Below, in pieces: positions 1 through 64,000 of a stretch of DNA of 64,000 nucleotides (positions are counted from its first letter, which is position 1; each line of letters starts with the position of its first letter). The position numbers and the translations under genes were made by a program. Below the pieces are notes generated by a model. It did no database searches. It saw only the letters and a list, made by a program, of their open reading frames with translations, and was not told the DNA's origin. Source of the stretch: Lactobacillus sp. UCMA15818 (GTDB lineage Bacteria > Bacillota > Bacilli > Lactobacillales > Lactobacillaceae); assembly GCF_030400225.1 (NCBI RefSeq), contig NZ_VJYB01000001.1, positions 434,001 through 498,000 on the forward strand, read 5' to 3'.

Positions 1-223
1 ATTCGATTGAATCTTCATTTGTTGATGGTGCTACAATGCGACCCATTTTGCTTTGTTCATCCAGTGAATCGCCTTCGATTGAAGTATCACCAGACTCTTG
101 ATGTGCTGGTAAAATAGCCTTACTTCCGATTGGTGCATCTGTAGATTGGATGAAGTACCAAACATCTTTACCACGATATGGTGTCTTCTTAACGTACTCA
201 ATTCCGTTGTTTACACTTGCCAT
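1..223 (-). CDS. Phage tail tube (major tail) protein, N-terminal part
   Basis: Only the first 74 codons lie in the window; the gene runs off the left edge. The start ATG is at 223 with a GGAGGAATTTAA-type ribosome site. The protein begins MASVNNGIEYVKKTPYRGK and continues with alternating short beta-like stretches, as in siphophage major tail proteins. Position is the main argument: it directly follows the connector, head closure, HK97-gp10 and tail completion genes, which is where the tail tube gene lies in this phage type. Function is inferred from order and the N-terminus. Confidence 0.6.
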   Translation of the reverse strand, partial: MASVNNGIEYVKKTPYRGKDVWYFIQSTDAPIGSKAILPAHQESGDTSIEGDSLDEQSKMGRIVAPSTNEDSIE

Positions 224-234
224 TTAAATTCCTC

Positions 235-588
235 CTAAATTGTTATTGTCATTAAAAAAAGAGCACGGCGTAAATCTCTGCCAATGCTCTCATCTATCAT
301 TGTTTGTACAGTTAAACTATTCCACCTAACGCATTTACTAAGCGATAATTTAACCTGTCTTACATACTCTTCAAATTCAATTACACTCACATTCTCAGTC
401 CATACATCGATTTGCTGTTCAACTTCATTTAGTGCTGGTCCAAATTTAGTTGACACATCAGAATCAGTATGAACACCTATTTGGACGAGTGGTAATGTGT
501 CATCCGTCGTAGGTTGTCTAAAAATAACTGTTATCCCATCACTAATAAACTGAGTTTTGATATTAGTATAAAAATCTGCTAACCTCAT
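235..588 (-). CDS. Tail completion / head-tail joining protein (DUF3168-like)
   Basis: A 117-residue protein. The start is taken at the ATG at 588 because AGAGGAG lies 7 bases upstream and the ATG overlaps the stop of the preceding gene (TGATG). It is a mixed alpha/beta protein of the size of siphophage tail terminator or completion proteins, which cap the tail tube and join it to the head. It lies between the HK97-gp10 gene and the tail tube gene, the usual place for this role. I see no diagnostic motif, so the name rests mostly on size and gene order. Confidence 0.55.
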   Translation of the reverse strand: MRLADFYTNIKTQFISDGITVIFRQPTTDDTLPLVQIGVHTDSDVSTKFGPALNEVEQQIDVWTENVSVIEFEEYVRQVKLSLSKCVRWNSLTVQTMIDESIGRDLRRALFLMTITI

Positions 589-956
589 CACATCACTCCT
601 CTAAGAGCAGCTTCGACTGTGCTGTAAAAGAAAGGTTTAGCCGCCGCTACTCCGGGTCTCATGAATGGCTGTGCACGCATCTTATACGTTCCATCTTCCA
701 CGAAACTAGAATAGTCTGCATTAGCATCATACTCACCCGTCACCGTGTCACCGCTAATTTTTACTGGTTTTACCATTATGTTGTTCCTCAGATAACCCGT
801 TCTATGTGGAGCAACTTTTTGAGATGTTTGCTGTGCTTTTGCTACAGTGGCTTTCATGGCCGATGCTGTGACATTCCTAGCCTTTCCTTTTGAAGATTCA
901 AATTGTGCAAATAATTTGTCTAGTCCACTAAATTCTACTTTTATGTTACTTGACAT
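588..956 (-). CDS. HK97-gp10 family head-tail protein
   Basis: A 122-residue protein of the HK97 gp10 type, which takes part in head-tail joining. Residues 1-20 form the usual opening (a KVEFSGLDKL stretch), a charged helix follows, and the C-terminal half has the family's HRTGYLRNNI segment and a SSFVEDGTYKMRAQPFMRP segment. The RTG/LR and G(T)xxMxAQPF(M)RP features are typical. It overlaps the next gene by one base and is spaced one base from the preceding head closure gene, so it belongs to one tightly packed structural operon. Confidence 0.8.
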   Translation of the reverse strand: MSSNIKVEFSGLDKLFAQFESSKGKARNVTASAMKATVAKAQQTSQKVAPHRTGYLRNNIMVKPVKISGDTVTGEYDANADYSSFVEDGTYKMRAQPFMRPGVAAAKPFFYSTVEAALRGVM

Positions 957-1247
957 CTATCCACCTCCTGACACAATCAAAACAGTTGATTTACGATTAA
1001 CAAATGTCTTTTTGACTGTGTATTCAACGTTATCAATCTTCACTCTATCAACTAGTGCTACTTTATTCTTAATATGAATTTCATATGCATTAGTCGATAA
1101 TAACCCAAAACTTTCCAAATCTTGTACGTTCGTGATAGGTATCAATTCACAAGGAACATTCTCTGTTTTTGTAGAAGCAGGTGCATCCCCTAATCCATCA
1201 TTGTCCTGAGAATATCTAATAAGTGTAATTCTATCGCTATATCTCAT
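957..1247 (-). CDS. Phage head closure protein (head-tail joining)
   Basis: A 96-residue protein with the opening MRYSDRITLI and a C-terminal stretch (VKIDNVEYTVKKTF) typical of the small beta-barrel head closure proteins (SPP1 gp16-like), which seal the capsid after DNA packaging and form the interface for the tail. The start ATG at 1247 overlaps the stop of the connector gene (TAATG), implying translational coupling. Function is inferred from the family resemblance and from its place between the gp6-like connector and the HK97-gp10 gene. Confidence 0.7.
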   Translation of the reverse strand: MRYSDRITLIRYSQDNDGLGDAPASTKTENVPCELIPITNVQDLESFGLLSTNAYEIHIKNKVALVDRVKIDNVEYTVKKTFVNRKSTVLIVSGGG

Positions 1248-1591
1248 TAGACAAACCTCATTCCCGACCTTCGCCTTAAACTTGATTTACGGTATTGATC
1301 TAGGCTATTAGCATACTCAGATAAGTCAATAGATTCCCAAGAATTGCTAATATCACTTTCCCCACTTGAGGTCTTACCCTCATCACCGATACGATTATAC
1401 ATTTTGATTACAATGTCTTTGACTATCCAATCAGTACCACTAGGCAAAGCTACTAGTCCAGCATTACCATCTTGATTGATATAACTCACAATTCTGTCTT
1501 GCGCATCAGTTATTAAATCATTCAACAGCCCATCTTGAACTGTATCTGATATCCCAACACGCAGTTTAATGCTTGATAATACATCAGCCAT
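1247..1591 (-). CDS. Phage gp6-like head-tail connector protein
   Basis: A 114-residue, mainly helical protein with the layout of the gp6-like connector family: a short N-terminal helix (MADVLSSIKLRVGI), an acidic helix rich in DAQDRI, then a region ending in a basic RRRSGMRFV tail. These proteins bind below the portal and prepare the head for tail attachment. It is the first gene after the capsid gene, which is the expected order. An RGAGGTGATTATATG-like ribosome site precedes the ATG. Confidence 0.7.
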   Translation of the reverse strand: MADVLSSIKLRVGISDTVQDGLLNDLITDAQDRIVSYINQDGNAGLVALPSGTDWIVKDIVIKMYNRIGDEGKTSSGESDISNSWESIDLSEYANSLDQYRKSSLRRRSGMRFV

Positions 1592-1656
1592 ATAATCACC
1601 TCTTTAATAGCCGCCGCATAAGCTATTGTTTATTTCCTAAGCGACTAATGATTTGA

Positions 1657-2784
1657 CTATTCCGTTACAGTTACAGCAACAGTCGCAGTGAATGAACCAC
1701 TTGTAGCTGTGATAGTAGCAGAACCTGCAGCAACACCACTAATAGTTCCGTCTGCAGCTACTGTAGCTACTGCTTCATCACTTGAAGCAAATGTTGCAGC
1801 AGAAACAACAGCACTAGCATCAGATGCGGTTGCTGGATCAGCAGAAACCGTTACTTGTTTAGTCGCTCCAACCTTGATTGAAGCTGTCTTTTGACTCAAT
1901 GTAATACCAGTTGTAACAGTTGAACCTGCGGTAAAGATTGCCGCTTTATTATCATCAAGAATGAATGTACCACCCTTACCAGCACCTTGGAGAGCAACAC
2001 CATCAAAATCTTCTGACTCGATAGTACGTGTTGTTACGATACCAGTAAACGCACGACCAATGTTGTCAGGAGCAAAAATAATCTGTTTTCCATACATGTA
2101 GCGTGCTGGTGTCTTACTGATAGTAATTCCACGGAATGACAAGATACCATTTTCATCAATATTTACTTTTGAACCTTTAACATTACTTACTTTGTCATAG
2201 TCGATAATTGCGTTGTAAATGTCAGCAGTCACGTAAGCACGTGCAGGCACGATAATTTCCAAGTTAGTGTATTTTTCAACAACAGATTCGAATACTGCAT
2301 TAATCTTGTCTCCTGTACTTAAATCAGTGCCTAAATCAGTTGCAGCAGCTACCAAAGCAGCACCTAATTTAACGTTGAATAAACGTACTTTTGCTTGTGC
2401 TTGTAAATCTAAACGGTCTGCAACGGCAGCGTCTAAATCGTTGTTAACTGTGAAACGATCTAGCCCTTCATGCAGTGCCCAGTTGAAATCGAAGGGTACA
2501 TCAACATCGTTGTAAATGATTTCTTTACGTTCACCAAAGCGGTTTGAATTGCTAGTACCTGTACCAAATGCTACATTTTCATCTGTGTTGTACTCTCCAA
2601 CAACTACTGGTACGTCATTAACCTTAACGGAAAATGCTGTAGCGTTGTTTTGGATTCCATCTAAGACCTGTAATGAACCAAATGTTGGTGTAAATACTGA
2701 TTGCGCTTGGAAAACTGTCTGCATTAATTGTGCAAATTGTTTCTGATATGTTCGTGCTGCTAAATTGTTGTTATTTGTAGCCAT
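1657..2784 (-). CDS. Major capsid protein with C-terminal Ig-like (Big_2) domain
   Basis: A 375-residue protein. Residues 1 to about 290 are a capsid-type sequence with an N-terminal NNNNLAARTYQKQF segment, and it directly follows a scaffold gene. Residues about 291-375 form a bacterial Ig-like domain of group 2: ITLSQKTASIKVG, then ASSDEAVATVAADGTISGVA and a terminal TATVAVTVTE. Such domains on capsid or tail proteins are known in other phages and often project from the surface to bind cell or environmental sugars; that role is inferred here. The fold of the head part is presumed HK97-like. Confidence 0.8.
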   Translation of the reverse strand: MATNNNNLAARTYQKQFAQLMQTVFQAQSVFTPTFGSLQVLDGIQNNATAFSVKVNDVPVVVGEYNTDENVAFGTGTSNSNRFGERKEIIYNDVDVPFDFNWALHEGLDRFTVNNDLDAAVADRLDLQAQAKVRLFNVKLGAALVAAATDLGTDLSTGDKINAVFESVVEKYTNLEIIVPARAYVTADIYNAIIDYDKVSNVKGSKVNIDENGILSFRGITISKTPARYMYGKQIIFAPDNIGRAFTGIVTTRTIESEDFDGVALQGAGKGGTFILDDNKAAIFTAGSTVTTGITLSQKTASIKVGATKQVTVSADPATASDASAVVSAATFASSDEAVATVAADGTISGVAAGSATITATSGSFTATVAVTVTE

Positions 2785-2798
2785 ATTTGACTACCTCC

Positions 2799-3368
2799 CT
2801 ATTTATATTTTTTGATTTTCTGTGCAAATGGGTCTGTTTCAGAATCAAGAACAGACGCACCTGTTTTAGGTTGTTCTGTTCTAAGTGATTCTTTGATACG
2901 TTTGTTTACTTCTTCTTCAATTGACTTACTTAATACGCCAATAGTGTCATTAATTTTGTCTGCATCGCCAAGAGCAACCAACGAATCCGACAAACTGGCA
3001 GGTAATCCTTTTTCACTCAAAATGTCTTTAACATTTGCAGATAATTCACGCTTGTTGAGTTCTGATTCACGTTGAGCAAGTGCATCTTCTTTAGCTTTCT
3101 GCTCGGCTTCCGCTTTCTCAGAAGCACTCATCTTGGCCAACTTAGCGCCTTCTGATTTTGCTTCATCCAATTTACTTTGAAGTTTTGTTTCAAAGTCTGC
3201 TTGTGCTTTTTCAAGAGCCTTGGCAACACGCTTATCAGCTTCTGAATCGAGTTTTGACTGTAATTCTTTTTGAGTGAGAGTTACTTGTTCTTCTTGGTTC
3301 TCTGTTTGTTCATTTTCATTATTTTCAGTCTCTTCTTGTTCTGCAAAATACTGCAAATCCATTAACAT
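2799..3368 (-). CDS. Capsid scaffold protein (DUF4355 / GP20-like)
   Basis: A 189-residue, highly charged protein. Residues 1-35 are acidic and Glu/Asn rich, residues about 35-125 form a long coiled coil (many KALEKAQADFETKLQSKL-like heptads), and a short basic tail ends KIKKYK. This is the pattern of phage minor structural/scaffolding proteins that guide capsid assembly and leave or are degraded before maturation. It lies immediately upstream of the capsid gene in transcription order. The ATG at 3368 or the next one (MDLQ) could be used; GGAGG precedes. Confidence 0.8.
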   Translation of the reverse strand: MLMDLQYFAEQEETENNENEQTENQEEQVTLTQKELQSKLDSEADKRVAKALEKAQADFETKLQSKLDEAKSEGAKLAKMSASEKAEAEQKAKEDALAQRESELNKRELSANVKDILSEKGLPASLSDSLVALGDADKINDTIGVLSKSIEEEVNKRIKESLRTEQPKTGASVLDSETDPFAQKIKKYK

Positions 3369-3548
3369 ATTTATTCCTCCTTAGCCCAAAACAAATGGAC
3401 TTGCTATAAGAACCCAGCCACGCAATTTGCTCAGCCACGTTCACACGTCTATTACTTCACGCTATTTAGTTTGTTTAAGCAGTTTAGTGACTTGCTCAGG
3501 TCATGCTATTTAACGCATAGCTGCGAGATATTAGACCACCAAGCCTTT
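3369..3548 (-). other. Structured intergenic spacer between minor head and scaffold genes
   Basis: A 180-base gap with no reading frame, unusual in an otherwise packed structural operon. On the minus strand it holds hairpin-capable stretches such as GCTAT(7 bases)ATAGC and TGAC(8 bases)GTCA, and two copies of CTGAGCAA. It ends in the scaffold ribosome site AAGGAGG. No terminator T-run is evident. Its function is unknown. Confidence 0.4.
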
Positions 3549-4418
3549 CTAGTCTACATATGCCGACCAAGCGCAACGACAAGAGGGGTGAAAAGGGAGT
3601 ACACCTTGAGCCTTTTTTAATGTGTACACTTCACCAATATGTGATTGGCATTCATCACATGCTTTAGAATTAGCAACCCATACCACTTTCTCATATCCAG
3701 CTTGTTTTACGCTCTCAATACCCGACTGTGCCATTACTCGTGAACTCTCAGTACGCAATATTCGTTCTGCTTGGTATCTTGCTACACCAAATTTCTTACG
3801 TAACTCATTCGTTTGTGTAACTGGATTAGTATGAGTTAGCAAAGCATTCTTCATTGTCTTAGTTAAATCGGATCTTAGAGCGTCCATATTAGACCATATG
3901 CGGTCACTCCAAAGTGTCTTATCAATAGTTCCATTAACTAGATTCTTGATCTGATAGTGCTTTTTTAATTTGTTAGCTAATTTTTTAGTTGTGTCTTTAA
4001 TAGATTTTGCTAGTTTCTTCAAGGCGGCATTTTCATACGTTTGCGCATTAAACTTAATGTTAAAAACCGCCTCTTGATATAGTTGGTTGCCCACATGGTC
4101 AATAACAGCGACTGCGATAACTGACGCAATAACATACGTTGAGTATTGTAATAAGTCATCATTGTTAGCCGCTCCTTTTATTTTTATGCCATTTTCTTTA
4201 GCCAGCTTATCTAATTCAGCTTTTAACTTCTTGTTAGCCAACCTAGAATCATCTGCTTTGGTGTAATCTTCGAAGTCTTCATTAAATTTATGCCAAAACT
4301 TTAAGAACTCGTCCATTGAAGAATTAATTATCGTGCGTATCTGTTGGTTGTTCAGGTCCTTGTTGTATTGACTGTCCGCGAACTTCTGAATTATCTTGTT
4401 CAGTTCTTCCTGATTCAT
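3549..4418 (-). CDS. Phage minor head protein (SPP1 gp7 / Mu gpF type)
   Basis: A 289-residue protein. I take the ATG at 4418 (MNQEELNKII) because AGGTGG lies 8 bases upstream. The frame stays open to a GTG at 4430. The C-terminal third has the family's signature: TNELRKKFGVARYQAERILRTE, then a cysteine pair and histidines in ACDECQSHIGEVY and HPSCRCAW. Members bind the portal, enter the procapsid and help DNA ejection or head assembly. The gene overlaps the portal gene's end by about 95 bases in another frame. Confidence 0.85.
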   Translation of the reverse strand: MNQEELNKIIQKFADSQYNKDLNNQQIRTIINSSMDEFLKFWHKFNEDFEDYTKADDSRLANKKLKAELDKLAKENGIKIKGAANNDDLLQYSTYVIASVIAVAVIDHVGNQLYQEAVFNIKFNAQTYENAALKKLAKSIKDTTKKLANKLKKHYQIKNLVNGTIDKTLWSDRIWSNMDALRSDLTKTMKNALLTHTNPVTQTNELRKKFGVARYQAERILRTESSRVMAQSGIESVKQAGYEKVVWVANSKACDECQSHIGEVYTLKKAQGVLPFHPSCRCAWSAYVD

Positions 4419-5886
4419 CAGAACCACCACCTAACTGGTATTCTTGCTGTTCCTCTTGTTGCTTCTGCATCATTTCAGTGATATCGCTAGGGTCCGTTAC
4501 ACCAGGCAAAAACTGATAAAGATATTCTTGCGGTAACGTTGCTCCTGCTGATTGAAGTTGCTGAATCTGCGCAATATCATCAGTTGGTAGATTATCCTTA
4601 AATGTGAATACAAGCTCGTTAGGGTCATTTTTCATACTTGATGATGCTTTGGACTCTAAAGTGGCAATAATCTGATAACGTGTATATAACCCACGTTCAA
4701 ATAATCGTCGTTTAGTAGCAGCTAACTCAACTGTTCCAAGTAGCTTATATTTCATTGCAACACCTGAAACATTTGAAGCAAAATTTTCATCCGTTAAATC
4801 TGGTGTATGACTGAACTTGTGAATATCACTTGCTAAACGCTTCTTATATGCTTCTGTGCCATTTACGTCATACTCCTTATGAATATATCCAGCATCAACA
4901 TTTGTTTGTGTTCCTGTTGCAGTTACTCCTGATTTCAACAGCAGTAAATTAGCTGACTTCATTTCTTTTAGAATGTCTAGCTTATCCCTTGCTAGTTTGG
5001 CCATTGCATCTTTATCAGTTGGATCCACACCCTGCATTAAAGTTGAACCATCTAGCAAAGTATCAATATCGCCTTTAATAACCAACATAGCTTCGTTTAA
5101 ATCAGTCATGTAGTTAGCAGTATCTGATTCGGCAGCATCATACAAATCAATCAATGAAATGACATTCTCGTAATCACCCAAACGGAATTTGTTATTCCAG
5201 TATTCAACTACAGGAAATGAAACGATTGATTCTGTTTTGCCATCAGCATTCATAACACCATCAATCGGAGTTGATTTATAAATAATATGTTCTGACTCTG
5301 TCCACGTTTCAGGAATATAATTAATCTTCGATACCTCATTATCATCAACAATCTCAACTTGATGATATCTAACAGCCATGATCGGTTGTGGATCCACATC
5401 AAGCGAATAAATAATGAATGTGTCTAAAGGATCTAATCTCACAATGTGTTCAACATCATCAGTGCCTCGATAGATATATTCAAATGCACGCCCATATCTT
5501 GTCATATCAAGAAATAGGTCATAATTTAATGCATCAATATCATTAGCTTGAGTTATTTCAGCAAATCGTTCATCATTTTTAATTGGTAATTTAACGTTAA
5601 TTGGGTTACCTACTGAATAAGATGTCTGAAAATCAGCAATGTACTTGGCAAAACTGTGCGATGCACGATAATCTGCTTTGCCATCTTCATGCCTGCGCTT
5701 TTTGTTATCAAATATTGCTGTGTTAAATCCTTGATAGTAATTATTTAATATCTGTAATCGTGGACGCTGAAAGTTAAAGTGATGTGTGATGAACTTCATA
5801 ATTCTATCAGGTGTTAATTTGTCCAAATCTTCTTGATAGATTAAATTTGCTTGTTCTAAATCCCATTTAAATTTAATTGTGATCAC
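4324..5886 (-). CDS. Phage portal protein (SPP1 gp6 family)
   Basis: A 520-residue portal protein, the dodecameric ring through which DNA enters and leaves the head. It shows the SPP1-type layout: an N-terminal MKFITHHFNFQRPRLQILNNYYQG segment containing the YYxG motif, central GNPINVKLP and DRYGRAFEYIYRG-like stretches, a long helical region near residues 290-390, and a Gln/Glu-rich disordered tail from about 470 that overlaps the next gene. The length matches the family. Its usual place directly after the terminase is displaced here by the intein/HNH locus and one small gene. Confidence 0.9.
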   Translation of the reverse strand: MITIKFKWDLEQANLIYQEDLDKLTPDRIMKFITHHFNFQRPRLQILNNYYQGFNTAIFDNKKRRHEDGKADYRASHSFAKYIADFQTSYSVGNPINVKLPIKNDERFAEITQANDIDALNYDLFLDMTRYGRAFEYIYRGTDDVEHIVRLDPLDTFIIYSLDVDPQPIMAVRYHQVEIVDDNEVSKINYIPETWTESEHIIYKSTPIDGVMNADGKTESIVSFPVVEYWNNKFRLGDYENVISLIDLYDAAESDTANYMTDLNEAMLVIKGDIDTLLDGSTLMQGVDPTDKDAMAKLARDKLDILKEMKSANLLLLKSGVTATGTQTNVDAGYIHKEYDVNGTEAYKKRLASDIHKFSHTPDLTDENFASNVSGVAMKYKLLGTVELAATKRRLFERGLYTRYQIIATLESKASSSMKNDPNELVFTFKDNLPTDDIAQIQQLQSAGATLPQEYLYQFLPGVTDPSDITEMMQKQQEEQQEYQLGGGSDESGRTEQDNSEVRGQSIQQGPEQPTDTHDN

Positions 5887-5889
5887 CTC

Positions 5890-6138
5890 CTAACCAAATT
5901 GTTCAATCAAGCTATGAATATATTTTGACTGTATTATTAAATCTTCTCCGTCATTGATAGTAAATCTTAGAAACTTTTGGTTATTATTTGATAAAGCTTG
6001 CGTTATTGTCTCTGGTGAAACTAACACATCTATTTCATGCATCACAGTAGTAGTTTCATCGTCCTCATTACAATCCCAAAACATCAACTTGTATGTTTTC
6101 ATAGAAAAGTAATCTTTAATGACTTTTTGAACAACCAC
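5890..6138 (-). CDS. Small phage protein of unknown function
   Basis: An 82-codon frame between the C-terminal terminase piece and the portal gene. The only start that uses the full length is a GTG at 6138; an ATG at 6102 (MKTYKLMFWDC) is an alternative, though neither has a strong ribosome site. The protein is acidic with a short predicted alpha/beta character and no motif I recognise. It ends 4 bases before the portal start, so it is probably co-transcribed with the head genes. Confidence 0.5.
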   Translation of the reverse strand: MVVQKVIKDYFSMKTYKLMFWDCNEDDETTTVMHEIDVLVSPETITQALSNNNQKFLRFTINDGEDLIIQSKYIHSLIEQFG

Positions 6139-6248
6139 CCAAAATCGACATGCAAAAACAAGTATAGAAACAAATATATTTTCAATAAATTCTGATGTTT
6201 AATTGAAATTTTGTAATTAACATTAATGTTTTTCATAATTGGTTCCTC

Positions 6249-6572
6249 CTAAAGTCCTAAATCTCTTACTGCCTTTTGTCTTTCTTGATAGCTCATGTAT
6301 TGTCCATGTTGTGTAAACATGAATAATTCCATTGCATACCTCAATGAATCACAATTATGCACAATAAAACCACCATTAACAGCAAAGTTATGGTGGTTTT
6401 TTACATACATATCGTATACATCTTCATAGCCTGAAAATTTAATTGATTTGATTTTGTTTCTTTTTACGGTAGCCGAACGTTGAAGCACATTGTTTTGAGC
6501 ATGTTTTCGCTTTTGAATACTTGTTGACCTTAAATTTGTTTCCACAAATAACGCACACCCTTTCCACATCAT
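6249..6572 (-). CDS. terL: Intein C-half fused to the last 34 residues of terminase large subunit
   Basis: The frame carries an intein C-terminal domain, with block F as YEDVYDMYVKNHHNF and block G ending FIVHN, followed at once by Cys and the extein CDSLRYAMELF. Cys+1 after the terminal His-Asn is exactly what splicing needs. The extein supplies the third terminase nuclease aspartate (NHA-CD-xLRYA once joined). The extein spans 6252-6353 and the recognisable intein half about 6354-6461. In-frame starts are ATG 6572/6569, GTG 6545 and GTG 6488; none has a convincing ribosome site and all overlap the HNH gene. Confidence 0.75.
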   Translation of the reverse strand: MMWKGCALFVETNLRSTSIQKRKHAQNNVLQRSATVKRNKIKSIKFSGYEDVYDMYVKNHHNFAVNGGFIVHNCDSLRYAMELFMFTQHGQYMSYQERQKAVRDLGL

Positions 6573-7074
6573 CTAAATGATGTTCCCTACGCCATCTTGA
6601 TTTGCAGATATTTGAGCAAAAACGATTATGACCGTTATTTTGAGCTATGAATACTTTTCCACAATTTTCGCATATAAACTCCTTTTTGAACCAAAGTTTG
6701 TCTTTCGTTTCTTCAAAGTGTTTTAAATGCCATTTATGCCCTTCACTCGATTTATGCCATTCTGGTGCTTTGGCAATTCCATTCGTATGAAATCTTTCAA
6801 ACCATTCTGGATTATTTTTAGCTCTTTGGGAGCCATGGTAATGTTGATGGTCGTGCATTGACAAACACGCTAAATTTGAAATGTCGTTATTATCTTTGTT
6901 TTTGTCAATGTGATGAATTTCATATCCTTCTGGAATAGGGCCATAATATTTTTCCCAAACATATCGGTGCAATCTTTTGGGTTTCCCCTCTTTTGCTATA
7001 AATTGGTTGCATTGCCAATAACCACTAACTACATCTTTTAAAAACCTATATCCATCAATAATTTGTTCCTGCAT
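6439..7074 (-). CDS. Free-standing HNH homing endonuclease inside the split intein locus
   Basis: A 211-residue protein lying between the two intein halves in a different frame from each. The N-terminal part has an HNH fold: HRYVWEKYYGPIPEGYEIHH, IDKNKDNNDISNL and the closing HDHQHYH. The C-terminal part has two treble-clef-like zinc sites, CENCG...CSNIC and CVICG...CSKQC, likely for DNA binding. Such enzymes cut intein-less alleles and drive copying of the locus. The ATG at 7074 has AAGAAG upstream and an extended -10 (TG-T-TATAAT) at 7097-7105. Its last codons overlap the start of the intein C-half. Confidence 0.85.
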   Translation of the reverse strand: MQEQIIDGYRFLKDVVSGYWQCNQFIAKEGKPKRLHRYVWEKYYGPIPEGYEIHHIDKNKDNNDISNLACLSMHDHQHYHGSQRAKNNPEWFERFHTNGIAKAPEWHKSSEGHKWHLKHFEETKDKLWFKKEFICENCGKVFIAQNNGHNRFCSNICKSRWRREHHLDDVERVCVICGNKFKVNKYSKAKTCSKQCASTFGYRKKKQNQIN

Positions 7075-7096
7075 AAATGATCATCTTCTTAGATAC

Positions 7097-7105
7097 ATTA
7101 TAACA
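7097..7105 (-). promoter_or_regulatory. Extended -10 promoter element for the HNH gene
   Basis: On the minus strand the 52-base spacer between the intein N-half stop and the HNH start contains TGTTATAAT, a perfect extended -10 (TG-N-TATAAT). No good -35 is visible. It would allow the endonuclease to be expressed apart from the late packaging operon. Confidence 0.45.
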
Positions 7106-7126
7106 TGCATAACATATCTTAGAGCA

Positions 7127-8596
7127 TTAAATTGAGATTATCTCATCATTTTCAGTAAGCTCACAAAGCTGTTTCCACCCTGTAGTGGTTAAGAACTTAT
7201 GGTCTTCAGTTGCTTTTATTTTCTTACCGTTTTCAAATTCAATTTCGAAAACAGATGCCCTTTTTCTTGTTAAACAAACGTTGCTAAAATCATCAATTAC
7301 TGATTTTTTATTTCTTTCATCAAAACTAAAGACTTTACCAGATTTACCAACGAGGCTTTTGATTGGCTTGCTTCCTCCGACAGTCTCAATGAGAGTGTCT
7401 CCCGTTAAACATGCATGGTTGTTTGCATCTTCTGGTGTGTTTAACCAATTGCCCTCTTTGTCCTTGTCATAGACATACGTATTAAATTCTTCTAGTAGTC
7501 CTTTAACCCTTGGATGCACCACATACTTATACGACTGCATATATTGAATACCTTGGATAACTGAGTCCTTGCCTTTACCTGATGGTCGAATATTTGGAAT
7601 GTTGAATACTTGTGCTAGTTCAACAATTAAGCGTTGCTCGGCACTATCGGCGATAATTGGTAACCCTATGGCTTTATGCTGCGCCAATGCTTGTGCTATT
7701 GGTTGAGTCAACATCCCTTGTTGATAGAATTCGTCGTAGATGTAAACGATTCTGTTCTTCTGGTCGATTGCAATGAACTCTCCTGCAGTCGGATCATGTT
7801 TGAAACCAAAATCTAAACCAACCGCTTTTGGTAAATTAGCAATCTCTTCATAGCTGAAATCACGTTGTTCAAATAAGCCATCAAATACAAGCCCTTCTGC
7901 AATTCCCCATTCTCCCAAAACTGCCACTCTAGCACGATTAGGATTTCTAACTAACATTTCTTTTAAGCTCTCGACATAAGCATTATCCAAGTGAGAGTTG
8001 TCTTGATATGTTGTAGTCTTAGGTAAAACACTTTTAACGCGCGTTTCTTTATCAAAAAATTCAGCTTTCAGCCAATGCCTATCACTCCAAGGGTTAAATG
8101 TTATGACTGATTGATAAAAGCCGTCATCAGGCAAAACGCCACGCAAAGATTCTTCAACGGTGTTAAAACCTGCTAAGGATTTCAATTCATATGCCTCTTC
8201 ATACCAAACACGACATAAATAGCCAACTGTTGTCTTAATAGATGTTATCTTCAAAGGATTATCCATTCCTCTAAAAATTATCTTTTGACCAGTTGGCTTA
8301 TATATTATTTCCATGGGACTATTTTTAAATTTGAACAAATCATGTATTCCTAAATCATTGGCCACACTCTCTAATGTTGAGAACGTCGAATCTTTGTGAG
8401 TGTTGAAATACTGGCGAACAACAAGCCAATTGACATACTTAAATCTCATCACATCAATCAACACTTTGATAGCTGCTGCATATGATTTTCCAGAACCACG
8501 AGAGCCTTTATAGGCTAGATACCTACTACGATTAACGAACATAGAATAATATGCAGGACTAACCATTTCAGATACGTTTAAATTAATCACTGGCAT
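7127..8596 (-). CDS. terL: Terminase large subunit N-part (395 aa) fused to intein N-half
   Basis: A 489-residue protein. Residues 1-395 are a terminase: Walker A GSRGSGKS at 31-38, Walker B with YEEA near 132-135, and an RNase H-like nuclease with D262 (GLDFGF) and D317 (IIADS). After ANNHA the sequence turns into an intein: Cys396 opens block [10 protein letters not shown] and block B is [11 protein letters not shown]. It ends [11 protein letters not shown] and stop, the usual end of an N-terminal split intein half. The third catalytic Asp is absent from this polypeptide and lies in the downstream piece. The start overlaps terS by 14 bases. Confidence 0.9.
7130..7411 (-). other. Split intein N-half (94 aa) in terminase
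   Basis: Encodes residues 396-489 of the terminase fragment. Cys1 opens block A (CLTGDT), and TxxH in block B (ATEDH) is the catalytic pair for the first N-S acyl shift. The half stops right after the ENDEI segment, where contiguous inteins would carry an endonuclease or linker. Joined with the C-half at about 6354-6461 it would make a mini-intein of roughly 130 residues. Confidence 0.85.
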
Positions 8597-9413
8597 TCTT
8601 ATCCACCTCCGGTAATTTTACGTTTATAACTACTTGGCTATCACTTGCATTCAGGTCAGGCAAACGTTCAAGCAGTTCTTTCAGTGCTTTCTGCTTGTCA
8701 TACATTTCAACCACAGCCTCACCTTTATCAATTCGAATTGACTTGATATTGGAAGTATCAATCTCCTTACTATCACGCATTTTAACGACTTGATTAAAAT
8801 GAAATTTCTGTTCTCCTGTTGCAGGGTCAATCTTTGGATCCATACGATAATGCCCGCCGCTATCTTCGTAGGGCCCAGTTTCATCTTTTATTTTTTGCCA
8901 CTCAAGAACCTTAACCGTCTCGAACTCGACAACGTCCGTCACATCTGCTGTAGCCTGTTTGAGGTAACTCTGCAGAATATCATTTGCGTCAACATAAAGC
9001 TCCTGCGACTGCTGTTTCTTTAATTCTGTAAGCAATGATTTAATCTTAGGAATTCCTAGGAGCCTATGTCCTTCTACCATTGCCACTTCATAACTGCATT
9101 CATATGCTTGTTGATACGCCCACGTTGCATTAAATCTCTGCAAATAAAAAAGACAGAAACGTTTTCGCTTTTCTGTCAGTTCATCATTCTCTGTTATTTT
9201 TTTAACTGCAACCTTTGCAATTTTGTGTGCACCCTTTTTGGGTTTTGTGTGCATACTTTTTTTAGTGGGTGCACCCCTTTGCCACCCATATCTATTCTTC
9301 CAAGATTTTAAGGTGTTGATAGGTATTTCATACTTAGCTGCAATGTCTTTGTACTTCATTCCTGCTAAATAGTCTTTCTTAGCTTGTTCTCGCTCTTGCT
9401 CTTGCTTTGTCAT
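8583..9413 (-). CDS. terS: Terminase small subunit
   Basis: A 276-residue protein. An N-terminal helix-turn-helix ([24 protein letters not shown], residues about 21-44) and a basic linker ([15 protein letters not shown]) precede a Terminase_2-type core: [13 protein letters not shown], then [10 protein letters not shown] and [12 protein letters not shown]. It recognises the phage pac or cos site and hands DNA to TerL. The C-terminal 40 residues include a [14 protein letters not shown] segment likely to contact TerL. It overlaps the terL start by 14 bases, which suggests coupled translation. Confidence 0.9.
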
Positions 9414-9452
9414 GTCATATCACCACCACCTCCTGAAAATAAATTTTAAATA

Positions 9453-9623
9453 TCATTTGTGTCTTTCAATCTGTTTCCGTATATCATTAGCAATTTTTTC
9501 ATTATCAGATTTTAATTTTAGATAATCTTGGTGTTGAGCTTCCATATTTTTTCGGACCTCATCACTGAATTTCTCATTATCTTTTTTAAGTTTTTTGAAA
9601 TCTTTGATTAAACCTATAATCAT
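9453..9623 (-). CDS. Small coiled-coil phage protein, unknown function
   Basis: A 56-residue protein. I use the ATG at 9623 (MIIGLIKDF) because AAGGTGG lies 8 bases upstream; the frame is open a few codons further. It has a short hydrophobic start followed by two related heptad-rich stretches (KKDNEKFSDEVRKNME and KSDNEKIANDIRKQIE), so it looks like a duplicated coiled-coil unit. No known family is recognised. It is the last gene before a 0.7 kb non-coding stretch, next to terS. Confidence 0.5.
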   Translation of the reverse strand: MIIGLIKDFKKLKKDNEKFSDEVRKNMEAQHQDYLKLKSDNEKIANDIRKQIERHK

Positions 9624-9824
9624 CAAAATCACCACCTTAAATTTTATGTAAAAAAAGAACCATCAACTATTTGTTGACAGTTAAATAAATGGACTTCTAC
9701 AAGTTAACCAAACAGTAGAATTGCTGTCATTTTAAATGATGACAAGGTTAACTGACCATTTTATTATCCAGTTAGGAATTGCTCAGACAACTTGTCCTAC
9801 CCCATTATGGGACCCAGCTGATAT

Positions 9825-9907
9825 GGAACTGGCTAGATTCGAACTAGCATAAGCTATTACACTTATTCCCATTGTCGGGCCTTACTAGTATTTCCCGATT
9901 CAGTTCC
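9825..9907 (-). tRNA. tRNA-like element d (non-canonical)
   Basis: The minus strand shows a perfect 7-bp acceptor (GGAACTG / CAGTTCC) and a perfect T-arm, GCTAG-TTCGAAT-CTAGC, placed exactly as in tRNA. The rest is irregular: a 5-bp TCGGG/CCCGA stem with a 14-base loop stands in the D-arm place, and the next stem ATAAG/CTTAT has an 8-base loop. I cannot assign an anticodon. Total 83 bases, the size of a class II tRNA. Confidence 0.4.
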
Positions 9908-9913
9908 GCAAAT

Positions 9914-10033
9914 GCAAGCGGTATGGATTTGCACCATACAATCTGTTTTCTCGTGTTTTTACTAACCGAGTCTTCTTAAGACCCCTTGGAGTTACTTACT
10001 AGACTCGAGCGATACCTACTCCGCCACACTTGC
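9914..10033 (-). tRNA. tRNA-like element c (Leu-like, oversized)
   Basis: Acceptor GCAAGTG / CGCTTGC (7 bp, one G-U), then TGGCGGAGTAGGTATCGC, which looks like the D-arm of a leucine tRNA, and a T-arm TATGG-TGCAAAT-CCATA. The anticodon region CGAGT...ACTCG encloses about 31 bases instead of 7, and an extra A-rich stretch precedes the T-arm, giving 120 bases in all. It may be a decayed or rearranged tRNA-Leu or a different structured RNA. Confidence 0.35.
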
Positions 10034-10064
10034 TATGCTTTTATGGGATATCGCAATAACCCAA

Positions 10065-10157
10065 GTATGTATGCAGTCCCGACGACTGCGCTGATAATGG
10101 AGCTACCCAAAATATTTGTGAATTGCGTACCGAGCTTATATCATTACGCACACATAC
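10065..10157 (-). tRNA. tRNA-like element b (non-canonical)
   Basis: Minus-strand 8-bp end stem GTATGTGT / ATACATAC, a 5-bp arm GCAGT / ACTGC with a 7-base loop in the T-arm place (loop sequence not the TTCNANT consensus), and a GCGTA / TACGC stem with a 15-base loop in the D-arm place. No regular anticodon arm is found. Total 93 bases. Confidence 0.3.
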
Positions 10158-10177
10158 GCCATATAATAATTACATAA

Positions 10178-10227
10178 GCTAGATAGCGGAATCGAACCGC
10201 TAACCAACCGTACCAACGGTATCTAGT
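10178..10227 (-). tRNA. tRNA-like element a, lacking the anticodon arm
   Basis: A compact 50-base fold. The acceptor is ACTAGAT / ATCTAGC (6 of 7 paired), a D-arm-like CCG-TTGGTA-CGG carries the GG of a D-loop, and a perfect T-arm AGCGG-TTCGATT-CCGCT follows. Only TTGGTT-like linker bases lie where the anticodon arm should be. Confidence 0.4.
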
Positions 10228-10325
10228 TCTCATATTCAGAAAGAGAGTTTTGCCTCATGTCCAACTTGGCATACTATCATTTTATAGGCAAAAGGGTGCT
10301 TAGTTTTGATGAATTTTTCCTTTTC

Positions 10326-10751
10326 TCACAAATCATACAACCCTAGTCCTTTGGCAACATCTTCAATAAAATTATTGCGCAACTGATATGCCTTGTTATA
10401 GCCGACTAAAACTATATGATTTTCAACAAGTCCATTCAACGTAAATTGAGGATAACGTTTGAAATATAACTCTTTGATAATTGTTTCAGTGTCTTTCCCA
10501 CACTCTCCTAAGCAATCATCAATCACGTCTCGTTGTCGCTTGAACGCATTTAAAGCCTCATCCTCGTCAATAGTAATAACCATGGTTTCAATGGGTTCAG
10601 CACGTTTATTTTGAGCTCTACCACCTCCAATATTTTCATCAGTAGGTTTGATTGGATAACGCAGCTCTTGCTCTCGCTTTTCGATATGTTTATCAATCTT
10701 GGGATAGTCTCGAAGGATATCCTCCACTTTTCTAAAAGTCGATTTTTTCAT
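10326..10751 (-). CDS. Late transcription regulator, ArpU/RinA type
   Basis: A 141-residue protein. The ATG at 10751 (MKKSTFRKVEDIL) is chosen because GGGGGTG lies just upstream; the longer frame has no ribosome site. The layout fits the ArpU/RinA family of phage late activators: an N-terminal helix RKVEDILRDYPKIDKHIEKREQEL, a middle segment TIDEDEALNAFKRQRDVIDDCL, and a C-terminal sigma-4-like helix-turn-helix (FTLNGLVENHIVLVGYNKAYQLRNNF). It precedes the packaging genes, as expected for the switch to late transcription. Confidence 0.75.
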   Translation of the reverse strand: MKKSTFRKVEDILRDYPKIDKHIEKREQELRYPIKPTDENIGGGRAQNKRAEPIETMVITIDEDEALNAFKRQRDVIDDCLGECGKDTETIIKELYFKRYPQFTLNGLVENHIVLVGYNKAYQLRNNFIEDVAKGLGLYDL

Positions 10752-10771
10752 GTGCTCACCCCCTGAATTTA

Positions 10772-10996
10772 CTAGCTCCATTTCTTTTTCAAATATAAGC
10801 AACGTTGACAAAGCTGATGTTCTTTCACAAAATCAGAATCGCTATCAGTTTCAAAAAATTCAACTCTTTGGTTCGTCTTGATGTTTCTCAATGATGAGCC
10901 TTTTATTTTTGCTACAACATCATCGCAATTGCTGACTAATGAGTAACCTTTCTTGTAGCAGATATGCCAGCTATTTTTAGTTTTGACTAGAATCAT
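10772..10996 (-). CDS. Small phage protein with Cys pair, unknown
   Basis: A 74-residue protein starting at the ATG at 10996, with AGGAGG 7 bases upstream and overlapping the previous stop. It has one CxxC (LCQRCLYLKKK) near the C-terminus and two further cysteines earlier, but no complete zinc motif. No family recognised. It sits in the middle-to-late gene set between two small proteins and the late regulator. Confidence 0.55.
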   Translation of the reverse strand: MILVKTKNSWHICYKKGYSLVSNCDDVVAKIKGSSLRNIKTNQRVEFFETDSDSDFVKEHQLCQRCLYLKKKWS

Positions 10997-11202
10997 CCCC
11001 TTTCCTCCTTTTCAAAATCATCTTCAAACCATGCATATTTTCCCTTGTCCTCTTTGATGTGGTAGACAATATCATGACTACCAACATATTTTCTAGATCC
11101 GGCAATCGTCACTCTCCAGCCACAATATTTGTACATCCCATTTGCCATTCGTTCGTTGGGAACTTTTGCTATTTTGACTTTGTCTCCTTTTTCGTATCTC
11201 AT
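10993..11202 (-). CDS. Small phage protein, SH3/KOW-like fold likely
   Basis: A 69-residue protein. The ATG at 11202 (MRYEKGDKVKI) is preferred because AAGGAG lies 8 bases upstream. The opening EKGDKVKIAK and the later GWRVTIAG and YHIKEDKGKYAWFEDDFE give the alternating pattern of a small beta-barrel similar to KOW or DUF-type phage proteins that bind nucleic acid or protein. Function is unknown. Confidence 0.55.
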   Translation of the reverse strand: MRYEKGDKVKIAKVPNERMANGMYKYCGWRVTIAGSRKYVGSHDIVYHIKEDKGKYAWFEDDFEKEERG

Positions 11203-11207
11203 GCACA

Positions 11208-11900
11208 TCACTCCTTTTCTTCATAGTTTCCTGCAACGTGAATCTTTCTCAGTGTTTCAACATCTAACTTGATACCTGTAACTGGAACGTGATACTTGTA
11301 ACCAAAATTTCTAGCTCCGATTTGTTCGATTTCTCGGTGGTGAGAGCGGCAAAGAGCCATTACATGTCGTTTGGTGTGATCTACGTGTGTTCTATTACCG
11401 CCCATGCCAATTGTTTCTAAATGGTGAATATCCGCGTGTCGTCCACATATTGCGCATTTACGGTGCTTGCAACACAGGTACATGTAATATATCTCGCCCT
11501 TTGGCAAAAGCTCGTAGCCGTCCTTAAAAGGGACTCTGTAATCAAACATGAAGTCGATTACTATTTCTAATAGCTTGTTAGCATCTGAAACAGTATTCTT
11601 TGTATCATCTGCTAGGCTTATCATTCCACCTGCCGTTCTGATGGCATATTGGATATAGAAGTATTCCTTTAACTCTTCGACAGGTTGACCGCTCCAGTTC
11701 CAAATATCACCAATCAAGGCAAAGAATAATGCTCGTTGTTTCGGTCTAGCCTTGCGTGGATCCACAAACTCAATTTTTACAAGAATTCTGCTGAGATTAC
11801 CGTTGTACATTGTTCTAAGTCTTTCGAGACTCACACTTTGCTCAAGTTGGATAACAAGCTGACTCCCTCTGAAATTCCTAACAAATGCAGGTAACCACAT
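11208..11900 (-). CDS. Putative HNHc nuclease, copy 2
   Basis: A 230-residue protein of the phage HNHc nuclease family. The N-terminal half is helical (KARPKQRALFFALIGDIWNW). The C-terminal half has the zinc/HNH core: CCKHRKCAICGRHADIHH, then GNRTHVDHTKRHVMALCRSHH. A paralogue with the same layout lies at 16560-17225. The likely role is processing recombination or replication intermediates (NinG/Rap-like), inferred from context. GGAGG precedes the ATG at 11900. Confidence 0.75.
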   Translation of the reverse strand: MWLPAFVRNFRGSQLVIQLEQSVSLERLRTMYNGNLSRILVKIEFVDPRKARPKQRALFFALIGDIWNWSGQPVEELKEYFYIQYAIRTAGGMISLADDTKNTVSDANKLLEIVIDFMFDYRVPFKDGYELLPKGEIYYMYLCCKHRKCAICGRHADIHHLETIGMGGNRTHVDHTKRHVMALCRSHHREIEQIGARNFGYKYHVPVTGIKLDVETLRKIHVAGNYEEKE

Positions 11901-11909
11901 AGCAACCTC

Positions 11910-12104
11910 CTAACTTATTTTTCTCCCCATAAGCTCGTCTACACTCACACACAGCACATCTGCTAACTTGTTAAGTTCATTTTCACCAGGAAAGTTGCGA
12001 CCACCTTCATAAGCAGTAATCGCTTGTCTGGTTAGTCCAACTTTGTCAGCTAGCATTGCTTGTGTCATACACATCTTCTGTCGTATTTCTCGCAATTTTT
12101 TCAT
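11910..12104 (-). CDS. Small XRE-family DNA-binding regulator
   Basis: A 64-residue protein that is almost only a Cro/CI-type helix-turn-helix: MTQAMLADKVGLTRQAITAYEGG, then PGENELNKLADVLCVSVDEL. No effector or dimerisation domain is present. It lies between the methyltransferase and the second HNHc nuclease, far from the CI/Cro switch, so it may control middle or late genes. GAGGGTG is the ribosome site. Confidence 0.8.
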   Translation of the reverse strand: MKKLREIRQKMCMTQAMLADKVGLTRQAITAYEGGRNFPGENELNKLADVLCVSVDELMGRKIS

Positions 12105-12116
12105 GATGTCACCCTC

Positions 12117-12878
12117 TCATAAGCTCAACAATGATATTTCTGCATGGTCAATCATTTGTTCTTTTGCCTGCTTATACATATCTTTCATAATCTCAAAGCC
12201 ATATGCAGACCTATTAAGTTCCATTGCAGCTCTTAACGTGCTGCCACTTCCTGCACATGGATCAATCACCACATCACCAACATCTGTAAATATTTCAATC
12301 AGCCTTTTTAATACTGGAATAGGTTTTTGTGTTGGGTGTATCTTCGGATAGCCGTTATCTGTTTCCCACTTGAACCAGTTCATTATCATTCGACCGTCAT
12401 TATTAAACTTTGGTAACTTATCCCGATATAGAACTACTGCATACTCGCAAGCACCAACTATTTTCATGTTTGCTTTTAAAACTTGTGAGCTTGACTTTTT
12501 AACAAATACAAGCGGGTAAGAATTATTGAAACCATATTTTTTCCCATATTCGACAACCATTTGCATTTGTTGGAATGAGCAGAATACAATCATTGCTGGT
12601 GCTTTCCCTGTTTGCTTAGGCTCTTTAATCAACATGTGTGAGCAGAAATGCATAAACTCTGCAACTCTGAAATCAACATCAGTATTGAAAAATGTTGCAT
12701 TAGCCTTATTACTCTCACCATTTTTGTTATCTCCGTCCTTGTACCATTCAGGGCTTGAGGCATAAGCATTATTGCCAATGTTGTAAGGAATATCAGCAAT
12801 TACTAACTGTGCTTTTGGAATCGCATAACGCTTGAAATTTTGGAAATGGTCGTTAAACAATTCAATTTTTGGTTTCAT
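12117..12878 (-). CDS. DNA N6-adenine or N4-cytosine methyltransferase
   Basis: A 253-residue amino-methyltransferase. Motif IV appears as DIPY (ADIPYNIGNN, residues about 29-38), a variant of DPPY. The SAM-binding motif DPCAGSGSTLRAAMEL is near residue 205. The order (catalytic motif first, SAM motif last) is that of the beta class. TQKP and GFEI motifs flank it as usual. Phage copies of this type usually protect phage DNA from host restriction, which is inferred here. Its start overlaps the AAA ATPase stop (ATGA). Confidence 0.85.
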   Translation of the reverse strand: MKPKIELFNDHFQNFKRYAIPKAQLVIADIPYNIGNNAYASSPEWYKDGDNKNGESNKANATFFNTDVDFRVAEFMHFCSHMLIKEPKQTGKAPAMIVFCSFQQMQMVVEYGKKYGFNNSYPLVFVKKSSSQVLKANMKIVGACEYAVVLYRDKLPKFNNDGRMIMNWFKWETDNGYPKIHPTQKPIPVLKRLIEIFTDVGDVVIDPCAGSGSTLRAAMELNRSAYGFEIMKDMYKQAKEQMIDHAEISLLSL

Positions 12879-13783
12879 ACTTCCACCCCCAAAGATTCTT
12901 TAACAAGTTTTTCTATCACAATTTTTTCTAGTGAATCAATCAATTCAGAGTTGTTTTCATTATCATGTTGAATAACAAAATCGGCTATCCATTGGTAACT
13001 TTTTTCAATACCAACATCGTTTAAAAATAGCAACGCCATTTGTTGTTTTTCTTGGTAATCTAATGGTTTCATCTCATAATGCTGTGCAAAGCGACGTTTA
13101 AAAGCTGGGTCAAGTGCTTCATATCGATTAGTAATAGCAACCAGTATCCCATTAGAATGCAACTTGTCCAGATACTGCATAAGTGAAATAGTAACTCGAT
13201 TCATGTCACCAACTTCTTGTGGTGAATTATCACGTTTAAGCGCAATAGCATCTACCTCATCAAGTAGTAAAATTCCATTGGATTGATCGAAAAATCTAAA
13301 TACCTTGGAAACGTTTTTTGCAGTTCCACCTAATGCACTATCAATTAGCTGACTAAAATCAACGTAATACAATGGCATTTTTAACTTATGCGCCATGTAC
13401 TTAATAAGCAATGTTTTCCCCAATCCACTTTTACCATGAATCAATAGAGTGTTTTTAGAGTTAAAATGAAGTGCTTCAAGCTTATCTTTCAACTTGATTC
13501 TTGCCTTTACACTCTCAATCTCTTTGGCATTGTCTTTAGTGATATAAACGCGACTAGCACTAAAACTCTTATCACTAACATCGACGGGCAATATGATATC
13601 CTTAACTTCTTCTGGAATATCAGGTGCTTTTTCGGAATATCCTATCTTGTCTGTATAATAATCAACTAGTTTTTGGTCTCTCTGCGATTTTTTAGTTGCT
13701 AATAATTTGAGGGCAGATAGTTTTGATCTTTCCAAATCATTCTGTGACAAATAATAAAAAAGGTTTTTCTCTTCTTGTTTCAT
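12875..13783 (-). CDS. AAA+ ATPase
   Basis: A 302-residue protein. Residues 1-95 are a helical, charged N-domain. Then comes a single AAA domain: Walker A GKSGLGKT, Walker B ILLLDEVDAI, sensor-1 VAITNR and an arginine finger FKRRFAQH. The module is of the FtsH/Cdc48 type, not a DnaC loader, and a separate DnaC-like gene lies at 14623. It overlaps the methyltransferase start by 4 bases, so the two are probably co-translated. The role is unknown; remodelling of replication or host proteins is possible. Confidence 0.8.
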   Translation of the reverse strand: MKQEEKNLFYYLSQNDLERSKLSALKLLATKKSQRDQKLVDYYTDKIGYSEKAPDIPEEVKDIILPVDVSDKSFSASRVYITKDNAKEIESVKARIKLKDKLEALHFNSKNTLLIHGKSGLGKTLLIKYMAHKLKMPLYYVDFSQLIDSALGGTAKNVSKVFRFFDQSNGILLLDEVDAIALKRDNSPQEVGDMNRVTISLMQYLDKLHSNGILVAITNRYEALDPAFKRRFAQHYEMKPLDYQEKQQMALLFLNDVGIEKSYQWIADFVIQHDNENNSELIDSLEKIVIEKLVKESLGVEV

Positions 13784-13956
13784 ACTCCCAACTCCTCTAG
13801 CTGTTCGAGTGGCACCTCAATATTGACAATCCGTCTGTGCCCATTTTCAAATATTAAATCTTGCAATAGCGCTGTCGTGTACGCTCCACGGTTGATTATT
13901 GCTTTGACAAATCTGTATTTACCACCGTATTTCACTTTGCTGCCTGCTTTAATCAT
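13780..13956 (-). CDS. Small phage protein (58 aa), SH3-like
   Basis: A 58-residue frame starting at the ATG at 13956 with GAGGTG 7 bases upstream, overlapping the previous gene by 8 bases and the AAA ATPase start by ATGA. It begins MIKAGSKVKYGGKYRFVKAI, which suggests a small beta-barrel, and ends in an acidic LEQLEELGV. No family name. The tight overlaps on both sides support that it is real. Confidence 0.65.
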   Translation of the reverse strand: MIKAGSKVKYGGKYRFVKAIINRGAYTTALLQDLIFENGHRRIVNIEVPLEQLEELGV

Positions 13957-14143
13957 TCCGACACCTCATTCCATTTTTAAAATGTGTAGCCCGACAATAA
14001 AATCCTGTCATCTCTCCAACATAGTCCGCAGCATTTTCAGCACATTCCTTAGAACAAAATTGAGTTTCCTCATCAAAATCTGTTACCCAAAAATCATAAC
14101 TATCTATTTCCTGACCACATCTTTCACAATAGTTTTCAATCAT
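13949..14143 (-). CDS. Small zinc-finger phage protein
   Basis: A 64-residue protein with two Cys pairs, YCERCGQEI at the start and FCSKECAEN in the middle, spaced as in a treble-clef or zinc-ribbon finger, plus two later cysteines. It probably binds zinc and perhaps DNA. It is packed between small genes of the middle operon. No known role. Confidence 0.65.
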   Translation of the reverse strand: MIENYCERCGQEIDSYDFWVTDFDEETQFCSKECAENAADYVGEMTGFYCRATHFKNGMRCRND

Positions 14144-14155
14144 TTAGACACCTCT

Positions 14156-14506
14156 TTAATATCCATAAATCAAAGCTAGAATTATTTCTTGCTGTCTAAA
14201 AACTTCAAGCAGTCTATCCTCTTCTAACCAGTTCTTGAATTCATCACTAATTGGCAACCAGTCATCTCCAGCCATCACTTCGTAATCTTTCTTATCTTCT
14301 TCTGTTGGATTAAGCATTAAAGTGATTGCTCCTAAAAATGTAATCCCTGTGTCTGCTTGCTCATTCACCCAATCAAGGCGTTTTATAACAAAATCGGGGA
14401 AATCATATTTAGGTGGTACAACCTTGTTAGCCTTTGGATCATAACTCCATCCATAGACTTTCTTAGCTTCTTTTTGCCAAATTTTTTCTTCTTTTTCAAA
14501 CGCCAT
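14156..14506 (-). CDS. Hypothetical phage protein
   Basis: A 116-residue protein. The ATG at 14506 (MAFEKEEKIWQ) has AGGAGG 9 bases upstream. Rich in aromatic and charged residues, with FPDFVIKRLDWVNEQ in the middle and an acidic FKNWLEEDRLLEVF segment near the end. It may belong to one of the small early/middle phage DUF families, but I cannot name one. Its start overlaps the preceding 41-residue gene. Confidence 0.55.
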   Translation of the reverse strand: MAFEKEEKIWQKEAKKVYGWSYDPKANKVVPPKYDFPDFVIKRLDWVNEQADTGITFLGAITLMLNPTEEDKKDYEVMAGDDWLPISDEFKNWLEEDRLLEVFRQQEIILALIYGY

Positions 14507-14621
14507 TTTTCCTAGCCTCCTCAATCTTCCTGTCAATCATCTTTCGCCAGTAGCCTGCTTCATGCTTTTGTACCTCAGTTGGCACTATTTCAATCACTGT
14601 TCCTGTTACGATATATTCCAT
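14496..14621 (-). CDS. Very small phage protein (41 aa)
   Basis: A 41-residue frame from the ATG at 14621, one base after the DnaC-like stop, ending inside the next gene. It begins MEYIVTGTVIEIVPTE and has a basic C-terminal helix (YWRKMIDRKIEEARKNG). The ribosome site is weak (ACGAGGTATCTAAC). It fills the gap between two coupled genes, and the coding pattern looks natural. Function unknown. Confidence 0.45.
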   Translation of the reverse strand: MEYIVTGTVIEIVPTEVQKHEAGYWRKMIDRKIEEARKNGV

Positions 14622-14622
14622 G

Positions 14623-15399
14623 TTAGATACCTCGTACATCTTTCAAATCAAATGCCAACTGTCTTTCAGGATTGCTAGTCATTAATCTGCTGATTAGTTT
14701 TTCGTTGTACATTGATTCAAGCTGTTGCCTTGAATTATTTGTCGTGATAATCGTTGATCTCTTAACTTTATTGTTTTCAAAATCAACTCGTGCATTAGCA
14801 ACTCGATACATGAATTCCTGCATATCAGTTCTGACTGGTTTAATAGCACCCTTCATTCCACCCTCAGTTCCAAAATCGTCAAGTATGAGTACGTCAGTTT
14901 CTTTCATTGCCCTCTCAATGTCGCTCAGACGGTTTTTAACATCAGTCAGGTCGTATTGCTTGCCTATCAAAGAACTAAGCTCGTCAGTTGAAACAAACAT
15001 CACTCCTAGGCCTTCCTGTTTAGCTTGATACATGATTGCTAGAGCTAAAGATGTTTTACCTGTTCCCCTAATTCCTGCAAGCACATAATTATTAGGCTGG
15101 TTTGCTATTGACTTAGCAGCCTTATATGCTTGATTGCCTAGTTGCTTAGCTTTTTCGACATTAGGTTGCAAGTCAGGTTTCCATTTTGAAAAGTCAAACT
15201 TCAAAGGGATATTTCCAGGCCATACAGACATTGAGAAATATTTGCGCCCTTTTTTGATTCTCAGTGACCTGTTAAATTGCTCAATGTTTTCTTTTTCAAA
15301 TTGTTCACTAGGTGTTAGATGCTCAACGTCAACGCCTTTTTCTTTGGCAATTTCTTTAACTCGATCAATCTGCTGTTGACTGATTAATCCTTCCACCAT
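14623..15399 (-). CDS. DnaC-like helicase loader (IstB/DnaC family ATPase)
   Basis: A 258-residue protein from the ATG at 15399, with AAAGGAG 8 bases upstream and the ATG overlapping the initiator stop (TAATG). It has Walker A GIRGTGKTS and Walker B VLILDDFGTEG, with an N-terminal helical region (QQIDRVKEIAKEKG). The protein loads the replicative helicase on the phage origin with the preceding initiator. The arrangement initiator-loader is standard for siphophages of lactic acid bacteria. Confidence 0.85.
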   Translation of the reverse strand: MVEGLISQQQIDRVKEIAKEKGVDVEHLTPSEQFEKENIEQFNRSLRIKKGRKYFSMSVWPGNIPLKFDFSKWKPDLQPNVEKAKQLGNQAYKAAKSIANQPNNYVLAGIRGTGKTSLALAIMYQAKQEGLGVMFVSTDELSSLIGKQYDLTDVKNRLSDIERAMKETDVLILDDFGTEGGMKGAIKPVRTDMQEFMYRVANARVDFENNKVKRSTIITTNNSRQQLESMYNEKLISRLMTSNPERQLAFDLKDVRGI

Positions 15400-16148
15400 T
15401 AGAACCACTCCTTTCCAGTTGGCATATTGTTTTGTTTAACATTTTGATTTAAGTAGCTCTCAAACTTAGTTCCAAATAGTGTTTCAGGTCGCAAGAACTT
15501 ATTCATAGCCGTATCGTTCTTCCATTCAGCTACTTTGTTATCAATAACTCTTTTAAAATCATCTAAACTGAATTTTTCGTTAAACCTAGCTTTAATTAAA
15601 GTTTGAGTTTTTTTAGTAGCTGTTCGATAACTCGTTCCTGCTTTTTCATTCAAGTAGTCGACTATTTCTTTGTAAGGGAGACGTGGTTCTGCTTTAGCAG
15701 GACTATATGTTTTACTATCCTTACCTAACCTATCCTTACCTAACCTAACCTGTGCGGTCCATTTGTTGTCCAGTGGACGTCCAGTTGGCTTACCCGTGTC
15801 AGCACGGGGTTTAGGATTGATTACTTCTGCTTCAGGAAGAATCTTTAAAAGCATGTTTTTGTAGATTGAATCAACTTTTCTGTCAGCCCTAATTCGATTG
15901 TTTTCATTCCAATCGGTAATGTAAGTGACTAAATCTTTGTTAAGTACTACGACAAATTCTTTTGCTGCTAAGATTCTAAGGTCATCTTCAACTGCCCCAA
16001 CTTGTCGCATGATGGTAAAAGCTTCAACCACTCCGTCATCATCAGCATGCAATCCAAGATGAAAATATAAAGCTTGACTACTAAGCGGCATTTTTAAAAA
16101 CTTTGCACTGTTAGTAATTCGATTACTAAACATTCTTCTTTGAGCCAT
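15399..16148 (-). CDS. Phage replication initiator (replisome organizer)
   Basis: A 249-residue protein. The N-terminal winged-helix region (LSSQALYFHLGLHADDDGVV) is typical of phage replisome organizers, and residues about 165-245 match the conserved phage C-terminal domain (IVDYLNEKAGTSYR, then RFNEKFSLDDF and LRPETLFG). The two parts are joined by a basic linker that contains RLGKD twice. That repeat is encoded by tandem 15-base repeats which may be the origin. Confidence 0.85.
   Translation of the reverse strand: MAQRRMFSNRITNSAKFLKMPLSSQALYFHLGLHADDDGVVEAFTIMRQVGAVEDDLRILAAKEFVVVLNKDLVTYITDWNENNRIRADRKVDSIYKNMLLKILPEAEVINPKPRADTGKPTGRPLDNKWTAQVRLGKDRLGKDSKTYSPAKAEPRLPYKEIVDYLNEKAGTSYRTATKKTQTLIKARFNEKFSLDDFKRVIDNKVAEWKNDTAMNKFLRPETLFGTKFESYLNQNVKQNNMPTGKEWF
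15716..15745. repeat. Two tandem 15-base repeats inside the initiator gene (possible origin iterons)
   Basis: The plus strand reads TATCCTTACCTAACC twice without a gap, then TAACCTG, a partial third unit. It lies in the linker-coding part of the replication initiator. Phage origins in this gene position often use such short direct repeats as initiator binding sites. Confidence 0.45.
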
Positions 16149-16162
16149 AATTGGTATACCTC

Positions 16163-16570
16163 CTAGAACGGTAGATCATCATCTTGAACATCAATCTCTT
16201 TGCCTTTTGAATATTGATTATTCTGCTGGCTGGATTGAGCATTTTGATTACTGCTTTTTGATTCCAAAAATGCAATCTGCAAAATATTGACTTCTGTCGT
16301 ATAAACCTTTTGCCCATTTTTTTCATAACTGCCTGTTCTAATTTCTCCGCTAACCCCTAGTAGGCTTCCTTTATGAAGAAAATTAGCGAATGTTTCTGCA
16401 CGCTTTCCACTTGCTATTAACCGGATAAAATCAGATTCATATTCTCCTTGTTGATTTTTGAAATTTCGCTGAGTTGCAATTGTTGAGGTTGCATAGGCTG
16501 TTCCGCTTGGGCTATATCTGAGTTCAGGGTCTACAACTAAGCGACCAGTTAAGTTCACACTATTCATCAT
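16163..16570 (-). CDS. ssb: Single-stranded DNA-binding protein
   Basis: A 135-residue SSB. The OB-fold occupies residues 1-105, with NLTGRLVVDPELRYSPSG, then DFIRLIASGKRAE and LGVSGEIRTGSY. A short Gln/Ser/Asn linker leads to the acidic tip DDDLPF, which recruits replication and repair partners. The start overlaps the HNHc nuclease end. AGGAAGGA is the ribosome site. It belongs to the recombination/replication set with ERF. Confidence 0.95.
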   Translation of the reverse strand: MMNSVNLTGRLVVDPELRYSPSGTAYATSTIATQRNFKNQQGEYESDFIRLIASGKRAETFANFLHKGSLLGVSGEIRTGSYEKNGQKVYTTEVNILQIAFLESKSSNQNAQSSQQNNQYSKGKEIDVQDDDLPF

Positions 16571-17225
16571 TTTTATCTATCCTTCCTAATTTAAGTTGTC
16601 TTGCTATCTCTTCTGTAACCTTGATTGGTCTAATATGATATTTCTGACAAAACGTCATGATTCCTAGCTTATGCTGTTCTACGTGATGATCTCTGCAAAG
16701 CATCATAATGTGCATTCCAACATGGTTAATCTTGTTTCTGTTACGCCCACTGCCGACTGCTTGATAATGTGCTATATCTGCATGTTTACCGCAGATGACA
16801 CACCTTTTTTGGCAAATACATAACATCTGCTTTGGAAAATCTTGCGGTATGCTCTCCCAAGTTTTCAGTTTGAAAGGTATATCCTCTGTGAACAGATAAT
16901 CTAATATTTCCAATATCATGTAGTTGGCAATTGTCATTGAACAGTTGCTAAGACTAAATTGGTCTACGTTGAAATCACACTTAGTTTTGTACTTAAATCT
17001 CTTTTCCCATTCATCAGGAATATCGCCAGTGTAGTTACACAAATCATTTATCAGCGCCCATATCTTCTTACGTTGATCAGGGCTAATTTGGCGCCCATCT
17101 TGAACACTCAATTCAACTGTCGGCTGTTTATCATTTGCCAGCTTTTGCAGCTTGTACATATCTAGTTCTTCATCTAATTTGATTTCCACTTTGCTGTTTG
17201 AAATCTTGATTAGCTTGCCAAACAT
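16560..17225 (-). CDS. Putative HNHc nuclease, copy 1
   Basis: A 221-residue member of the phage HNHc nuclease family. A helical N-half contains ISPDQRKKIWALINDLCNYTG. The zinc/HNH core is CICQKRCVICGKHADIAHY, then GSGRNRNKINHVGMHIMMLCRDHH. It lies between the ERF annealing protein and SSB, the usual place for this family in lactic phages, and so probably acts in recombination. A second copy is at 11208-11900. Confidence 0.8.
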   Translation of the reverse strand: MFGKLIKISNSKVEIKLDEELDMYKLQKLANDKQPTVELSVQDGRQISPDQRKKIWALINDLCNYTGDIPDEWEKRFKYKTKCDFNVDQFSLSNCSMTIANYMILEILDYLFTEDIPFKLKTWESIPQDFPKQMLCICQKRCVICGKHADIAHYQAVGSGRNRNKINHVGMHIMMLCRDHHVEQHKLGIMTFCQKYHIRPIKVTEEIARQLKLGRIDKNDE

Positions 17226-17227
17226 GA

Positions 17228-17911
17228 TTAGACTTCCTCAAATGTGTTGTCTTTACCAAGACTGTTCTTCATTTCTTCCAAAATATGGCAAGTGATATTT
17301 GCCTTTTCATTCGCATCTGCTGTTTTCCACTCGGGCTTAGTAGCTGCTTGCTTTAGCGCCTCTTGCTGAACTGTTTTTACGTCAGACTGAGTAGCGAGAG
17401 CAATTGCTTTTGCATACCCAGTAATTAATGCTTTTTTCTGAATTAGCGGATCATTTTTTTGGTATGACTTTTTAGCACTCTGATTAGTAGTTTTCTTTGT
17501 TTCACGATTCGTTTGATTGTAATATTCATCAGTATCAGTGTCCTTTGTATCATCAATTAGAAACAATCCATTCAAGGCATATTTACGTGCGTATGAGCTT
17601 GCTGTACCTGTTATCTGTGATTCGTCCATACCCTTTTTCTTATCGGCCTCACGTGCATATCCTGTTGTCTTAAACTCACCATCAGGAGTTTTAAGTGTTG
17701 CTGTTGCTTTGATGTAATGCCACTCCCCAATTAATGTAGGTTCATCAGTAATGATAAGTGTTGAATTCAAAGCTCTTAAAATGGGCTTTAAGGCTGTTAA
17801 AATATCTTCTGTACTTCGATATTTATATTTACCAAAGCTGTTATATTGGCCTTTAGGAGCTTTCAACGTGCTTTGAATAGTAACTAAAGTGTTCTGCTTT
17901 TCCTCAGTCAT
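17228..17911 (-). CDS. erf: ERF-family single-strand annealing recombinase
   Basis: A 227-residue protein. The conserved ERF domain spans residues about 5-135: TLKAPKGQYNSFGKYKYRSTE, then GEWHYIKATATLKTPDG, and the diagnostic SQITGTASSYARKYALNGLFLIDD. It anneals complementary strands during phage recombination and concatemer formation, and works with SSB two genes downstream. The C-terminal part (from about 140) is polar and poorly conserved. The start overlaps the Gp157-like stop by 4 bases. Confidence 0.9.
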   Translation of the reverse strand: MTEEKQNTLVTIQSTLKAPKGQYNSFGKYKYRSTEDILTALKPILRALNSTLIITDEPTLIGEWHYIKATATLKTPDGEFKTTGYAREADKKKGMDESQITGTASSYARKYALNGLFLIDDTKDTDTDEYYNQTNRETKKTTNQSAKKSYQKNDPLIQKKALITGYAKAIALATQSDVKTVQQEALKQAATKPEWKTADANEKANITCHILEEMKNSLGKDNTFEEV

Positions 17912-18387
17912 TTAATTACCACCTTTCGACTAGGCTTTAATTCAACTCCATTAATATCCTTACCATTTTTCAAATCTTCATACAGCAACTTCTTATCAAT
18001 CTTAGTAACCTGTTCAACATTCTTATAGCTATCAGGAACTGCGCTTTCATTGCTAACAATCACACTTGGTCGGTAATTTCTAGGTTTCAAGAAGTGATTG
18101 TCAGTCTTAACCTCTTTATATCCAGCATTATCAATAGCCTCGGTTAGATACTGATTAAGCTGCTTATTCTTGTTTTTCAAAGTAGTTTGCAGCTCTCGCA
18201 GCTCTTGAATTTTTTTAGTAAGCCAATCTATGTTCATCTGATTTCGTTCTATCCAGGTCGCAATGTTATCAACTTTGCTATTGAATGTATCTTCAATACT
18301 GTCCAACGTATCCTTAATCATTTCAGGATCTAAATCATCTCGGTTAGCCAGCTCTTTATATTTATCTGTTAGTTCAAATAGATTCAT
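17908..18387 (-). CDS. Siphovirus Gp157 family protein
   Basis: A 159-residue protein. Residues 1-95 form a long coiled coil (IEDTFNSKVDNIATWIERN, then KKIQELRELQTTLKNKNKQL) and the C-terminal part has the family's KPRNYRPSVIVSNE...VPDSYKN...KIDKKLLYEDLKNG segment. Gp157 was first linked to phage resistance in Streptococcus thermophilus phage Sfi; the mechanism is not clear. It is regularly found next to ERF or RecT type genes. Confidence 0.85.
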   Translation of the reverse strand: MNLFELTDKYKELANRDDLDPEMIKDTLDSIEDTFNSKVDNIATWIERNQMNIDWLTKKIQELRELQTTLKNKNKQLNQYLTEAIDNAGYKEVKTDNHFLKPRNYRPSVIVSNESAVPDSYKNVEQVTKIDKKLLYEDLKNGKDINGVELKPSRKVVIK

Positions 18388-18767
18388 TCCATTTCCTCCA
18401 AACTTATGCCATATTTTGTTGCCAGTCTCATAAACACATTTAAATGATTGTCACAAAATGAGTCATGGTGTTCTAACAGTTCTTTGTCATCGGTTAATAT
18501 CCAGTCCCACATTTCAACAACTGAGGCCATGAATGCAGATGAAATTCCCCGACTATTTATTGCCTTTGTATATCCAAATCTAATATCGTCTTTCAAATCA
18601 TGAAGAATATTTTCCTCACACCATTCTTTTGGAGTGTGTGTTTCACCGTCTTTAAGTTTGAGTCCTAAAAGCTTACTTTTTGGTGTATATTCTCCCAATC
18701 TATAGGCATCTCTACTGTCGATACAGTTACTTTTGAAATTTTTTAAAACAAATTCAAGGCTTTTCAT
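18384..18767 (-). CDS. Hypothetical phage protein
   Basis: A 127-residue protein starting at the ATG at 18767 with GGAGG 7 bases upstream, overlapping the previous stop. It has no motif I recognise; the middle carries KDDIRFGYTKAINSRGISSAFMA and the end is an acidic helix. It is part of the early operon of small proteins that often hold host-takeover functions. Confidence 0.55.
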   Translation of the reverse strand: MKSLEFVLKNFKSNCIDSRDAYRLGEYTPKSKLLGLKLKDGETHTPKEWCEENILHDLKDDIRFGYTKAINSRGISSAFMASVVEMWDWILTDDKELLEHHDSFCDNHLNVFMRLATKYGISLEEME

Positions 18768-19030
18768 TCCAATTCCTCCAATTCATTAATTCTCGTGTAG
18801 TTAATTTCATTGGCAAACAGCCAGCCCTCACAGAATTCTTCGTCTATATTAGGTAGTTTTGTCTCGAATACATATTCTATCCATTTATACAAGCCCTCAG
18901 CTTTAACTAGGTCTGCCGACTGTGAACCAAACTCAATCAGAAAATAGCTCTCGTCGGTTAAATCATTTGACTCCCAGTCTTCATATACACGAGTGCCATT
19001 CGGCAACAATGCACCAATTTTAGTTTCCAT
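18764..19030 (-). CDS. Hypothetical acidic phage protein
   Basis: An 88-residue protein from the ATG at 19030, which overlaps the preceding stop (TGATG) and has AGGAGGG 7 bases upstream. Acidic and aromatic (WIEYVFETKLPNIDEEFCEGW), with no recognised family. Translational coupling to both neighbours suggests it is expressed in fixed ratio with them. Confidence 0.55.
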   Translation of the reverse strand: METKIGALLPNGTRVYEDWESNDLTDESYFLIEFGSQSADLVKAEGLYKWIEYVFETKLPNIDEEFCEGWLFANEINYTRINELEELE

Positions 19031-19377
19031 CAACTTTCCCTCCTGGTATCTTTTGCTGTTAGATTTTTAATGAAGTTGATTATTTTTTTCTGTGTTGACT
19101 CTTCACTTTTATTAAACACATTTACAAAATCATCAAATGTATTACTAGCAACACGATTTTCAGGTTCTGTAGCAGAAAGTTGTGTCAAGATTGCATACTC
19201 TTTGTCTTTTAACTTATATTTGAGGTAGCCGCCACCCGCTAAAATTGAGATAGACTGTCTAGCAACAAAACCAATGACTCCATTTTCAAAGCTAAAAGAA
19301 GGTAGTTCTTCTTCTAAATTAAGCTTCAGCTTGCTACCGATATTTTCTAGTTCTTGTTGCGCTTGCTCATTATTCAT
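19030..19377 (-). CDS. Hypothetical phage protein
   Basis: A 115-residue protein. It begins MNNEQAQQELENIGSKLKL and has a central, probably beta-rich segment (FSFENGVIGFVARQSISILAGGG), ending in a basic KIINFIKNLTAKDTRRES helix. Unknown function. It is coupled to the following gene by a TGATG overlap. Confidence 0.55.
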   Translation of the reverse strand: MNNEQAQQELENIGSKLKLNLEEELPSFSFENGVIGFVARQSISILAGGGYLKYKLKDKEYAILTQLSATEPENRVASNTFDDFVNVFNKSEESTQKKIINFIKNLTAKDTRRES

Positions 19378-19379
19378 AT

Positions 19380-19565
19380 TTAGTCCTCCTCAATTCCAAG
19401 CTCTTCAAAAACTTCTTCTTTATGTTCTTGAAACCATCCAAACACTGCATCAGAATTTGCATTATCATTAAGCAAGTCATCAATGAATTCATAGTCATCT
19501 TTTACTAGCTCAACTAGCTCATCAAAATTTCTATCACATATTCTGTCAAACTCTTCTTCATTCAT
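19380..19565 (-). CDS. Small, strongly acidic phage protein
   Basis: A 61-residue protein. I use the ATG at 19565 because GGGGG lies 8 bases upstream; another ATG at 19571 is too close to it. I count 23 Asp/Glu against 4 Lys/Arg, a net charge near -19. Such small acidic phage proteins are sometimes DNA mimics that block host nucleases or regulators; nothing in the sequence proves that here. Confidence 0.6.
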   Translation of the reverse strand: MNEEEFDRICDRNFDELVELVKDDYEFIDDLLNDNANSDAVFGWFQEHKEEVFEELGIEED

Positions 19566-19615
19566 TTTCATAGCCCCCTATTTGTGTTATACTTTCCGTA
19601 GATATTTTTGATATG

Positions 19616-19641
19616 GAGTCTACTCGTAATAGGCTCTTTTT
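19616..19641 (+). terminator. Possible plus-strand terminator within the early operon
   Basis: The plus strand shows GAGtCTA, a 7-base loop, TAGgCTC and then TTTTT. The T-run faces the plus direction, opposite to all neighbouring genes, so it could end antisense transcription. The stem has one mismatch. Confidence 0.3.
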
Positions 19642-19749
19642 CTATCTCATGAACCAACTAATCACAACCTCAATACATAATGCATACGTGGTTATGATTG
19701 CCGTCCATGTTGCCAATTTGACTATGTGAAGCAACTTATTTTCTTTCAT
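19642..19749 (-). CDS. Tiny single-pass membrane protein (35 aa)
   Basis: A 35-residue frame from the ATG at 19749, with a hydrophobic stretch (TWTAIITTYALCIEVVISWF) long enough to span the membrane and a basic N-terminus (MKENK). It overlaps the end of the next tiny membrane frame. Phages often encode such peptides in early operons. Support is the coupled overlap and the hydrophobic profile only. Confidence 0.4.
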   Translation of the reverse strand: MKENKLLHIVKLATWTAIITTYALCIEVVISWFMR

Positions 19750-19816
19750 TCTTAGCCTCGTATCTTCCTGCCAAATAGCCTCCTATTGCAACCAACACGA
19801 TTACTATTGCATTCAT
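19736..19816 (-). CDS. Tiny single-pass membrane protein (26 aa)
   Basis: A 26-residue frame from the ATG at 19816: MNAIVIVLVAIGGYLAGRY, then a charged tail EAKNERK. GGAG lies 8 bases upstream and the ATG overlaps the previous stop (TGATG), a good sign of translation. Function unknown. Confidence 0.4.
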   Translation of the reverse strand: MNAIVIVLVAIGGYLAGRYEAKNERK

Positions 19817-20040
19817 CAATTCATCTCCAATCTTGCTAACACCCTAAATCTGTTTTGTGACTTCCACATTAGAAAGTCTTGAAGTATTTCTTCATCGATC
19901 CATACTTCCTTGTTTGAAGGTCTGATAATCGCATCTCTGTATTCAGATTCGAGTATCTCTTTTACAAATGCTTGATACTTAGTTTCTTTGTAGCCATATT
20001 TCTCTTTAAACTCTGCTTTTGATAACCACGCTCTTACCAT
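19816..20040 (-). CDS. Hypothetical phage protein, excisionase-like size
   Basis: A 74-residue protein from the ATG at 20040 (MVRAWLSKAEFKEKYG), with AAGGGAG 8 bases upstream. The N-terminal WLSKAEFKEKYGYKETKYQAFVKEI and a later basic/acidic helix resemble small winged-helix or DUF771-like phage proteins. The assignment to a DNA-binding role is inference. Confidence 0.5.
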   Translation of the reverse strand: MVRAWLSKAEFKEKYGYKETKYQAFVKEILESEYRDAIIRPSNKEVWIDEEILQDFLMWKSQNRFRVLARLEMN

Positions 20041-20045
20041 ATTTA

Positions 20046-20552
20046 TCACTCCCTTATGTTTTCTTTGTTCACATCTTGAATTAGATCGTAAGGATTAATT
20101 CTTGCTTCTTGACAAGCTGCAAAAAATGATAGTGTTTCTGTTGATATTTCACATGCAAATTTTCTTAGATACTTGTGTGTAACTTCGTGCTGCTGCCTTG
20201 TTCTTTCCTCATATCTAATTCTGAAAATTCTGTAGGTTTCATCATCTAATTTCTGCCTATCCATTTCCTCGTCATCACGTAAATCACGAATTAGAAATGT
20301 ATTTTCGGGATAACTTAAATCCTTAGTAGTACGTTCAAGCAGTGTCCCAAAATATTCTGTTGCAGCATGTGTACCAAACTTCGCGTCATGCAGTACGTCT
20401 TGCATTTCTGATGCCTTCAAAGCAGACATTTTTCGATAGCCAGTTCGATAATTAGATACCGCTTGTTTTGACAACCTAATGCTTTCTGCAAAATCACTAG
20501 TAGTTATTAGCTTGGCTTTTAAAACCTTGTCTAAAGTTGTTGCTAAATTCAT
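20046..20552 (-). CDS. Phage regulatory protein with N-terminal helix-turn-helix
   Basis: A 168-residue protein. Residues about 15-45 read as a helix-turn-helix (TTSDFAESIRLSKQAVSNYR), followed by a charged helical region with many Arg and Glu (DDETYRIFRIRYEERTRQQH). It is the first gene of the early operon after the antirepressor. AGGGAG precedes the ATG. The upstream gap 20553-20663 has GCGCAAAACTAGCG and ACGCAAACTA, possible repeated operator halves. Confidence 0.6.
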   Translation of the reverse strand: MNLATTLDKVLKAKLITTSDFAESIRLSKQAVSNYRTGYRKMSALKASEMQDVLHDAKFGTHAATEYFGTLLERTTKDLSYPENTFLIRDLRDDEEMDRQKLDDETYRIFRIRYEERTRQQHEVTHKYLRKFACEISTETLSFFAACQEARINPYDLIQDVNKENIRE

Positions 20553-20663
20553 ATAAAAAACTCCCTCTCTGAATGTGTTTAAAAAGCTGGTTAGGCTTTA
20601 GTTTGCGTACTGAGTGTATTTCTATACGCTAGTTTTGCGCGTAGAATAAAATTAGAAACTTGG

Positions 20664-21413
20664 TTAAGCCTCTATCAATAGAAACTTCTTAATAAAATAT
20701 TGCTGCCCTTTTCCAGTAACTTTTGGTGTTTTGCTAATGGATACTCGACCGTCCGAATGTGTAATTGATGTTTCCTTAATCCCAAACAATCCAAGTTCCA
20801 TTGATTTTTGAGTTGGCATGTTGTAACTTGTACCCTTTTGTCGAATCAGATAGCCATTCTCACGTAACCAACTGAACAATCTATTAGCGCCGATATTGAT
20901 ACCGTTTTGTTTCAGAAGTTTTGCAAGATCACCCACTAGAATGCTTGTATTACTCAGTGAAACTGAATCAGCGAACAATGCTTTAGGCTTCATCTCGGCA
21001 ATTGTGGCCTGTGCTTCTTTCAATTGAGTGCCAGCTTGTAATAGTAAGTCTGCCAGAGCACTTTTGTTATGAGTGATGTCATAAGCCTTTTGATTAGTAA
21101 GGTATGCACCATGTTTGCGGATACTTGGCAAGACTTCATCTGTCACCCAGTCTTGAAATTTTTCAGCAACTTGGTTATTAGCTTTGATTGCCAACTTATA
21201 AAATTGCGGTTCTGTGATGAAATCGCCTTTCTCCACTTGTGGAGAATTTAGATATTTTCTTACACGTTCCCAGCGAACATACCTGATACCTGCTTTTTCA
21301 AGACAAATTCCTAGTCCAATTGCTGATTGTTCTGCATCAAATTCGATTGTGTTATCTTTGTAAACTCGTATTGGTAAATCAATTAATCCATTACTATATT
21401 TTTTAATTTCCAT
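20664..21413 (-). CDS. Phage antirepressor (BRO-N and KilAC type)
   Basis: A 249-residue protein. Residues about 1-105 form a BRO/Ant-type N-domain (IGLGICLEKAGIRYVRWERVRKYL, then WVTDEVLPSIRKHGAYLT). Residues about 150-245 form the KilA-C domain (ILVGDLAKLLKQNGINIGANRLFSWLRENGYL, then SYNMPTQKSMELGLFGIKE). Such proteins bind and inactivate CI repressors to allow induction. The ATG at 21413 has AGGAGG upstream, and the gene diverges from a small plus-strand frame. Confidence 0.9.
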   Translation of the reverse strand: MEIKKYSNGLIDLPIRVYKDNTIEFDAEQSAIGLGICLEKAGIRYVRWERVRKYLNSPQVEKGDFITEPQFYKLAIKANNQVAEKFQDWVTDEVLPSIRKHGAYLTNQKAYDITHNKSALADLLLQAGTQLKEAQATIAEMKPKALFADSVSLSNTSILVGDLAKLLKQNGINIGANRLFSWLRENGYLIRQKGTSYNMPTQKSMELGLFGIKETSITHSDGRVSISKTPKVTGKGQQYFIKKFLLIEA

Positions 21414-21482
21414 AATTTAGTTCCTCCTGTACTTTGAAAACTTGATATACTTTAGTTACTCCAACTAAAGGTGGTGAGAATA

Positions 21483-21657
21483 TATGGCTGTGCAACACGA
21501 AATAACCCGTGATTTGCTTGTTGAATTCATGCACCAACACAAAATTGAAAACGTTGGTGTTTTGCTTTCTCTTTATAAGGAAATCTATAATACTGTTGAA
21601 TCTTCAACTAACATCAACAAATCACTTCACGGTTTCAAAAATGACAAAAAGGGCTAA
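21483..21657 (+). CDS. Small plus-strand phage protein (about 57 aa)
   Basis: AAAGGTGGTGAGAATAT precedes an ATG, and the protein reads MAVQHEITRDLLVEFMHQH..., then KIENVGVLLSLYKEI and an Asn/Ser-rich tail to GFKNDKKG. By my count the first 19 codons and the rest are one base out of register near 21531-21541, so either I misplace a base or there is a frameshift. It diverges from the antirepressor and converges with a 39-residue minus-strand gene. Confidence 0.4.
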
Positions 21658-21773
21658 ACAATTGTTTTAGCGCTTTTTACAAGTTCTGCGATGGCTGCCA
21701 CCATTTCAGGACTTGTTTTTGTACTTGTTTCTTTCAAGACTGAGATAACAAATTTTTCAATTTCTTTGTCCAT
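21654..21773 (-). CDS. Very small phage protein (39 aa)
   Basis: A 39-residue frame from the ATG at 21773, with GGAGG 10 bases upstream: MDKEIEKFVISVLKETSTK, then PEMVAAIAELVKSAKTIV. It looks like a short amphipathic helical protein. It meets the preceding plus-strand gene tail to tail with a few bases of overlap. Function unknown. Confidence 0.45.
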   Translation of the reverse strand: MDKEIEKFVISVLKETSTKTSPEMVAAIAELVKSAKTIV

Positions 21774-21829
21774 TATTTCTTCGCCTCCATAAATTTTTGA
21801 TATAATCACCTTGAAAAGAGGTGATAAAA

Positions 21830-22094
21830 ATGAGTAAATTGTCTAAAAATGATGTTGCAAAAGTTGTTGCTACAAAAAATACAAGATGACCATAATTCTA
21901 TTCAGGAAAAACTTCATGATTTAGTTTTGGAAGACTTAGAAGTTCTATTACCTGATAAGGAATGGAATGGTAAGGAAGCTGCTGCTATTGACAACATTTT
22001 GCTTAATATTTCTCAAGTTACTGCAGTTCAAACAATTGATGTAACTCTTGAAATTTTGGCAAAACACGGTCTTATTACTAAGATTTCTGATTAG
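21830..22094 (+). pseudogene. Small phage gene with apparent +1 frameshift at an A-run
   Basis: GAGGTG 6 bases before the ATG at 21830 opens MSKLSKNDVAKVVATK, which stops after 18 codons. The frame one base over continues without break as IQDDHNSIQEKLHDLVLEDLEV to a stop at 22094. Removing one A from the A6 run at 21874-21879 joins them into an 87-residue protein. Either the gene is broken, the run slips during expression, or the base is a sequencing error. An in-frame ATG at 21849 is a less likely start. Confidence 0.5.
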
Positions 22095-22248
22095 ACCTTG
22101 GTTCAAAAAAATATTCAGCAGTTTCGTATTCTTCAATAAGGTCTTTGTGTGTAGGCTTTGTGCCATCAACAATTAGATTTTTATTTTCGTCTGCGATATT
22201 TTTCCCCGTTCTTTTCTTGAACGGGTTATTTATTTTTAGCCATTTCAT
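22078..22248 (-). CDS. Small phage protein (56 aa)
   Basis: A 56-residue frame from the ATG at 22248 with a strong AAGGAGG site. The N-terminus is basic (MKWLKINNPFKKRTGK) and the C-terminal half acidic (DLIEEYETAEYFFEP). It overlaps the end of the convergent plus-strand gene by 17 bases. It follows the Cro-like gene in the minus-strand direction and is probably in its transcript. Confidence 0.55.
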   Translation of the reverse strand: MKWLKINNPFKKRTGKNIADENKNLIVDGTKPTHKDLIEEYETAEYFFEPRSNQKS

Positions 22249-22264
22249 TTTTGTTTCCTCCTTT

Positions 22265-22498
22265 TTAAGATGTTGTTTGCATTTTTTGTTCCGTTTTAGT
22301 TAACCTAATGTCTAAAAAAATAGAATCTGGGGTTGTATTTAAAGCCCTAGCAATCGAAATAGCTGTATTGTAACTAACACCTCTTTTTCCGTTTTCAATT
22401 TGCCAATATCCCGGTTTACTAATATTTGCAAGGTCCGCTACATCTTTATAGCTAAGGTTTAATTCCTCTCGCCTTTGGCGGAGTTTAGTTCGTATCAT
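22265..22498 (-). CDS. Cro-like repressor (XRE family)
   Basis: A 77-residue protein from the ATG at 22498 (MIRTKLRQRREEL), with AAGGAAG about 7 bases upstream. The helix-turn-helix is LSYKDVADLANISKPGYWQIENG. It diverges from the CI-like gene, and the space between them holds three palindromic operators, the standard layout of a siphophage genetic switch in which Cro starts the lytic program. Confidence 0.8.
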   Translation of the reverse strand: MIRTKLRQRREELNLSYKDVADLANISKPGYWQIENGKRGVSYNTAISIARALNTTPDSIFLDIRLTKTEQKMQTTS

Positions 22499-22517
22499 AA
22501 CATCACTTCCTTTCAAG

Positions 22518-22532
22518 TTAACCTTACGTTAA
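22518..22532. promoter_or_regulatory. Switch operator O1, TTAAC-N5-GTTAA
   Basis: A perfect 15-base inverted repeat TTAAC-cttac-GTTAA just before the Cro-like start. Two more copies with the same spacing lie between the divergent repressor genes. Confidence 0.75.
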
Positions 22533-22541
22533 TTATAATAG

Positions 22542-22556
22542 TTAACTATTTGTTAA
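22542..22556. promoter_or_regulatory. Switch operator O2, TTAAC-N5-GTTAA
   Basis: A perfect copy TTAAC-tattt-GTTAA, 24 bases centre to centre from O1, so on nearly the same face of the helix after a little over two turns. Cooperative repressor binding is plausible. Confidence 0.75.
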
Positions 22557-22607
22557 TTGTCAAGCGTTTTATTTCCTTTTTTGTTAATAATTCAAAAAAT
22601 AATTGTA

Positions 22608-22622
22608 TTAACCATAAGTTAA
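22608..22622. promoter_or_regulatory. Switch operator O3, TTAAC-N5-GTTAA
   Basis: A perfect copy TTAAC-cataa-GTTAA close to the CI-like start, 66 bases from O2, in the position for autoregulation. Single half-sites (GTTAA) also occur near 22583 and 22648. Confidence 0.75.
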
Positions 22623-22655
22623 TATTATTATTTCAAGTAAGCGAGGTGTTAATTA

Positions 22656-23006
22656 ATGACTTTCGGAAGCAAATTAAGAGAACTCAGAAATAGTAAGAAA
22701 ATGACGCAAGAAGAATTAGGAAAGATTTTAAATGTGTCAAAGGTTTCTATTTCTGGTTACGAAAATGATACAAGAGAGCCTGACAAGCAAGCTATTAAGA
22801 AGTTGGCTGAATTGTTTAATGTCTCAACAGATTATTTGCTGGGCGTGGAAAACTCACAAGATGAAAAAGATTTAAAGGATTTTCTTGATGAAAATCTTGA
22901 AAAAGGCATGACTTATGCAAACGAGGAACTTACTGATGAGGACAAAGAAAAACTAAAGATTGCACTTACTCAAATTTTTTGGAAACATCACAAGGACAAC
23001 AAATAA
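22656..23006 (+). CDS. CI-like phage repressor (XRE family, no S24 domain)
   Basis: A 116-residue protein. Its helix-turn-helix is MTQEELGKILNVSKVSISGYEND, and the C-terminal part is a short acidic helical region (DLKDFLDENLEKG, then LTDEDKEKLKIAL) instead of a self-cleaving S24 peptidase. Repressors of this type are usually inactivated by a separate ImmA-like protease, whose gene follows 13 bases downstream. GAGGTG is the ribosome site. Confidence 0.85.
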   Translation: MTFGSKLRELRNSKKMTQEELGKILNVSKVSISGYENDTREPDKQAIKKLAELFNVSTDYLLGVENSQDEKDLKDFLDENLEKGMTYANEELTDEDKEKLKIALTQIFWKHHKDNK

Positions 23007-23019
23007 AAGGTGTGTTGCT

Positions 23020-23400
23020 ATGAGAATATACGAAAGAAAGGCTATTGTCTTAGCAGATAAATACGGAACAGCTAACCCGTTTGAAATCTGCAAAATTATG
23101 GGGATTATAATTGAATATACTAATCTAGACAATCCACTTGGGGACACGGTTTACCTTAGTAAGTACCCTATTATTCTTCTGTCTGATAAGATTCAAGAAA
23201 AGTCAAAAAAGTATTTAATTTGTGCTCATGAACTTGGCCATGTCGTTTTACACAATGGAATACAAAATTATTATCTTATTAATAGGACAACTAAGCGTAA
23301 AATGGAATCAGAGGCGGATAGATTTGCTATTGGATTAATGGAAAAATTCTCAATAGATGAATTTGGTGTGTCGTACGAATATTTAGTAAACAATAATTAG
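23020..23400 (+). CDS. ImmA/IrrE-family metallopeptidase
   Basis: A 126-residue protein from the ATG at 23020 (MRIYERKAIVLADKYG), with AAAGGTG 8 bases upstream. The zinc-protease motif HELGH (CAHELGHVVLH) is intact, and the downstream ESEADRFAIGLM provides the third metal ligand. It is expected to cleave the preceding CI-like repressor after DNA damage, as ImmA does with ImmR in ICEBs1. The pairing of the two genes supports this. Confidence 0.85.
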   Translation: MRIYERKAIVLADKYGTANPFEICKIMGIIIEYTNLDNPLGDTVYLSKYPIILLSDKIQEKSKKYLICAHELGHVVLHNGIQNYYLINRTTKRKMESEADRFAIGLMEKFSIDEFGVSYEYLVNNN

Positions 23401-23461
23401 CTCCATAGTCCAAATACTGACGACTATAAAAGCTGAATACATATTCCGAGGGGGAGTATAC

Positions 23462-24136
23462 ATGTCAAAAAAGATTAAAGATGAAAATGGAAACGTTTAT
23501 ATCAAGAAGAAGCCGTTCTATAAAAGAATATGGTTTTGGATTTTAGTTGTTATAGTTATTATTTTCGCAGGTTCACAAATGGGTAAAGGTAGCTCCGATA
23601 ATACAAAGTCTAGTTCTTCTAGTTCATCTTCTGCAAGTTCTTCATCAAAAAGCACTACCGGATTAACTAAAGCTAACTTTGATAAAATCACTCTTTCAGA
23701 TTCAACAGGAACATCAGAAAAAGATGTTAAAGCAATGTTTAAAAAAACACCCTCTTCTACTGATACACAAACTATAAACAATGTGTCCGCAAACATGTAT
23801 ACATGGTCTGGTATTGACGGTGGGGATATAGCCTCGGCTATTGTTGTTGGATTTGAAAATGGTCATGCAATATCAAAAGATATCACGGGCATTAAGGTAA
23901 CCCGCTCAAGTAAAATAACATTGGCTCAATTTAATGAAATTCAAAATGGCGCTTCAAAAACGGATATTCAGAAACAATTTGGAGATCCAAATGGATATGA
24001 TTTAACAAACATTGGAGGACAATCATCCGAAATGTGGAGCTATACATCAGGTGTTAATGGAGATGTAGGAGCCAACTTCAATATTACATTCACAAATGGT
24101 GTAGTCAGCGGTAAAACCCAAGTAAGCATGAAATAA
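23462..24136 (+). CDS. Membrane-anchored moron protein with two BLIP/DUF3862-like repeats
   Basis: A 224-residue protein: a basic cytoplasmic start, one membrane span (IWFWILVVIVIIFAGS, residues about 24-40), a serine linker (about 48-65) and two related extracellular repeats. Both have LT(K)ANFDKI / ITLAQFNEI starts followed by about 60 residues with WS/W-SY segments, as in DUF3862 domains. Its place between the repressor protease and the integrase is where lysogenic-conversion and superinfection-exclusion genes lie in lactic phages; that role is inferred. GAGGGGG is the ribosome site. Confidence 0.75.
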   Translation: MSKKIKDENGNVYIKKKPFYKRIWFWILVVIVIIFAGSQMGKGSSDNTKSSSSSSSSASSSSKSTTGLTKANFDKITLSDSTGTSEKDVKAMFKKTPSSTDTQTINNVSANMYTWSGIDGGDIASAIVVGFENGHAISKDITGIKVTRSSKITLAQFNEIQNGASKTDIQKQFGDPNGYDLTNIGGQSSEMWSYTSGVNGDVGANFNITFTNGVVSGKTQVSMK

Positions 24137-24147
24137 AAATTATATTT

Positions 24148-24167
24148 GCCCTTTCGGGGGCTTTTAT
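24148..24167 (+). terminator. Terminator after the lysogeny block
   Basis: GCCC-TTTCGG-GGGC followed by TTTTATTT, 11 bases after the moron stop codon. A short but GC-rich stem. Confidence 0.6.
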
Positions 24168-24289
24168 TTAACACTTTAGGCGAACATACGTGCGTATTTA
24201 ATAACTAAGAATACGCAATAATAAGTAAATATTGCTTTTTTATAATGCAAATAGTATTGATATGTGTAACAGAAGGAGGAAATACACAA

Positions 24290-25411
24290 ATGTGGTATGA
24301 GAAGCTTGCTGAAAAAAAGTTCAAATTTATAGAGCGGTATAAAGATCCTTATACGGATAAATACGTGCGTGTATCTGTTTTGATGAACAGTAACTCAACT
24401 CATGCAGTTAAGCAAGCTCAGCAGACACTTGATAGAAAAATCAGTAAAAAGTTGCACCAACATTCTCAGAAAGTTACAGAAATTACAATCGGTGAATTAA
24501 TTAAGGAATGGCTTGCACTTTATAAAAAAAGAGTACGCAATTCAACGTATATGTCTGCTGTTTATAATTTACATACTTTTTCTGATAAAATTAACAATGA
24601 AATTGTGGTTTCTAAGATAGACTCAAGGCTCATTAAACGGGTTCTTGAGAGCATGATCTATGATGATGAGCTGTCTAATAAATATGTATCAATAGTTAAG
24701 TCGAGGCTTAACAAGCTATTTAAATATGCAATCTCGCAAAATTACGCAAAAAATAATCCAGTTGAAGATTTAGAAATATCTTTTAAAAATAATGAGTCAT
24801 CAAATACTAAGAATAAGTTTCTAGATAGTGATGAGCTTGCTATGCTTTTAGAATATACCTATCACAGAAACGCTATGTACGGTTATTTATTTGAATGGCT
24901 ATATTTGACCGGCATGCGTGCTGGGGAAGCTCTAGCGTTAAATAAGAGGGATATTTTCAACGACAAAGGAGTATACTATGTTGATATTAACGGGACACTA
25001 GATTATCATGGATTAAAAATCAGTGATCAGAAAAAAACCAAGGTAACGAAAACGGCAGCAGGAATGAGAACTATCTCTTTACCCAACAAGGCGGTTGAGA
25101 TATACAAAAAACTCTGCTCACTTAACTCTGCAAGTGATTATCTATTTGAAACATCTAATCAAACGCCTTTAAGCATTTCGGCAATAAATACTTTTTTAAG
25201 AAAAGCTAAATTGGAACTAAAAATAAATAAGCCACTCTCAAGTCACATTTTTAGACACACGCATATTTCTAAACTTGCAGAAATTGGAACACCCCTTTAT
25301 GTAATCCAAGAAAGAGTCGGACATGAAAGTAGCAAGATCACTTCTAAAATATATTTGCACGTCACTCAAAATGCACAGAAAAAACTTAGAAATGACCTCG
25401 ACCAACTCTAG
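24290..25411 (+). CDS. int: Phage integrase, tyrosine recombinase
   Basis: A 373-residue protein from the ATG at 24290 (MWYEKLAEKKFKF), chosen because AGGAGG lies 10 bases upstream. Order: an arm-binding N-domain (residues about 1-55), a SAM-like core-binding domain (about 65-165) and the catalytic domain. The active-site set is complete: R210 (TGMRAGEAL), H319 and R322 (HIFRHTH), H345 (GHESSK) and Y355 (SKIYLHV). It integrates and excises the prophage and lies at the phage end, as usual next to attP. Confidence 0.95.
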   Translation: MWYEKLAEKKFKFIERYKDPYTDKYVRVSVLMNSNSTHAVKQAQQTLDRKISKKLHQHSQKVTEITIGELIKEWLALYKKRVRNSTYMSAVYNLHTFSDKINNEIVVSKIDSRLIKRVLESMIYDDELSNKYVSIVKSRLNKLFKYAISQNYAKNNPVEDLEISFKNNESSNTKNKFLDSDELAMLLEYTYHRNAMYGYLFEWLYLTGMRAGEALALNKRDIFNDKGVYYVDINGTLDYHGLKISDQKKTKVTKTAAGMRTISLPNKAVEIYKKLCSLNSASDYLFETSNQTPLSISAINTFLRKAKLELKINKPLSSHIFRHTHISKLAEIGTPLYVIQERVGHESSKITSKIYLHVTQNAQKKLRNDLDQL

Positions 25412-25480
25412 TTTGCCCCTTTTGTGCCCCTTAAACATAAAAGTACAGTTTTTTACAAAGCAAATTTATTCTTGTAAAAC
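25412..25480. other. Probable prophage-chromosome junction (att region)
   Basis: Between the integrase stop and the rplS terminator lie 69 AT-rich bases with CTTGTAAAAC near 25471-25480. Host genes begin right after, all in conserved order, so the attachment core should lie here. The exact core cannot be seen because the other prophage end is outside the window. Confidence 0.5.
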
Positions 25481-25481
25481 A

Positions 25482-25509
25482 AAAAAAGCCTTGATAAACA
25501 AGGCTTTTT
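25482..25509 (-). terminator. Terminator of rplS, likely bidirectional
   Basis: AAAAGCCTTG-ATAAA-CAAGGCTTTTT has A and T runs on both sides, so it can end rplS on the minus strand and integrase transcription on the plus strand. Confidence 0.8.
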
Positions 25510-25519
25510 GAACGTTATA

Positions 25520-25867
25520 TTAACGACGTCTTTCAGGAATACGAGCTGCTTTACCATGTAATGCACGCAAATAATACAACTTAGCACGACGTACACGTCC
25601 TTGACGAATTACTTCAATCTTTTCAACACGTGGTGTGTGAACTGGGAATGTACGTTCAACACCAATTCCACTACTAATCTTACGAACTGTATAAGTTTCG
25701 CTGACACCTTCACCACGGCGTTTGATAACTACACCTTCAAAAATCTGGATACGTTCACGTGTACCTTCAACGATTCGAGCATGAACACGAACAGTATCTC
25801 CAGGACGGAAATCCGGAATATCGCTACGCAACTGAGATTCTGTAATTTTTTTGATTAATGGGTTCAT
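25520..25867 (-). CDS. rplS: 50S ribosomal protein L19
   Basis: A 115-residue protein from the ATG at 25867 ([13 protein letters not shown]); the frame is open further upstream but the GGAAG site and family length fix this start. Conserved segments [26 protein letters not shown] and [18 protein letters not shown] are all present. L19 lies at the 30S-50S interface. It is separated from trmD by its own promoter and a leader RNA. Confidence 0.97.
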
Positions 25868-25940
25868 TTTATTTCTTCCTTTCGCCAACATTCTTGTCTC
25901 TCAACAGCGGAATATCGTTAATGTGGCATATAGCCGTCAA
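25868..25940 (-). promoter_or_regulatory. L19 leader RNA (rplS 5' leader)
   Basis: The minus-strand leader contains TTCCGCTGTTGAGAGACAAG before the ribosome site, resembling the L19 leader motif known upstream of rplS in Firmicutes and thought to be an autoregulatory L19 binding site. Recognised from memory of the motif, not by a model search. Confidence 0.5.
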
Positions 25941-25942
25941 TA

Positions 25943-25971
25943 ATCTTATCATATCGTAAAAGTATTATCAA
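25943..25971 (-). promoter_or_regulatory. Promoter of rplS
   Basis: Minus strand: TTGATA at 25971-25966, 17-base spacer, TAAGAT at 25948-25943. It lies in the gap after trmD and drives the leader and rplS. Confidence 0.6.
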
Positions 25972-25975
25972 GTTC

Positions 25976-26713
25976 TTAATTCTCAAGTTTGTTCTTTATA
26001 TCTTTTAATATCTTTTGTTGTCGTGCAGTCAATTTTAATTTTGCAAGTAAGTCCGATCTTCGTAAATAAGTTCGCTTCAGAGACTCATATTCTCTCCACT
26101 CAGCAATTTTTTGATGATTTCCACTAATAAGTACCTCTGGGACGTTCATTCCTCTATATGACGCGGGTCTTGTATACTGTGGATACTCCAGCAAGCCACT
26201 TGAAAATGAATCCCCTGGTGCAGACTCTTCGTTGCCTAAGGTTCCCTGCAATAATCTGGTAGTAGCATCAATTATCACCATAGCTCCCAGTTCTCCGCCA
26301 GTCAGAATATAGTCTCCTAGTGAAATCTCATCAGTAACTCTCTCCCTGATTCTTTCATCATAGCCTTCATAATGGCCACAAATAAATGTTAAATGCTCTT
26401 TTGCAGATAGCTCCTCTGCCACTTTCTGATTGAATTGTCTTCCTGCTGGATCAAGCAAAATTACATTCCCTAATCCTTCATTTTTTGTTTCAATATAATC
26501 CAAAGCATCAAAAATTGGCTGTGCTTGTAATAACATTCCAGCACCACCCCCATAAGGATAATCATCGACATGTCGCTGATTGTTGCTTGTAAAATCACGA
26601 TAATTTGTAATATCAACATCAATGATTTTACTCTCAATCGCCTTACCAACAATAGATGCTTCCAAAGGGCCCTTGAACATTTCCGGAAATAGACTTAAAA
26701 TATCAATCTTCAT
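25976..26713 (-). CDS. trmD: tRNA (guanine-37-N1)-methyltransferase
   Basis: A 245-residue TrmD, which methylates G37 next to the anticodon and prevents frameshifting. Family features: N-terminal [25 protein letters not shown], the trefoil-knot SAM site [10 protein letters not shown] and [12 protein letters not shown], and [21 protein letters not shown]. The length is usual. Its start overlaps the rimM stop by one base, part of the classical rpsP-rimM-trmD group. Confidence 0.97.
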
Positions 26714-27222
26714 TAATCATCCAACCCATCTAACAAATCAACAACTATACTTCCACTTGCAATATCAACTTTTTTTACAACATCATGGATAGCTGGCAAC
26801 AGAAGTTCTTTTCTACCAGCCCTTTTAATAATCCAAACATCATTGGCACCCGGACTGAGTATCTCACTAACTATCCCAATCTCATTTAATTCTTCATCGA
26901 ATACCTTTAAACCGATAATTTGATGATGATAAAAATTATTGTCTGTAAGTTTCTGTTGCTGTTCTTCTTTAATTGCTAATTTAAGTCCCTTAAACTTCTC
27001 AACTAAATTAATATCTTGGTAATTCTCAAAAGACAGTAAATAAAATTGCTTTACTCTACGGACCGTAATTATTTTTAGTGCAAGTTCTTTGTCAGGCCTT
27101 AGTAGATACAGCAGTTTACCCTTTTGAAAGCGTTCATCTGCAAAATCAGTAATTACTTTAATCTTCACTTCCCCGTGTATTCCATGAGTATTAATAATCT
27201 GTCCCACTTCATAAAAGCTCAT
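26713..27222 (-). CDS. rimM: Ribosome maturation factor RimM
   Basis: A 169-residue protein that assists 30S head assembly and binds S19. It opens [21 protein letters not shown] and has the PRC-barrel part with [19 protein letters not shown] and [15 protein letters not shown]. Two-domain length is normal. It lies between rpsP and trmD; a 188-base gap separates it from rpsP. Confidence 0.95.
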
Positions 27223-27410
27223 TATTTCACCTCTTTAAAAAAAAGAAAACCCCTGAATAAAACATCACTGCTTCATCTAAAGGGATTCACTAATTATATA
27301 CAATTCTTAATCAAACATGCAATATAGTCCAATTATTATAAACCAATCAACTATTAGAGCACATAAGCTAAGTTTACAATTAAGGGTCTTTTTATATGCA
27401 ATAAGTTTTA

Positions 27411-27683
27411 TTATTTGCTGAACTTTGCATCATGAAACTTCTTCATGACACCATTCTTTGAAAGAATATTACGTACTGTATCTGAAGGTTGTGCACCGTT
27501 GCTCAACCAGTTCAAAATATTCTCTTCCTTAAGCGTAACACTTTCAGGTTCTGTTAATGGATTGTATGTTCCAACTGTTTCGATGAAACGACCATCACGT
27601 GGTGAACGTGAATCTGCAACAACGATACGGTAAAATGGACGCTTTTTAGAACCCATACGTTTTAAACGAATCTTAACTGACAT
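27411..27683 (-). CDS. rpsP: 30S ribosomal protein S16
   Basis: A 90-residue S16: [35 protein letters not shown], continuing to a YNPL segment and a [12 protein letters not shown] segment, all family marks. S16 is needed for 30S assembly. A promoter lies directly upstream. GGAGG is the ribosome site. Confidence 0.97.
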
Positions 27684-27718
27684 TAACTACACCTCCTATT
27701 AACTTTCTTAACGTTAAT

Positions 27719-27747
27719 AATATAACAGTAATTCAGCTTGGTGTAAA
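27719..27747 (-). promoter_or_regulatory. Promoter of rpsP-rimM-trmD
   Basis: Minus strand: TTTACA at 27747-27742, 17-base spacer, TATATT at 27724-27719, about 35 bases before the rpsP start. Confidence 0.6.
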
Positions 27748-27776
27748 GGATTATTTCTTGACAGACACAAAAAAAA

Positions 27777-29210
27777 TTATTTCTTACGCTTTTTATTCTT
27801 TAGGCGCTTAAGTTTGCGTTTCTTATTCTTTCGTGCCATCGAATTCATTGACATCTTTGCAAGCTTGCCTGATAATCCGTTACCAAACATTCCTTCCATT
27901 CCTTCAAAGTTTCCTTTAGAGACTTTCCCCATCATTTTCTTCATTTCATTAAACTGCTTTAACATTCTATTAACTTCATGAATTGGACGACCTGACCCAG
28001 CCGCAATTCTTCTTCGGCGGCTAGGGTTGAATAAATCAGGATTCTCGCGTTCCTCGTTAGTCATTGAATATACTACAGCTTTAAGATGATCAATATCTTT
28101 AGGATCCACCTTCAAGTTTTTGATTGCTGGATTATTTGCCATCCCAGGAATCATTTTTATGACGTCTTCCATTGGTCCCATTTTTTGAACTTGTTCCATT
28201 TGGTCAATAAAATCATTGAAATCAAAGCTATTCTCACGCATCTTCTCTTGCATTTGCTGAGCTTTTTTCTCATCAAAATCTTGCTGTGCCTTTTCAATCA
28301 AGGTCAGCATATCACCCATTCCTAAGATACGTGAGGCCATTCGATCTGGATAGAAAACATCCAAATCTGTCATTTTTTCACCCTGACCAATGAACTTGAT
28401 AGGCTTGCCAGTAACTGAACGAATTGATAATGCAGCACCACCACGAGTATCACCATCTAATTTGGTTAATACAACCCCCGTGACGTCCAACTGTTCGTTG
28501 AATCCCTTGGCAACTTCGACTGCATTTTGACCTGTCATTGCATCAACCGTCAGCAAAATTTCGTTAGGTTGTGCTAATGTCTTGATTTGAGCAAGTTCAT
28601 CCATCAGCAACTCATCAATTTGCAAACGACCAGCTGTATCAATCAATACATAATCATTTTTCTTTTCAGCAGCTACTTCCAACCCTTTTTTAACAATTTC
28701 AACTGGTGAAATATCAGTTCCCAAAGAGAAGACTGGAACATCAATACCCTTGCCTAAAATTTCCAATTGGTCAATCGCTGCAGGTCTGTAAATATCTCCC
28801 GCGATCATCAATGGACGAGCATTCTTTTCATTCTTTAACTTTAAAGCTAATTTACCTAAGGTCGTTGTCTTACCAGCACCCTGGAGACCCACCATCATAA
28901 TAACTGTTGGAATCTTATCAGACTTGTTTAACGCGACGGCTTCTTCGCCCATAACTTTTGTTAATTCATCATTAACAATCTTTACAATTTGCTGTGCGGG
29001 AGTTAAACTCTCGAGCACCTCCGCTCCAATTGCACGAGTTCTAACTGTCTTAACAAAATCTTTTACCACTTGGAAGTTCACATCGGCTTCGAGTAATGCA
29101 AGCCTAATCTCACGCATAACCTCTCTTACATCGGCCTCACTAATCTTACCTTTTTTTCGAAGCTTGCCAATTGCATTTTGGAGTCGCTCTGTTAATCCTT
29201 CAAATGCCAC
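27777..29210 (-). CDS. ffh: Signal recognition particle protein Ffh
   Basis: A 477-residue SRP54 GTPase that recognises signal sequences with the 4.5S/scRNA. N domain 1-90, G domain about 95-295 with GLQGAGKTTT, DTAGR and TKLDGD, and a methionine-rich M domain from about 300 (MQEKMRENSFDFNDF, then MRRRRRIAAGSG-like basic loop). A Lys/Arg tail ends the protein. GTG start at 29210, 16 bases after ylxM, which helps its function. Confidence 0.97.
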   Translation of the reverse strand: MAFEGLTERLQNAIGKLRKKGKISEADVREVMREIRLALLEADVNFQVVKDFVKTVRTRAIGAEVLESLTPAQQIVKIVNDELTKVMGEEAVALNKSDKIPTVIMMVGLQGAGKTTTLGKLALKLKNEKNARPLMIAGDIYRPAAIDQLEILGKGIDVPVFSLGTDISPVEIVKKGLEVAAEKKNDYVLIDTAGRLQIDELLMDELAQIKTLAQPNEILLTVDAMTGQNAVEVAKGFNEQLDVTGVVLTKLDGDTRGGAALSIRSVTGKPIKFIGQGEKMTDLDVFYPDRMASRILGMGDMLTLIEKAQQDFDEKKAQQMQEKMRENSFDFNDFIDQMEQVQKMGPMEDVIKMIPGMANNPAIKNLKVDPKDIDHLKAVVYSMTNEERENPDLFNPSRRRRIAAGSGRPIHEVNRMLKQFNEMKKMMGKVSKGNFEGMEGMFGNGLSGKLAKMSMNSMARKNKKRKLKRLKNKKRKK

Positions 29211-29225
29211 TTAATCCACCAACTT

Positions 29226-29564
29226 TCATTCTTCTAATTCTTCTAATTTTTCAACTAATTTGTTTAAAACTTCATCATCTGGATAATTCTTCTGGACATA
29301 ACTTTGAAGTTCATCAGTCCGCTGACTTTGATCTTGGAAATTTCGCAATAAATGAAGTTTCTTTTCATAAGACTCAAGAATCGTTTCCGTTCTTCTTATA
29401 TTATCATATACAGCCTGTCGCGAAATCTGATAATTTTCGGCAATTTCCCCCAGCGAATAGTCATCTCGATAATACAAAGCAATATACTCCATTTGCTTAC
29501 TAGTCAAAAGCGATTCGTAAAATTCAAATAAGGCATTAATTCTATTTGTCTTTTCAATTGCCAT
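29226..29564 (-). CDS. ylxM: YlxM, SRP-associated helix-turn-helix protein
   Basis: A 112-residue protein with a sigma-70 region 4-like helix-turn-helix: [39 protein letters not shown]. YlxM homologues bind SRP components and modulate the SRP cycle in streptococci. The gene order ftsY-ylxM-ffh is conserved in Firmicutes. The start is ATG 29564 with a GGTGACG site. Confidence 0.93.
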
Positions 29565-29588
29565 TGCTCGTCACCTGCCTCAATCAGA

Positions 29589-30599
29589 TTAGTTTTCCTC
29601 TTTTGGAGTCTCAACCAGCCCATTAAAGAGTCCGTAGACAAATTCAACTGGTTCAAAATCACGTAAATCATCCATCTTTTCACCAAGTCCAACAAGCTTA
29701 ACAGGAAGATGTAATTCATTACGAATTGCCAAAACGATTCCACCTCTGGCAGTCCCATCCAACTTAGTCAAAACAATCCCGGTCACATTTGTAACATCTT
29801 TGAACTGTTTTGCCTGTGTTAATGCATTTTGCCCTGTAGTCGCATCCAAAGCTAGTAAAACTTCTTGCGGGGCATCTGGTAATTCACGAGTAATCACCCG
29901 TCCAATTTTACCCAGCTCATTCATTAAATTAACTTTATTTTGCAGTCGACCAGCAGTATCCACCAGTAAAATATCGTAGTTTTCGTTCTTGGCTTTTTGA
30001 ACAGCATCAAACACAACGGCTGCTGGATCACTTCTTTCCGGTTTTCGCACAACTTCAACATCTACTCGTCTTCCCCATTCGACAAGCTGTTCAATTGCAC
30101 CAGCTCTAAACGTATCAGCTGCAGCAAGCAAAACCTTCTTGCCCTCTTGCTGGTATCTATGAGCAAGCTTCCCAATTGTTGTCGTTTTACCAACACCATT
30201 AACACCTACAAAAAGAAAAACAGTTGGTCCATTCTGTGCAAAATGAAGTGAATTATCTTCCGTTGTTCCTTCTGCCTCATATAAAGAAACAAGTTTTTCA
30301 ATAATTGCATTAGAAACATCTTTTTTATCTTTTACATTGCGCAATTTTACTTCTTCTTGGAGTTCCCCACTAATCTTAACAGCAGTTTCAAAGCCAACAT
30401 CGGCTTCAATCAATTTTTCTTCCAACTCTTCAAAGAATTCCTCATCGACACTGCGAAAATTCGCAAACAGTTCATTAAGCTTATCACCAAAAGTTTTACG
30501 TGATTTCTCTAATCCCTTTTCATACTTTTGTTCTTCAACAGTCTGCGACTCTTCTTCTTGACCCCTAAAAACATGTTTAAGTTTATCAAAAAAGCCCAT
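29589..30599 (-). CDS. ftsY: SRP receptor FtsY
   Basis: A 336-residue GTPase that docks the SRP-ribosome complex at the membrane. Short acidic A region (EEESQTVEEQ), N domain to about 110, and G domain with GVNGVGKTTTIGKLA, VLLAAADTFRAGA, DTAGR and TKLDGTARGG. The C-terminal GEKMDDLRDFEPVEFVYGLF is characteristic. The start ATG at 30599 follows smc by two bases. Confidence 0.97.
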   Translation of the reverse strand: MGFFDKLKHVFRGQEEESQTVEEQKYEKGLEKSRKTFGDKLNELFANFRSVDEEFFEELEEKLIEADVGFETAVKISGELQEEVKLRNVKDKKDVSNAIIEKLVSLYEAEGTTEDNSLHFAQNGPTVFLFVGVNGVGKTTTIGKLAHRYQQEGKKVLLAAADTFRAGAIEQLVEWGRRVDVEVVRKPERSDPAAVVFDAVQKAKNENYDILLVDTAGRLQNKVNLMNELGKIGRVITRELPDAPQEVLLALDATTGQNALTQAKQFKDVTNVTGIVLTKLDGTARGGIVLAIRNELHLPVKLVGLGEKMDDLRDFEPVEFVYGLFNGLVETPKEEN

Positions 30600-30601
30600 T
30601 T

Positions 30602-33600
30602 TTATCCTCCCTTAGCGACACTTTCTTCGAGTATATTTTCAAGAGAAACTGAAACCGTCCTTGATATCCCTGATTCTTGCATCGTTACTCCATATAAGAT
30701 ATCAGCTCTTCTCATTGTCCCTTTTCTATGTGTAATGATAATGAATTGTGTCTGATCATGGAATTTCTGTAGATATGTTGAATAACGATCTACATTTGCA
30801 TCATCTAAAGCTGCTTCTGCTTCATCTAAAATTGCAAAAGGAACTGGTTTTACTTTCAAGATGGCAAATAACAATGTCAGCGCAGTCAACGCCTTTTCAC
30901 CTCCGGATAGCAACGACAGCTTTTGCAACTTCTTTCCAGGTGGTTGAGCCATGATTTCTATTCCAGTCATCAATAAATCGCTTGAATCGGTCAGTTTCAA
31001 AGCTGCTTGTCCGCCACCGAACATCTGTGGAAAAACTTCAGCAAATGCGTCAGCAACCGCCTTAAATGTATTCCCAAACCGAACCTTGACTTCATTATCC
31101 ATTTCCTGCATACTTTTTTGCAACTGTCTTTTTGCTGCCAACAAATCATTTTGCTGCAGCGATAAGAACTCAAAGCGTTCATTCACACGTTCATATTCAT
31201 CAATTGAGCCAATATTAACCTGACCTAAATCTGCGATACCTAATCGCAATAACTTTAACTTCTGCAACACTTGATTCAAATTCTGTTCTTTATTTTGCAC
31301 CTTTGCAGCTTCATAGGTCAGCTCATATGTCTGAGCTAGCTCAGACAAGCTCTGGTCAAGTATACCATTTACCTTGCTCAATTTAATACTTTGTTCACGC
31401 TGTTCATTAAATGTTAATTCTTGCAAGCTATTAACCCTTGTCAGTTCTGCTTCATTTGACTGTAACTGTTCATGAATCTCAGTTCGCTGCTTCTTACCCT
31501 CTGCAAGATTAGTAGCAATTACTTCTTGTTTCTCACTAATCTGTTGCAGTTGCTGCACTATTTCTCCAGATTTTAGGGAGTCTATTTTTTGTTTGTTGTC
31601 AATCTCAGTTAATACTTTCTGTGCAGCTTGAAGTCCAGTTTGGTACTCATTAATCTGTTTTTTGCTAATTGCAGCTTTGTCATTCAAAGAACTCAATCTT
31701 TCTGTAACAAGTACCAAGCGCTGCTTCATTTCACTGCTTTTTTTAGCATTTTGCTCTTTGGATTTGTTCAATTCAACAAGCATGTTCTTCTTATTGTCAA
31801 ATTGGAATCTGAGTTTATTTATTTTCTGTTCCAAAATAAGCTGCTTTCCAGCAAGTGAATCCTTATCTCTGACAAAAGCATTATTCTTTATTTCCTGTTC
31901 AAATTCTTTTTGCTGTAGTACAAGTGCCTCTTTTAAATGCCTTACTTGGTTTTTCAAAAATTCAAGTTGGGCTTCAGCATTGTGGCTCTCATCTTTTCTT
32001 GCTGTCACATCTTTTTCTACCATTTGTACATCTAGTTTCTTTTGTTCAAAATCTTTCTTTGCTTTAGCACCTTCAAACTCAATTTGCTTCATTTTTTGTT
32101 TCATTTCTGCGAGATTTTTTGCTAATATTTTAATTTGCTTCTTTTGTTCTATTAGACCATTGTTCTTTTGTTTGTTTGTGCCACCAGTCATCGCACCACC
32201 AGGATTAACAACATCACCTGCCAACGAGACAATCTTCAAACCATGGTCAAGTCGCCTAGCAACATCCACAGCAATATCGATATCCTTCACAATAACGGTT
32301 GTCCCTAGCAAATAATTTAAAACCGGCTGATCCACTTTGGTACACTTCACCAATTCACTGCCAACACCAAGCACACCCGGAATTCTTTCCAAAATCTCGG
32401 ACTGGTACTTACTGATTTGCCGCTGTCTCACTGTATTTCTTGGTAAGAAAGTAACTCTTCCCAGACGGTTTTTTACTAAATAATTTATACCAGCTTTTGC
32501 TGCTCGCTCATCTTCGACTACAACATTTTGCACTTGGCTTCCCAGAGCAATTTCAATCGCATACGCAATCTTTGTAGGGACATCTAGTAATTCTGCAACT
32601 GCACCTATAATCCCAGCAAAGTTTGTTCTTTTTTGCAAAATTTCTTTAACACCACGATAATATCCAGCAAAGTTATCATCAATATTCTTTAAGCTATCAT
32701 GTTGTGCTTGTGCACGCTGCACTATCTCTAAAGCCTTGTACCAATTATCTTTTTGTTGTTGCAGCTTCACTTGCAAGCCTGTTAACTTATCTTGTTCAAC
32801 TTCAAAGCGCTTACCTTCAATTTCCAACTGCTTACATTCTTCTTCATAAATCAATTGTAAATCAACAATTTTTTTATTAAGAGCTTTAATGTTTTCTTGC
32901 TGTTTTTCTGTTTTTTTGATAAAAATATCTTTACTTGCCTTAGTTCGCTGCTCTTCTTTTGTAAGATACAAAACCTGATTTTTTAAGGACGTCTGTTCTT
33001 GCATTCGTTCAATTATTTGTTGTCTCAAATCCTCAATTTCATCTGTAATCTGATTCGCGTTCGCTCCATGCAACGCTGTTAAAACACTAATTTTACCTTG
33101 TAGCTCTTCTTGTTCCCCTGTAAAGGCCTTAATCTGCTTTATTAATTTCGTACGTTCAATTTCAACTTGTTTCAGTTTGCCTTGATTTAATTCTCTTCGT
33201 GTCTTAACTTCCGTAACTTTTTGTAACTGATAATCCTTTTCTTTTTGTGTAATTTTTTTTTGTCCGCCATAACGCTCTTTTTGTCCAGTTAGAAGTGCTG
33301 ACTCTTCTTGTAAACGATCAAGGGTGTGATTTAGTTCATCTTGTTTCTTGTGCAATAAATTAACAGTTGCCTCGTACTCTTCAATCTTTTTTTTATTTTT
33401 AGTCTTAACCGTATCTAACCGCGCTATCTCACTTTCAAATACATCCTTTTTCTGATTGTTTTCAGCAATTTCCAGAACTAACTTACTTAAATTATAATGA
33501 TCAAAGTCCTTTTTTTGTTCTAGATAATCCTTTGCAATGCTGCTTTGTTCCTTTAATGGCTCTCTTTGTTTTTGCAATTCAACAACAATATCTGCGACCC

Positions 33601-34168
33601 TGTCTAAATGATCCGCAGTTTCAGCCAGTTCTTGTTGTGCCTTTTGTTTCTCTTTCTTATACTTCAAAACCCCTGCGACTTCTTCAATAATTACACGACG
33701 TTCTTCTGGCTTGCTATTAAAAATTGACTCAACTCGCCCCTGAGAAATAATTGAAAATGATTCTCTTCCAAGTCCAGTGTCCAACATTAATCCCGTAATG
33801 TCCTTCAAGCGCACCTGTTTGCCATTCAACAAAAATTCGCTATCTCCATTACGATAAATTCTACGCGCAATTGCAATCTCGTCTTCATCCAATGATAAAT
33901 AGCGATCCTGATTGTCAAAAATAATCTCGACTTCTGCGCGGTTAAGTGCTGCACGAGTATTTGTACCAGCAAAAATTACATCCGGCATTTTTTCTCCACG
34001 AAGGTTTTTGGCAGACTGCTCCCCTAAAACCCAGCGAATTGCTTCAATTACATTACTCTTCCCGCTTCCATTTGGTCCGACAATTGCAGTCATTCCATCT
34101 TGAAAATCAATTTGCGTTTTATCTGCAAAAGATTTGAAGCCATTGATTATCAGTGACTTTAACTTCAT
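30602..34168 (-). CDS. smc: Chromosome segregation protein SMC
   Basis: A 1188-residue condensin ATPase of normal length. N-terminal Walker A GPNGSGKSN (residues about 32-40) and Q-loop, long coiled coils, a hinge around residues 510-660 (GVLGVGSELV, DVVNPGGAMTGG), and a C-terminal head with the ABC signature LLSGGEKALTALTLLFA and Walker B FAILDEAEAALDDANVDR. It organises and compacts the chromosome with ScpAB. It lies in the rnc-smc-ftsY order typical of Firmicutes. Confidence 0.98.
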   Translation of the reverse strand: MKLKSLIINGFKSFADKTQIDFQDGMTAIVGPNGSGKSNVIEAIRWVLGEQSAKNLRGEKMPDVIFAGTNTRAALNRAEVEIIFDNQDRYLSLDEDEIAIARRIYRNGDSEFLLNGKQVRLKDITGLMLDTGLGRESFSIISQGRVESIFNSKPEERRVIIEEVAGVLKYKKEKQKAQQELAETADHLDRVADIVVELQKQREPLKEQSSIAKDYLEQKKDFDHYNLSKLVLEIAENNQKKDVFESEIARLDTVKTKNKKKIEEYEATVNLLHKKQDELNHTLDRLQEESALLTGQKERYGGQKKITQKEKDYQLQKVTEVKTRRELNQGKLKQVEIERTKLIKQIKAFTGEQEELQGKISVLTALHGANANQITDEIEDLRQQIIERMQEQTSLKNQVLYLTKEEQRTKASKDIFIKKTEKQQENIKALNKKIVDLQLIYEEECKQLEIEGKRFEVEQDKLTGLQVKLQQQKDNWYKALEIVQRAQAQHDSLKNIDDNFAGYYRGVKEILQKRTNFAGIIGAVAELLDVPTKIAYAIEIALGSQVQNVVVEDERAAKAGINYLVKNRLGRVTFLPRNTVRQRQISKYQSEILERIPGVLGVGSELVKCTKVDQPVLNYLLGTTVIVKDIDIAVDVARRLDHGLKIVSLAGDVVNPGGAMTGGTNKQKNNGLIEQKKQIKILAKNLAEMKQKMKQIEFEGAKAKKDFEQKKLDVQMVEKDVTARKDESHNAEAQLEFLKNQVRHLKEALVLQQKEFEQEIKNNAFVRDKDSLAGKQLILEQKINKLRFQFDNKKNMLVELNKSKEQNAKKSSEMKQRLVLVTERLSSLNDKAAISKKQINEYQTGLQAAQKVLTEIDNKQKIDSLKSGEIVQQLQQISEKQEVIATNLAEGKKQRTEIHEQLQSNEAELTRVNSLQELTFNEQREQSIKLSKVNGILDQSLSELAQTYELTYEAAKVQNKEQNLNQVLQKLKLLRLGIADLGQVNIGSIDEYERVNERFEFLSLQQNDLLAAKRQLQKSMQEMDNEVKVRFGNTFKAVADAFAEVFPQMFGGGQAALKLTDSSDLLMTGIEIMAQPPGKKLQKLSLLSGGEKALTALTLLFAILKVKPVPFAILDEAEAALDDANVDRYSTYLQKFHDQTQFIIITHRKGTMRRADILYGVTMQESGISRTVSVSLENILEESVAKGG

Positions 34169-34231
34169 CCAGCACTGCTCCTTTATTTCCTTACTATTTG
34201 TTAATCGTCTTTTTAACCGATTATATACGAC

Positions 34232-34921
34232 TTACTTTAAGGCTTTTAATGCAACATTTGCAGCTGCTTGTTCAGCCTCTTTTTTTGAATGTCCGCTACC
34301 CGTTCCCAAAATTCTTCCGTCAGCACTAACAGCCATTGTATACATTTTGTCGTGTTCTGGTCCAAGATCAGCAACTTCAGCATAAGTAATTGCGACCTCG
34401 CCTTTTTCTTGCAATAATTCTTGCAACTCCGTCTTATGGTCCAACAAATGATCAAACCAGCCTAAATCCAGTTTCGGAAAAACAACTTTTGCGATGAATA
34501 CTTCTACTGCTTTTTTCCCTTGGTCTTGATATAGTGCCCCAATAAATGCCTCGAAAATATCACACAATAAAGCTGGCCTTTGCCTTGCATTGGCTTTTTC
34601 TTCACCTTTACCAAGTCTGATATATTCATCAAAATTACATTCCTTTGCAAACTTACTGAAGCTATCTTCACAAACCATTGCTGCACGCAATCGTGAAAGT
34701 TTTCCTTCGGGCATTCCTGGATAGCGGCGATACAAGTATTCGGAGACACAAAGTTGCATCACGGCATCTCCTAAAAATTCAATTCGTTCGTAATACTTCA
34801 AATGTTCTTTCGGGTGTTCATTAACGTATGAAGCATGTGTAAATGCTTCATCAAGCAGCTCTGGTCGCTTAAAATCTATTTCAAAGTCATTTTTTAGTTT
34901 TTGTACTAATCCGATTATCAC
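34232..34921 (-). CDS. rnc: Ribonuclease III
   Basis: A 229-residue enzyme that cleaves double-stranded RNA in rRNA and mRNA processing. The catalytic signature is YERIEFLGDAVMQL, with further acidic residues in DIFEAFIGALYQD. A C-terminal double-stranded RNA-binding domain spans about 155-228 (GSGHSKKEAEQAAANVALK). The start is a GTG at 34921 with AAGGAG upstream. First gene of the rnc-smc-ftsY-ylxM-ffh run. Confidence 0.97.
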   Translation of the reverse strand: MIIGLVQKLKNDFEIDFKRPELLDEAFTHASYVNEHPKEHLKYYERIEFLGDAVMQLCVSEYLYRRYPGMPEGKLSRLRAAMVCEDSFSKFAKECNFDEYIRLGKGEEKANARQRPALLCDIFEAFIGALYQDQGKKAVEVFIAKVVFPKLDLGWFDHLLDHKTELQELLQEKGEVAITYAEVADLGPEHDKMYTMAVSADGRILGTGSGHSKKEAEQAAANVALKALK

Positions 34922-35006
34922 TTATTGTCTTCTCCTTTTTAAAACTTAATACCTTATATTATACCCTTACACATCTATCTGAACAAAGTATGCTAATTAC
35001 TACCCT

Positions 35007-35052
35007 AAAAAAAGACAGATTGCTCCAGGATCTTCTCCGCTGCAATCTATCT
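35007..35052 (-). terminator. Terminator of the fakA-recG-plsX-acpP run
   Basis: Minus strand stem AGATAGATTGC / GCAATCTGTCT (11 bp, one mismatch type G-U) followed by TTTTTTT, located 24 bases after acpP. Confidence 0.85.
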
Positions 35053-35075
35053 TCCAGAATTTTAAATGTCAATAA

Positions 35076-35318
35076 CTATCCTTGGTGATTCGCAATATAT
35101 TTAACTGCATCTGCAACAGTGAATAATTTTTCGGCCTCTTCATCAGGAATTTCGGCCGAAAATGTATCTTCTAACTCAAGCACAAATTCAACAATATCTA
35201 TTGAATCGGCATTCAAGTCCTTTGAGAAGTTCAAAGCAGGTGTTATCTTATCTTCTTCAACATCAAAACGTTCATTAATAATTTTCGCAATCTTGTCATA
35301 AATTTCTTTTTCTGTCAT
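35076..35318 (-). CDS. acpP: Acyl carrier protein
   Basis: An 80-residue acidic ACP. The phosphopantetheine serine lies in the DSIDIVE motif (LNADSIDIVEF). It carries acyl chains in fatty acid synthesis and donates them to PlsX, whose gene is four bases upstream. Length and the helical bundle pattern are normal. Confidence 0.95.
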   Translation of the reverse strand: MTEKEIYDKIAKIINERFDVEEDKITPALNFSKDLNADSIDIVEFVLELEDTFSAEIPDEEAEKLFTVADAVKYIANHQG

Positions 35319-35321
35319 CTT

Positions 35322-36344
35322 CTATTCCCCCACGTCATCTGTTTTTTTTGCTGCTTCTTCGAAATATGCAACTAAATCCGGAATCATCTTTTCTTCTAAC
35401 ATCTTATGAATCTGCTTTAGTGTATAGTATACGGCCGCACTATCACTTGAGCCATGAGCTTTCACAACAGGTGCCTTGACACCAAGCAATACGGCCCCAC
35501 CATACTGTGATTGATTCATCTTATTTTTCAACTCACTAAAAGTCGATTTGAGTAATAATGCACCTAATTTACCAGATAAACCGCTACTAACAATCGAGTC
35601 CTTCAGCAAGTGCATCGTCGCCGAAGCGGTTCCTTCAATTGCCTTTAGAACCGCATTTCCAGTAAAACCATCCGCAACAACCACATCAGCAACATTTTTT
35701 AAAATTGCATTAGCCTCAACATTACCAACAAAGTTCAAATGGGAATCTGCCTTTAATAATTGATATGCTTCCTGTGTCGTCTTATTTCCTTTGTGTTCTT
35801 CTGTTCCATTGTTCAGCAAGCCTATTCTTGGATTGGTAATTCCCCTGACTTTTTGTGCATAATATTTACCCAAAATCGCATATTCGTGGAGATGTTCAGG
35901 TTTATTATCCGCGTTTGCCCCACTATCTAGCAGGTTGAATGCTCCTTCAGTTTTTGAAATTATCGGAAGTGTCGAAAGTAATCCTGGACGACTAATTCCT
36001 TTGATTCTGCCGACAATCAACAATCCGGCAGTAAGAATTGCTCCAGTATTACCACACGAAAAAAATGCGTCAGCCTCGCCATCTTTAACTGACTTTGCAG
36101 CCAAAACCATTGAGGAATCCTTCTTTCTCCGCACTGCGTGTACAGGTTCATCATTCATATCGATTTCACTATCAGTATGAATAATCTTAATTCGTGACGT
36201 GTCTTTTAAATACTTCTTAATTTCATTTTCTCTTCCATAAAGATTGAACTCAAGCTCACGGTATTCATCGCGTGCTCGTTCAACTCCTTCAACAACCGTT
36301 TGTGGTGCATTATCTCCACCCATAGCATCAACTGCTATTCTCAT
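35322..36344 (-). CDS. plsX: Phosphate acyltransferase PlsX
   Basis: A 340-residue enzyme that transfers acyl groups from ACP to phosphate, the first step of phospholipid synthesis in Gram-positives. The start is the ATG at 36344 ([14 protein letters not shown]), with GAGGG 9 bases upstream; an ATG three codons earlier is too close to that site. Family motifs: [28 protein letters not shown] and [12 protein letters not shown]. It is followed by acpP. Confidence 0.96.
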
Positions 36345-36359
36345 TAAATTCATCCCTCT

Positions 36360-38399
36360 TTAATCGAATGATGTCCCTAATAAAGTACGCTTTAAATACT
36401 TCATTAGTTCTTCATTTTCTTTTTTTTGTTTGAAATATTCATCGCTAATTATTTGCTGTGCTTCTTCCTTTGCTATCTGTAATATTCTTAAATCAGCTAT
36501 TGGATCACCTAATTTAAATTCAGGCATTCCAGATTGTTTGCTTCCTAAGATGTCACCTTGACCACGGAGCTCCAAATCCTTTTGTGCAATCACAAATCCA
36601 TCATTTGTCTCAGTCATTATCTGCATTCGGGCAATCCCATATTCGTTTTTGGGATCAGCAACAAGGAGACAATAAGACTGCTTATCTCCTCTGCCAACCC
36701 TGCCGCGCAACTGATGCAGCTGTGCCAGACCAAACCTGTCTGCATCAAGAATCATCATGACAGTTGCATTTGACACATCAACTCCCACCTCAATTACTGT
36801 AGTTGTTACTAATACATCTATTTTATGCTCTTTAAAAGCAGACATCACATCTTCTTTTTTATCACTACTCATTCTACCATGAAGCAATCCAACATGATAT
36901 CGCGATCCTAATCGTTCATTGGTTTTATTGAATATCTCTTCGGCATTCTTCAAATCCATTACCTCAGATTCTTCAATTAATGGGCTAACAATATATGCCT
37001 GTGAATTACTGCCTAACTCACGCTCAAGAAAATCGTAAGCACTCGCCAACTGAACGTTCTTTACCCACTGAGTTCTAATGCCTTTGCGTCCCTTTGGTAA
37101 CTCATTGATTGTGGAAACATCCATTTCTCCATAAGTTGTTAATGCTAACGTTCGCGGAATTGGTGTTGCAGTCATCATTAATACATCAGGTGACTTACCC
37201 TTTTCTCTGAGAATTTGTCTCTGACTGACACCAAAACGATGCTGTTCATCTGTTACAACCAGGCCAAGGTTCAAGAACTCAATATCCGGTTGGATTAATG
37301 CATGAGTACCAACTACCAGATTGATTGTACCCTTTTTTAAATTGGATAATAACTCCCGCCTTTGTGCTACCCTGGTGACAGTTGCGCTTGTCAACAGCGC
37401 AACTGTAATTCCCATCGGTTCAAATAACTGCGCTAATTTAATAGCATGCTGTTGTGCTAATATTTCAGTTGGAACCATTAATGCAGCTTGAAATCCTGCT
37501 GTAATAGCAGCATACATGGTTATTGCTGCAACAATTGTCTTTCCTGAACCAACATCACCTTGCAACAACCTATTCATATGTCTTTGCAAGTGCATATCAT
37601 GACAGATTTCATTTACCACTTTTTTTTGCGAATTTGTTAATTCAAAGGGCAGACTTGCTATAAATCGCTTGAGCTTATCCAATCTGTAGTTAATTTTCAG
37701 TCCATCATTAATATTCTCATTTTTCTTAAGATACTGCATTCGAGCTTGAAAGAGAAAAAATTCCTCAAAAGTTCCGCTACGACGTGCTAGTTTTGCAGAT
37801 TTCTGACTTGTTGGAAAATGAATCTCATGAATAGTTTCTTTTCTTGAAAGCAATCGGTATTTCTTTGCTAGATAATCTGGAACAATATTAACAATCATAT
37901 CGGCATATTCACTGTATGCCTGCTCAATTATCTTTTTTACCTGTGACTGTTTAATCTCTTTTGAGGAACGATATATCCCCCCCAATTCATTGCTGCTTTC
38001 ATCTGCTAAAATTTTCATTCCAGTTAAGTTTTGCCTTTTATGGTTCCATTTACCATAGACAGTTAGTTCTTTACCTAATTCGATTCTGGACCGCAAATAA
38101 CCCTGGTTAAAAAAAGTCACCATAATGACATCATGTTCAACCAGCAGTTTAAAATTCAAGCGATTTTTCTGGCGGCCAAAATGACTCAGCACTGGTTCAG
38201 TTGCCACTGTCCCTTTTAAAGCAACCTTTTCTTGATCACTAATTTCAGTCAAATTGCGTGCAGCATAGTCATCATATCTGAATGGGTATGCAGTTAACAA
38301 ATCTTCAATGGTGTTTATACCCAACTTATTCAATGCCTGAACTTTTTTGGGACCAACACCTGCTAGAACCGCTACTGAATCACTAAGTTCTTTTGCCAA
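36360..38399 (-). CDS. recG: ATP-dependent DNA helicase RecG
   Basis: A helicase of about 680 residues that reverses stalled forks and processes Holliday junctions. N-terminal wedge/OB domain to about 250 (LKGTVATEPVLSHFGRQ), then helicase motifs LLQGDVGSGKT, DEQHRFG, MTATPIPRTLA and HQLRGRVGRG. The start is unclear: GAGG fits best with the TTG at 38399 (MAKELSDSVAVL) at 8 bases; an ATG at 38405 lies almost on that site. Confidence 0.95.
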   Translation of the reverse strand: MAKELSDSVAVLAGVGPKKVQALNKLGINTIEDLLTAYPFRYDDYAARNLTEISDQEKVALKGTVATEPVLSHFGRQKNRLNFKLLVEHDVIMVTFFNQGYLRSRIELGKELTVYGKWNHKRQNLTGMKILADESSNELGGIYRSSKEIKQSQVKKIIEQAYSEYADMIVNIVPDYLAKKYRLLSRKETIHEIHFPTSQKSAKLARRSGTFEEFFLFQARMQYLKKNENINDGLKINYRLDKLKRFIASLPFELTNSQKKVVNEICHDMHLQRHMNRLLQGDVGSGKTIVAAITMYAAITAGFQAALMVPTEILAQQHAIKLAQLFEPMGITVALLTSATVTRVAQRRELLSNLKKGTINLVVGTHALIQPDIEFLNLGLVVTDEQHRFGVSQRQILREKGKSPDVLMMTATPIPRTLALTTYGEMDVSTINELPKGRKGIRTQWVKNVQLASAYDFLERELGSNSQAYIVSPLIEESEVMDLKNAEEIFNKTNERLGSRYHVGLLHGRMSSDKKEDVMSAFKEHKIDVLVTTTVIEVGVDVSNATVMMILDADRFGLAQLHQLRGRVGRGDKQSYCLLVADPKNEYGIARMQIMTETNDGFVIAQKDLELRGQGDILGSKQSGMPEFKLGDPIADLRILQIAKEEAQQIISDEYFKQKKENEELMKYLKRTLLGTSFD

Positions 38400-38483
38400 A
38401 GCCATCACCTCTATTTTGAATGAATTAAAAATCTGACTAATTCCAATTTTATGCAGGAATTAATCAGACTATTATGGAAAATA

Positions 38484-40178
38484 TTATTCGACAGAAATTA
38501 AATACGGATACACAGGTTGATTGCCTTGATGAATTTCAATTTCTAAATCCTCATCAAGTTTCAAAACTGCACTTTTGATATTTTCAGCTTCAGCAGAAGT
38601 TCCGTCTTGACCAATAATTATTGTAACAATTTCACTATCATCATCAAGCATTTTTTCTACCATTTGCACAGCTGCATCAACTTTATCTGGATTAGTCAAT
38701 TCAATTTTCCCATCAATAATCCCCATATAATCATCTTTTTTGATTATATTTCCTGCAATAGTTGTATCACGAACTGCAATCGTAACTTGACCAGACTTCA
38801 CAGAATCCATCTCGTCGCTCATATTTGCTGCATTTTTGTCTAATTGTTCTTCAGGATTGAACGCGATTAATGCTGTCATTCCTTGAGCAATTGTCCTACT
38901 TGCAACAACCCTTGTCGGAACCTCCGCAACTTTTGCAGCTTGTTCAGCAGCTAAGAAAATATTTTTGTTGTTTGGTAAGATAATAACCTTTTGTGCATTA
39001 ACTTTCTTAATTGCATCAACTATATCTTGCGTACTTGGATTCATTGTCTGACCACCACTTAAAACATAAGTTGCACCTAAACTCTTAAACAAGTTAGCAA
39101 TTCCATCTCCAGAAGCAATTGCTATAATACCATATCCTTCATTATTTACACTTGCTACTACAGCTTCTTCTTTGTTTTCTTCTTGCTCATCATGCTCCAA
39201 AATTGTTTCATGTTGTAGACGCATGTTATCAACCTTAACTTTAATCAAGGATCCAAAACGTTGTCCATAAGACATCACACTTCCTGGATGCTCTGTATGA
39301 ACATGTACTTTGACAATTTCCTCATCGGCAACAACTAATAGTGAATCACCAATCGTATTTAAATGATTGCGAAACTCATCATAATCGAATTTTGAGTCAA
39401 CTAGACGGCCCGCACCTAGCTTAACCATTATTTCAGTACAGTACCCATACTTGATATCTTCTGTGCTAAGCTGACTTTGAACACTCTTATGATGTTCAGC
39501 ATTGACCATTTCTTCCATCTCTTCAACACTTGGTTGGTGCGCATCATCTTCAGCACGCTGATTGCCAGACAGAGCATCAAAGAAACCTTCATATACAAAA
39601 GTCAAGCCCTGTCCACCTGAATCAACTACCCCAACTTCCTTTAAAACCGGCAATAAATCTGGAGTAGTTGCCAAGGCCTTTTTTGCAGCTTCATATGCGG
39701 CTGCCATCACTATAACCGTATCATCGCTTTCACCGGCTGCCTTGTTAGCCGCCCTAGCTGCCTCACGTGCAACCGTTAAGATTGTTCCTTCAGTAGGCTT
39801 CATTACAGCCTTATATGCAGTCTCAACCCCAGCAGTCAAAGCAGCTGCCAAATCATTTGCATTCAAACTATCTTTCTTTTCTGTACTCTTATAGAATCCC
39901 CGGAATATCTGTGATAGTATTACTCCAGAATTTCCACGAGCGCCCATTAATAATCCCTTAGCTAATGCCACAGCCAAGGAACCTACAGTGTTAGCGGTAG
40001 ATTCAGACACATATTTTGCACCACTAACAAAAGAAAGGCTCATATTTGTTCCAGTGTCTCCATCAGGAACAGGAAATACATTTAAAGAATTAATAAATTC
40101 TGCATTATTACTTAATCTTTTTGAACTGATCGCAACCATCTTTCTAAAATGCGCCTCAGTTATCTCTGTGACTTTCAA
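38484..40178 (-). CDS. fakA: Fatty acid kinase subunit FakA (DAK2-domain protein YloV)
   Basis: A 564-residue ATP-binding subunit of the fatty acid kinase that phosphorylates exogenous fatty acids bound to FakB. The DhaL-like nucleotide domain is at residues about 30-205 (NVFPVPDGDTGTNMSLSF, then ARGNSGVILSQIFRG and VDSGGQGL). The C-terminal part belongs to the YloV family. The start is a TTG at 40178 with AGGAGG 10 bases upstream. It follows the Asp23-family gene, a conserved pair. Confidence 0.93.
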   Translation of the reverse strand: MKVTEITEAHFRKMVAISSKRLSNNAEFINSLNVFPVPDGDTGTNMSLSFVSGAKYVSESTANTVGSLAVALAKGLLMGARGNSGVILSQIFRGFYKSTEKKDSLNANDLAAALTAGVETAYKAVMKPTEGTILTVAREAARAANKAAGESDDTVIVMAAAYEAAKKALATTPDLLPVLKEVGVVDSGGQGLTFVYEGFFDALSGNQRAEDDAHQPSVEEMEEMVNAEHHKSVQSQLSTEDIKYGYCTEIMVKLGAGRLVDSKFDYDEFRNHLNTIGDSLLVVADEEIVKVHVHTEHPGSVMSYGQRFGSLIKVKVDNMRLQHETILEHDEQEENKEEAVVASVNNEGYGIIAIASGDGIANLFKSLGATYVLSGGQTMNPSTQDIVDAIKKVNAQKVIILPNNKNIFLAAEQAAKVAEVPTRVVASRTIAQGMTALIAFNPEEQLDKNAANMSDEMDSVKSGQVTIAVRDTTIAGNIIKKDDYMGIIDGKIELTNPDKVDAAVQMVEKMLDDDSEIVTIIIGQDGTSAEAENIKSAVLKLDEDLEIEIHQGNQPVYPYLISVE

Positions 40179-40213
40179 ATTCGCTTATCCTCCTTGGTCC
40201 CCATAATACTCAA

Positions 40214-40576
40214 CTATTCTTCAATAACCCGCACACCTTGTACAAAAACATTGACTGAATTAGCTGTTATTCCTAACATGGTTTCCAAATTATATTTAAC
40301 TTTATCTTGGACATTACGGCAAATTTCAGAAATTTTTGTGCCATAACCTACAATAATATACACATCAACTGCAACTCCATCATCCTCTTGGCGCACAATA
40401 ACACCTTTTGAATAATTATCGCGCTTCAGAATCTCGTTCAGATTATCCCTAATCTGGTTTTTACTTGCCATTCCGATAATTCCGAATATTTCAGTTGCAG
40501 CACCACCAACAACTGTTGCAATAACATCATTATTGATATCAATGTTTCCAAATTGCGTTTTGATTTTTACAGCCAT
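40214..40576 (-). CDS. yloU: Asp23/YloU family envelope stress response protein
   Basis: A 120-residue Asp23-family protein. The start is ATG 40576 (MAVKIKTQFGNIDIN) with AGGAGG upstream. Family segments: VIATVVGGAATEIFGIIGMA, GVAVDVYIIVGYGTKI and NVFVQGVRVIEE. In other Firmicutes such proteins associate with the membrane and respond to cell-wall stress. It is always found before fakA in this group. Confidence 0.92.
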   Translation of the reverse strand: MAVKIKTQFGNIDINNDVIATVVGGAATEIFGIIGMASKNQIRDNLNEILKRDNYSKGVIVRQEDDGVAVDVYIIVGYGTKISEICRNVQDKVKYNLETMLGITANSVNVFVQGVRVIEE

Positions 40577-40810
40577 TAGATACAGCCTCCTTAATTTAAC
40601 ACACAATAACTAATTTCATTTTAGCATAAAATGAGCTAAATCACTATACCGCATGATTGCGCCAAATTCAAGCAATGAACAACAAATTTGTCTGCCAAGT
40701 TATTTTACTTTACAGAAAATTCTTGCAATCATTCGTTAATTATGATAACTTATTCTAGTGAGTAAGCAGTACGTATGCTTTGAATCCTATCATTAAAGGA
40801 GGAACTAATA

Positions 40811-40996
40811 ATGGCAAAAGATTTTATTACTGGTCGTAAAACAACTTTCGGAAAGAAACGTTCACATGCTTTAAACCAAACGAACCGTTCATGGAAACCA
40901 AATTTGCAAAAAGTTCGCATCTTGGTTGATGGTAAACCTAAGAAGGTTTGGGTTTCAGCTCGTACATTGAAATCCGGTAAAGTTACTCGTGTTTAA
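40811..40996 (+). CDS. rpmB: 50S ribosomal protein L28
   Basis: A 61-residue L28 on the plus strand, opposite to its neighbours: [19 protein letters not shown], then [13 protein letters not shown] and [14 protein letters not shown]. No CxxC zinc pair, so it is the zinc-free form. AAAGGAGG is the ribosome site. The gene is monocistronic, ending in its own terminator, and diverges from the Asp23-like gene. Confidence 0.97.
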
Positions 40997-41002
40997 CTAC
41001 TA

Positions 41003-41028
41003 GAGACTCGTTTTTGCGGGTCTTTTTT
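41003..41028 (+). terminator. Terminator of rpmB
   Basis: GACTCG-TTTTTG-CGGGTC followed by TTTTTTATT, 8 bases after the stop codon. Confidence 0.85.
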
Positions 41029-41058
41029 ATTACAATTATGATTGTTAATCCTACTAAA

Positions 41059-41087
41059 TAAAAAAATTCCTGCTTAACACAGAAATT
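41059..41087 (-). terminator. Terminator downstream of thiN
   Basis: Minus strand stem AATTTCTG / CAGGAATT (8 bp, one G-U) followed by TTTTTTATT, about 60 bases after the thiN stop. It closes the long coaBC-to-thiN gene run. Confidence 0.7.
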
Positions 41088-41145
41088 CCTTCAAATATTA
41101 ATGAAATTAGATACTTTTAACTTTTTATTCCCTCTATATCACATT

Positions 41146-41793
41146 CTAATCCTTGCTCTGAATCACACATACGACTCCTGTAGTAAAACTAAACTTACCC
41201 TTTTCACCTACAAATTCGTTACTTGCTAACGATACTGGAAAATTAAAATTTTTTTCATCTAAACGATATTTTTCATCAACCAAACTCAGCTTCTCGACAC
41301 TTGTCAATGGTACAAAAGCCAAATATTTCTTGTCTTTTTCTTTTTGAATCGTATAAGTACCGGGTTTATAGAAGTTAATAGTATTGAAACGATCAAAAAT
41401 AAAAATTTTATCTGCATATTCGTAAAATGGTTTTCTTAGGATAAAAAATAGATTAGCCAAGAGATGATCTATTCTACCACCAGTTGCACCAAAAATGTTT
41501 ATCCTATCAATATTTTGAAAATTTTCAAAAACAATTTTCAAGGCTAATTCTGTATCAGTATCATCTTTTTCAGGTTTGGCAGTATAAATCTTTTTGCTAT
41601 TTCTCCTGACCAAATCTTGCTCTTCTTTTGTTGAAGAATCAAAATCACCAATCGCAATCGCTGGTTGAATTCCATTTTGAACAAGTCGCAAAGCTCCACG
41701 ATCTGCACCAATCCAGATCTGCCCATCATTTTTTTTCAGCAACTCTGCCGGCCATTCACTGACTGGTCCTCCAACTAATAAATTGATTTCCAT
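41146..41793 (-). CDS. thiN: Thiamine pyrophosphokinase
   Basis: A 215-residue enzyme that makes thiamine diphosphate from thiamine and ATP. The start is ATG 41793 with AGGTG 7 bases upstream. Family motifs: IGADRGALRLVQNGIQPAIAIGDFDS, then KDDTDTELAL and GATGGRIDHLLANLF. It is the last gene of the cluster with rsgA and rpe, the same order as in Bacillus and other lactobacilli (YloS). Confidence 0.95.
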   Translation of the reverse strand: MEINLLVGGPVSEWPAELLKKNDGQIWIGADRGALRLVQNGIQPAIAIGDFDSSTKEEQDLVRRNSKKIYTAKPEKDDTDTELALKIVFENFQNIDRINIFGATGGRIDHLLANLFFILRKPFYEYADKIFIFDRFNTINFYKPGTYTIQKEKDKKYLAFVPLTSVEKLSLVDEKYRLDEKNFNFPVSLASNEFVGEKGKFSFTTGVVCVIQSKD

Positions 41794-41794
41794 T

Positions 41795-42448
41795 CTAATC
41801 ACCTGTCACTTTGTGTAATAATTGGATTTTTTCAACTGGATTAGCCGCATTAAAAACAAACGATCCGGCCACTGCAATTGTAGCTCCTGCTTGTTGGCAC
41901 TGCTTAATTGTCTCATCATTGATTCCGCCATCAACTTCGATGTCAAAATCAAATTTGCTATCTTTTTTAATCTGATTCAATTCTTGAACCTTTAAAAGCA
42001 TGCCAGGCAAGAATTCCTGACCCCCAAATCCTGGATTAACCGTCATGATCAGCACTGCATCTACCATTTCTAATAAATTCGCAAGAACAACTACAGGTGT
42101 TCCGGGATTGAGCACAACCTCAGCTTTGCATCCTGCTTCCTTAATCTGCTGTAAAATGCGGTGAATATGTGGAGTTGCCTCATAGTGTACCCCAATTACA
42201 TCAGCACCAGCATCTGCAAGCATTGCAATATAATCTTCAGGATTATCAACCATCAAGTGACAGTCAAAAATTTGTTTTGAATATGGCCGAATTGCTCTTA
42301 AAATTGGCTCGCCGAACGAAAGATTAGGTACAAAATGACCATCCATTATATCAATATGCAGGTATTCAGCACCTGCTTTTACTGTCATTTCTACATCTCT
42401 TTTTAAATTTGCAAAATCTGCACTTAAAATCGAAGGAGCAATTTTCAT
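41795..42448 (-). CDS. rpe: Ribulose-phosphate 3-epimerase
   Basis: A 217-residue TIM-barrel enzyme interconverting ribulose 5-phosphate and xylulose 5-phosphate. It starts MKIAPSILSADFANL and has the catalytic and metal residues in HIDIMDGHFVPN, DCHLMV and MTVNPGFGGQ, and FDIEVDGGIND. Length is usual. The gene lies between rsgA and thiN with tight spacing. Confidence 0.97.
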   Translation of the reverse strand: MKIAPSILSADFANLKRDVEMTVKAGAEYLHIDIMDGHFVPNLSFGEPILRAIRPYSKQIFDCHLMVDNPEDYIAMLADAGADVIGVHYEATPHIHRILQQIKEAGCKAEVVLNPGTPVVVLANLLEMVDAVLIMTVNPGFGGQEFLPGMLLKVQELNQIKKDSKFDFDIEVDGGINDETIKQCQQAGATIAVAGSFVFNAANPVEKIQLLHKVTGD

Positions 42449-42457
42449 TCTAACACC

Positions 42458-43333
42458 TCATTTTCGATATTTTATTTTTTGCTTACTGATTTCTTTTTGA
42501 AACTGTTGATAATTCTCATATCTGCTTGTCTTGATTTCTCCACTTTCTACAGCCGCCTTAACTTTGCAGCCTGGCTCGTTCAAATGGATACAACTTCTGA
42601 ACTTGCATTCTCCAGCATATTCTTGAAAATCTGGAAAATACCTTGCTAACTCCTCTTTTTTTATCTCTAATAAATCAAAAGAGGAAAAACCAGGGGTGTC
42701 TGCAATCAAATTATCTTTAATAGGTAAGAGCATTACTTTCCTTGTCGTATGCTTTCCTCGGCTCAAAGCCTTTGAGACTTCACCCGTTGCTAATTCAAGT
42801 TCCGGCTTGAGATTATTCAATAATGTCGATTTCCCAGCGCCGGTCTGTCCCATTACAACAATTACCTTTTGCTGAAGTTTGCCAGTTAATGTTATGACAG
42901 AATCAAGACTTCCTAATTGACAAGCATATATTCTTTGATAATCTGCAACAATCTGCTTTATCTTTAAATATTCTTCATCAGTCAACAAATCGACTTTTGA
43001 AAAAAATAATAACGGCGTAATTTCATTTTTCTCAAGCATTACCAATTGTCGATCTAATAAATTTGAAGAGAATTTGGGCTCCTTGCAAGCAGTTACCACA
43101 ATCGCATAGTCAATATTAGCCACTGGTGGCCTTACTAATTCATTTTTTCGCTTTTCTATTCGTAAAATGTAACCTTCATCCTGGTTTTCAGCCTTGAATT
43201 CTACCCAATCACCCACGAGCGGAGCTTCACCTTTTTTCCGAAAATTTCCACGTGCACGTGTCCGATAAGTAACGCCTTCCAGATCAACATCATAATATCC
43301 ACTTAATGATTGTCGAATTTGACCTCTTAACAA
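42458..43333 (-). CDS. rsgA: Ribosome small subunit GTPase RsgA
   Basis: A 291-residue circularly permuted GTPase acting late in 30S maturation. OB domain 1-70, G domain with motif order G4 (FFSKVDLL), G1 (GQTGAGKSTLLNNL) and G3 (DTPGF), then the zinc site CKFRSCIHLNEPGCKVKAAV. It starts with TTG at 43333 after AAGGTG. It follows prkC in the conserved stk-rsgA order. Confidence 0.96.
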   Translation of the reverse strand: MLRGQIRQSLSGYYDVDLEGVTYRTRARGNFRKKGEAPLVGDWVEFKAENQDEGYILRIEKRKNELVRPPVANIDYAIVVTACKEPKFSSNLLDRQLVMLEKNEITPLLFFSKVDLLTDEEYLKIKQIVADYQRIYACQLGSLDSVITLTGKLQQKVIVVMGQTGAGKSTLLNNLKPELELATGEVSKALSRGKHTTRKVMLLPIKDNLIADTPGFSSFDLLEIKKEELARYFPDFQEYAGECKFRSCIHLNEPGCKVKAAVESGEIKTSRYENYQQFQKEISKQKIKYRK

Positions 43334-43364
43334 TAAATCACCTTACCTTTCAAACCTCATCTGA

Positions 43365-45380
43365 TTAGCTCGTCACATTTGTCTTCTCAGCAATAACTTG
43401 CCCATCTCTAACAATTTTATATTTACCAGAAGTTGAACCGCTCAGCGTAAAGGGTAGAGTCACACTTGTATCTGATGAAATTGTAAATTGCTGATAGATA
43501 TCACTATAACTATGAGTATCATCTTGCAAATAAATCTGAATCGTGTTCATTGTACTGGAACTCGTCGAAGAACTCGTAGAACTTGATATACTACTAGAAG
43601 AAGACTGGTATGGAATATTTACACTAACAGAAAACGTATTAGCTGCACTGCTTGTACTATCCGAGGAACTACCACCCGACTGCGATTCAGCACCTGATGA
43701 ACTAGCAGAAGTGGACCCCAAAACCACATTCAGAGTGTCACCTACTTTAATGCTAGCATTCGCTGCAGGTTCTTGTGAAATCACTAATCCCGTACTAGAG
43801 CTACCAGAGGAATTGTTTTCAATATTTAATACAAGTCCCAATTCATCAGCGTAGTCCTCCACACTTTTTTCCGTATAACCTGTCAAATCACGTAAAATAA
43901 CTGTCTTTGCACCTGAACTAACGGTAAATCTGACTGTCGTTTGTTTCCAAACTACTTTCTTTCTGGCTGAAATATTCTGACTAATAATTTCTCCCTTGGC
44001 CACTGAACTGGATGCCTTTGTTTCCTTGACAACTGTAACGCCCTTATTATCAAGTTTTTTCTTCACTTTAGAATATGGTTGCCCTTTATAATTGCCAAAC
44101 ATATTCTTTTCAGGGCCTTCTGAAATTATCAGATTAACTTTCGAATTTTGACGCACACTTGAACTCTCAATCGGATCAGATGAGATAACTTGCCCCTTAT
44201 CATATTTTGTACTATTTCGCTTGATAATATTTCCAACAACTAATTCTTGGGACTCAAGTGCGGTTTTAGCCTCTGTTTCGTTCATTCCTTGCAAATCCGG
44301 AACTGCCACATTCTTTGGGCTCATTGCTAGTGCAGTAATAAAAATCATTAAGACTATTATCACCGTTACAATCAGTGACCAAACAAGCCATTTTTTCTTT
44401 TTGCTCCACTTTTTCTTTGGTTTCTTGTCTTTTTCAGAACCAGTTTTATTATCACTTAACCCAATATTCTTTTTAATTTGTTGTGCACTCAATGGTTCCA
44501 AAACCTTAGTTTCATCCTCGATTGCACCTACAGGTCTCCATTTTTCTTCATTACTTCTGGTATATGAAAGTGCAGTTTCAATATCATCTTTCATCTCTGA
44601 AACTTTCTGATATCGCTCTGTTAAACTTTTTGCAGTTGCTTTTAATACGACATTCTCAAGTGCCTGTGGAATTTGATCGTCAAAGGACCTGACAGATGGC
44701 ATGTCATTTTGAAAATGCTTCAAGGCTATCGAAACAGCTGTTTCACCCTGATATGGAACTCGACTTGTCAATAATTCAAATAAAATTATTCCAAGTGAGT
44801 AAATATCTGATTGTTTAGTAACTACGCTTCCCCTGGCCTGTTCAGGTGAAAGATAATGAACCGATCCCATTAATGTATTGGTCTGTGTCAATGAGTATTC
44901 CGAGGTTGCTAACGCTATTCCAAAATCAGTAATTTTTACTTGTCCATCAGCATTAATTAGGATGTTTTGTGGTTTCAGATCACGATGGATAATATCATGT
45001 GCATGAGCCTCTTCAACGGCCGACAATACTTGATCCATGATATTAACTATCCGCTCATAAGCAATGGGATAGTTTTGTGCTATGTAACTCTTTAAATCCA
45101 TTCCTTCTATATATTCCATCACTAAAAACTGTGTACCATTATCTTCATCAATATCATAAATACTAACAATATTTGGATGGACAAGTTCTGTCAAAGAAAT
45201 TGCCTCACGACGAAACCTTCTGATTGCAGCCTCATTATCTCGTAAATCAAGGCGCATCAATTTAACAGCAACATCTCTTTTTAAGATTAAATCATATGCC
45301 AAATAGACATTGGCCATTCCACCTTCACCTAATGTCTCTACAACCTGATATCGTCCGCTCAATACATATCCTGGCTTCAC
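43365..45380 (-). CDS. prkC: Serine/threonine protein kinase with PASTA domains
   Basis: A 671-residue membrane kinase sensing cell-wall fragments. Kinase domain 10-275 with GEGGMANVYLA, K40, HRDLKPQN (132-139), DFG (152-154). A membrane span lies at 331-352, then three PASTA repeats at about 357-560. A serine-rich stretch (about 565-615) and a small terminal domain follow, which is longer than many homologues. It overlaps prpC by 4 bases; the two act as an opposed kinase/phosphatase pair. Confidence 0.97.
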   Translation of the reverse strand: MKPGYVLSGRYQVVETLGEGGMANVYLAYDLILKRDVAVKLMRLDLRDNEAAIRRFRREAISLTELVHPNIVSIYDIDEDNGTQFLVMEYIEGMDLKSYIAQNYPIAYERIVNIMDQVLSAVEEAHAHDIIHRDLKPQNILINADGQVKITDFGIALATSEYSLTQTNTLMGSVHYLSPEQARGSVVTKQSDIYSLGIILFELLTSRVPYQGETAVSIALKHFQNDMPSVRSFDDQIPQALENVVLKATAKSLTERYQKVSEMKDDIETALSYTRSNEEKWRPVGAIEDETKVLEPLSAQQIKKNIGLSDNKTGSEKDKKPKKKWSKKKKWLVWSLIVTVIIVLMIFITALAMSPKNVAVPDLQGMNETEAKTALESQELVVGNIIKRNSTKYDKGQVISSDPIESSSVRQNSKVNLIISEGPEKNMFGNYKGQPYSKVKKKLDNKGVTVVKETKASSSVAKGEIISQNISARKKVVWKQTTVRFTVSSGAKTVILRDLTGYTEKSVEDYADELGLVLNIENNSSGSSSTGLVISQEPAANASIKVGDTLNVVLGSTSASSSGAESQSGGSSSDSTSSAANTFSVSVNIPYQSSSSSISSSTSSSTSSSTMNTIQIYLQDDTHSYSDIYQQFTISSDTSVTLPFTLSGSTSGKYKIVRDGQVIAEKTNVTS

Positions 45381-46126
45381 TGTTCATTCCTCCTCTCAAA
45401 CGAAGAAGAGGCAAGTAAAAGTGTAACATTATCATTTCCGCCAGCTTTATTTGCAAGATTAATCAGCTTGTCACATTTATCTGCAAAGGATTTATTATTC
45501 AGCAACACTTCTTTTATTACTTGATCATCAACCATATTGGTAAGTCCATCAGAACATAGTAATAAAATATCATTATCTTCCAACTTAATAATTTTCTCAT
45601 CAATATTTGCGTTTTCCGAAATTCCTAGTGTTCTAGTAACAATATTTTTTTGCGGATGATTTTTCGCTTCTTCAGTACTGATCTGACCGCTTTTCAATAA
45701 TTCATTTACTAAAGAATGATCTTCAGTCAACTGCAGTAAATCACTGTCTCGCAGCAAATATCCTCTGCTGTCACCAATATTAGCCAGAAGCACCTCATCA
45801 CCAAAAAAAAGGGCGCATACAATCGTAGTTCCCATACCATTCAAATCTTCATATTGGTTAGAGCGCTCTAAAATTAATTTATTTTCACGCTGAACTTCAT
45901 CTATCAACCATTTTGCAGCAACGTCAATTGTATCAATTTCAGTCTCTTCAAAACGAAATCCTAAATGAGAAACTGCCATTTCCGAAGCAACATCTCCACC
46001 CTTATGACCACCTAGACCATCCGCAACAATTGCAAAACTTATCCCAGTAAGGTTCTTAAAAACACCCACGTAGTCCTCGTTATTGGGTCTTACTTCTCCC
46101 ACGTCACTCTTATATGCAAAATTCAT
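45377..46126 (-). CDS. prpC: PP2C-family protein phosphatase
   Basis: A 249-residue Mn/Mg-dependent phosphatase that reverses PrkC phosphorylation. Metal-binding motifs are complete: VRPNNEDYVG, VADGLGGHKGGDVAS, GDSRGYL, CSDGLTNMV and GGNDNVT. It overlaps the prkC start (ATGA). Confidence 0.96.
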   Translation of the reverse strand: MNFAYKSDVGEVRPNNEDYVGVFKNLTGISFAIVADGLGGHKGGDVASEMAVSHLGFRFEETEIDTIDVAAKWLIDEVQRENKLILERSNQYEDLNGMGTTIVCALFFGDEVLLANIGDSRGYLLRDSDLLQLTEDHSLVNELLKSGQISTEEAKNHPQKNIVTRTLGISENANIDEKIIKLEDNDILLLCSDGLTNMVDDQVIKEVLLNNKSFADKCDKLINLANKAGGNDNVTLLLASSSFERRNEQ

Positions 46127-46142
46127 CAGGTAACCACCTCAT

Positions 46143-47477
46143 TTATCTTACTCTCTTCAATCGGGTAATGAAAAAGCCATCAGATTCATAGTCATCTGGA
46201 TAAATTGTCAAACTTTTACTAATATTAGGCAATTTTAGTTTTGTCTTTACCTCAATTTGTTCAAATTCATGATGCATTTCCAAAAATTCGGTAATTACCC
46301 GTGTATTTTCAGTATCCAGTATCGTACAAGTACTATATGTTAAATAGCCATTAACTTCAACATAGTCCGCAACTTTATCCAATATTCCGACTTGAACCTT
46401 ATGCAAGTTTAAAGAATCTTGCAAAGACTTTTCATATCTGACTTCCGGTTTTCTTCTCATTAATCCTATACCAGAACAAGGTGCATCAACTAATATTTGA
46501 TTAAAACTCTTGGGTTCAAAGTATGCGCCCATTTTTCTAGCATCTAGCTGTAGTAGCTTAATCTTTTCCTCAAAACCGCATTTCAAAGCATTCTCTTTAA
46601 TCAGCTTAATTTTATGCTTGTGAATATCTAATGCTGTAACTGTCCCTGTTCTCAGATAATCAGCAATCTGCATTGTTTTTCCACCGGGAGCAGCACAGGC
46701 ATCTAGAACCCGTTCATCTCCGTTCAACCCCATAGCCTCAACCACAAGACTTGCACTTTCATCTTGCAGCATGACCTTGCCTTCCGCAAAGAGACTAGTC
46801 AAACTGACATGCCCTCCTTTTTCTACAATTAAGCTTCCAGCAGCAACTTGACTATTTTCAACTTTGAAACCTTGACTAATCAATTCACTTGCAACCTCTT
46901 CAACTGAAATCTTTGATTCATTTACTCTAAGCGCTTGCTTGGGTGCTTTATTCAGGGAAACCAAAATTGAAACTGTTTTATCATACCCGACTTGTTTCTT
47001 TAACTCTTCAACTATCCACACGGGTACACTATAACTAATGCTTAGACGTTCAGTTTCATCTTCAATTATTGCAGTCTCAAGAACACCCTTACGCAAAATT
47101 GCATGCAAAACACCTGTCACGAATTTTCTCGTACCATCATGCCCCTTGTTTTTTGCAATCTTGATTGCTTCATTGAGCACTGCGTGATCTGGAACTTTGT
47201 CTAGAAACTTCAACTGGTACAAAGACATTAACAATAATTGGTTAACCCAATCATCCATTTTTTTACCTTTAACAAAAGGTTCTAACCAAAATTCAAGTAA
47301 TAAAAGATTCTGAAGTACTCCATACACAATAATTGTCAATAGATTAGCATCCACTCTTGACAGCTGATTTTTCTTAAGAACCTGGTTAAGCGCTAAATTT
47401 GAATATGCCCCATTTTTTGCAACCTTAGTTAGAATTTCAACTGCCATTAATCGTGGGTTTTTATTTTCTTCATTCAT
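46143..47477 (-). CDS. rsmB: 16S rRNA (cytosine-967-C5)-methyltransferase RsmB
   Basis: A 444-residue enzyme. An N-terminal NusB-like helical domain (1-140) is followed by a SAM-dependent domain with DACAAPGGKTMQIA, the catalytic PCSG motif (VDAPCSGIGLMRRKPE) and TYSTCT. It overlaps the fmt end by 8 bases. The order priA-fmt-rsmB-prpC-prkC is conserved in Firmicutes. Confidence 0.96.
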   Translation of the reverse strand: MNEENKNPRLMAVEILTKVAKNGAYSNLALNQVLKKNQLSRVDANLLTIIVYGVLQNLLLLEFWLEPFVKGKKMDDWVNQLLLMSLYQLKFLDKVPDHAVLNEAIKIAKNKGHDGTRKFVTGVLHAILRKGVLETAIIEDETERLSISYSVPVWIVEELKKQVGYDKTVSILVSLNKAPKQALRVNESKISVEEVASELISQGFKVENSQVAAGSLIVEKGGHVSLTSLFAEGKVMLQDESASLVVEAMGLNGDERVLDACAAPGGKTMQIADYLRTGTVTALDIHKHKIKLIKENALKCGFEEKIKLLQLDARKMGAYFEPKSFNQILVDAPCSGIGLMRRKPEVRYEKSLQDSLNLHKVQVGILDKVADYVEVNGYLTYSTCTILDTENTRVITEFLEMHHEFEQIEVKTKLKLPNISKSLTIYPDDYESDGFFITRLKRVR

Positions 47478-48423
47478 TTGTTATAATCCTCTGTCCTGCT
47501 TTTATCCCTTGACCTTGACCATTTAGAAAATTATTAATCGTCATTCGTGGCTTCCCAGCAGGCTGAATCTCTCTTATTTTATATACGCTTCCTTGAGCAG
47601 CCGCTACCTTCAACTCGTTTTTACCAACGAATACAGCTACTCCTGGTTCGTACTCAGTTTTTTCATCAAGCGGCTTTATATCCCATAATTTTGTTCTTTT
47701 ATTCAAGAACTTTTCAAAATACGAACCCGGTTGCGGCCTAAGTGCTCTAATCATATAATCAAGCTGCTGTGCGGTCAAATCTAGAGATAGTTTTTCTTGT
47801 TCTGGTGAAATAACTGGAGCAAATGTGACTGCCGCTTCATCCTGCATCGTTCCGGTTATCTCTTTGCTGATAATCTTAGGGAGCATCTCTATTAAAACAG
47901 TTCTTCCTAAAAGACTCATCTTAGAGAAAATAGTTCCATTATCATCATTCTGCAAGATTGGTAATTCGGCTTGTGCCAGCATCTCACCAGCATCCATCTT
48001 CTTAATCATATAAATCAATGTGACCCCGGTTTTATCATCGCCATTCATAATAGCATATTGAACAGGTGCTCCTCCGCGATATTTAGGTAGTAACGAGCCA
48101 TGGACATTTACTGCTGCAATCTTTGCAGAATTGATTAACGACATTGGCAAAAATTGTCCAAAAGCTGCAGTGATTATTACATCTGGTTGGATTGCAATCA
48201 ACTGTGCAAGCTCTACACTCTTTCCCAGCTTCTGTGGTTGGTAGACTGGAATGTCATGCCTTACTGCCACTTGTTTGACTGGTGATGCAGTTAAAATTCG
48301 TTTTCTGCCTGTATACCGATCTGGTTGTGTCACAACTGCTTTAACGTCATAATCAGCTGCAATCACTCCTTCAAGGATAGTTGCTGCAAATTGGGGAGTC
48401 CCCATAAAAATTACTGATGTCAT
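47470..48423 (-). CDS. fmt: Methionyl-tRNA formyltransferase
   Basis: A 317-residue enzyme that formylates initiator Met-tRNA. The start is ATG 48423 (MTSVIFMGTPQFA), with GCGAGG about 9 bases upstream; the upstream open codons have no site. Formyl-transfer core: NVHGSLLPKYRGGAPVQYAIMNGD and MDAGEMLAQ, then the C-terminal OB-like domain from about 205. Confidence 0.96.
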   Translation of the reverse strand: MTSVIFMGTPQFAATILEGVIAADYDVKAVVTQPDRYTGRKRILTASPVKQVAVRHDIPVYQPQKLGKSVELAQLIAIQPDVIITAAFGQFLPMSLINSAKIAAVNVHGSLLPKYRGGAPVQYAIMNGDDKTGVTLIYMIKKMDAGEMLAQAELPILQNDDNGTIFSKMSLLGRTVLIEMLPKIISKEITGTMQDEAAVTFAPVISPEQEKLSLDLTAQQLDYMIRALRPQPGSYFEKFLNKRTKLWDIKPLDEKTEYEPGVAVFVGKNELKVAAAQGSVYKIREIQPAGKPRMTINNFLNGQGQGIKAGQRIITNE

Positions 48424-48442
48424 TGAAATACCTCGCTTCTTT

Positions 48443-50863
48443 TTAAATAAAATTAAGTGGTTCTTTATCAATCGAAATTAAAACTCCTTGGCGCTCATCT
48501 TTTTGACTCTTCTGTAAAATTTCATCCAAAGCTGCATCTAATTTAGGTTCTTGTTTATATTTGATAATCAGCTGATAATAAAATTGATTATTAATACGCA
48601 TTATTGCTTTCGGTGTGGGTCCTAAAATAATTGATTTTGTACTCAAAAAAGATTTTAATTCAGCATAAATTTGATAAATTTTTTTTGCAGCTAACCCTTC
48701 TTCTTTTGCGCCAGCCGTAATTTGAATTGTATAGAAATATGGCGGATAGCCATTTTGATGCCGCACATTCATTTCTCTAAAGAAGAAACTTTCATAGTCC
48801 TGTTTTTTTGCCAATTGTAAAGCATAGTGTTCGGGATTAAAAGTTTGAATAATAACTTTACCCTCTTTATCAGCTCGGCCAGCCCTTCCGCTAACCTGCG
48901 TTAATAATTGAAACGTTCGCTCACTTGCTCTGAAATCAGCTAATCCAAGTGCTGTATCTGCGTTTAATACACCGACCAGTGTCACATCAGGATAGTCCAA
49001 CCCCTTAGCGATCATTTGTGTTCCCAATAGAATATCGGCTTTCTTATCACCAAATTGTTTCAAGAGTTTCGCATGCATTCCCTTTCTTCTAGTAGTATCC
49101 ACATCCATTCTCAAAACGCGAGCTTCAGGAAATAGATTTTGCAATTCCTGCTCAACTTTTTGAGTTCCAGTTCCGTAGTATCGAATTTTATTACTGCCAC
49201 AATTTGGACATTTTTGCGGTATTTTCTCCTCATGTCCGCAATAATGACACTTCATCGAATGACTGTCCAAATGCAAGGTCAGCGAAATATCACAATTTGG
49301 ACACTGCAAAACCTCCCCACAATCACGACACATCATAAAAGAAGAGTAGCCTCGGCGATTAAGCATCAATATAATTTGTTCCTTGCGTTCTAGTCTTAAT
49401 GCGATTTCACCACATAATTCGGATGAAAAATCAACGTTATCAGTAATCCTTTTCGTTGCTATTCTCATGTCAATCAACTTAACTTCTGGCAGTGGCATCT
49501 TATTAATTCTTTCATTCAGATGAAGCCACTCATAAACACCCTTTTGCGCACGCGCCCTTGATTCAAGCGAAGGTGTCGCACTCCCTAAAACTAAAGAACA
49601 TTTATGATACCGTGCACGCCACTTGGCCACTTCTATGGCATGATAACGCGGCATTTTTTCTTGTTTGTAGCTTGCCTCATGTTCCTCATCAATAACAATT
49701 ATCCCAATCTCCTTCAAAGGAGCAAAGACCGCTGATCTTGCACCAACAACTACTTGGGCATCACCATTTTGAATCCTGTGCCATTCATCAAGCCGTTCAC
49801 CTTCTGACAATCCACTATGAAGTAGTGCAACTCTTGAACCAAATCTTCCAACTACATTTTTTACCATTTGAGGTGTCAATGCAATTTCAGGAACAAGCAT
49901 CAGAGCCGTCTTACCATTTTCAAGTGCTTGCGCCATTGCCTGCAGATAAACTTCCGTCTTTCCACTGCCCGTTACACCCTCAAGTAAGAAAGTTCGTTCA
50001 TTACCTTGACTCATAGAATTACAAATTTTAGCAGTAACCTTTTTTTGAGCAACAGTCAGCTTTCTAGGTCTTGTTCTAACAAATTCACTTTGTTTATAAG
50101 CCACTCTTCTTTTAACAACAGCTTTGCGTTTCAACCATTTTTTTGTTTCCGCATTCTTTATTACGGTACTTGTAATTCCTAATTTTTGTTCAAGAACCGT
50201 TTGTTCAACCTCTACCTCTCCAAGTTGAATTAAATAATCTAGCAGCCGTTGCAATTTTAAAGCATTAGCACGTAATTTGTTTTTTTCTTTTTTATAACCC
50301 TCCGCTGTCAATCTATTTAAAATAACCTGAACTTTTTTTTCAACCAGATTATCTTTCATTAAATATTCTAGCTCGATTTTTCCTGAGACCCTTGCAGCTA
50401 ATAATTTTTTCAGCAAGCCTGAATCTATCTTATCCTCATTCAGAATTTGTTTTCGATTAGAAGAAAAGTATCCCCTAACGGCTGAATCTACTTCATCGTC
50501 AACTAGAACCAATTGTTTATAATATTTAGCACGCATTGCACTTGGCAACATTACCTGTAGACAACTTATTAAAAATGAATATGTTTCATGTGCCATCCAT
50601 TTTGCCAATGCAATTGCTTCTTCAGTTAATACTGGTTCCACATCAATCAAGGACTTTATTTCTTTGATTTTCCCAGAGAAATCATTACCCATTTTTAATC
50701 CTATTACAAATCCCTGAATTAACCGATTACCGTTTCCAAATGGTACACTTACCCGCATTCCTACCTTAATCATATTTTCAAATCTTGTAGGAATTTGATA
50801 TACAAAAGGCTTGTCAGTCTGCTTAGCCGGTACGTCAACAATTATTTCAGCAAAAGATACGAT
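48443..50863 (-). CDS. priA: Primosomal protein N' (PriA helicase), apparent ATC start
   Basis: Replication-restart helicase of about 806 residues. Motifs: GVTGSGKTEVYLQ, DEEHEASYKQ, LGSATPSLE, the zinc sites CRDCG..CPNCD..CHYCG..CPNCG, and VSGRAGRADKEG. The first ATG (50773) would cut off a conserved N-terminus: upstream, in frame, lies FAEIIVDVPAKQTDKPFVYQIP. Between the coaBC stop and that ATG there is no ATG, GTG or TTG, but AGGAGG stands 8 bases before ATC at 50863, which I take as the start. Confidence 0.9.
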   Translation of the reverse strand: MVSFAEIIVDVPAKQTDKPFVYQIPTRFENMIKVGMRVSVPFGNGNRLIQGFVIGLKMGNDFSGKIKEIKSLIDVEPVLTEEAIALAKWMAHETYSFLISCLQVMLPSAMRAKYYKQLVLVDDEVDSAVRGYFSSNRKQILNEDKIDSGLLKKLLAARVSGKIELEYLMKDNLVEKKVQVILNRLTAEGYKKEKNKLRANALKLQRLLDYLIQLGEVEVEQTVLEQKLGITSTVIKNAETKKWLKRKAVVKRRVAYKQSEFVRTRPRKLTVAQKKVTAKICNSMSQGNERTFLLEGVTGSGKTEVYLQAMAQALENGKTALMLVPEIALTPQMVKNVVGRFGSRVALLHSGLSEGERLDEWHRIQNGDAQVVVGARSAVFAPLKEIGIIVIDEEHEASYKQEKMPRYHAIEVAKWRARYHKCSLVLGSATPSLESRARAQKGVYEWLHLNERINKMPLPEVKLIDMRIATKRITDNVDFSSELCGEIALRLERKEQIILMLNRRGYSSFMMCRDCGEVLQCPNCDISLTLHLDSHSMKCHYCGHEEKIPQKCPNCGSNKIRYYGTGTQKVEQELQNLFPEARVLRMDVDTTRRKGMHAKLLKQFGDKKADILLGTQMIAKGLDYPDVTLVGVLNADTALGLADFRASERTFQLLTQVSGRAGRADKEGKVIIQTFNPEHYALQLAKKQDYESFFFREMNVRHQNGYPPYFYTIQITAGAKEEGLAAKKIYQIYAELKSFLSTKSIILGPTPKAIMRINNQFYYQLIIKYKQEPKLDAALDEILQKSQKDERQGVLISIDKEPLNFI

Positions 50864-50875
50864 TGTGAATTCCTC

Positions 50876-52054
50876 CTAGTCTTCGGTAATGAGATCAAAA
50901 ATCATTTTAGCAATATCATCCTTATTAGTTTTTGGACTATTGATGTTTTCCTTGCTTGGTCGCATAAAAATCACCTCATTCTCATCACTGCCAAAGCCGA
51001 TATCTGAGCGTGATACATCATTTGCAACCAGCAAATCAAGATTTTTATTAATCAATTTTTGTTGACCATTTTCCAATAAATTTTGTGTTTCAGCAGCAAA
51101 GCCAACTAATTTTTGTGCTTTCTTCTCTTGACCAAGTTTCTTTAAAATATCAATATTTTTTTCCAACTCAAGCGTTAGTCTTTTTCCTGTTTTCTTAATT
51201 TTTTGTTTTGCAGGCTGAATTACATGATAATCGGCCACTGCAGCTGACATAATTACAATATCTGCATCCGAATAGCGCTCTTTTACAGCTTCATACATCT
51301 GCGCTGTTGTTCTGATAGCTATTAACCTCGCACCAGTATCATTAATCAGATGACTTGGCCCACTAATCAAGGTCACATCAGCCCCTCTTTGTACTGCATT
51401 TCTGGCAACTGCAAATCCCATCTTACCTGAAGAATGGTTTGTAATGTATCTTACAGGATCGATTGCTTCAATTGTGTGCCCTGCAGTAACCACAACTCTT
51501 TTCCCCTTTAAATCTTGTTTATTTGCAATAATATCACTAACCCACTTAAAAATCGCATCTGGTTCCGGCATACGTCCCTTGCCATCATATCCTTCTGCAA
51601 GAAATCCAGTATCAGGTTCTAACATGTGATAGCCATCCTCGATTAATTGTTTTAGATTTCTTTGCACTGCCTGATTATCATACATTTTATCATTCATTGC
51701 AGGTACTATAAATTTTGGACAATTCATAGCAATCAAACAAGTCGTTGCAAAGTTATCGGCAATTCCATTGGCTAGTTTACCAATCGTATTAGCTGTTGCA
51801 GGAATAATCACTGCAATATCTGTCCATTTGGCAAGTTCAACATGCTCGACAATTCCCTGCTGCTGGCTATTTTCATAGTATACTTGGTTTCGACTAATTG
51901 TTTTAAAGGTTAATGGGGTTACAAAAGTCGCTGCTTCTTCAGTCATTATAACCTTAACTTCTGCGTTTGCCTTGATCAATTTTCTAATAAAAATAACCGC
52001 CTTATAAGCTGCAATTCCTCCAGTTACGCAGACAGCAACATGCATATTTTTCAA
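50876..52054 (-). CDS. coaBC: Bifunctional CoaBC (PPC synthetase / decarboxylase)
   Basis: A 392-residue coenzyme A biosynthesis enzyme. Residues 1-185 are the flavin decarboxylase CoaC (VTGGIAAYKA, then PAMNDKMYDN). Residues about 190-390 are the CTP-dependent synthetase CoaB (VTAGHTIEAIDPVRYITNHSSGKMG, AAVADYH, KKTGKRLTLELEKN). The start is a TTG at 52054 with GGAGGG 6 bases upstream. The stop is just before the priA ribosome site. Confidence 0.95.
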   Translation of the reverse strand: MKNMHVAVCVTGGIAAYKAVIFIRKLIKANAEVKVIMTEEAATFVTPLTFKTISRNQVYYENSQQQGIVEHVELAKWTDIAVIIPATANTIGKLANGIADNFATTCLIAMNCPKFIVPAMNDKMYDNQAVQRNLKQLIEDGYHMLEPDTGFLAEGYDGKGRMPEPDAIFKWVSDIIANKQDLKGKRVVVTAGHTIEAIDPVRYITNHSSGKMGFAVARNAVQRGADVTLISGPSHLINDTGARLIAIRTTAQMYEAVKERYSDADIVIMSAAVADYHVIQPAKQKIKKTGKRLTLELEKNIDILKKLGQEKKAQKLVGFAAETQNLLENGQQKLINKNLDLLVANDVSRSDIGFGSDENEVIFMRPSKENINSPKTNKDDIAKMIFDLITED

Positions 52055-52190
52055 TTGTAACCCTCCTTTAGTAATAATTATATTGTATCAATAATACGGT
52101 CAAAAAAGAACATCAAAAAAGACCATTGTGACTATTATCCTGATACCATTGAATATCAGCAGTCCCATGGCCCTTCTCTAAAACTCAAAA

Positions 52191-52403
52191 TTACACTTCT
52201 TCTCTTTCATCTGGATCAATAATCAAATCATTTGCAACAACCTCTTCAAGTGCCTTGCCAACATTCTTAACTGACTTATATTCACTAAGCATTGGAATCG
52301 CGCCAGCATCCAATTCATGTGCTCTCTTACTAGCCAGCATTACCAATGAATAACGTGAATCAACACGTTCTAATAAATCATCAACTGATGGATATAAAAT
52401 CAT
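52191..52403 (-). CDS. rpoZ: RNA polymerase omega subunit
   Basis: A 70-residue omega subunit: a [20 protein letters not shown] start, then [11 protein letters not shown] and [10 protein letters not shown], the usual conserved segments. Omega supports assembly of RNA polymerase. The start overlaps the gmk stop by 4 bases; gmk-rpoZ is a conserved pair. Confidence 0.95.
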
Positions 52404-53020
52404 TTTAAAACATCTCCCAATTGTTTTTTATAATCTGGTAAAAATCTCTTTACCCGCCATCTTTCAGCCCTGATGATGGTCTTTACCTTCTCCACTGCAC
52501 TCAAAACTTCATCATTAACAACTGCGTAATCATAATTCTGCATCATTTCGATTTCATCGACTGCTTTAGCCATACGCTTATCAATAGTTGCTAAATCATC
52601 AGTTCCACGTCCACTTATTCTATGACGTAACTCCATTAAATCCGGCGGTGTCAAAAAAATAAACAGCCCATCCGGACACTTTTCACGAACCTGCATGGCA
52701 CCATTTACTTCAATCTCAAGAAAAACATCCTTACCTTGATCAAGCATCTCATTTACATATTTTAGCGGTGTTCCATAATAATTGTCAACATACTGTGCAT
52801 ATTCAAGCATGCCGCCATCTTTAATTTCTTTTTCAAACTCAGTCTTCGAAACAAAATAATAATCCTTTCCGTCAACTTCTCCTTGACGCATCAATCTCGT
52901 AGTCATAGAGATTGAATAATGAAACTTATTATCATCTTGCGCAAAAATAGCTTTCCTGACTGTTCCCTTACCGACTCCTGAAGGTCCAGACAATACTATC
53001 AACATTCCCCGTTTAGACAT
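52400..53020 (-). CDS. gmk: Guanylate kinase
   Basis: A 206-residue kinase converting GMP to GDP. P-loop [15 protein letters not shown]-binding [19 protein letters not shown] and [13 protein letters not shown], and the FIFLTPPD / RISGRGTD region are all present. Diverges from the YolD-like SOS gene. Confidence 0.97.
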
Positions 53021-53131
53021 GTTTGCAAAACTCTCCTCTAAAATATTGTATTAAGATTATCATGTACTTTTTTGCAACATATTTCAAGTTATTCTTAATT
53101 AGAATTTCTTAATAAAAAATAAATTTATGGC

Positions 53132-53159
53132 TTGCTTTTTCGAACGTTTGTTCTATAAT
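53132..53159 (+). promoter_or_regulatory. Promoter of the YolD-like gene
   Basis: TTGCTT at 53132-53137, 16-base spacer, TATAAT at 53154-53159. The upstream LexA-like box fills the spacer and touches the -10. Confidence 0.7.
53141..53154. promoter_or_regulatory. lexA box: LexA (SOS) box 1
   Basis: CGAACGTTTGTTCT matches the Gram-positive LexA/DinR consensus CGAACN4GTTCG at all positions but the last, and lies between -35 and -10. Confidence 0.75.
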
Positions 53160-53167
53160 ATAAATAT

Positions 53168-53181
53168 CGAACAGACGTTCT
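53168..53181. promoter_or_regulatory. lexA box: LexA (SOS) box 2
   Basis: CGAACAGACGTTCT, a second near-consensus box just after the -10, 27 bases from box 1. Two boxes suggest tight SOS repression. Confidence 0.75.
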
Positions 53182-53203
53182 AAAAAAGGAGAGTGCTTCT
53201 AAC

Positions 53204-53527
53204 ATGCTAGAATTGAAAAAAACAACACTACAGCAAATAACTCAGGGTATTCAAAAACAATTTACCTCGTACAGCAGACAAGACTTTAGTAATTGCATAC
53301 AAATGCCCCTTTTCCAGCTTAATTTTTTTATTAACCAAGCAATCCAAAAACATAAAGTTATCAGCATCAGTTATAAAGATATCCATGATAATGAATTTGC
53401 AGCAACGGGATTTATTTCAAGAAATAAAAATAATAAAACAATTTTCAAACTTGATAATCTTGGAGATAATTTATCACATCTGCTAAACATTAATCAAATA
53501 AAATACATTAAGCTTGCCAAAGAATAA
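53204..53527 (+). CDS. YolD-like protein, SOS-controlled
   Basis: A 107-residue protein. The second half (QAIQKHKVISISYKDIHDNEF, then TGFISRNKNNKTIFKL and IKYIKLA) has the small beta-rich pattern of YolD-like proteins, which usually accompany a Y-family DNA polymerase (UmuC/DinB-like). No polymerase gene is adjacent here. The promoter with two LexA boxes supports a DNA-damage role more strongly than the sequence does. GGAG precedes the ATG by 12 bases. Confidence 0.6.
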   Translation: MLELKKTTLQQITQGIQKQFTSYSRQDFSNCIQMPLFQLNFFINQAIQKHKVISISYKDIHDNEFAATGFISRNKNNKTIFKLDNLGDNLSHLLNINQIKYIKLAKE

Positions 53528-53610
53528 ATCACCCTTAATTATCTTGTTTAACTAATAAAAATCATCAGGAGTATGACATCGGACATAATAAGTTTGAATA
53601 TAAATAAGGG

Positions 53611-53640
53611 GGTGGTTCAAAGCTTAACTTTTGAGCCACC
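53611..53640 (+). terminator. Hairpin, probable terminator of the YolD-like gene
   Basis: GGTGGTTCAAA / TTTGAGCCACC, an 11-bp stem with one G-U and an 8-base loop, about 85 bases after the stop. The following bases are only moderately T-rich. Confidence 0.5.
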
Positions 53641-53784
53641 TCCTCTATTTATTTCGTATAAACATGTTCCATAGATCAAAATGCTCCATCTAACTTCGAA
53701 TTAATACTCAAATTTTCCTGACTTATATCACAACTCCTTATTAAGTAAAGAACTTTGACTTATGAAACCAATTTAGTTGGAGTC

Positions 53785-53822
53785 AAAAAGAGGCTAAATC
53801 AAGATTTAACTTTTGATCTAGC
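53785..53822 (-). terminator. Terminator of glnA
   Basis: Minus strand GGCTAGATCAA / TTGATTTAGCC (10 of 11 paired), then TCTTTTTGAC, about 20 bases after the glnA stop. Confidence 0.8.
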
Positions 53823-53840
53823 CCCAACAATTTTTTATTT

Positions 53841-55187
53841 CTAGTACAATTCTAAGTATTGATCCCGTTCCCATTGTGAAACTTCTTGACGATAAGCACC
53901 CCATTCGAGTTTCTTACCCTCAATGAAGTTTTGATACAGATGAGGACCCATTGCCTTTGCAATTACTTCGTCTTTTTCAAGCTCTTTAATCGCATTATGC
54001 AAAGTTGATGGAAGATCAGAGATTCCATTTGCTTTACGCTCTTCCGCATCCATTACATAAATGTTACGATCAATTGGTTTTGGAGCTTGAAGTTTTTTAC
54101 GCAATCCATCCAACCCGGCTTCAAGAATTGATGCAATCGCCAAGTATGGATTTGCACTTGGATCAACACTACGCAATTCAAGACGCGTTGACATACCACG
54201 AGCAATTGGAACACGTACAAGTGGCGAACGATTTCGACCAGACCAAGCAACATAAACTGGTGCCTCATATCCAGGTACTAAACGTTTGTATGAATTAACA
54301 GTTGGATTAGTCACAGCTGTAAAGTTACGTGCGTGCGTCAGCAAGCCGCCCAAGAAGTAGCGTGCTTCTTGAGATAATTGCATTTCATCACTTTCATCGA
54401 AAAATGCATTTCCTTCACTGTTGAATAATGACATATTGATATGCATACCCGAGCCATTAATACGGTCAAGTGGCTTTGGCATAAACGTCGCATGTAATCC
54501 GTGCTTTCTTGCAACGGTCTTCACAACTAATTTAAAAGTTTGAATATTATCACATGCCTGAAGTGCTCCAGCATACTTAAAGTCGATTTCATGCTGGCCA
54601 GGTGCAACTTCATGATGGGAAGCTTCAATATCAAAGCCCATGTTTTCTAATTCCAAAACGATATCGCGACGACAGTTTTCACCTAAATCAACAGGAGCTA
54701 AGTCAAAGTAACTTCCCTTATCATTAAGATTCAGCGTTGGCTTACCAGTTTCTGGATCAAGTTTAAACAAGAAAAATTCTGGTTCAGGCCCAATATTAAA
54801 ATCAGTAAAGCCTAATTCCTTCATTTCACCAAGAACACGAATTAAATTATTACGCGGATCACCGATGAATGGTGTACGATCAGCATTGTAAACTTCACAA
54901 ATGACACGAGCTACTTTTCCATGTTCACTTCCCCATGGGAAAATCATCCAAGTTGATAAATCTGGATATAACCACATATCACTCTCTTCAATTCTAACAA
55001 AACCGTCTATTGAAGAACCATCAAACATTAGTTTATCGTCTAATAATTTTTCAAGTTGGCTAATTGGAACCTCAACGTTTTTGATAACACCATATAAGTC
55101 AGTGAACATCAAGCGCAAAAATTTAACATTTTCATCTTTGGCTATCTTACGAATATCATCTTTTGTATAATTAGGCTTTACCATCAT
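53841..55187 (-). CDS. glnA: Glutamine synthetase type I
   Basis: A 448-residue enzyme making glutamine from glutamate and ammonia. The start is ATG 55187 ([12 protein letters not shown]) with AAGGAGCG upstream; the frame is open further but the GSI length fits here. Motifs: [20 protein letters not shown], the metal site [23 protein letters not shown] and [12 protein letters not shown]. It is transcribed with glnR, which represses the operon when nitrogen is plentiful. Confidence 0.97.
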
Positions 55188-55209
55188 TAAATCGCTCCTT
55201 ATTAAATTT

Positions 55210-55599
55210 TTAGAAGTTATTATTATGCTTAAAAGAAGACTCATCCTGCTTGCTAAGCCCACTTACTGCAATAAATTCATCACGCAAAATTCGTCGTACA
55301 TCAGTGTCGGTCAGCGGTTTTTCCAGTTTGGCTTGCTTCTCAGCAAGTTTTCGCTCATTCTCATCGTATATATGCTTAATCCCAGCCATGTTAATTCCTT
55401 CATCCAAAAAATCTTTGATCTCAAGTAAACGATCGATGTCATTCAAAGAATACATCCTACGATTACCTTCACTACGCTTAGGCATAACCAACTGCTGCTC
55501 TTCATAATAACGAATCTGACGTGCTGACAAATTTGTGAGCTTCATTACTGTACCAATGGGTAACACGGCAAGCGAACGTCTGAGCTCCTTCTCTTTCAT
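55210..55599 (-). CDS. glnR: GlnR, MerR-family nitrogen regulator
   Basis: A 129-residue repressor of glutamine synthesis and ammonium genes. The MerR helix-turn-helix is [32 protein letters not shown], followed by a helix [16 protein letters not shown]. The C-terminal tail, which senses feedback-inhibited glutamine synthetase, ends KHNNNF. A perfect GlnR box and a strong promoter lie upstream. Confidence 0.96.
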
Positions 55600-55626
55600 A
55601 ACAACCCTCCTCTAAGTTACGCCCTT

Positions 55627-55655
55627 ATGATAGCAAGGGCTATTATGAATGTCAA
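55627..55655 (-). promoter_or_regulatory. Promoter of glnRA
   Basis: Minus strand TTGACA at 55655-55650, 17-base spacer, TATCAT at 55632-55627; a near-consensus sigma-A promoter 28 bases before glnR. Confidence 0.85.
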
Positions 55656-55662
55656 CGCCAAA

Positions 55663-55679
55663 TGTTATATCTTCTTACA
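55663..55679 (-). promoter_or_regulatory. GlnR operator (TGTNA-N7-TNACA)
   Basis: The minus strand reads TGTAAGAAGATATAACA, a perfect match to the GlnR/TnrA consensus, 7 bases upstream of the -35. It overlaps the last codons of the preceding gene. Confidence 0.85.
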
Positions 55680-56949
55680 TCTTTTTGTTTTCAAAGAAAG
55701 TTTCGCCTACTGCGTTACTAATCGCAATTTTTACATGGGAATAAGTTAATCCTCCTTGAACATACAAAGTAAACGGAGCTCTCAAAGGCCCGTCAGATGA
55801 TAACTCAATTGTTGAACCTTCTGTAAAACTACCCGATGCCATTATTTCTTCATCCTCATATCCATCCATATAACTTGGTACTGGGTCTACAAAGGAATTT
55901 ACAGGTGAGTAATGCTGAATAGCTGCGCAAAATGAAATCATTGCTTCTGGATTTCCAAAACTAATTGTTTGGACTAAATCAGTCCTCGATTCGTCCCATT
56001 TTGGAGAAACAGCAAGTCCCATTTTTTCTAGTAATGCACTTGCAAAGACTGCACCTTTGATTGCATTTGCGGTCACATTTGGTGCCAGAAAAAAGCCCTG
56101 AAACATATCACGCATATGTCCAATAGTTGCCCCTTCATTTTTGCCTGCTCCAGGGACATTTAAACGATTTCCTGCTTGCTTAATTAGGTCTTTTCTTCCC
56201 ACTATATAAGCTCCTGTCTTAGCAATACCTGCACCTGCATTTTTAAACAATGATCCTGCCATTAAATCTGCTCCATATTCAGTAGGTTCATGCACTTCTG
56301 AAAACTCACCGTAACAATTATCAATAAAGATAATTACATTCGGCCTGATTTGCTTTACAAATCTAATCATTTGTTTGATCTTTTCAACCGTGAAGCTTGC
56401 ACGGTCTGAATAACCACGTGAGCGCTGAATAGCGACTACTTTAATCTTCTCGTCAGCTTTCAGCTTTTGTTCAACATCTCTATAGTCAACCTCACCACTC
56501 TCAAGTAATGCTGAATAATTAAAATTAATACCAAAATCTTTCAATGTTCCAGGTTCATTTCCAACAATACCAACAACATGTTGGATGGTATCATATGGCA
56601 TTCCCGTCATATAAAATAACGTGTCTGCGGGCCTAAGCACCCCAAAAAACGCTGTCGTAATGGCATGCGTTCCAGAGATTAACTGTGGTCTAACCATTGC
56701 ATCTTCAGTGTTAAAATAATCTGCATAAATTGCATCCAGCTTGTCTCTTCCGACATCATCATAACCATAACCCGTAGAACCTGCAAAATCTTCTTCTGCC
56801 ACATGATGTTCTTTAAAACATTTCAATACTTTCATTTGATTGTATGTAGCTTGATCATCAATTTCTTGAATCTTACCCTCTATCTGCTTTTCGACCTCTT
56901 CAATTTTTTGTTGTAATTTTACTGGTAATTCATCCATCCATGTGCTCAA
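55675..56949 (-). CDS. PLP-dependent methionine gamma-lyase family protein (YnbB-like)
   Basis: A 424-residue enzyme of the YnbB / aluminium-resistance family, fold-type I PLP proteins related to cystathionine lyases. It has FAGSTGYGYDDVGRDKLD near the N-terminus, RPQLISGTHAI, the aspartate FIDNCYGEF and the lysine segment MAGSLFKNAGAGIAKTGAYIVG. The true substrate is not established for the family. Starts with TTG at 56949 (AAAGGA site); an ATG 4 codons later is possible. Located between miaA and glnR, as in Bacillus. Confidence 0.88.
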   Translation of the reverse strand: MSTWMDELPVKLQQKIEEVEKQIEGKIQEIDDQATYNQMKVLKCFKEHHVAEEDFAGSTGYGYDDVGRDKLDAIYADYFNTEDAMVRPQLISGTHAITTAFFGVLRPADTLFYMTGMPYDTIQHVVGIVGNEPGTLKDFGINFNYSALLESGEVDYRDVEQKLKADEKIKVVAIQRSRGYSDRASFTVEKIKQMIRFVKQIRPNVIIFIDNCYGEFSEVHEPTEYGADLMAGSLFKNAGAGIAKTGAYIVGRKDLIKQAGNRLNVPGAGKNEGATIGHMRDMFQGFFLAPNVTANAIKGAVFASALLEKMGLAVSPKWDESRTDLVQTISFGNPEAMISFCAAIQHYSPVNSFVDPVPSYMDGYEDEEIMASGSFTEGSTIELSSDGPLRAPFTLYVQGGLTYSHVKIAISNAVGETFFENKKM

Positions 56950-56956
56950 ATTTCAT

Positions 56957-57889
56957 CTATCCTTTCTCTTTAAGCCATAACAAAACTGTGTTTTCTATTT
57001 TTTCAATCTCTGTTTCATCAGAAAACAAATTAAACCACGTTACATCCATTTTATTTCGAAACCACGTCAGCTGTCTTTTGGCATAGTGTCTCGAATTTTT
57101 CTTTATCTCTGCTACCCCATTTGCTAAGCTATCTGTCCCATTGATGAAAGGAAAAAGTTCTTTATATCCAATTCCCTTACCTGCTTGAAAATCTATCCCA
57201 CCTTTTTGAAACAACCAGCGAGCCTCATCCACCAAACCCTCGTGTATCATTTGATCGACCCTTTGCTCAATTCTTTCATACAAAACATTACGTTCTGTAT
57301 TCAAACCAATTACCAAAGCATCAATTTCCCGATCTGGTTGATCAAATTGTTCCGAAAACTTGCATCCTGTCACTTCATACACTTCAATAGCACGAATAAT
57401 TCTTCTGACATTATTAACCGGAATTTGTGCCGCAGCAACCCTATCAATCTCATTTAAGTAGCTCCACAGAGCTTTTTTCCCATTTTTCAAAGCAAAATTT
57501 TGAAATTTGATTCGTATATCCTGACTGTTTTTTACTTCATTACCACCTAAATTATATCCAGCAAGTAACGCTTGTAGATAGAAACCTGTTCCTCCTACAA
57601 TCAAAGGTAATTTTTTTCTGTTGCTGATTTTCTTAATTTGGTCCTTAGCATCCTGCACAAAATCTGCAACCGTAAAGCGCTGATTAACTTCTCTGATATC
57701 AATCAAATGGTGTGGAACTAACTTTCGCTCGTCCACAGTAGCTTTTGCTGTTCCAATGTCTAAGCCACGATAAACCTGCATAGAATCCCCTGAAATTATT
57801 TCGGCATTAAATTTCTGTGCCAATGCAAGCGACAACGAGGTTTTTCCAACTGCGGTAGGTCCGACAATAACGATCACTTTATAAGCCAA
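56957..57889 (-). CDS. miaA: tRNA dimethylallyltransferase
   Basis: A 310-residue enzyme adding a dimethylallyl group to A37 of tRNAs reading UNN codons. The start is a TTG at 57889 (MAYKVIVIVGPTAVGKT) with AAAGGAG 8 bases upstream; the frame continues upstream without a site. Motifs: P-loop GPTAVGKTSLS, ISGDSMQVYRGLDIGTAK, PLIVGGTGFY and RQLTWFRNK. Followed by the YnbB-like gene. Confidence 0.95.
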   Translation of the reverse strand: MAYKVIVIVGPTAVGKTSLSLALAQKFNAEIISGDSMQVYRGLDIGTAKATVDERKLVPHHLIDIREVNQRFTVADFVQDAKDQIKKISNRKKLPLIVGGTGFYLQALLAGYNLGGNEVKNSQDIRIKFQNFALKNGKKALWSYLNEIDRVAAAQIPVNNVRRIIRAIEVYEVTGCKFSEQFDQPDREIDALVIGLNTERNVLYERIEQRVDQMIHEGLVDEARWLFQKGGIDFQAGKGIGYKELFPFINGTDSLANGVAEIKKNSRHYAKRQLTWFRNKMDVTWFNLFSDETEIEKIENTVLLWLKEKG

Positions 57890-58009
57890 AAAAATGGCTC
57901 CTTTCAATATTTTTATTCTATTTTTAAGCAAAATAATCAATAAACTGGAATTTGAAATCAAAATACTTCATAATGAATATGTATTAATTAAATTGAGGGG
58001 GTTTTTTAA

Positions 58010-58186
58010 TTGAAACAATTTAATACAGGATTTTTATTAGGAATTGTTACAACAATCGGCGCCGCTGCAGGTTGTTTTTATGCTTTCAAGAAGAACGTTA
58101 TTGAACCAATTGAAGTAAAAGAAGAACTCGACGATCAACACCGACGTCGTGCAATCCGTAAAATGCATTCTGCACATCAAGGATAA
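58010..58186 (+). CDS. DUF3042 family small membrane protein
   Basis: A 58-residue protein starting with TTG at 58010 after GAGGGGG: MKQFNTGFLLGIVTTIGAAAG, a single hydrophobic span, then FYAFKKNVIEPIE and a charged tail (ELDDQHRRRAIRK). This matches the short DUF3042 proteins found in lactobacilli and relatives. Function unknown. It ends in a strong terminator and diverges from miaA. Confidence 0.8.
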   Translation: MKQFNTGFLLGIVTTIGAAAGCFYAFKKNVIEPIEVKEELDDQHRRRAIRKMHSAHQG

Positions 58187-58242
58187 CACCTTTAGATTAA
58201 TCTATGTACAACTATCCTAAAAGCTAATTAATTGTATCTGAG

Positions 58243-58286
58243 AAAAGGGCTGCCACAAAACATTCGTTTTGGCACAGCCCTTTTTT
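58243..58286. terminator. Strong, possibly bidirectional terminator
   Basis: GGGCTG..CACAAAA / TTTTGG.CA.CAGCCC stem followed by TTTTTT on the plus strand and preceded by AAAA, so it can serve the DUF3042 gene and, in reverse, the rhodanese-like gene. Confidence 0.85.
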
Positions 58287-58367
58287 CATTACCTATAAAT
58301 ATATTACTTTCACTAACTCACTATAGCACCAAAAAACCTCTAAATTTTCTACCCTATGTCAAGTCTG

Positions 58368-58775
58368 CTACTTTCTCTTCTTAATCTTACCATCCCAACG
58401 TTCAAAACCGTTCTTTAGCACAAAAATATCCTTATAACCATCTTTATGCAGTTTAACTGCAATTCTTGTACTTAAAGACTTGCCTTGATCATATAGATAC
58501 ACAGGCATATCCTTACGAATCGATTCTTTCATAATCTTGAATTGAGTATATGGAACATTACGTGCCCCCATTATATGGCCTGCATCAAAATTATCCTTAT
58601 CCCTTAAATCGATAATTTGTCCTACATGCATTCCTTGCCTGAAATCTTTATTTTCAAGCAACGTAGCGACACGTCTTCCTTGATACCATAAATACAGTTG
58701 ATTTCCAATAATGTAAAGTAGAATTGCAATGGCGATAATATCAATTACAACCCAGATCGAAACATTTAATACCAT
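58368..58775 (-). CDS. Membrane-anchored rhodanese-like protein lacking the active Cys
   Basis: A 135-residue protein: an N-terminal membrane span (VVIDIIAIAILLYIIGNQL), then a rhodanese domain (IIDLRDKDNFDAGHIMGARNVPY, then VYLYDQGKSLSTRIAVKL and GFERWDG). In active rhodaneses a cysteine starts the loop after the VYLY strand; here it is Asp, so sulfur transfer is unlikely and a binding role is more probable. It lies next to glcK as in related genomes. Confidence 0.85.
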   Translation of the reverse strand: MVLNVSIWVVIDIIAIAILLYIIGNQLYLWYQGRRVATLLENKDFRQGMHVGQIIDLRDKDNFDAGHIMGARNVPYTQFKIMKESIRKDMPVYLYDQGKSLSTRIAVKLHKDGYKDIFVLKNGFERWDGKIKKRK

Positions 58776-58806
58776 AAACTATCATCCCCTTTTTCATTCT
58801 AAACTC

Positions 58807-59766
58807 TTATTTGAAGCGCAAAGCCAATGATGCAGCGCCAATCACACCAGCTTCATTCCCTAACTGTGCTAATTTAAGCTGAGTAGACTTCCTGACTGTT
58901 GGAAAAGCAAACTCTAAGAAATATTTTTCAACTCGGCTTAATAAGAATACCCCAGCTGCAGACACACCGCCACCGATAACAACAGATGAAGGATTTAGTA
59001 AATTCCCAATATTTCCACAAGCTAGTCCCAAGTAATAGCAGACACGATCAACAACCATCTTCCCAAGGAGATCATCTTCTTTTGCCAAATCAAATACAAT
59101 TTTAGATGTAATTTCCTGTCCATCATCTAATGCACGCTTTATTTTTGAATCTCCAGCAAATTCTTCTGCAAGATCGCGGGCAACACGAACAACACCTGTA
59201 GCTGAAGCATATGTCTCCAGACACCCATGATTGCCACAAGTACACAAATACCCATTTGGCTGCACAACCATATGGCCGATTTCACCTGCTGCACCAAGGC
59301 CATGGAGAAGCTCGCCATTAGAAACCAATCCACCACCAACACCCGTTCCCAATGTAATAAAGGCGACTTCTTTATCGTTTTCACCGGCGCCCTTCCATTG
59401 TTCACCTAAAGCAGCAACGTTTGCATCATTATCAATTGCAAAAGATATCTTTGTTTCTTCTTCAACAACTTTTTTTACTTCTTGCTGGGTTTTCCAATTA
59501 AGATTATAAGCGCCCGTTACAGTTCCTGCTTCTAAGTCAACTGTACCGGGTGACCCCATACCAATTCCAAGAAATTGTTTAGGCACCATCCCATATAAAC
59601 TTAGATGATGATTAATAGATTCAACTATGTCTGGAACGATATGCGCCCCATCATCAAGAATATTAGTTTCAAAACTCCATTTTTGTTGAATTTCACCTTT
59701 TTCAGTTAAAATTGCAAATTTGATTGTTGTACCACCTAAATCAATACCAATTAATTTTTTTTCCAT
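58807..59766 (-). CDS. glcK: Glucokinase (ROK family)
   Basis: A 319-residue sugar kinase. The start is ATG 59766 (MEKKLIGIDLGGTTIK) with GGAGGG 7 bases upstream. ATP motif GIDLGGTTIKFA, sugar motif NDANVAALGE, GTGVGGGLV and the ROK zinc site CTCGNHGCLETYAS. It feeds glucose to glycolysis when not imported by the PTS. Confidence 0.95.
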   Translation of the reverse strand: MEKKLIGIDLGGTTIKFAILTEKGEIQQKWSFETNILDDGAHIVPDIVESINHHLSLYGMVPKQFLGIGMGSPGTVDLEAGTVTGAYNLNWKTQQEVKKVVEEETKISFAIDNDANVAALGEQWKGAGENDKEVAFITLGTGVGGGLVSNGELLHGLGAAGEIGHMVVQPNGYLCTCGNHGCLETYASATGVVRVARDLAEEFAGDSKIKRALDDGQEITSKIVFDLAKEDDLLGKMVVDRVCYYLGLACGNIGNLLNPSSVVIGGGVSAAGVFLLSRVEKYFLEFAFPTVRKSTQLKLAQLGNEAGVIGAASLALRFK

Positions 59767-59792
59767 TAATTGTCCCTCCAAAAAGTAAATGT

Positions 59793-59990
59793 CTAGTTAT
59801 TTTCTTCAACCCTATGTTCACGAGTCAAAACCAGTTTAGCATTCAAAAATGTTTGCTTATCGATAACTCCCGCCTGATACAAATTATCAATCTCAAGTGC
59901 CATTAATTCAATATCCCATAGCCGCTTACCGACATAAACAAAAACTCCAAATTTTTTTAATAGCTGTTGTACGTCGTAAAGTGTCTTCAA
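59793..59990 (-). CDS. yqgQ: YqgQ family protein (DUF910)
   Basis: A 65-residue protein: a LYDVQQLLKKFGVFVYVGKRLWDIELM start, then EIDNLYQAGVID, matching the short all-helical YqgQ family found beside glcK and the rhomboid gene in Bacillus. Function unknown; nucleic-acid binding has been suggested from structure. Starts with TTG at 59990 after GGAGATG. Confidence 0.9.
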   Translation of the reverse strand: MKTLYDVQQLLKKFGVFVYVGKRLWDIELMALEIDNLYQAGVIDKQTFLNAKLVLTREHRVEENN

Positions 59991-60023
59991 AAAAACATCT
60001 CCAATTAATTATAATAGAAAACT

Positions 60024-60677
60024 TTAATTTTTAAAACCCAAAGTAAACATCATAATACATAGACACACTAATGCTAGACCGCTGACAACCCTTTTTGGGA
60101 GTGGAACATTGCCTACACGCGGAACACCTACACAATAACCAATCAAAAAGCCGCCAATAAGCCCACCAATATGTCCTGCCAAATCAACACTGCCATAAAA
60201 TCCAAAAACAATATTCAATACAACCAACAGCAAAAACTGCCTTGCCATTGCCCTGATATATGGGTTACTACTAAATGATTCTCCCATCATCAAATAAATT
60301 CCAAATAATCCAAACAATGCAGTGCTCGCACCTGCAGATAAAGCATTTGGATTGAATGCAAAACTTGCAAGATTTCCAGCAACTCCACTCACTAAGTAGA
60401 CAGCCAAAAATCTGACACGGCCTAAAATACCTTCAAGTTGAATTCCTACAAAATATAAGGTTATCATGTTCAAAACAAGATGTTCAAATCCAATATGCAA
60501 AAACATTGGTGTGATTAAGCGCCACCATTGTCCCGCAATAATGAGCGAATTAACTTTTGCGCCAAATTCAACTAATACCCCGATGCTTTCACTGCCGCCC
60601 GCCAAAGTCATTAATACAAAGACGATTACATTAATCCCCAAAAGTGTATAGGTAACCACAGGTTTCTTTACCACCAT
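60024..60677 (-). CDS. Rhomboid-family intramembrane serine protease
   Basis: A 217-residue membrane protein with about six or seven spans. The catalytic serine lies in GASTALFG and the histidine in AGHIGGLIGGF; the N-terminal WWRLITPMFLHIGFEHLVLNM with HxxxN is also typical. It cleaves membrane proteins within the bilayer. A shorter form than Bacillus GluP, lacking the cytosolic domain. Neighbour order matches yqgP-yqgQ-glcK. Confidence 0.93.
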   Translation of the reverse strand: MVVKKPVVTYTLLGINVIVFVLMTLAGGSESIGVLVEFGAKVNSLIIAGQWWRLITPMFLHIGFEHLVLNMITLYFVGIQLEGILGRVRFLAVYLVSGVAGNLASFAFNPNALSAGASTALFGLFGIYLMMGESFSSNPYIRAMARQFLLLVVLNIVFGFYGSVDLAGHIGGLIGGFLIGYCVGVPRVGNVPLPKRVVSGLALVCLCIMMFTLGFKN

Positions 60678-60686
60678 AAATCATCC

Positions 60687-61238
60687 TCACAAAGTCAATA
60701 TTTTTTCTATCAAAACATCAGTTTCTTCAACCGGCCAAACTGATTCCTCAAAAAAGCGCGCCTTTTCAGCGAGACTAACCGTTGTACCTCCATAATCAGC
60801 TAAAAAGCGATCAAAATATCCACCGCCAAATCCCAGCCGCTCTCCTTTCGAAGAAAATGCTAATCCTGGAACAATAATTAAGTCAATTCGGGACTTTTCA
60901 AGCGTTATACCGGAACTTTCAGGCTCTAATATTCCAAATTTATTTCTCGCAACTTTCATCGTTGGAGTTAATAATTTAAAACTCATTTTTCTCTGTGCCA
61001 AAGTGAGTGGGATGCAAACCTGCTTAGATTCCATCCATGCTTGCAAAATAATTGGTTTAGTATCAATTTCAGAAGGTAAACTCAGAGTCACACCTACCGT
61101 ATCAGCCTTACTCCATTCAGAAGAATTAAAAAGCTTTCTGTACAGTAATAGTTCATCTAATTCTTTGTCCCATCCACTCTTTCTCTCTTCAAATATCGCC
61201 AATTGTTTTTTTCTATATAGTATTTTTTCTTTATTCAT
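60687..61238 (-). CDS. 5-formyltetrahydrofolate cyclo-ligase family protein
   Basis: A 183-residue enzyme forming 5,10-methenyl-THF from 5-formyl-THF with ATP. The start is uncertain: ATG 61238 (MNKEKILYRKKQ) fits homologues; TTG 61244 fits the GGGGG site. Conserved: VTLSLPSEIDTKPII, then DLIIVPGLAFSSKGERLGFGGGYFDRFL. Ends beside the rhomboid gene. Confidence 0.9.
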   Translation of the reverse strand: MNKEKILYRKKQLAIFEERKSGWDKELDELLLYRKLFNSSEWSKADTVGVTLSLPSEIDTKPIILQAWMESKQVCIPLTLAQRKMSFKLLTPTMKVARNKFGILEPESSGITLEKSRIDLIIVPGLAFSSKGERLGFGGGYFDRFLADYGGTTVSLAEKARFFEESVWPVEETDVLIEKILTL

Positions 61239-61326
61239 TACCAACAAGTAACCCCCAAAAAGATTCTATATTAAGAATTTCAAAGAGTGTAACATAACAA
61301 AAAACAACAGGAAAAAGTTCCTGTTG

Positions 61327-61476
61327 TTATTTTGTTTCGCGATGTAATGTTACCTTGTTGTCACGTGGACAGAACTTATTCAATTCCAAGCGATCTGGGT
61401 TATTACGCTTATTCTTACTAGATAGGTATGTCCTCTCATGACATTCAGTACATTCCATTGTAATGTGTACACGCAT
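61327..61476 (-). CDS. rpmG: 50S ribosomal protein L33
   Basis: A 49-residue L33: [18 protein letters not shown], then [19 protein letters not shown] and VTLHRETK. It has the first Cys pair (CTEC) and one of the second pair, where the fourth ligand is replaced by Asp/Asn, so zinc binding is doubtful. GGAGG upstream of the ATG at 61476. Confidence 0.93.
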
Positions 61477-61605
61477 ATTCAAAACCTCCAAACTACGACT
61501 TCATTTCAAAAAGGCGACTAAGCCCTTAACGTAAATATAATACCATCTTTTATACAAACACGCTAGTATTTTTTCAAAAAATGTTAAGGAAATTCCCTTG
61601 ACAGC

Positions 61606-63681
61606 CTAATTCGTAGTATAACCATCACTGGATTGTACATCTTTCCAGTAAGCTGTATAGATTGCACTCATTGACGTCATGTTGATTGAATCTTCTTCAG
61701 ACATCCCAGGAAACGCAATCGCAATCACAACTTGCGGATTTTTAGCAGGTGCATATGAAACACCACTTAATGTCGTTGTTTCATTAGTTCCATAATAGGT
61801 CTGCGCAGTCCCAGTTTTTGCAACGACTTGTGGATTCAAATCTGCAAGTTTTGTCCCAGTTCTCAATGAATTAGATCCATGAACTACGTCCCAAAAACCA
61901 GTCTTTACAACATTCCACTCTGCACTTGTTGCACTTACAACGTTCAAGATGTTCGGTGTAAACTGATATTTAGTCTTCCCCAAAGTACCATCTTTATTTG
62001 TACCTCGAATGGCCTGTAAAATGTGCGGTTGCAAACGATAACCACCATTCGCAACAGTTGCCATATACTGTGCTAACTGAATTGTAGTATACGAATCATA
62101 GTTACCAAATGACAAGTCAAGTGCTTTACCAATATCGCTCTGACTTGAGGGTCCCTCATAGCCGGAAGCTTCACCTGGAATATCAACCCCAGTCTTCACA
62201 CCTAAACCAAATTGGTTAAAATAGCCCCTAAGTTTGCTGAATATTGAGGTTGACATATTCAATGAAGCATTTTCCTGATAATTGAACCCAGCTTCACGCA
62301 TTGCCAACTGCATCATATATGAGTTTGAAGAAATCTCCAAAGCATCAGAAGCCGTTAATTGTAAATTGTCATTTCCTGAAGCGTTAAACCATGAAGATTT
62401 ACTTGCTGTATCTTTCAGTTTGATTGGCTGATCAGTAAAAGTATTACTTGTGGGCGTAATTGCACCAGACATTAAACCTCCCATTACGGTTGCGCCCTTA
62501 ACAACAGACCCCATAACAAATGACTGATTGATTGTTCCAAGTGCGTTTTCAGAAACCTTACCGGTCTTAATATTACGGTTAACACCTGCTAAACCATAAA
62601 TTGCTCCTGTATTAGGGTTCATTATTACCGCATACGCACCAGCGAGATAAGGATTACTTCCCGAAACACTCTTAACTGCACTTTTCATAATACTTTGAAC
62701 ATCTTGTTGGAATTTTTCATTGATTGTTAAAACAACATTGTCACCCTTTTTGCCACCATAAGTCTTAATTTCTTTGGTAATTTTATTATTTTGAGTTTCA
62801 AGTGTTGTAACCGAATTAGTGCCCTTCAATACATTTTCATATTCAGCTTCAATATAGCTTGAGCCAACACTATCATCTCTTGCGTAGCCTTCTGCTAGAA
62901 GTTCACTTAACTGATCACTTGGTAATCCCTGCTTTTTACTTGTGACAGTTCCGATAACACTTTTAACAGAACTACCATTCGGATAACTTCGCGACCAACT
63001 CGTGCCAATCTTTACACCGGCCATTTGAGACAGATTTTCCCCCACCTCAGACATTTCACGATCGCTAACATCCTCATACTTCAAGTACACAGTTGAGAGT
63101 GAATATGCACCACTCATCTTCGAATAAACAATTGCTGCCTGCTTTTGTTTGCTTGTGAGATTAGCCGTGAGCTTATGCTTCTTCACATAAGCTACTTCAG
63201 CTTTGTAAGTTGCTGTTCCACTCAAACTTGAAAACTTGGTTATCTGTTTTTTTAATTTGTTGTTAACTGCCTTGAGATTTTGTTCATTTCCAAGATAGTA
63301 ATCAGATTTCATTGCCGTGGTCATTGTTGAAGTGTCGATCTTGACATATTTAACAAGTTCGTTAGCAATTTGATACATCTGTTTTGAGGTAACAGACAAC
63401 GGTTTTGTATAAGTAATCGCTCGCGAAGCGCTATTTGAAACCAGAACCTTTCCAGTTGAATCATAAATCATTCCACGCTGAACACTCCCTGTCTCAGTCT
63501 GTGTATCTGTACTACTGATTTCAGATTCAAATTTGGTTCCGTTAACAATTTGGAGATTTGCTAACTGCCAGATTAAAGCAGCAAATAGCAAAAAAACAAT
63601 TACAAAAAGAAAATTCAGTCTAAAAGGTGTCTGTGATTTCTTTATTTGTCTTTTTTTACTTGTTTTTCTAAGAAACTTCAA
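61606..63681 (-). CDS. pbp2b: Class B penicillin-binding protein (PBP2b-like transpeptidase)
   Basis: A 691-residue cell-wall transpeptidase. One membrane span at about 22-42, a PBP dimerisation domain (RGMIYDSTGKVL near 69), a linker region, and the transpeptidase with SVVK at 392-395, SSN at 451-453 and KTG at 622-624. Extra helices (about 110-200) resemble PBP2b of lactic bacteria. It acts in elongation or division. Confidence 0.94.
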   Translation of the reverse strand: MKFLRKTSKKRQIKKSQTPFRLNFLFVIVFLLFAALIWQLANLQIVNGTKFESEISSTDTQTETGSVQRGMIYDSTGKVLVSNSASRAITYTKPLSVTSKQMYQIANELVKYVKIDTSTMTTAMKSDYYLGNEQNLKAVNNKLKKQITKFSSLSGTATYKAEVAYVKKHKLTANLTSKQKQAAIVYSKMSGAYSLSTVYLKYEDVSDREMSEVGENLSQMAGVKIGTSWSRSYPNGSSVKSVIGTVTSKKQGLPSDQLSELLAEGYARDDSVGSSYIEAEYENVLKGTNSVTTLETQNNKITKEIKTYGGKKGDNVVLTINEKFQQDVQSIMKSAVKSVSGSNPYLAGAYAVIMNPNTGAIYGLAGVNRNIKTGKVSENALGTINQSFVMGSVVKGATVMGGLMSGAITPTSNTFTDQPIKLKDTASKSSWFNASGNDNLQLTASDALEISSNSYMMQLAMREAGFNYQENASLNMSTSIFSKLRGYFNQFGLGVKTGVDIPGEASGYEGPSSQSDIGKALDLSFGNYDSYTTIQLAQYMATVANGGYRLQPHILQAIRGTNKDGTLGKTKYQFTPNILNVVSATSAEWNVVKTGFWDVVHGSNSLRTGTKLADLNPQVVAKTGTAQTYYGTNETTTLSGVSYAPAKNPQVVIAIAFPGMSEEDSINMTSMSAIYTAYWKDVQSSDGYTTN

Positions 63682-63889
63682 TTTTTTTCCCTCACAATAA
63701 ATAATTAATTAGCCTTTTTCTAACATCGGCCTACCACATAATAACTCACCTAATAATGTTACCATAAATTAGTCTTGATACTTTATTAATTGTCTAAACT
63801 TTAATAAAAACTACATGCTTTTTTCAACTTTGCATTTAAGTATGTATTATAATTGAAGATGTTACATAAATCATTATTAGGAGTCTAGC

Positions 63890-64000
63890 ATGAAAATAAG
63901 ATTAGCACATTTTGTTCGTAGTCACTATCCTTTATTACTTAGTTTCTTCTTACCTATTTTTCTAATGGGCGGTTATTTCATCTCACAAGGAATGTTTCCT
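63890..64000 (+). CDS. Membrane protein start, YfhO-like (partial)
   Basis: Begins at ATG 63890 with AGGAG upstream and runs off the right edge after 37 codons. MKIRLAHFVRSHYPLLLSFFL is followed by a hydrophobic span ending GYFISQGMFP, which resembles the first span of YfhO-family proteins of lactobacilli (glycosylation-related, many spans). A TATAAT lies at 63848-63853. The family is a guess from a short N-terminus. Confidence 0.5.
   Translation, partial: MKIRLAHFVRSHYPLLLSFFLPIFLMGGYFISQGMFP

What the first reader, a model, noticed from the sequence alone, without database searches (positions are those of the whole stretch)
6252..8596. Large terminase split by an intein, with an HNH endonuclease gene between the halves
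Seen: TerL residues 1-395 run into an intein N-half (CLTGDT, ATEDH) and a stop. An HNH gene follows in another frame. Then comes an intein C-half (YEDVYDM, FIVHN) followed by Cys and 33 more terminase residues in a third frame. Known: this layout matches the fractured-gene split inteins described with homing endonucleases, and inteins prefer conserved active sites. Inferred: trans-splicing would give a 429-residue TerL of normal length. The break lies just before the third nuclease Asp (NHA|CD), so packaging nuclease activity should depend on splicing.
Basis: partly seen in the sequence, partly recalled or inferred. Interest (0 to 1): 0.85.

Follow-up and report, generated by a model that had tools for sequence, protein, structure and literature searches.

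The report
Phage terminase gene split by intein
A phage's DNA-packaging gene is cut in two by a protein-splicing element with a DNA-cutting 'homing' gene lodged between the halves, and relatives of that homing gene sit at the same spot of the same gene in several other arrangements, including one in which both proteins are read from the same DNA.

Summary
Confirmed. TerL (395 aa) runs into a 94-aa intein N-half and a stop; an HNH gene follows in a second frame, then an intein C-half plus 34 TerL residues in a third. Aligned separately to intact TerLs, the exteins abut. No second Terminase_3 gene was found in the genome; 25 distinct loci (window included) share the layout, among them phages BL3 and CL2, whose only TerL match is the split one. 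Protein trans-splicing is the best explanation; splicing was not tested. The HNH 3' end overlaps the C-half, in the +1 phase in 22 of 25 distinct fractured loci, while the N-to-C phase is random (9/7/9). In 52 other loci the intein is one continuous ORF with the HNH gene inside it, always in that phase: dual coding. The HNH family also stands free beside intact terL, and in two homologous group-I-like introns within a few codons of the site (intron class not confirmed by Rfam). So one terL-bound HNH family uses several vehicles at one site. Fractured split inteins, TerL inteins and out-of-frame HNHs are each known; I found no report of the combination, but one relevant preprint could not be read.

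The parts
7412..8596 (-). TerL N-extein, residues 1-395 (ATPase domain and most of the nuclease domain)
   Evidence: Terminase_3, Terminase_3C, TIGR01547; 75% identical without gap to phiJL-1 TerL
7130..7411 (-). Intein N-half, 94 aa (CLTGDT...ATEDH...), stop codon at 7127-7129
   Evidence: TIGR01445 1.6e-11, PF14890 9.7e-10
7097..7105 (-). TGTTATAAT, extended -10 promoter-like element between IntN stop and HNH start
   Evidence: Exact TGnTATAAT in 6 of 23 distinct fractured loci; <=1 mismatch in 12 of 23 against 4.1 expected; the motif was chosen after seeing the gaps. The sigma-70 scan that needs a -35 box did not list it
6442..7074 (-). HNH endonuclease, 211 aa, HNH_3 domain plus C-terminal Cys-rich knuckles; stop at 6439-6441
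   Evidence: PF13392 1.4e-18, phrog_15471 5.8e-63; AlphaFold mean pLDDT 94; best PDB fold match I-HmuI at only E 6.8e-3, none at E<=0.001
6252..6572 (-). C-half ORF; possible starts ATG 6572, GTG 6545, GTG 6488; overlaps the HNH gene at 6439-6572 in the HNH +1 frame
   Evidence: phrog_28563 matched from residue 1. Start codon not settled
6354..6467 (-). Intein C-half core, 38 aa, ending FIVHN
   Evidence: TIGR01443 2.7e-4, PF14890 2.5e-7, below its cut-off; borders from my own C-half HMM, of which the window is a seed
6252..6353 (-). TerL C-extein, 34 aa, begins Cys+1-Asp (DxxRY motif); stop at 6249-6251
   Evidence: Residues 2-34 align ungapped to phiJL-1 TerL 408-440, 1.9e-11

Best explanation
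The prophage terL is fractured by a split class-1-type intein inserted beside the DxxRY aspartate of the TerL nuclease domain. Two polypeptides are made, TerL(1-395)-IntN and IntC-TerL(34); the halves associate into a Hint fold and trans-splice to a 429-residue TerL (inferred). The HNH gene is a separately started homing endonuclease, probably with its own promoter, that cuts intein-less terL near the same codons so that HNH and intein are copied in together (inferred from its family, its terL-bound distribution and the insertion sites). Its 3' end overlaps the C-half in the +1 frame, the phase in which related HNH genes lie wholly inside continuous TerL inteins. The fractured and dual-coded forms are therefore read as alternative states of one HNH/intein cassette; the direction of change is not resolved.
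For: Abutting exteins. One Terminase_3 match in the genome at E<=0.01, and the only two PF14890 matches there are the two intein pieces. Catalytic residues over 75 distinct inteins: Cys1 in 75; final Asn in 73, the other two (L088, L089) being misplaced HMM ends; +1 called Cys in 65 and Ser in 10. Low dN/dS on IntN, IntC and C-extein. N-to-C phase 9/7/9 over 25 distinct fractured loci, so no shared frameshift or read-through. BL3 and CL2 each have a single TerL match, the split one, with each of two families at E<=0.1; in BL3 the HNH is cut down to a C-terminal remnant while both intein halves persist. The C-to-HNH phase is +1 in 25 of 28 fractured and 52 of 52 nested loci. Of 28 distinct intein-free HNH genes, 19 lie within 150 nt of the end of a TerL-like ORF.
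Against: No splicing, expression or cleavage data. The start of the C-half is unclear: a GTG at the zinc-knuckle codons is present in 22 of 25 fractured, 17 of 46 nested and 10 of 20 free-standing genes scored, but its Shine-Dalgarno energy in fractured loci is not significantly better than in free-standing (P 0.14) or nested ones (P 0.14). dS is saturated for TerL-N and HNH, so no ratio there. 3 of 28 fractured loci have the C-half in the +2 phase, and 2 further loci have the HNH antisense to the intein. The penultimate His is absent in 1 of 25 fractured, 1 of 2 antisense and (counting the two misplaced ends) 21 of 48 nested inteins.
Confidence: 0.85

Rival explanations
1. The locus is dead: terL was broken by the HNH insertion and the prophage is a packaging-defective remnant.
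For: The window's own prophage has no induction data; in BL3 the HNH is a remnant.
Against: The intein residues checked and both exteins are kept, with low dN/dS on IntN, IntC and C-extein; 25 distinct loci, window included, share the layout; BL3 and CL2 are complete phage records with this as the only TerL match.
Confidence: 0.06
2. A single precursor is made by frameshift, bypass or stop read-through and the intein splices in cis.
For: In BL3 both halves lie in one frame with two stops between; 52 related inteins at the same site are continuous.
Against: N-to-C phase is 0, 1 and 2 in 9, 7 and 9 of 25 distinct loci; the HNH +1 frame holds 2-17 stops in each of the 24 distinct fractured HNH genes tested.
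Confidence: 0.04
3. The 395-residue N-part works alone as TerL and the C-half is a relic.
For: The C-extein is only 34 aa.
Against: It carries the DxxRY Asp (a catalytic residue by family knowledge); IntC and C-extein dN/dS are 0.09 and 0.16; a C-extein with Cys or Ser at +1 is present in all 28 fractured loci.
Confidence: 0.04
4. The interruption is removed at RNA level (group I intron) and the intein signatures are incidental.
For: Two related loci (L005, L024) carry group-I-like introns with the same HNH family.
Against: No Rfam match in the window at gathering; none to an intron family at E<=5 over 6252-7500; the junctions are Hint-conserved residues.
Confidence: 0.01

Closest known systems
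Fractured genes with split inteins and an intervening homing endonuclease (Dassa et al. 2009; paper not held; seen only in reference lists, otherwise recalled)
   Same: Host gene broken in two at an intein, with a free-standing nuclease gene between the halves.
   Different: Nuclease here is HNH_3, not the EDxHD type (recalled); host gene is terL; the HNH gene overlaps the C-half; the same HNH family also occurs dual-coded in continuous inteins.
Naturally split TerL inteins AceL-TerL, GOS-TerL, Cat-TerL (lengths from passages and a table row of PMC11766414)
   Same: Named TerL inteins, natural trans-splicing, Cys+1.
   Different: Those split after 25, 37 and 30 residues with 104, 115 and 104-residue C-parts; here 94 residues and a C-part of 38 or more. 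Their endonuclease context and insertion site were not compared here.
Mycobacteriophage TerL inteins (PMC5050341, passages read)
   Same: TerL as a preferred intein host.
   Different: The authors place all seven of their sites in the ATPase domain; here the site is beside the DxxRY Asp in the nuclease domain.
ShiLan-type hidden out-of-frame HNH in a phage methylase (PMC11855218: abstract, section 3.6, passages)
   Same: HNH gene inside a host ORF in another frame that is kept open.
   Different: The authors found no support for an intein or intron there. In the nested loci found here the carrier is a recognisable intein with splice junctions.
Intron plus adjacent endonuclease in terL of phage ICP1, 'collaborative homing' (PMC10448857, passages read)
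   Same: Endonuclease gene beside terL near a self-splicing element.
   Different: T5orf172 endonuclease and an RNA intron; here HNH with split or continuous inteins.

Membership tests
Split intein, class 1 | N-terminal Cys/Ser and block-B T..H | tested here: met
   CLTGDT at residue 396, ATEDH downstream; TIGR01445 1.6e-11
Split intein, class 1 | C-terminal His-Asn followed by Cys/Ser/Thr +1 | tested here: met
   FIVHN|C; TIGR01443 above its cut-off; PF14890 on the C-half below its cut-off
Split intein, class 1 | Halves on separate ORFs | tested here: met
   Frames and stops
Split intein, class 1 | Trans-splicing activity | not testable with these tools
   Needs expression
Fractured-gene arrangement | Nuclease gene lying between the two intein-bearing gene pieces | tested here: met
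   HNH 7074..6439 between IntN and IntC, overlapping the C-half ORF
Fractured-gene arrangement | EDxHD-type nuclease (recalled as the type of the original set) | tested here: not met
   PF13392 HNH_3, phrog_15471
HNH homing endonuclease (I-HmuI type) | HNH_3 domain plus DNA-binding appendages | tested here: met
   HNH_3; invariant H54, H55, N62, N63, H76, H80 and most knuckle cysteines over 26 rows. That the knuckles bind DNA is inferred; resemblance to I-HmuI is weak (phmmer E 0.017; Foldseek E 6.8e-3)
HNH homing endonuclease (I-HmuI type) | Site-specific cleavage of the empty allele | not testable with these tools
   Inferred from distribution only
PBSX-type TerL | Terminase_3 ATPase and 3C nuclease domains | tested here: met
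Group I intron (relatives L005, L024, not the window) | P1 with U.G at the splice site, terminal G, P7, covariance-model match | tested here: inconclusive
   ACTCGAT/GTCGAGT, GACTA/TAGTC, intron end G, flanks of the two loci homologous; Rfam Intron_gpI only at E 4 for L005 and nothing of the kind for L024

The most novel reading that the evidence does not exclude
One terL-specific HNH endonuclease lineage treats the self-splicing element as an exchangeable vehicle. Around the same few codons of terL it is found free-standing beside the gene, in group-I-like introns, in split inteins, and fully dual-coded in the +1 frame inside continuous inteins, where the intein is forced to carry a linker of about 200 codons that is the HNH gene read in the other frame. 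The +1 phase shared by dual-coded and fractured forms would make the fractured terL of the window a relative of a dual-coded cassette, and gives a concrete route for how split inteins arise.
Probability: 0.65. Interest if true: 0.82.

Novelty: new variant of a known kind. Interest (0 to 1): 0.72.

Why it matters
It gives many natural split, continuous and empty terL alleles with one nuclease family, so the origin of split inteins and of intein mobility becomes directly testable. It also offers TerL inteins split after about 94 residues, from phages of lactic acid bacteria, as candidate trans-splicing tools. The dual-coded form would be two unrelated proteins sharing about 200 codons, in phages or genomes of hosts from several phyla (record names).

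Tried and rejected
Rejected: frameshift or read-through precursor (random N-to-C phase); intron in the window; a second Terminase_3 gene.

Led nowhere: Rfam support for the L005/L024 introns; a 14-base scan for more such introns gave 43 stretches, of which only L153 (same flanks as L024 and an HNH hit) and L168 keep the P1 partner, and L168 was not resolved; Shine-Dalgarno signal at a conserved GTG start for the C-half (not significant); sigma-70 promoter scan (5 found, 5.6 expected); codon-position rates in nested against other HNHs gave no clean contrast.

Proportions are not population frequencies. 'Nested' is defined by an open intein frame, so zero stops there is by definition; the informative point is the gap in the distribution (0 in 48 genes, none with 1, 2-17 in 24). 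Singly, only 20 of 48 nested genes fall below P 0.05 in synonymous shuffles (my count). Rows dropped from the stop count: copies, and HNH hits under 450 nt (among them BL3 L001 and L128, whose HNH hit is a short remnant). Rows dropped from the tree: L018, L019, L127, L128, L042, L013, hits under 150 aa and copies; five loci holding one half were given a state by me (L046, L052 nested; L072, L119, L121 fractured). Rows left out of the promoter count: L001, L126, L018, L019, L127, L128 and copies.

Full report
WHAT IS THERE. On the minus strand of the window a PBSX-type terL begins at 8596 and reads 395 TerL residues, then 94 intein residues, then a stop at 7127. An HNH gene runs 7074..6439. A third ORF, 6572..6249, holds the intein C-half (38 aa of core, 6467..6354) and 34 TerL residues (6353..6252). 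Domain searches agree for each piece. Residue 1 is Cys, block B is ATEDH, the end is VHN, and +1 is Cys.

THE JOIN. I aligned the two exteins separately. N-extein residues 4-395 match phiJL-1 TerL 15-406 (75%, no gap) and C-extein residues 2-34 match 408-440 (no gap), so +1 Cys stands for residue 407 and the product would be 395+34 = 429 residues. R3.3 and LLC-1 TerLs give the same adjacency, each with one gap inside the N-part. The window's genome (46 contigs held) has one match to the TerL protein, one to Terminase_3 and two to PF14890, the two halves; other terminase families were not searched there. Against L022, a genome of the same family with 69% HNH identity, dN/dS is 0.19 for IntN, 0.09 for IntC and 0.16 for the C-extein; dS is saturated for TerL-N and HNH.

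RELATIVES. Brochothrix phage BL3 and Lactobacillus phage CL2 have the same layout. In both, the split gene is the only match to each of two TerL families. BL3 keeps both intein halves but only a C-terminal remnant of the HNH, so there the split has outlived the nuclease. HNH searches gave 6 of 397 genomes of the window's family, its own included (Lactobacillaceae, inferred from named relatives such as L107), 80 kept of 571 confirmed viral stretches and 22 genome contigs. I classified 127 loci with HMMs of IntN, IntC and HNH whose seeds include the window: 28 fractured in sense (25 distinct by IntN), 2 fractured with the HNH antisense, 52 'nested', 34 without intein, 7 with one half only, 1 intein without HNH, 3 with neither.

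NESTED FORM. In the 52 nested loci IntN and IntC lie in one uninterrupted ORF and the HNH gene lies inside it in another frame. The intein frame is +1 of the HNH in 52 of 52 (in L128 the HNH hit is a short remnant). Stops in that frame of the HNH gene: 0 in 48 of 48 distinct nested genes; 2-17 (mean 9.0) in 24 distinct fractured; 1-15 (mean 8.2) in 28 distinct intein-free. Below 42% GC: 0 in 18 nested, 4-17 in 18 fractured, 3-15 in 20 intein-free. Zero is by definition for 'nested'; the absence of loci with a single stop is not. Synonymous-codon shuffles of nested genes give 2.1 stops on average, against 8.8 for fractured. GC differs (0.47 against 0.38), but the 18 nested genes below 42% GC still average about 2.8 (my mean of the rows), so the nested HNH proteins and their codon use seem themselves to have moved away from +1 stops, which suggests long dual coding. 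Singly, 20 of 48 nested genes are below P 0.05 in these shuffles. AlphaFold of a nested intein (L069, 18 rows; mean pLDDT 57.9) gives high confidence outside 94-277, the Hint parts (best PDB matches gp41-1, Ssp DnaB and RecA mini-inteins, E about 1e-6), and pLDDT mostly 30-38 within 94-277, which lies inside the HNH overlap. Low confidence on a thin alignment fits a disordered linker but does not prove it. The window HNH, read in its own frame, gives pLDDT 94 (26 rows); its best fold match is I-HmuI at E 6.8e-3, none at E<=0.001.

LINK BETWEEN THE FORMS. In fractured loci the C-half keeps the nested phase: +1 of the HNH in 25 of 28 (22 of 25 distinct), +2 in L056, L065 and L084. The N-to-C phase is 0/1/2 in 9/7/9 of 25. 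This fits two polypeptides, not one precursor, and a shared history with the nested form. The HNH tree (107 rows, quick method, 40 of 104 inner branches under 80) needs 25 changes of state against 48.9 for shuffled labels: states cluster but interchange often; one side holds 48 nested, 8 free and 2 fractured rows, the other 25 fractured, 18 free, 2 nested, 2 intron-like and 2 antisense. Direction is not resolved.

TARGET SITE. Cys is residue 1 in 75 of 75 distinct inteins. The last intein residue is Asn in 73; the penultimate one is His in 24 of 25 fractured, 27 of 48 nested and 1 of 2 antisense. By a loose pattern for DxxRY, the +1 residue lies 2 or 1 codons before, or 1 or 2 after, its Asp in 42, 22, 3 and 6 cases; 2 had no motif. 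Of 28 distinct intein-free HNH genes, 19 lie within 150 nt of the end of a TerL-like ORF with the motif unbroken, one of them (L039) on the other strand. Of the other nine, two are the intron-like loci below, three (L030, L109, L123) lie about 610 nt after such an ORF, L054 is about 2.7 kb from one, L010 and L011 have annotated terminase genes next to them, and L110 is unplaced. In L005 (Exiguobacterium phage) and L024 (same-family genome, also seen as viral contig L153) terL is interrupted at CACTCGAT, read in different frames, by homologous elements with P1-like ACTCGAT/GTCGAGT, GACTA/TAGTC and a terminal G, and the HNH inside. I read these as group I introns; Rfam does not support it above noise. 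In the tree L024 groups with the window and L022 (SH-aLRT 90, not starred). So near relatives of the same HNH ride in a split intein and in an intron-like element.

EXPRESSION. TGTTATAAT, an extended -10 element, lies between IntN and HNH. At <=1 mismatch the motif is in 12 of 23 fractured loci against 4.1 expected, 9 of 48 nested (3.1) and 9 of 28 intein-free (4.1). It was noticed in these same gaps first, so the simulated P values are optimistic. The start codon of the C-half is open: ATG 6572, GTG 6545 or GTG 6488; no significant Shine-Dalgarno signal.

KNOWN OR NEW. Fractured-gene split inteins (seen in reference lists only), TerL split inteins, TerL inteins in phages, an intron with a nuclease beside terL, and out-of-frame HNHs in a methylase are each in print. 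Ten paper searches (several lists capped) listed no paper that I could recognise, from titles and abstract starts, as reporting an HNH dual-coded inside an intein, or one HNH family shared by split inteins, continuous inteins and introns in terL. A preprint with 'Non-Canonical Architecture' of actinophage inteins in its title is cited by PMC11855218, also for overlapping frames (passage), but is not held, so the nested form may already be reported there. I therefore file this as a new variant of a known kind.

Noticed in passing
window 9824-9895 and 10177-10270, minus strand: tRNA-like sequences in a 690-nt gap between phage ORFs; ARAGORN default finds none, relaxed settings give Leu(aag)- and Phe(gaa)-like folds. 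Degenerate phage tRNAs or tRNA-like RNAs.
   Followed up: partly
window 24245-25411 (+) and 25520-25891 (-): An ORF that reads as a phage integrase next to one that reads as ribosomal protein L19 (both names recalled from the translations, no family search), probably one end of the prophage.
   Followed up: no
L033 and L055: HNH gene antisense between the two intein halves, so orientation of the nuclease is not fixed.
   Followed up: no
L002 (record PV831789, named Aeromonas phage AS1): terL 73% identical to the window's, ranking among Lactobacillus phage hits despite the Aeromonas name; interrupted in its first half by a different insert with a weak group I match, E 0.26.
   Followed up: no
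L016 (MW202478): Continuous mini-intein at the same terL site with no HNH gene detected.
   Followed up: partly
L126: Fractured terL with about 840 nt between the IntN stop and the HNH hit.
   Followed up: no
window 11211-11900 and 16560-17225, minus strand: Further HNH-type genes in the prophage: the first matches PF16784; the second is judged by eye from its Cys/His pattern.
   Followed up: no
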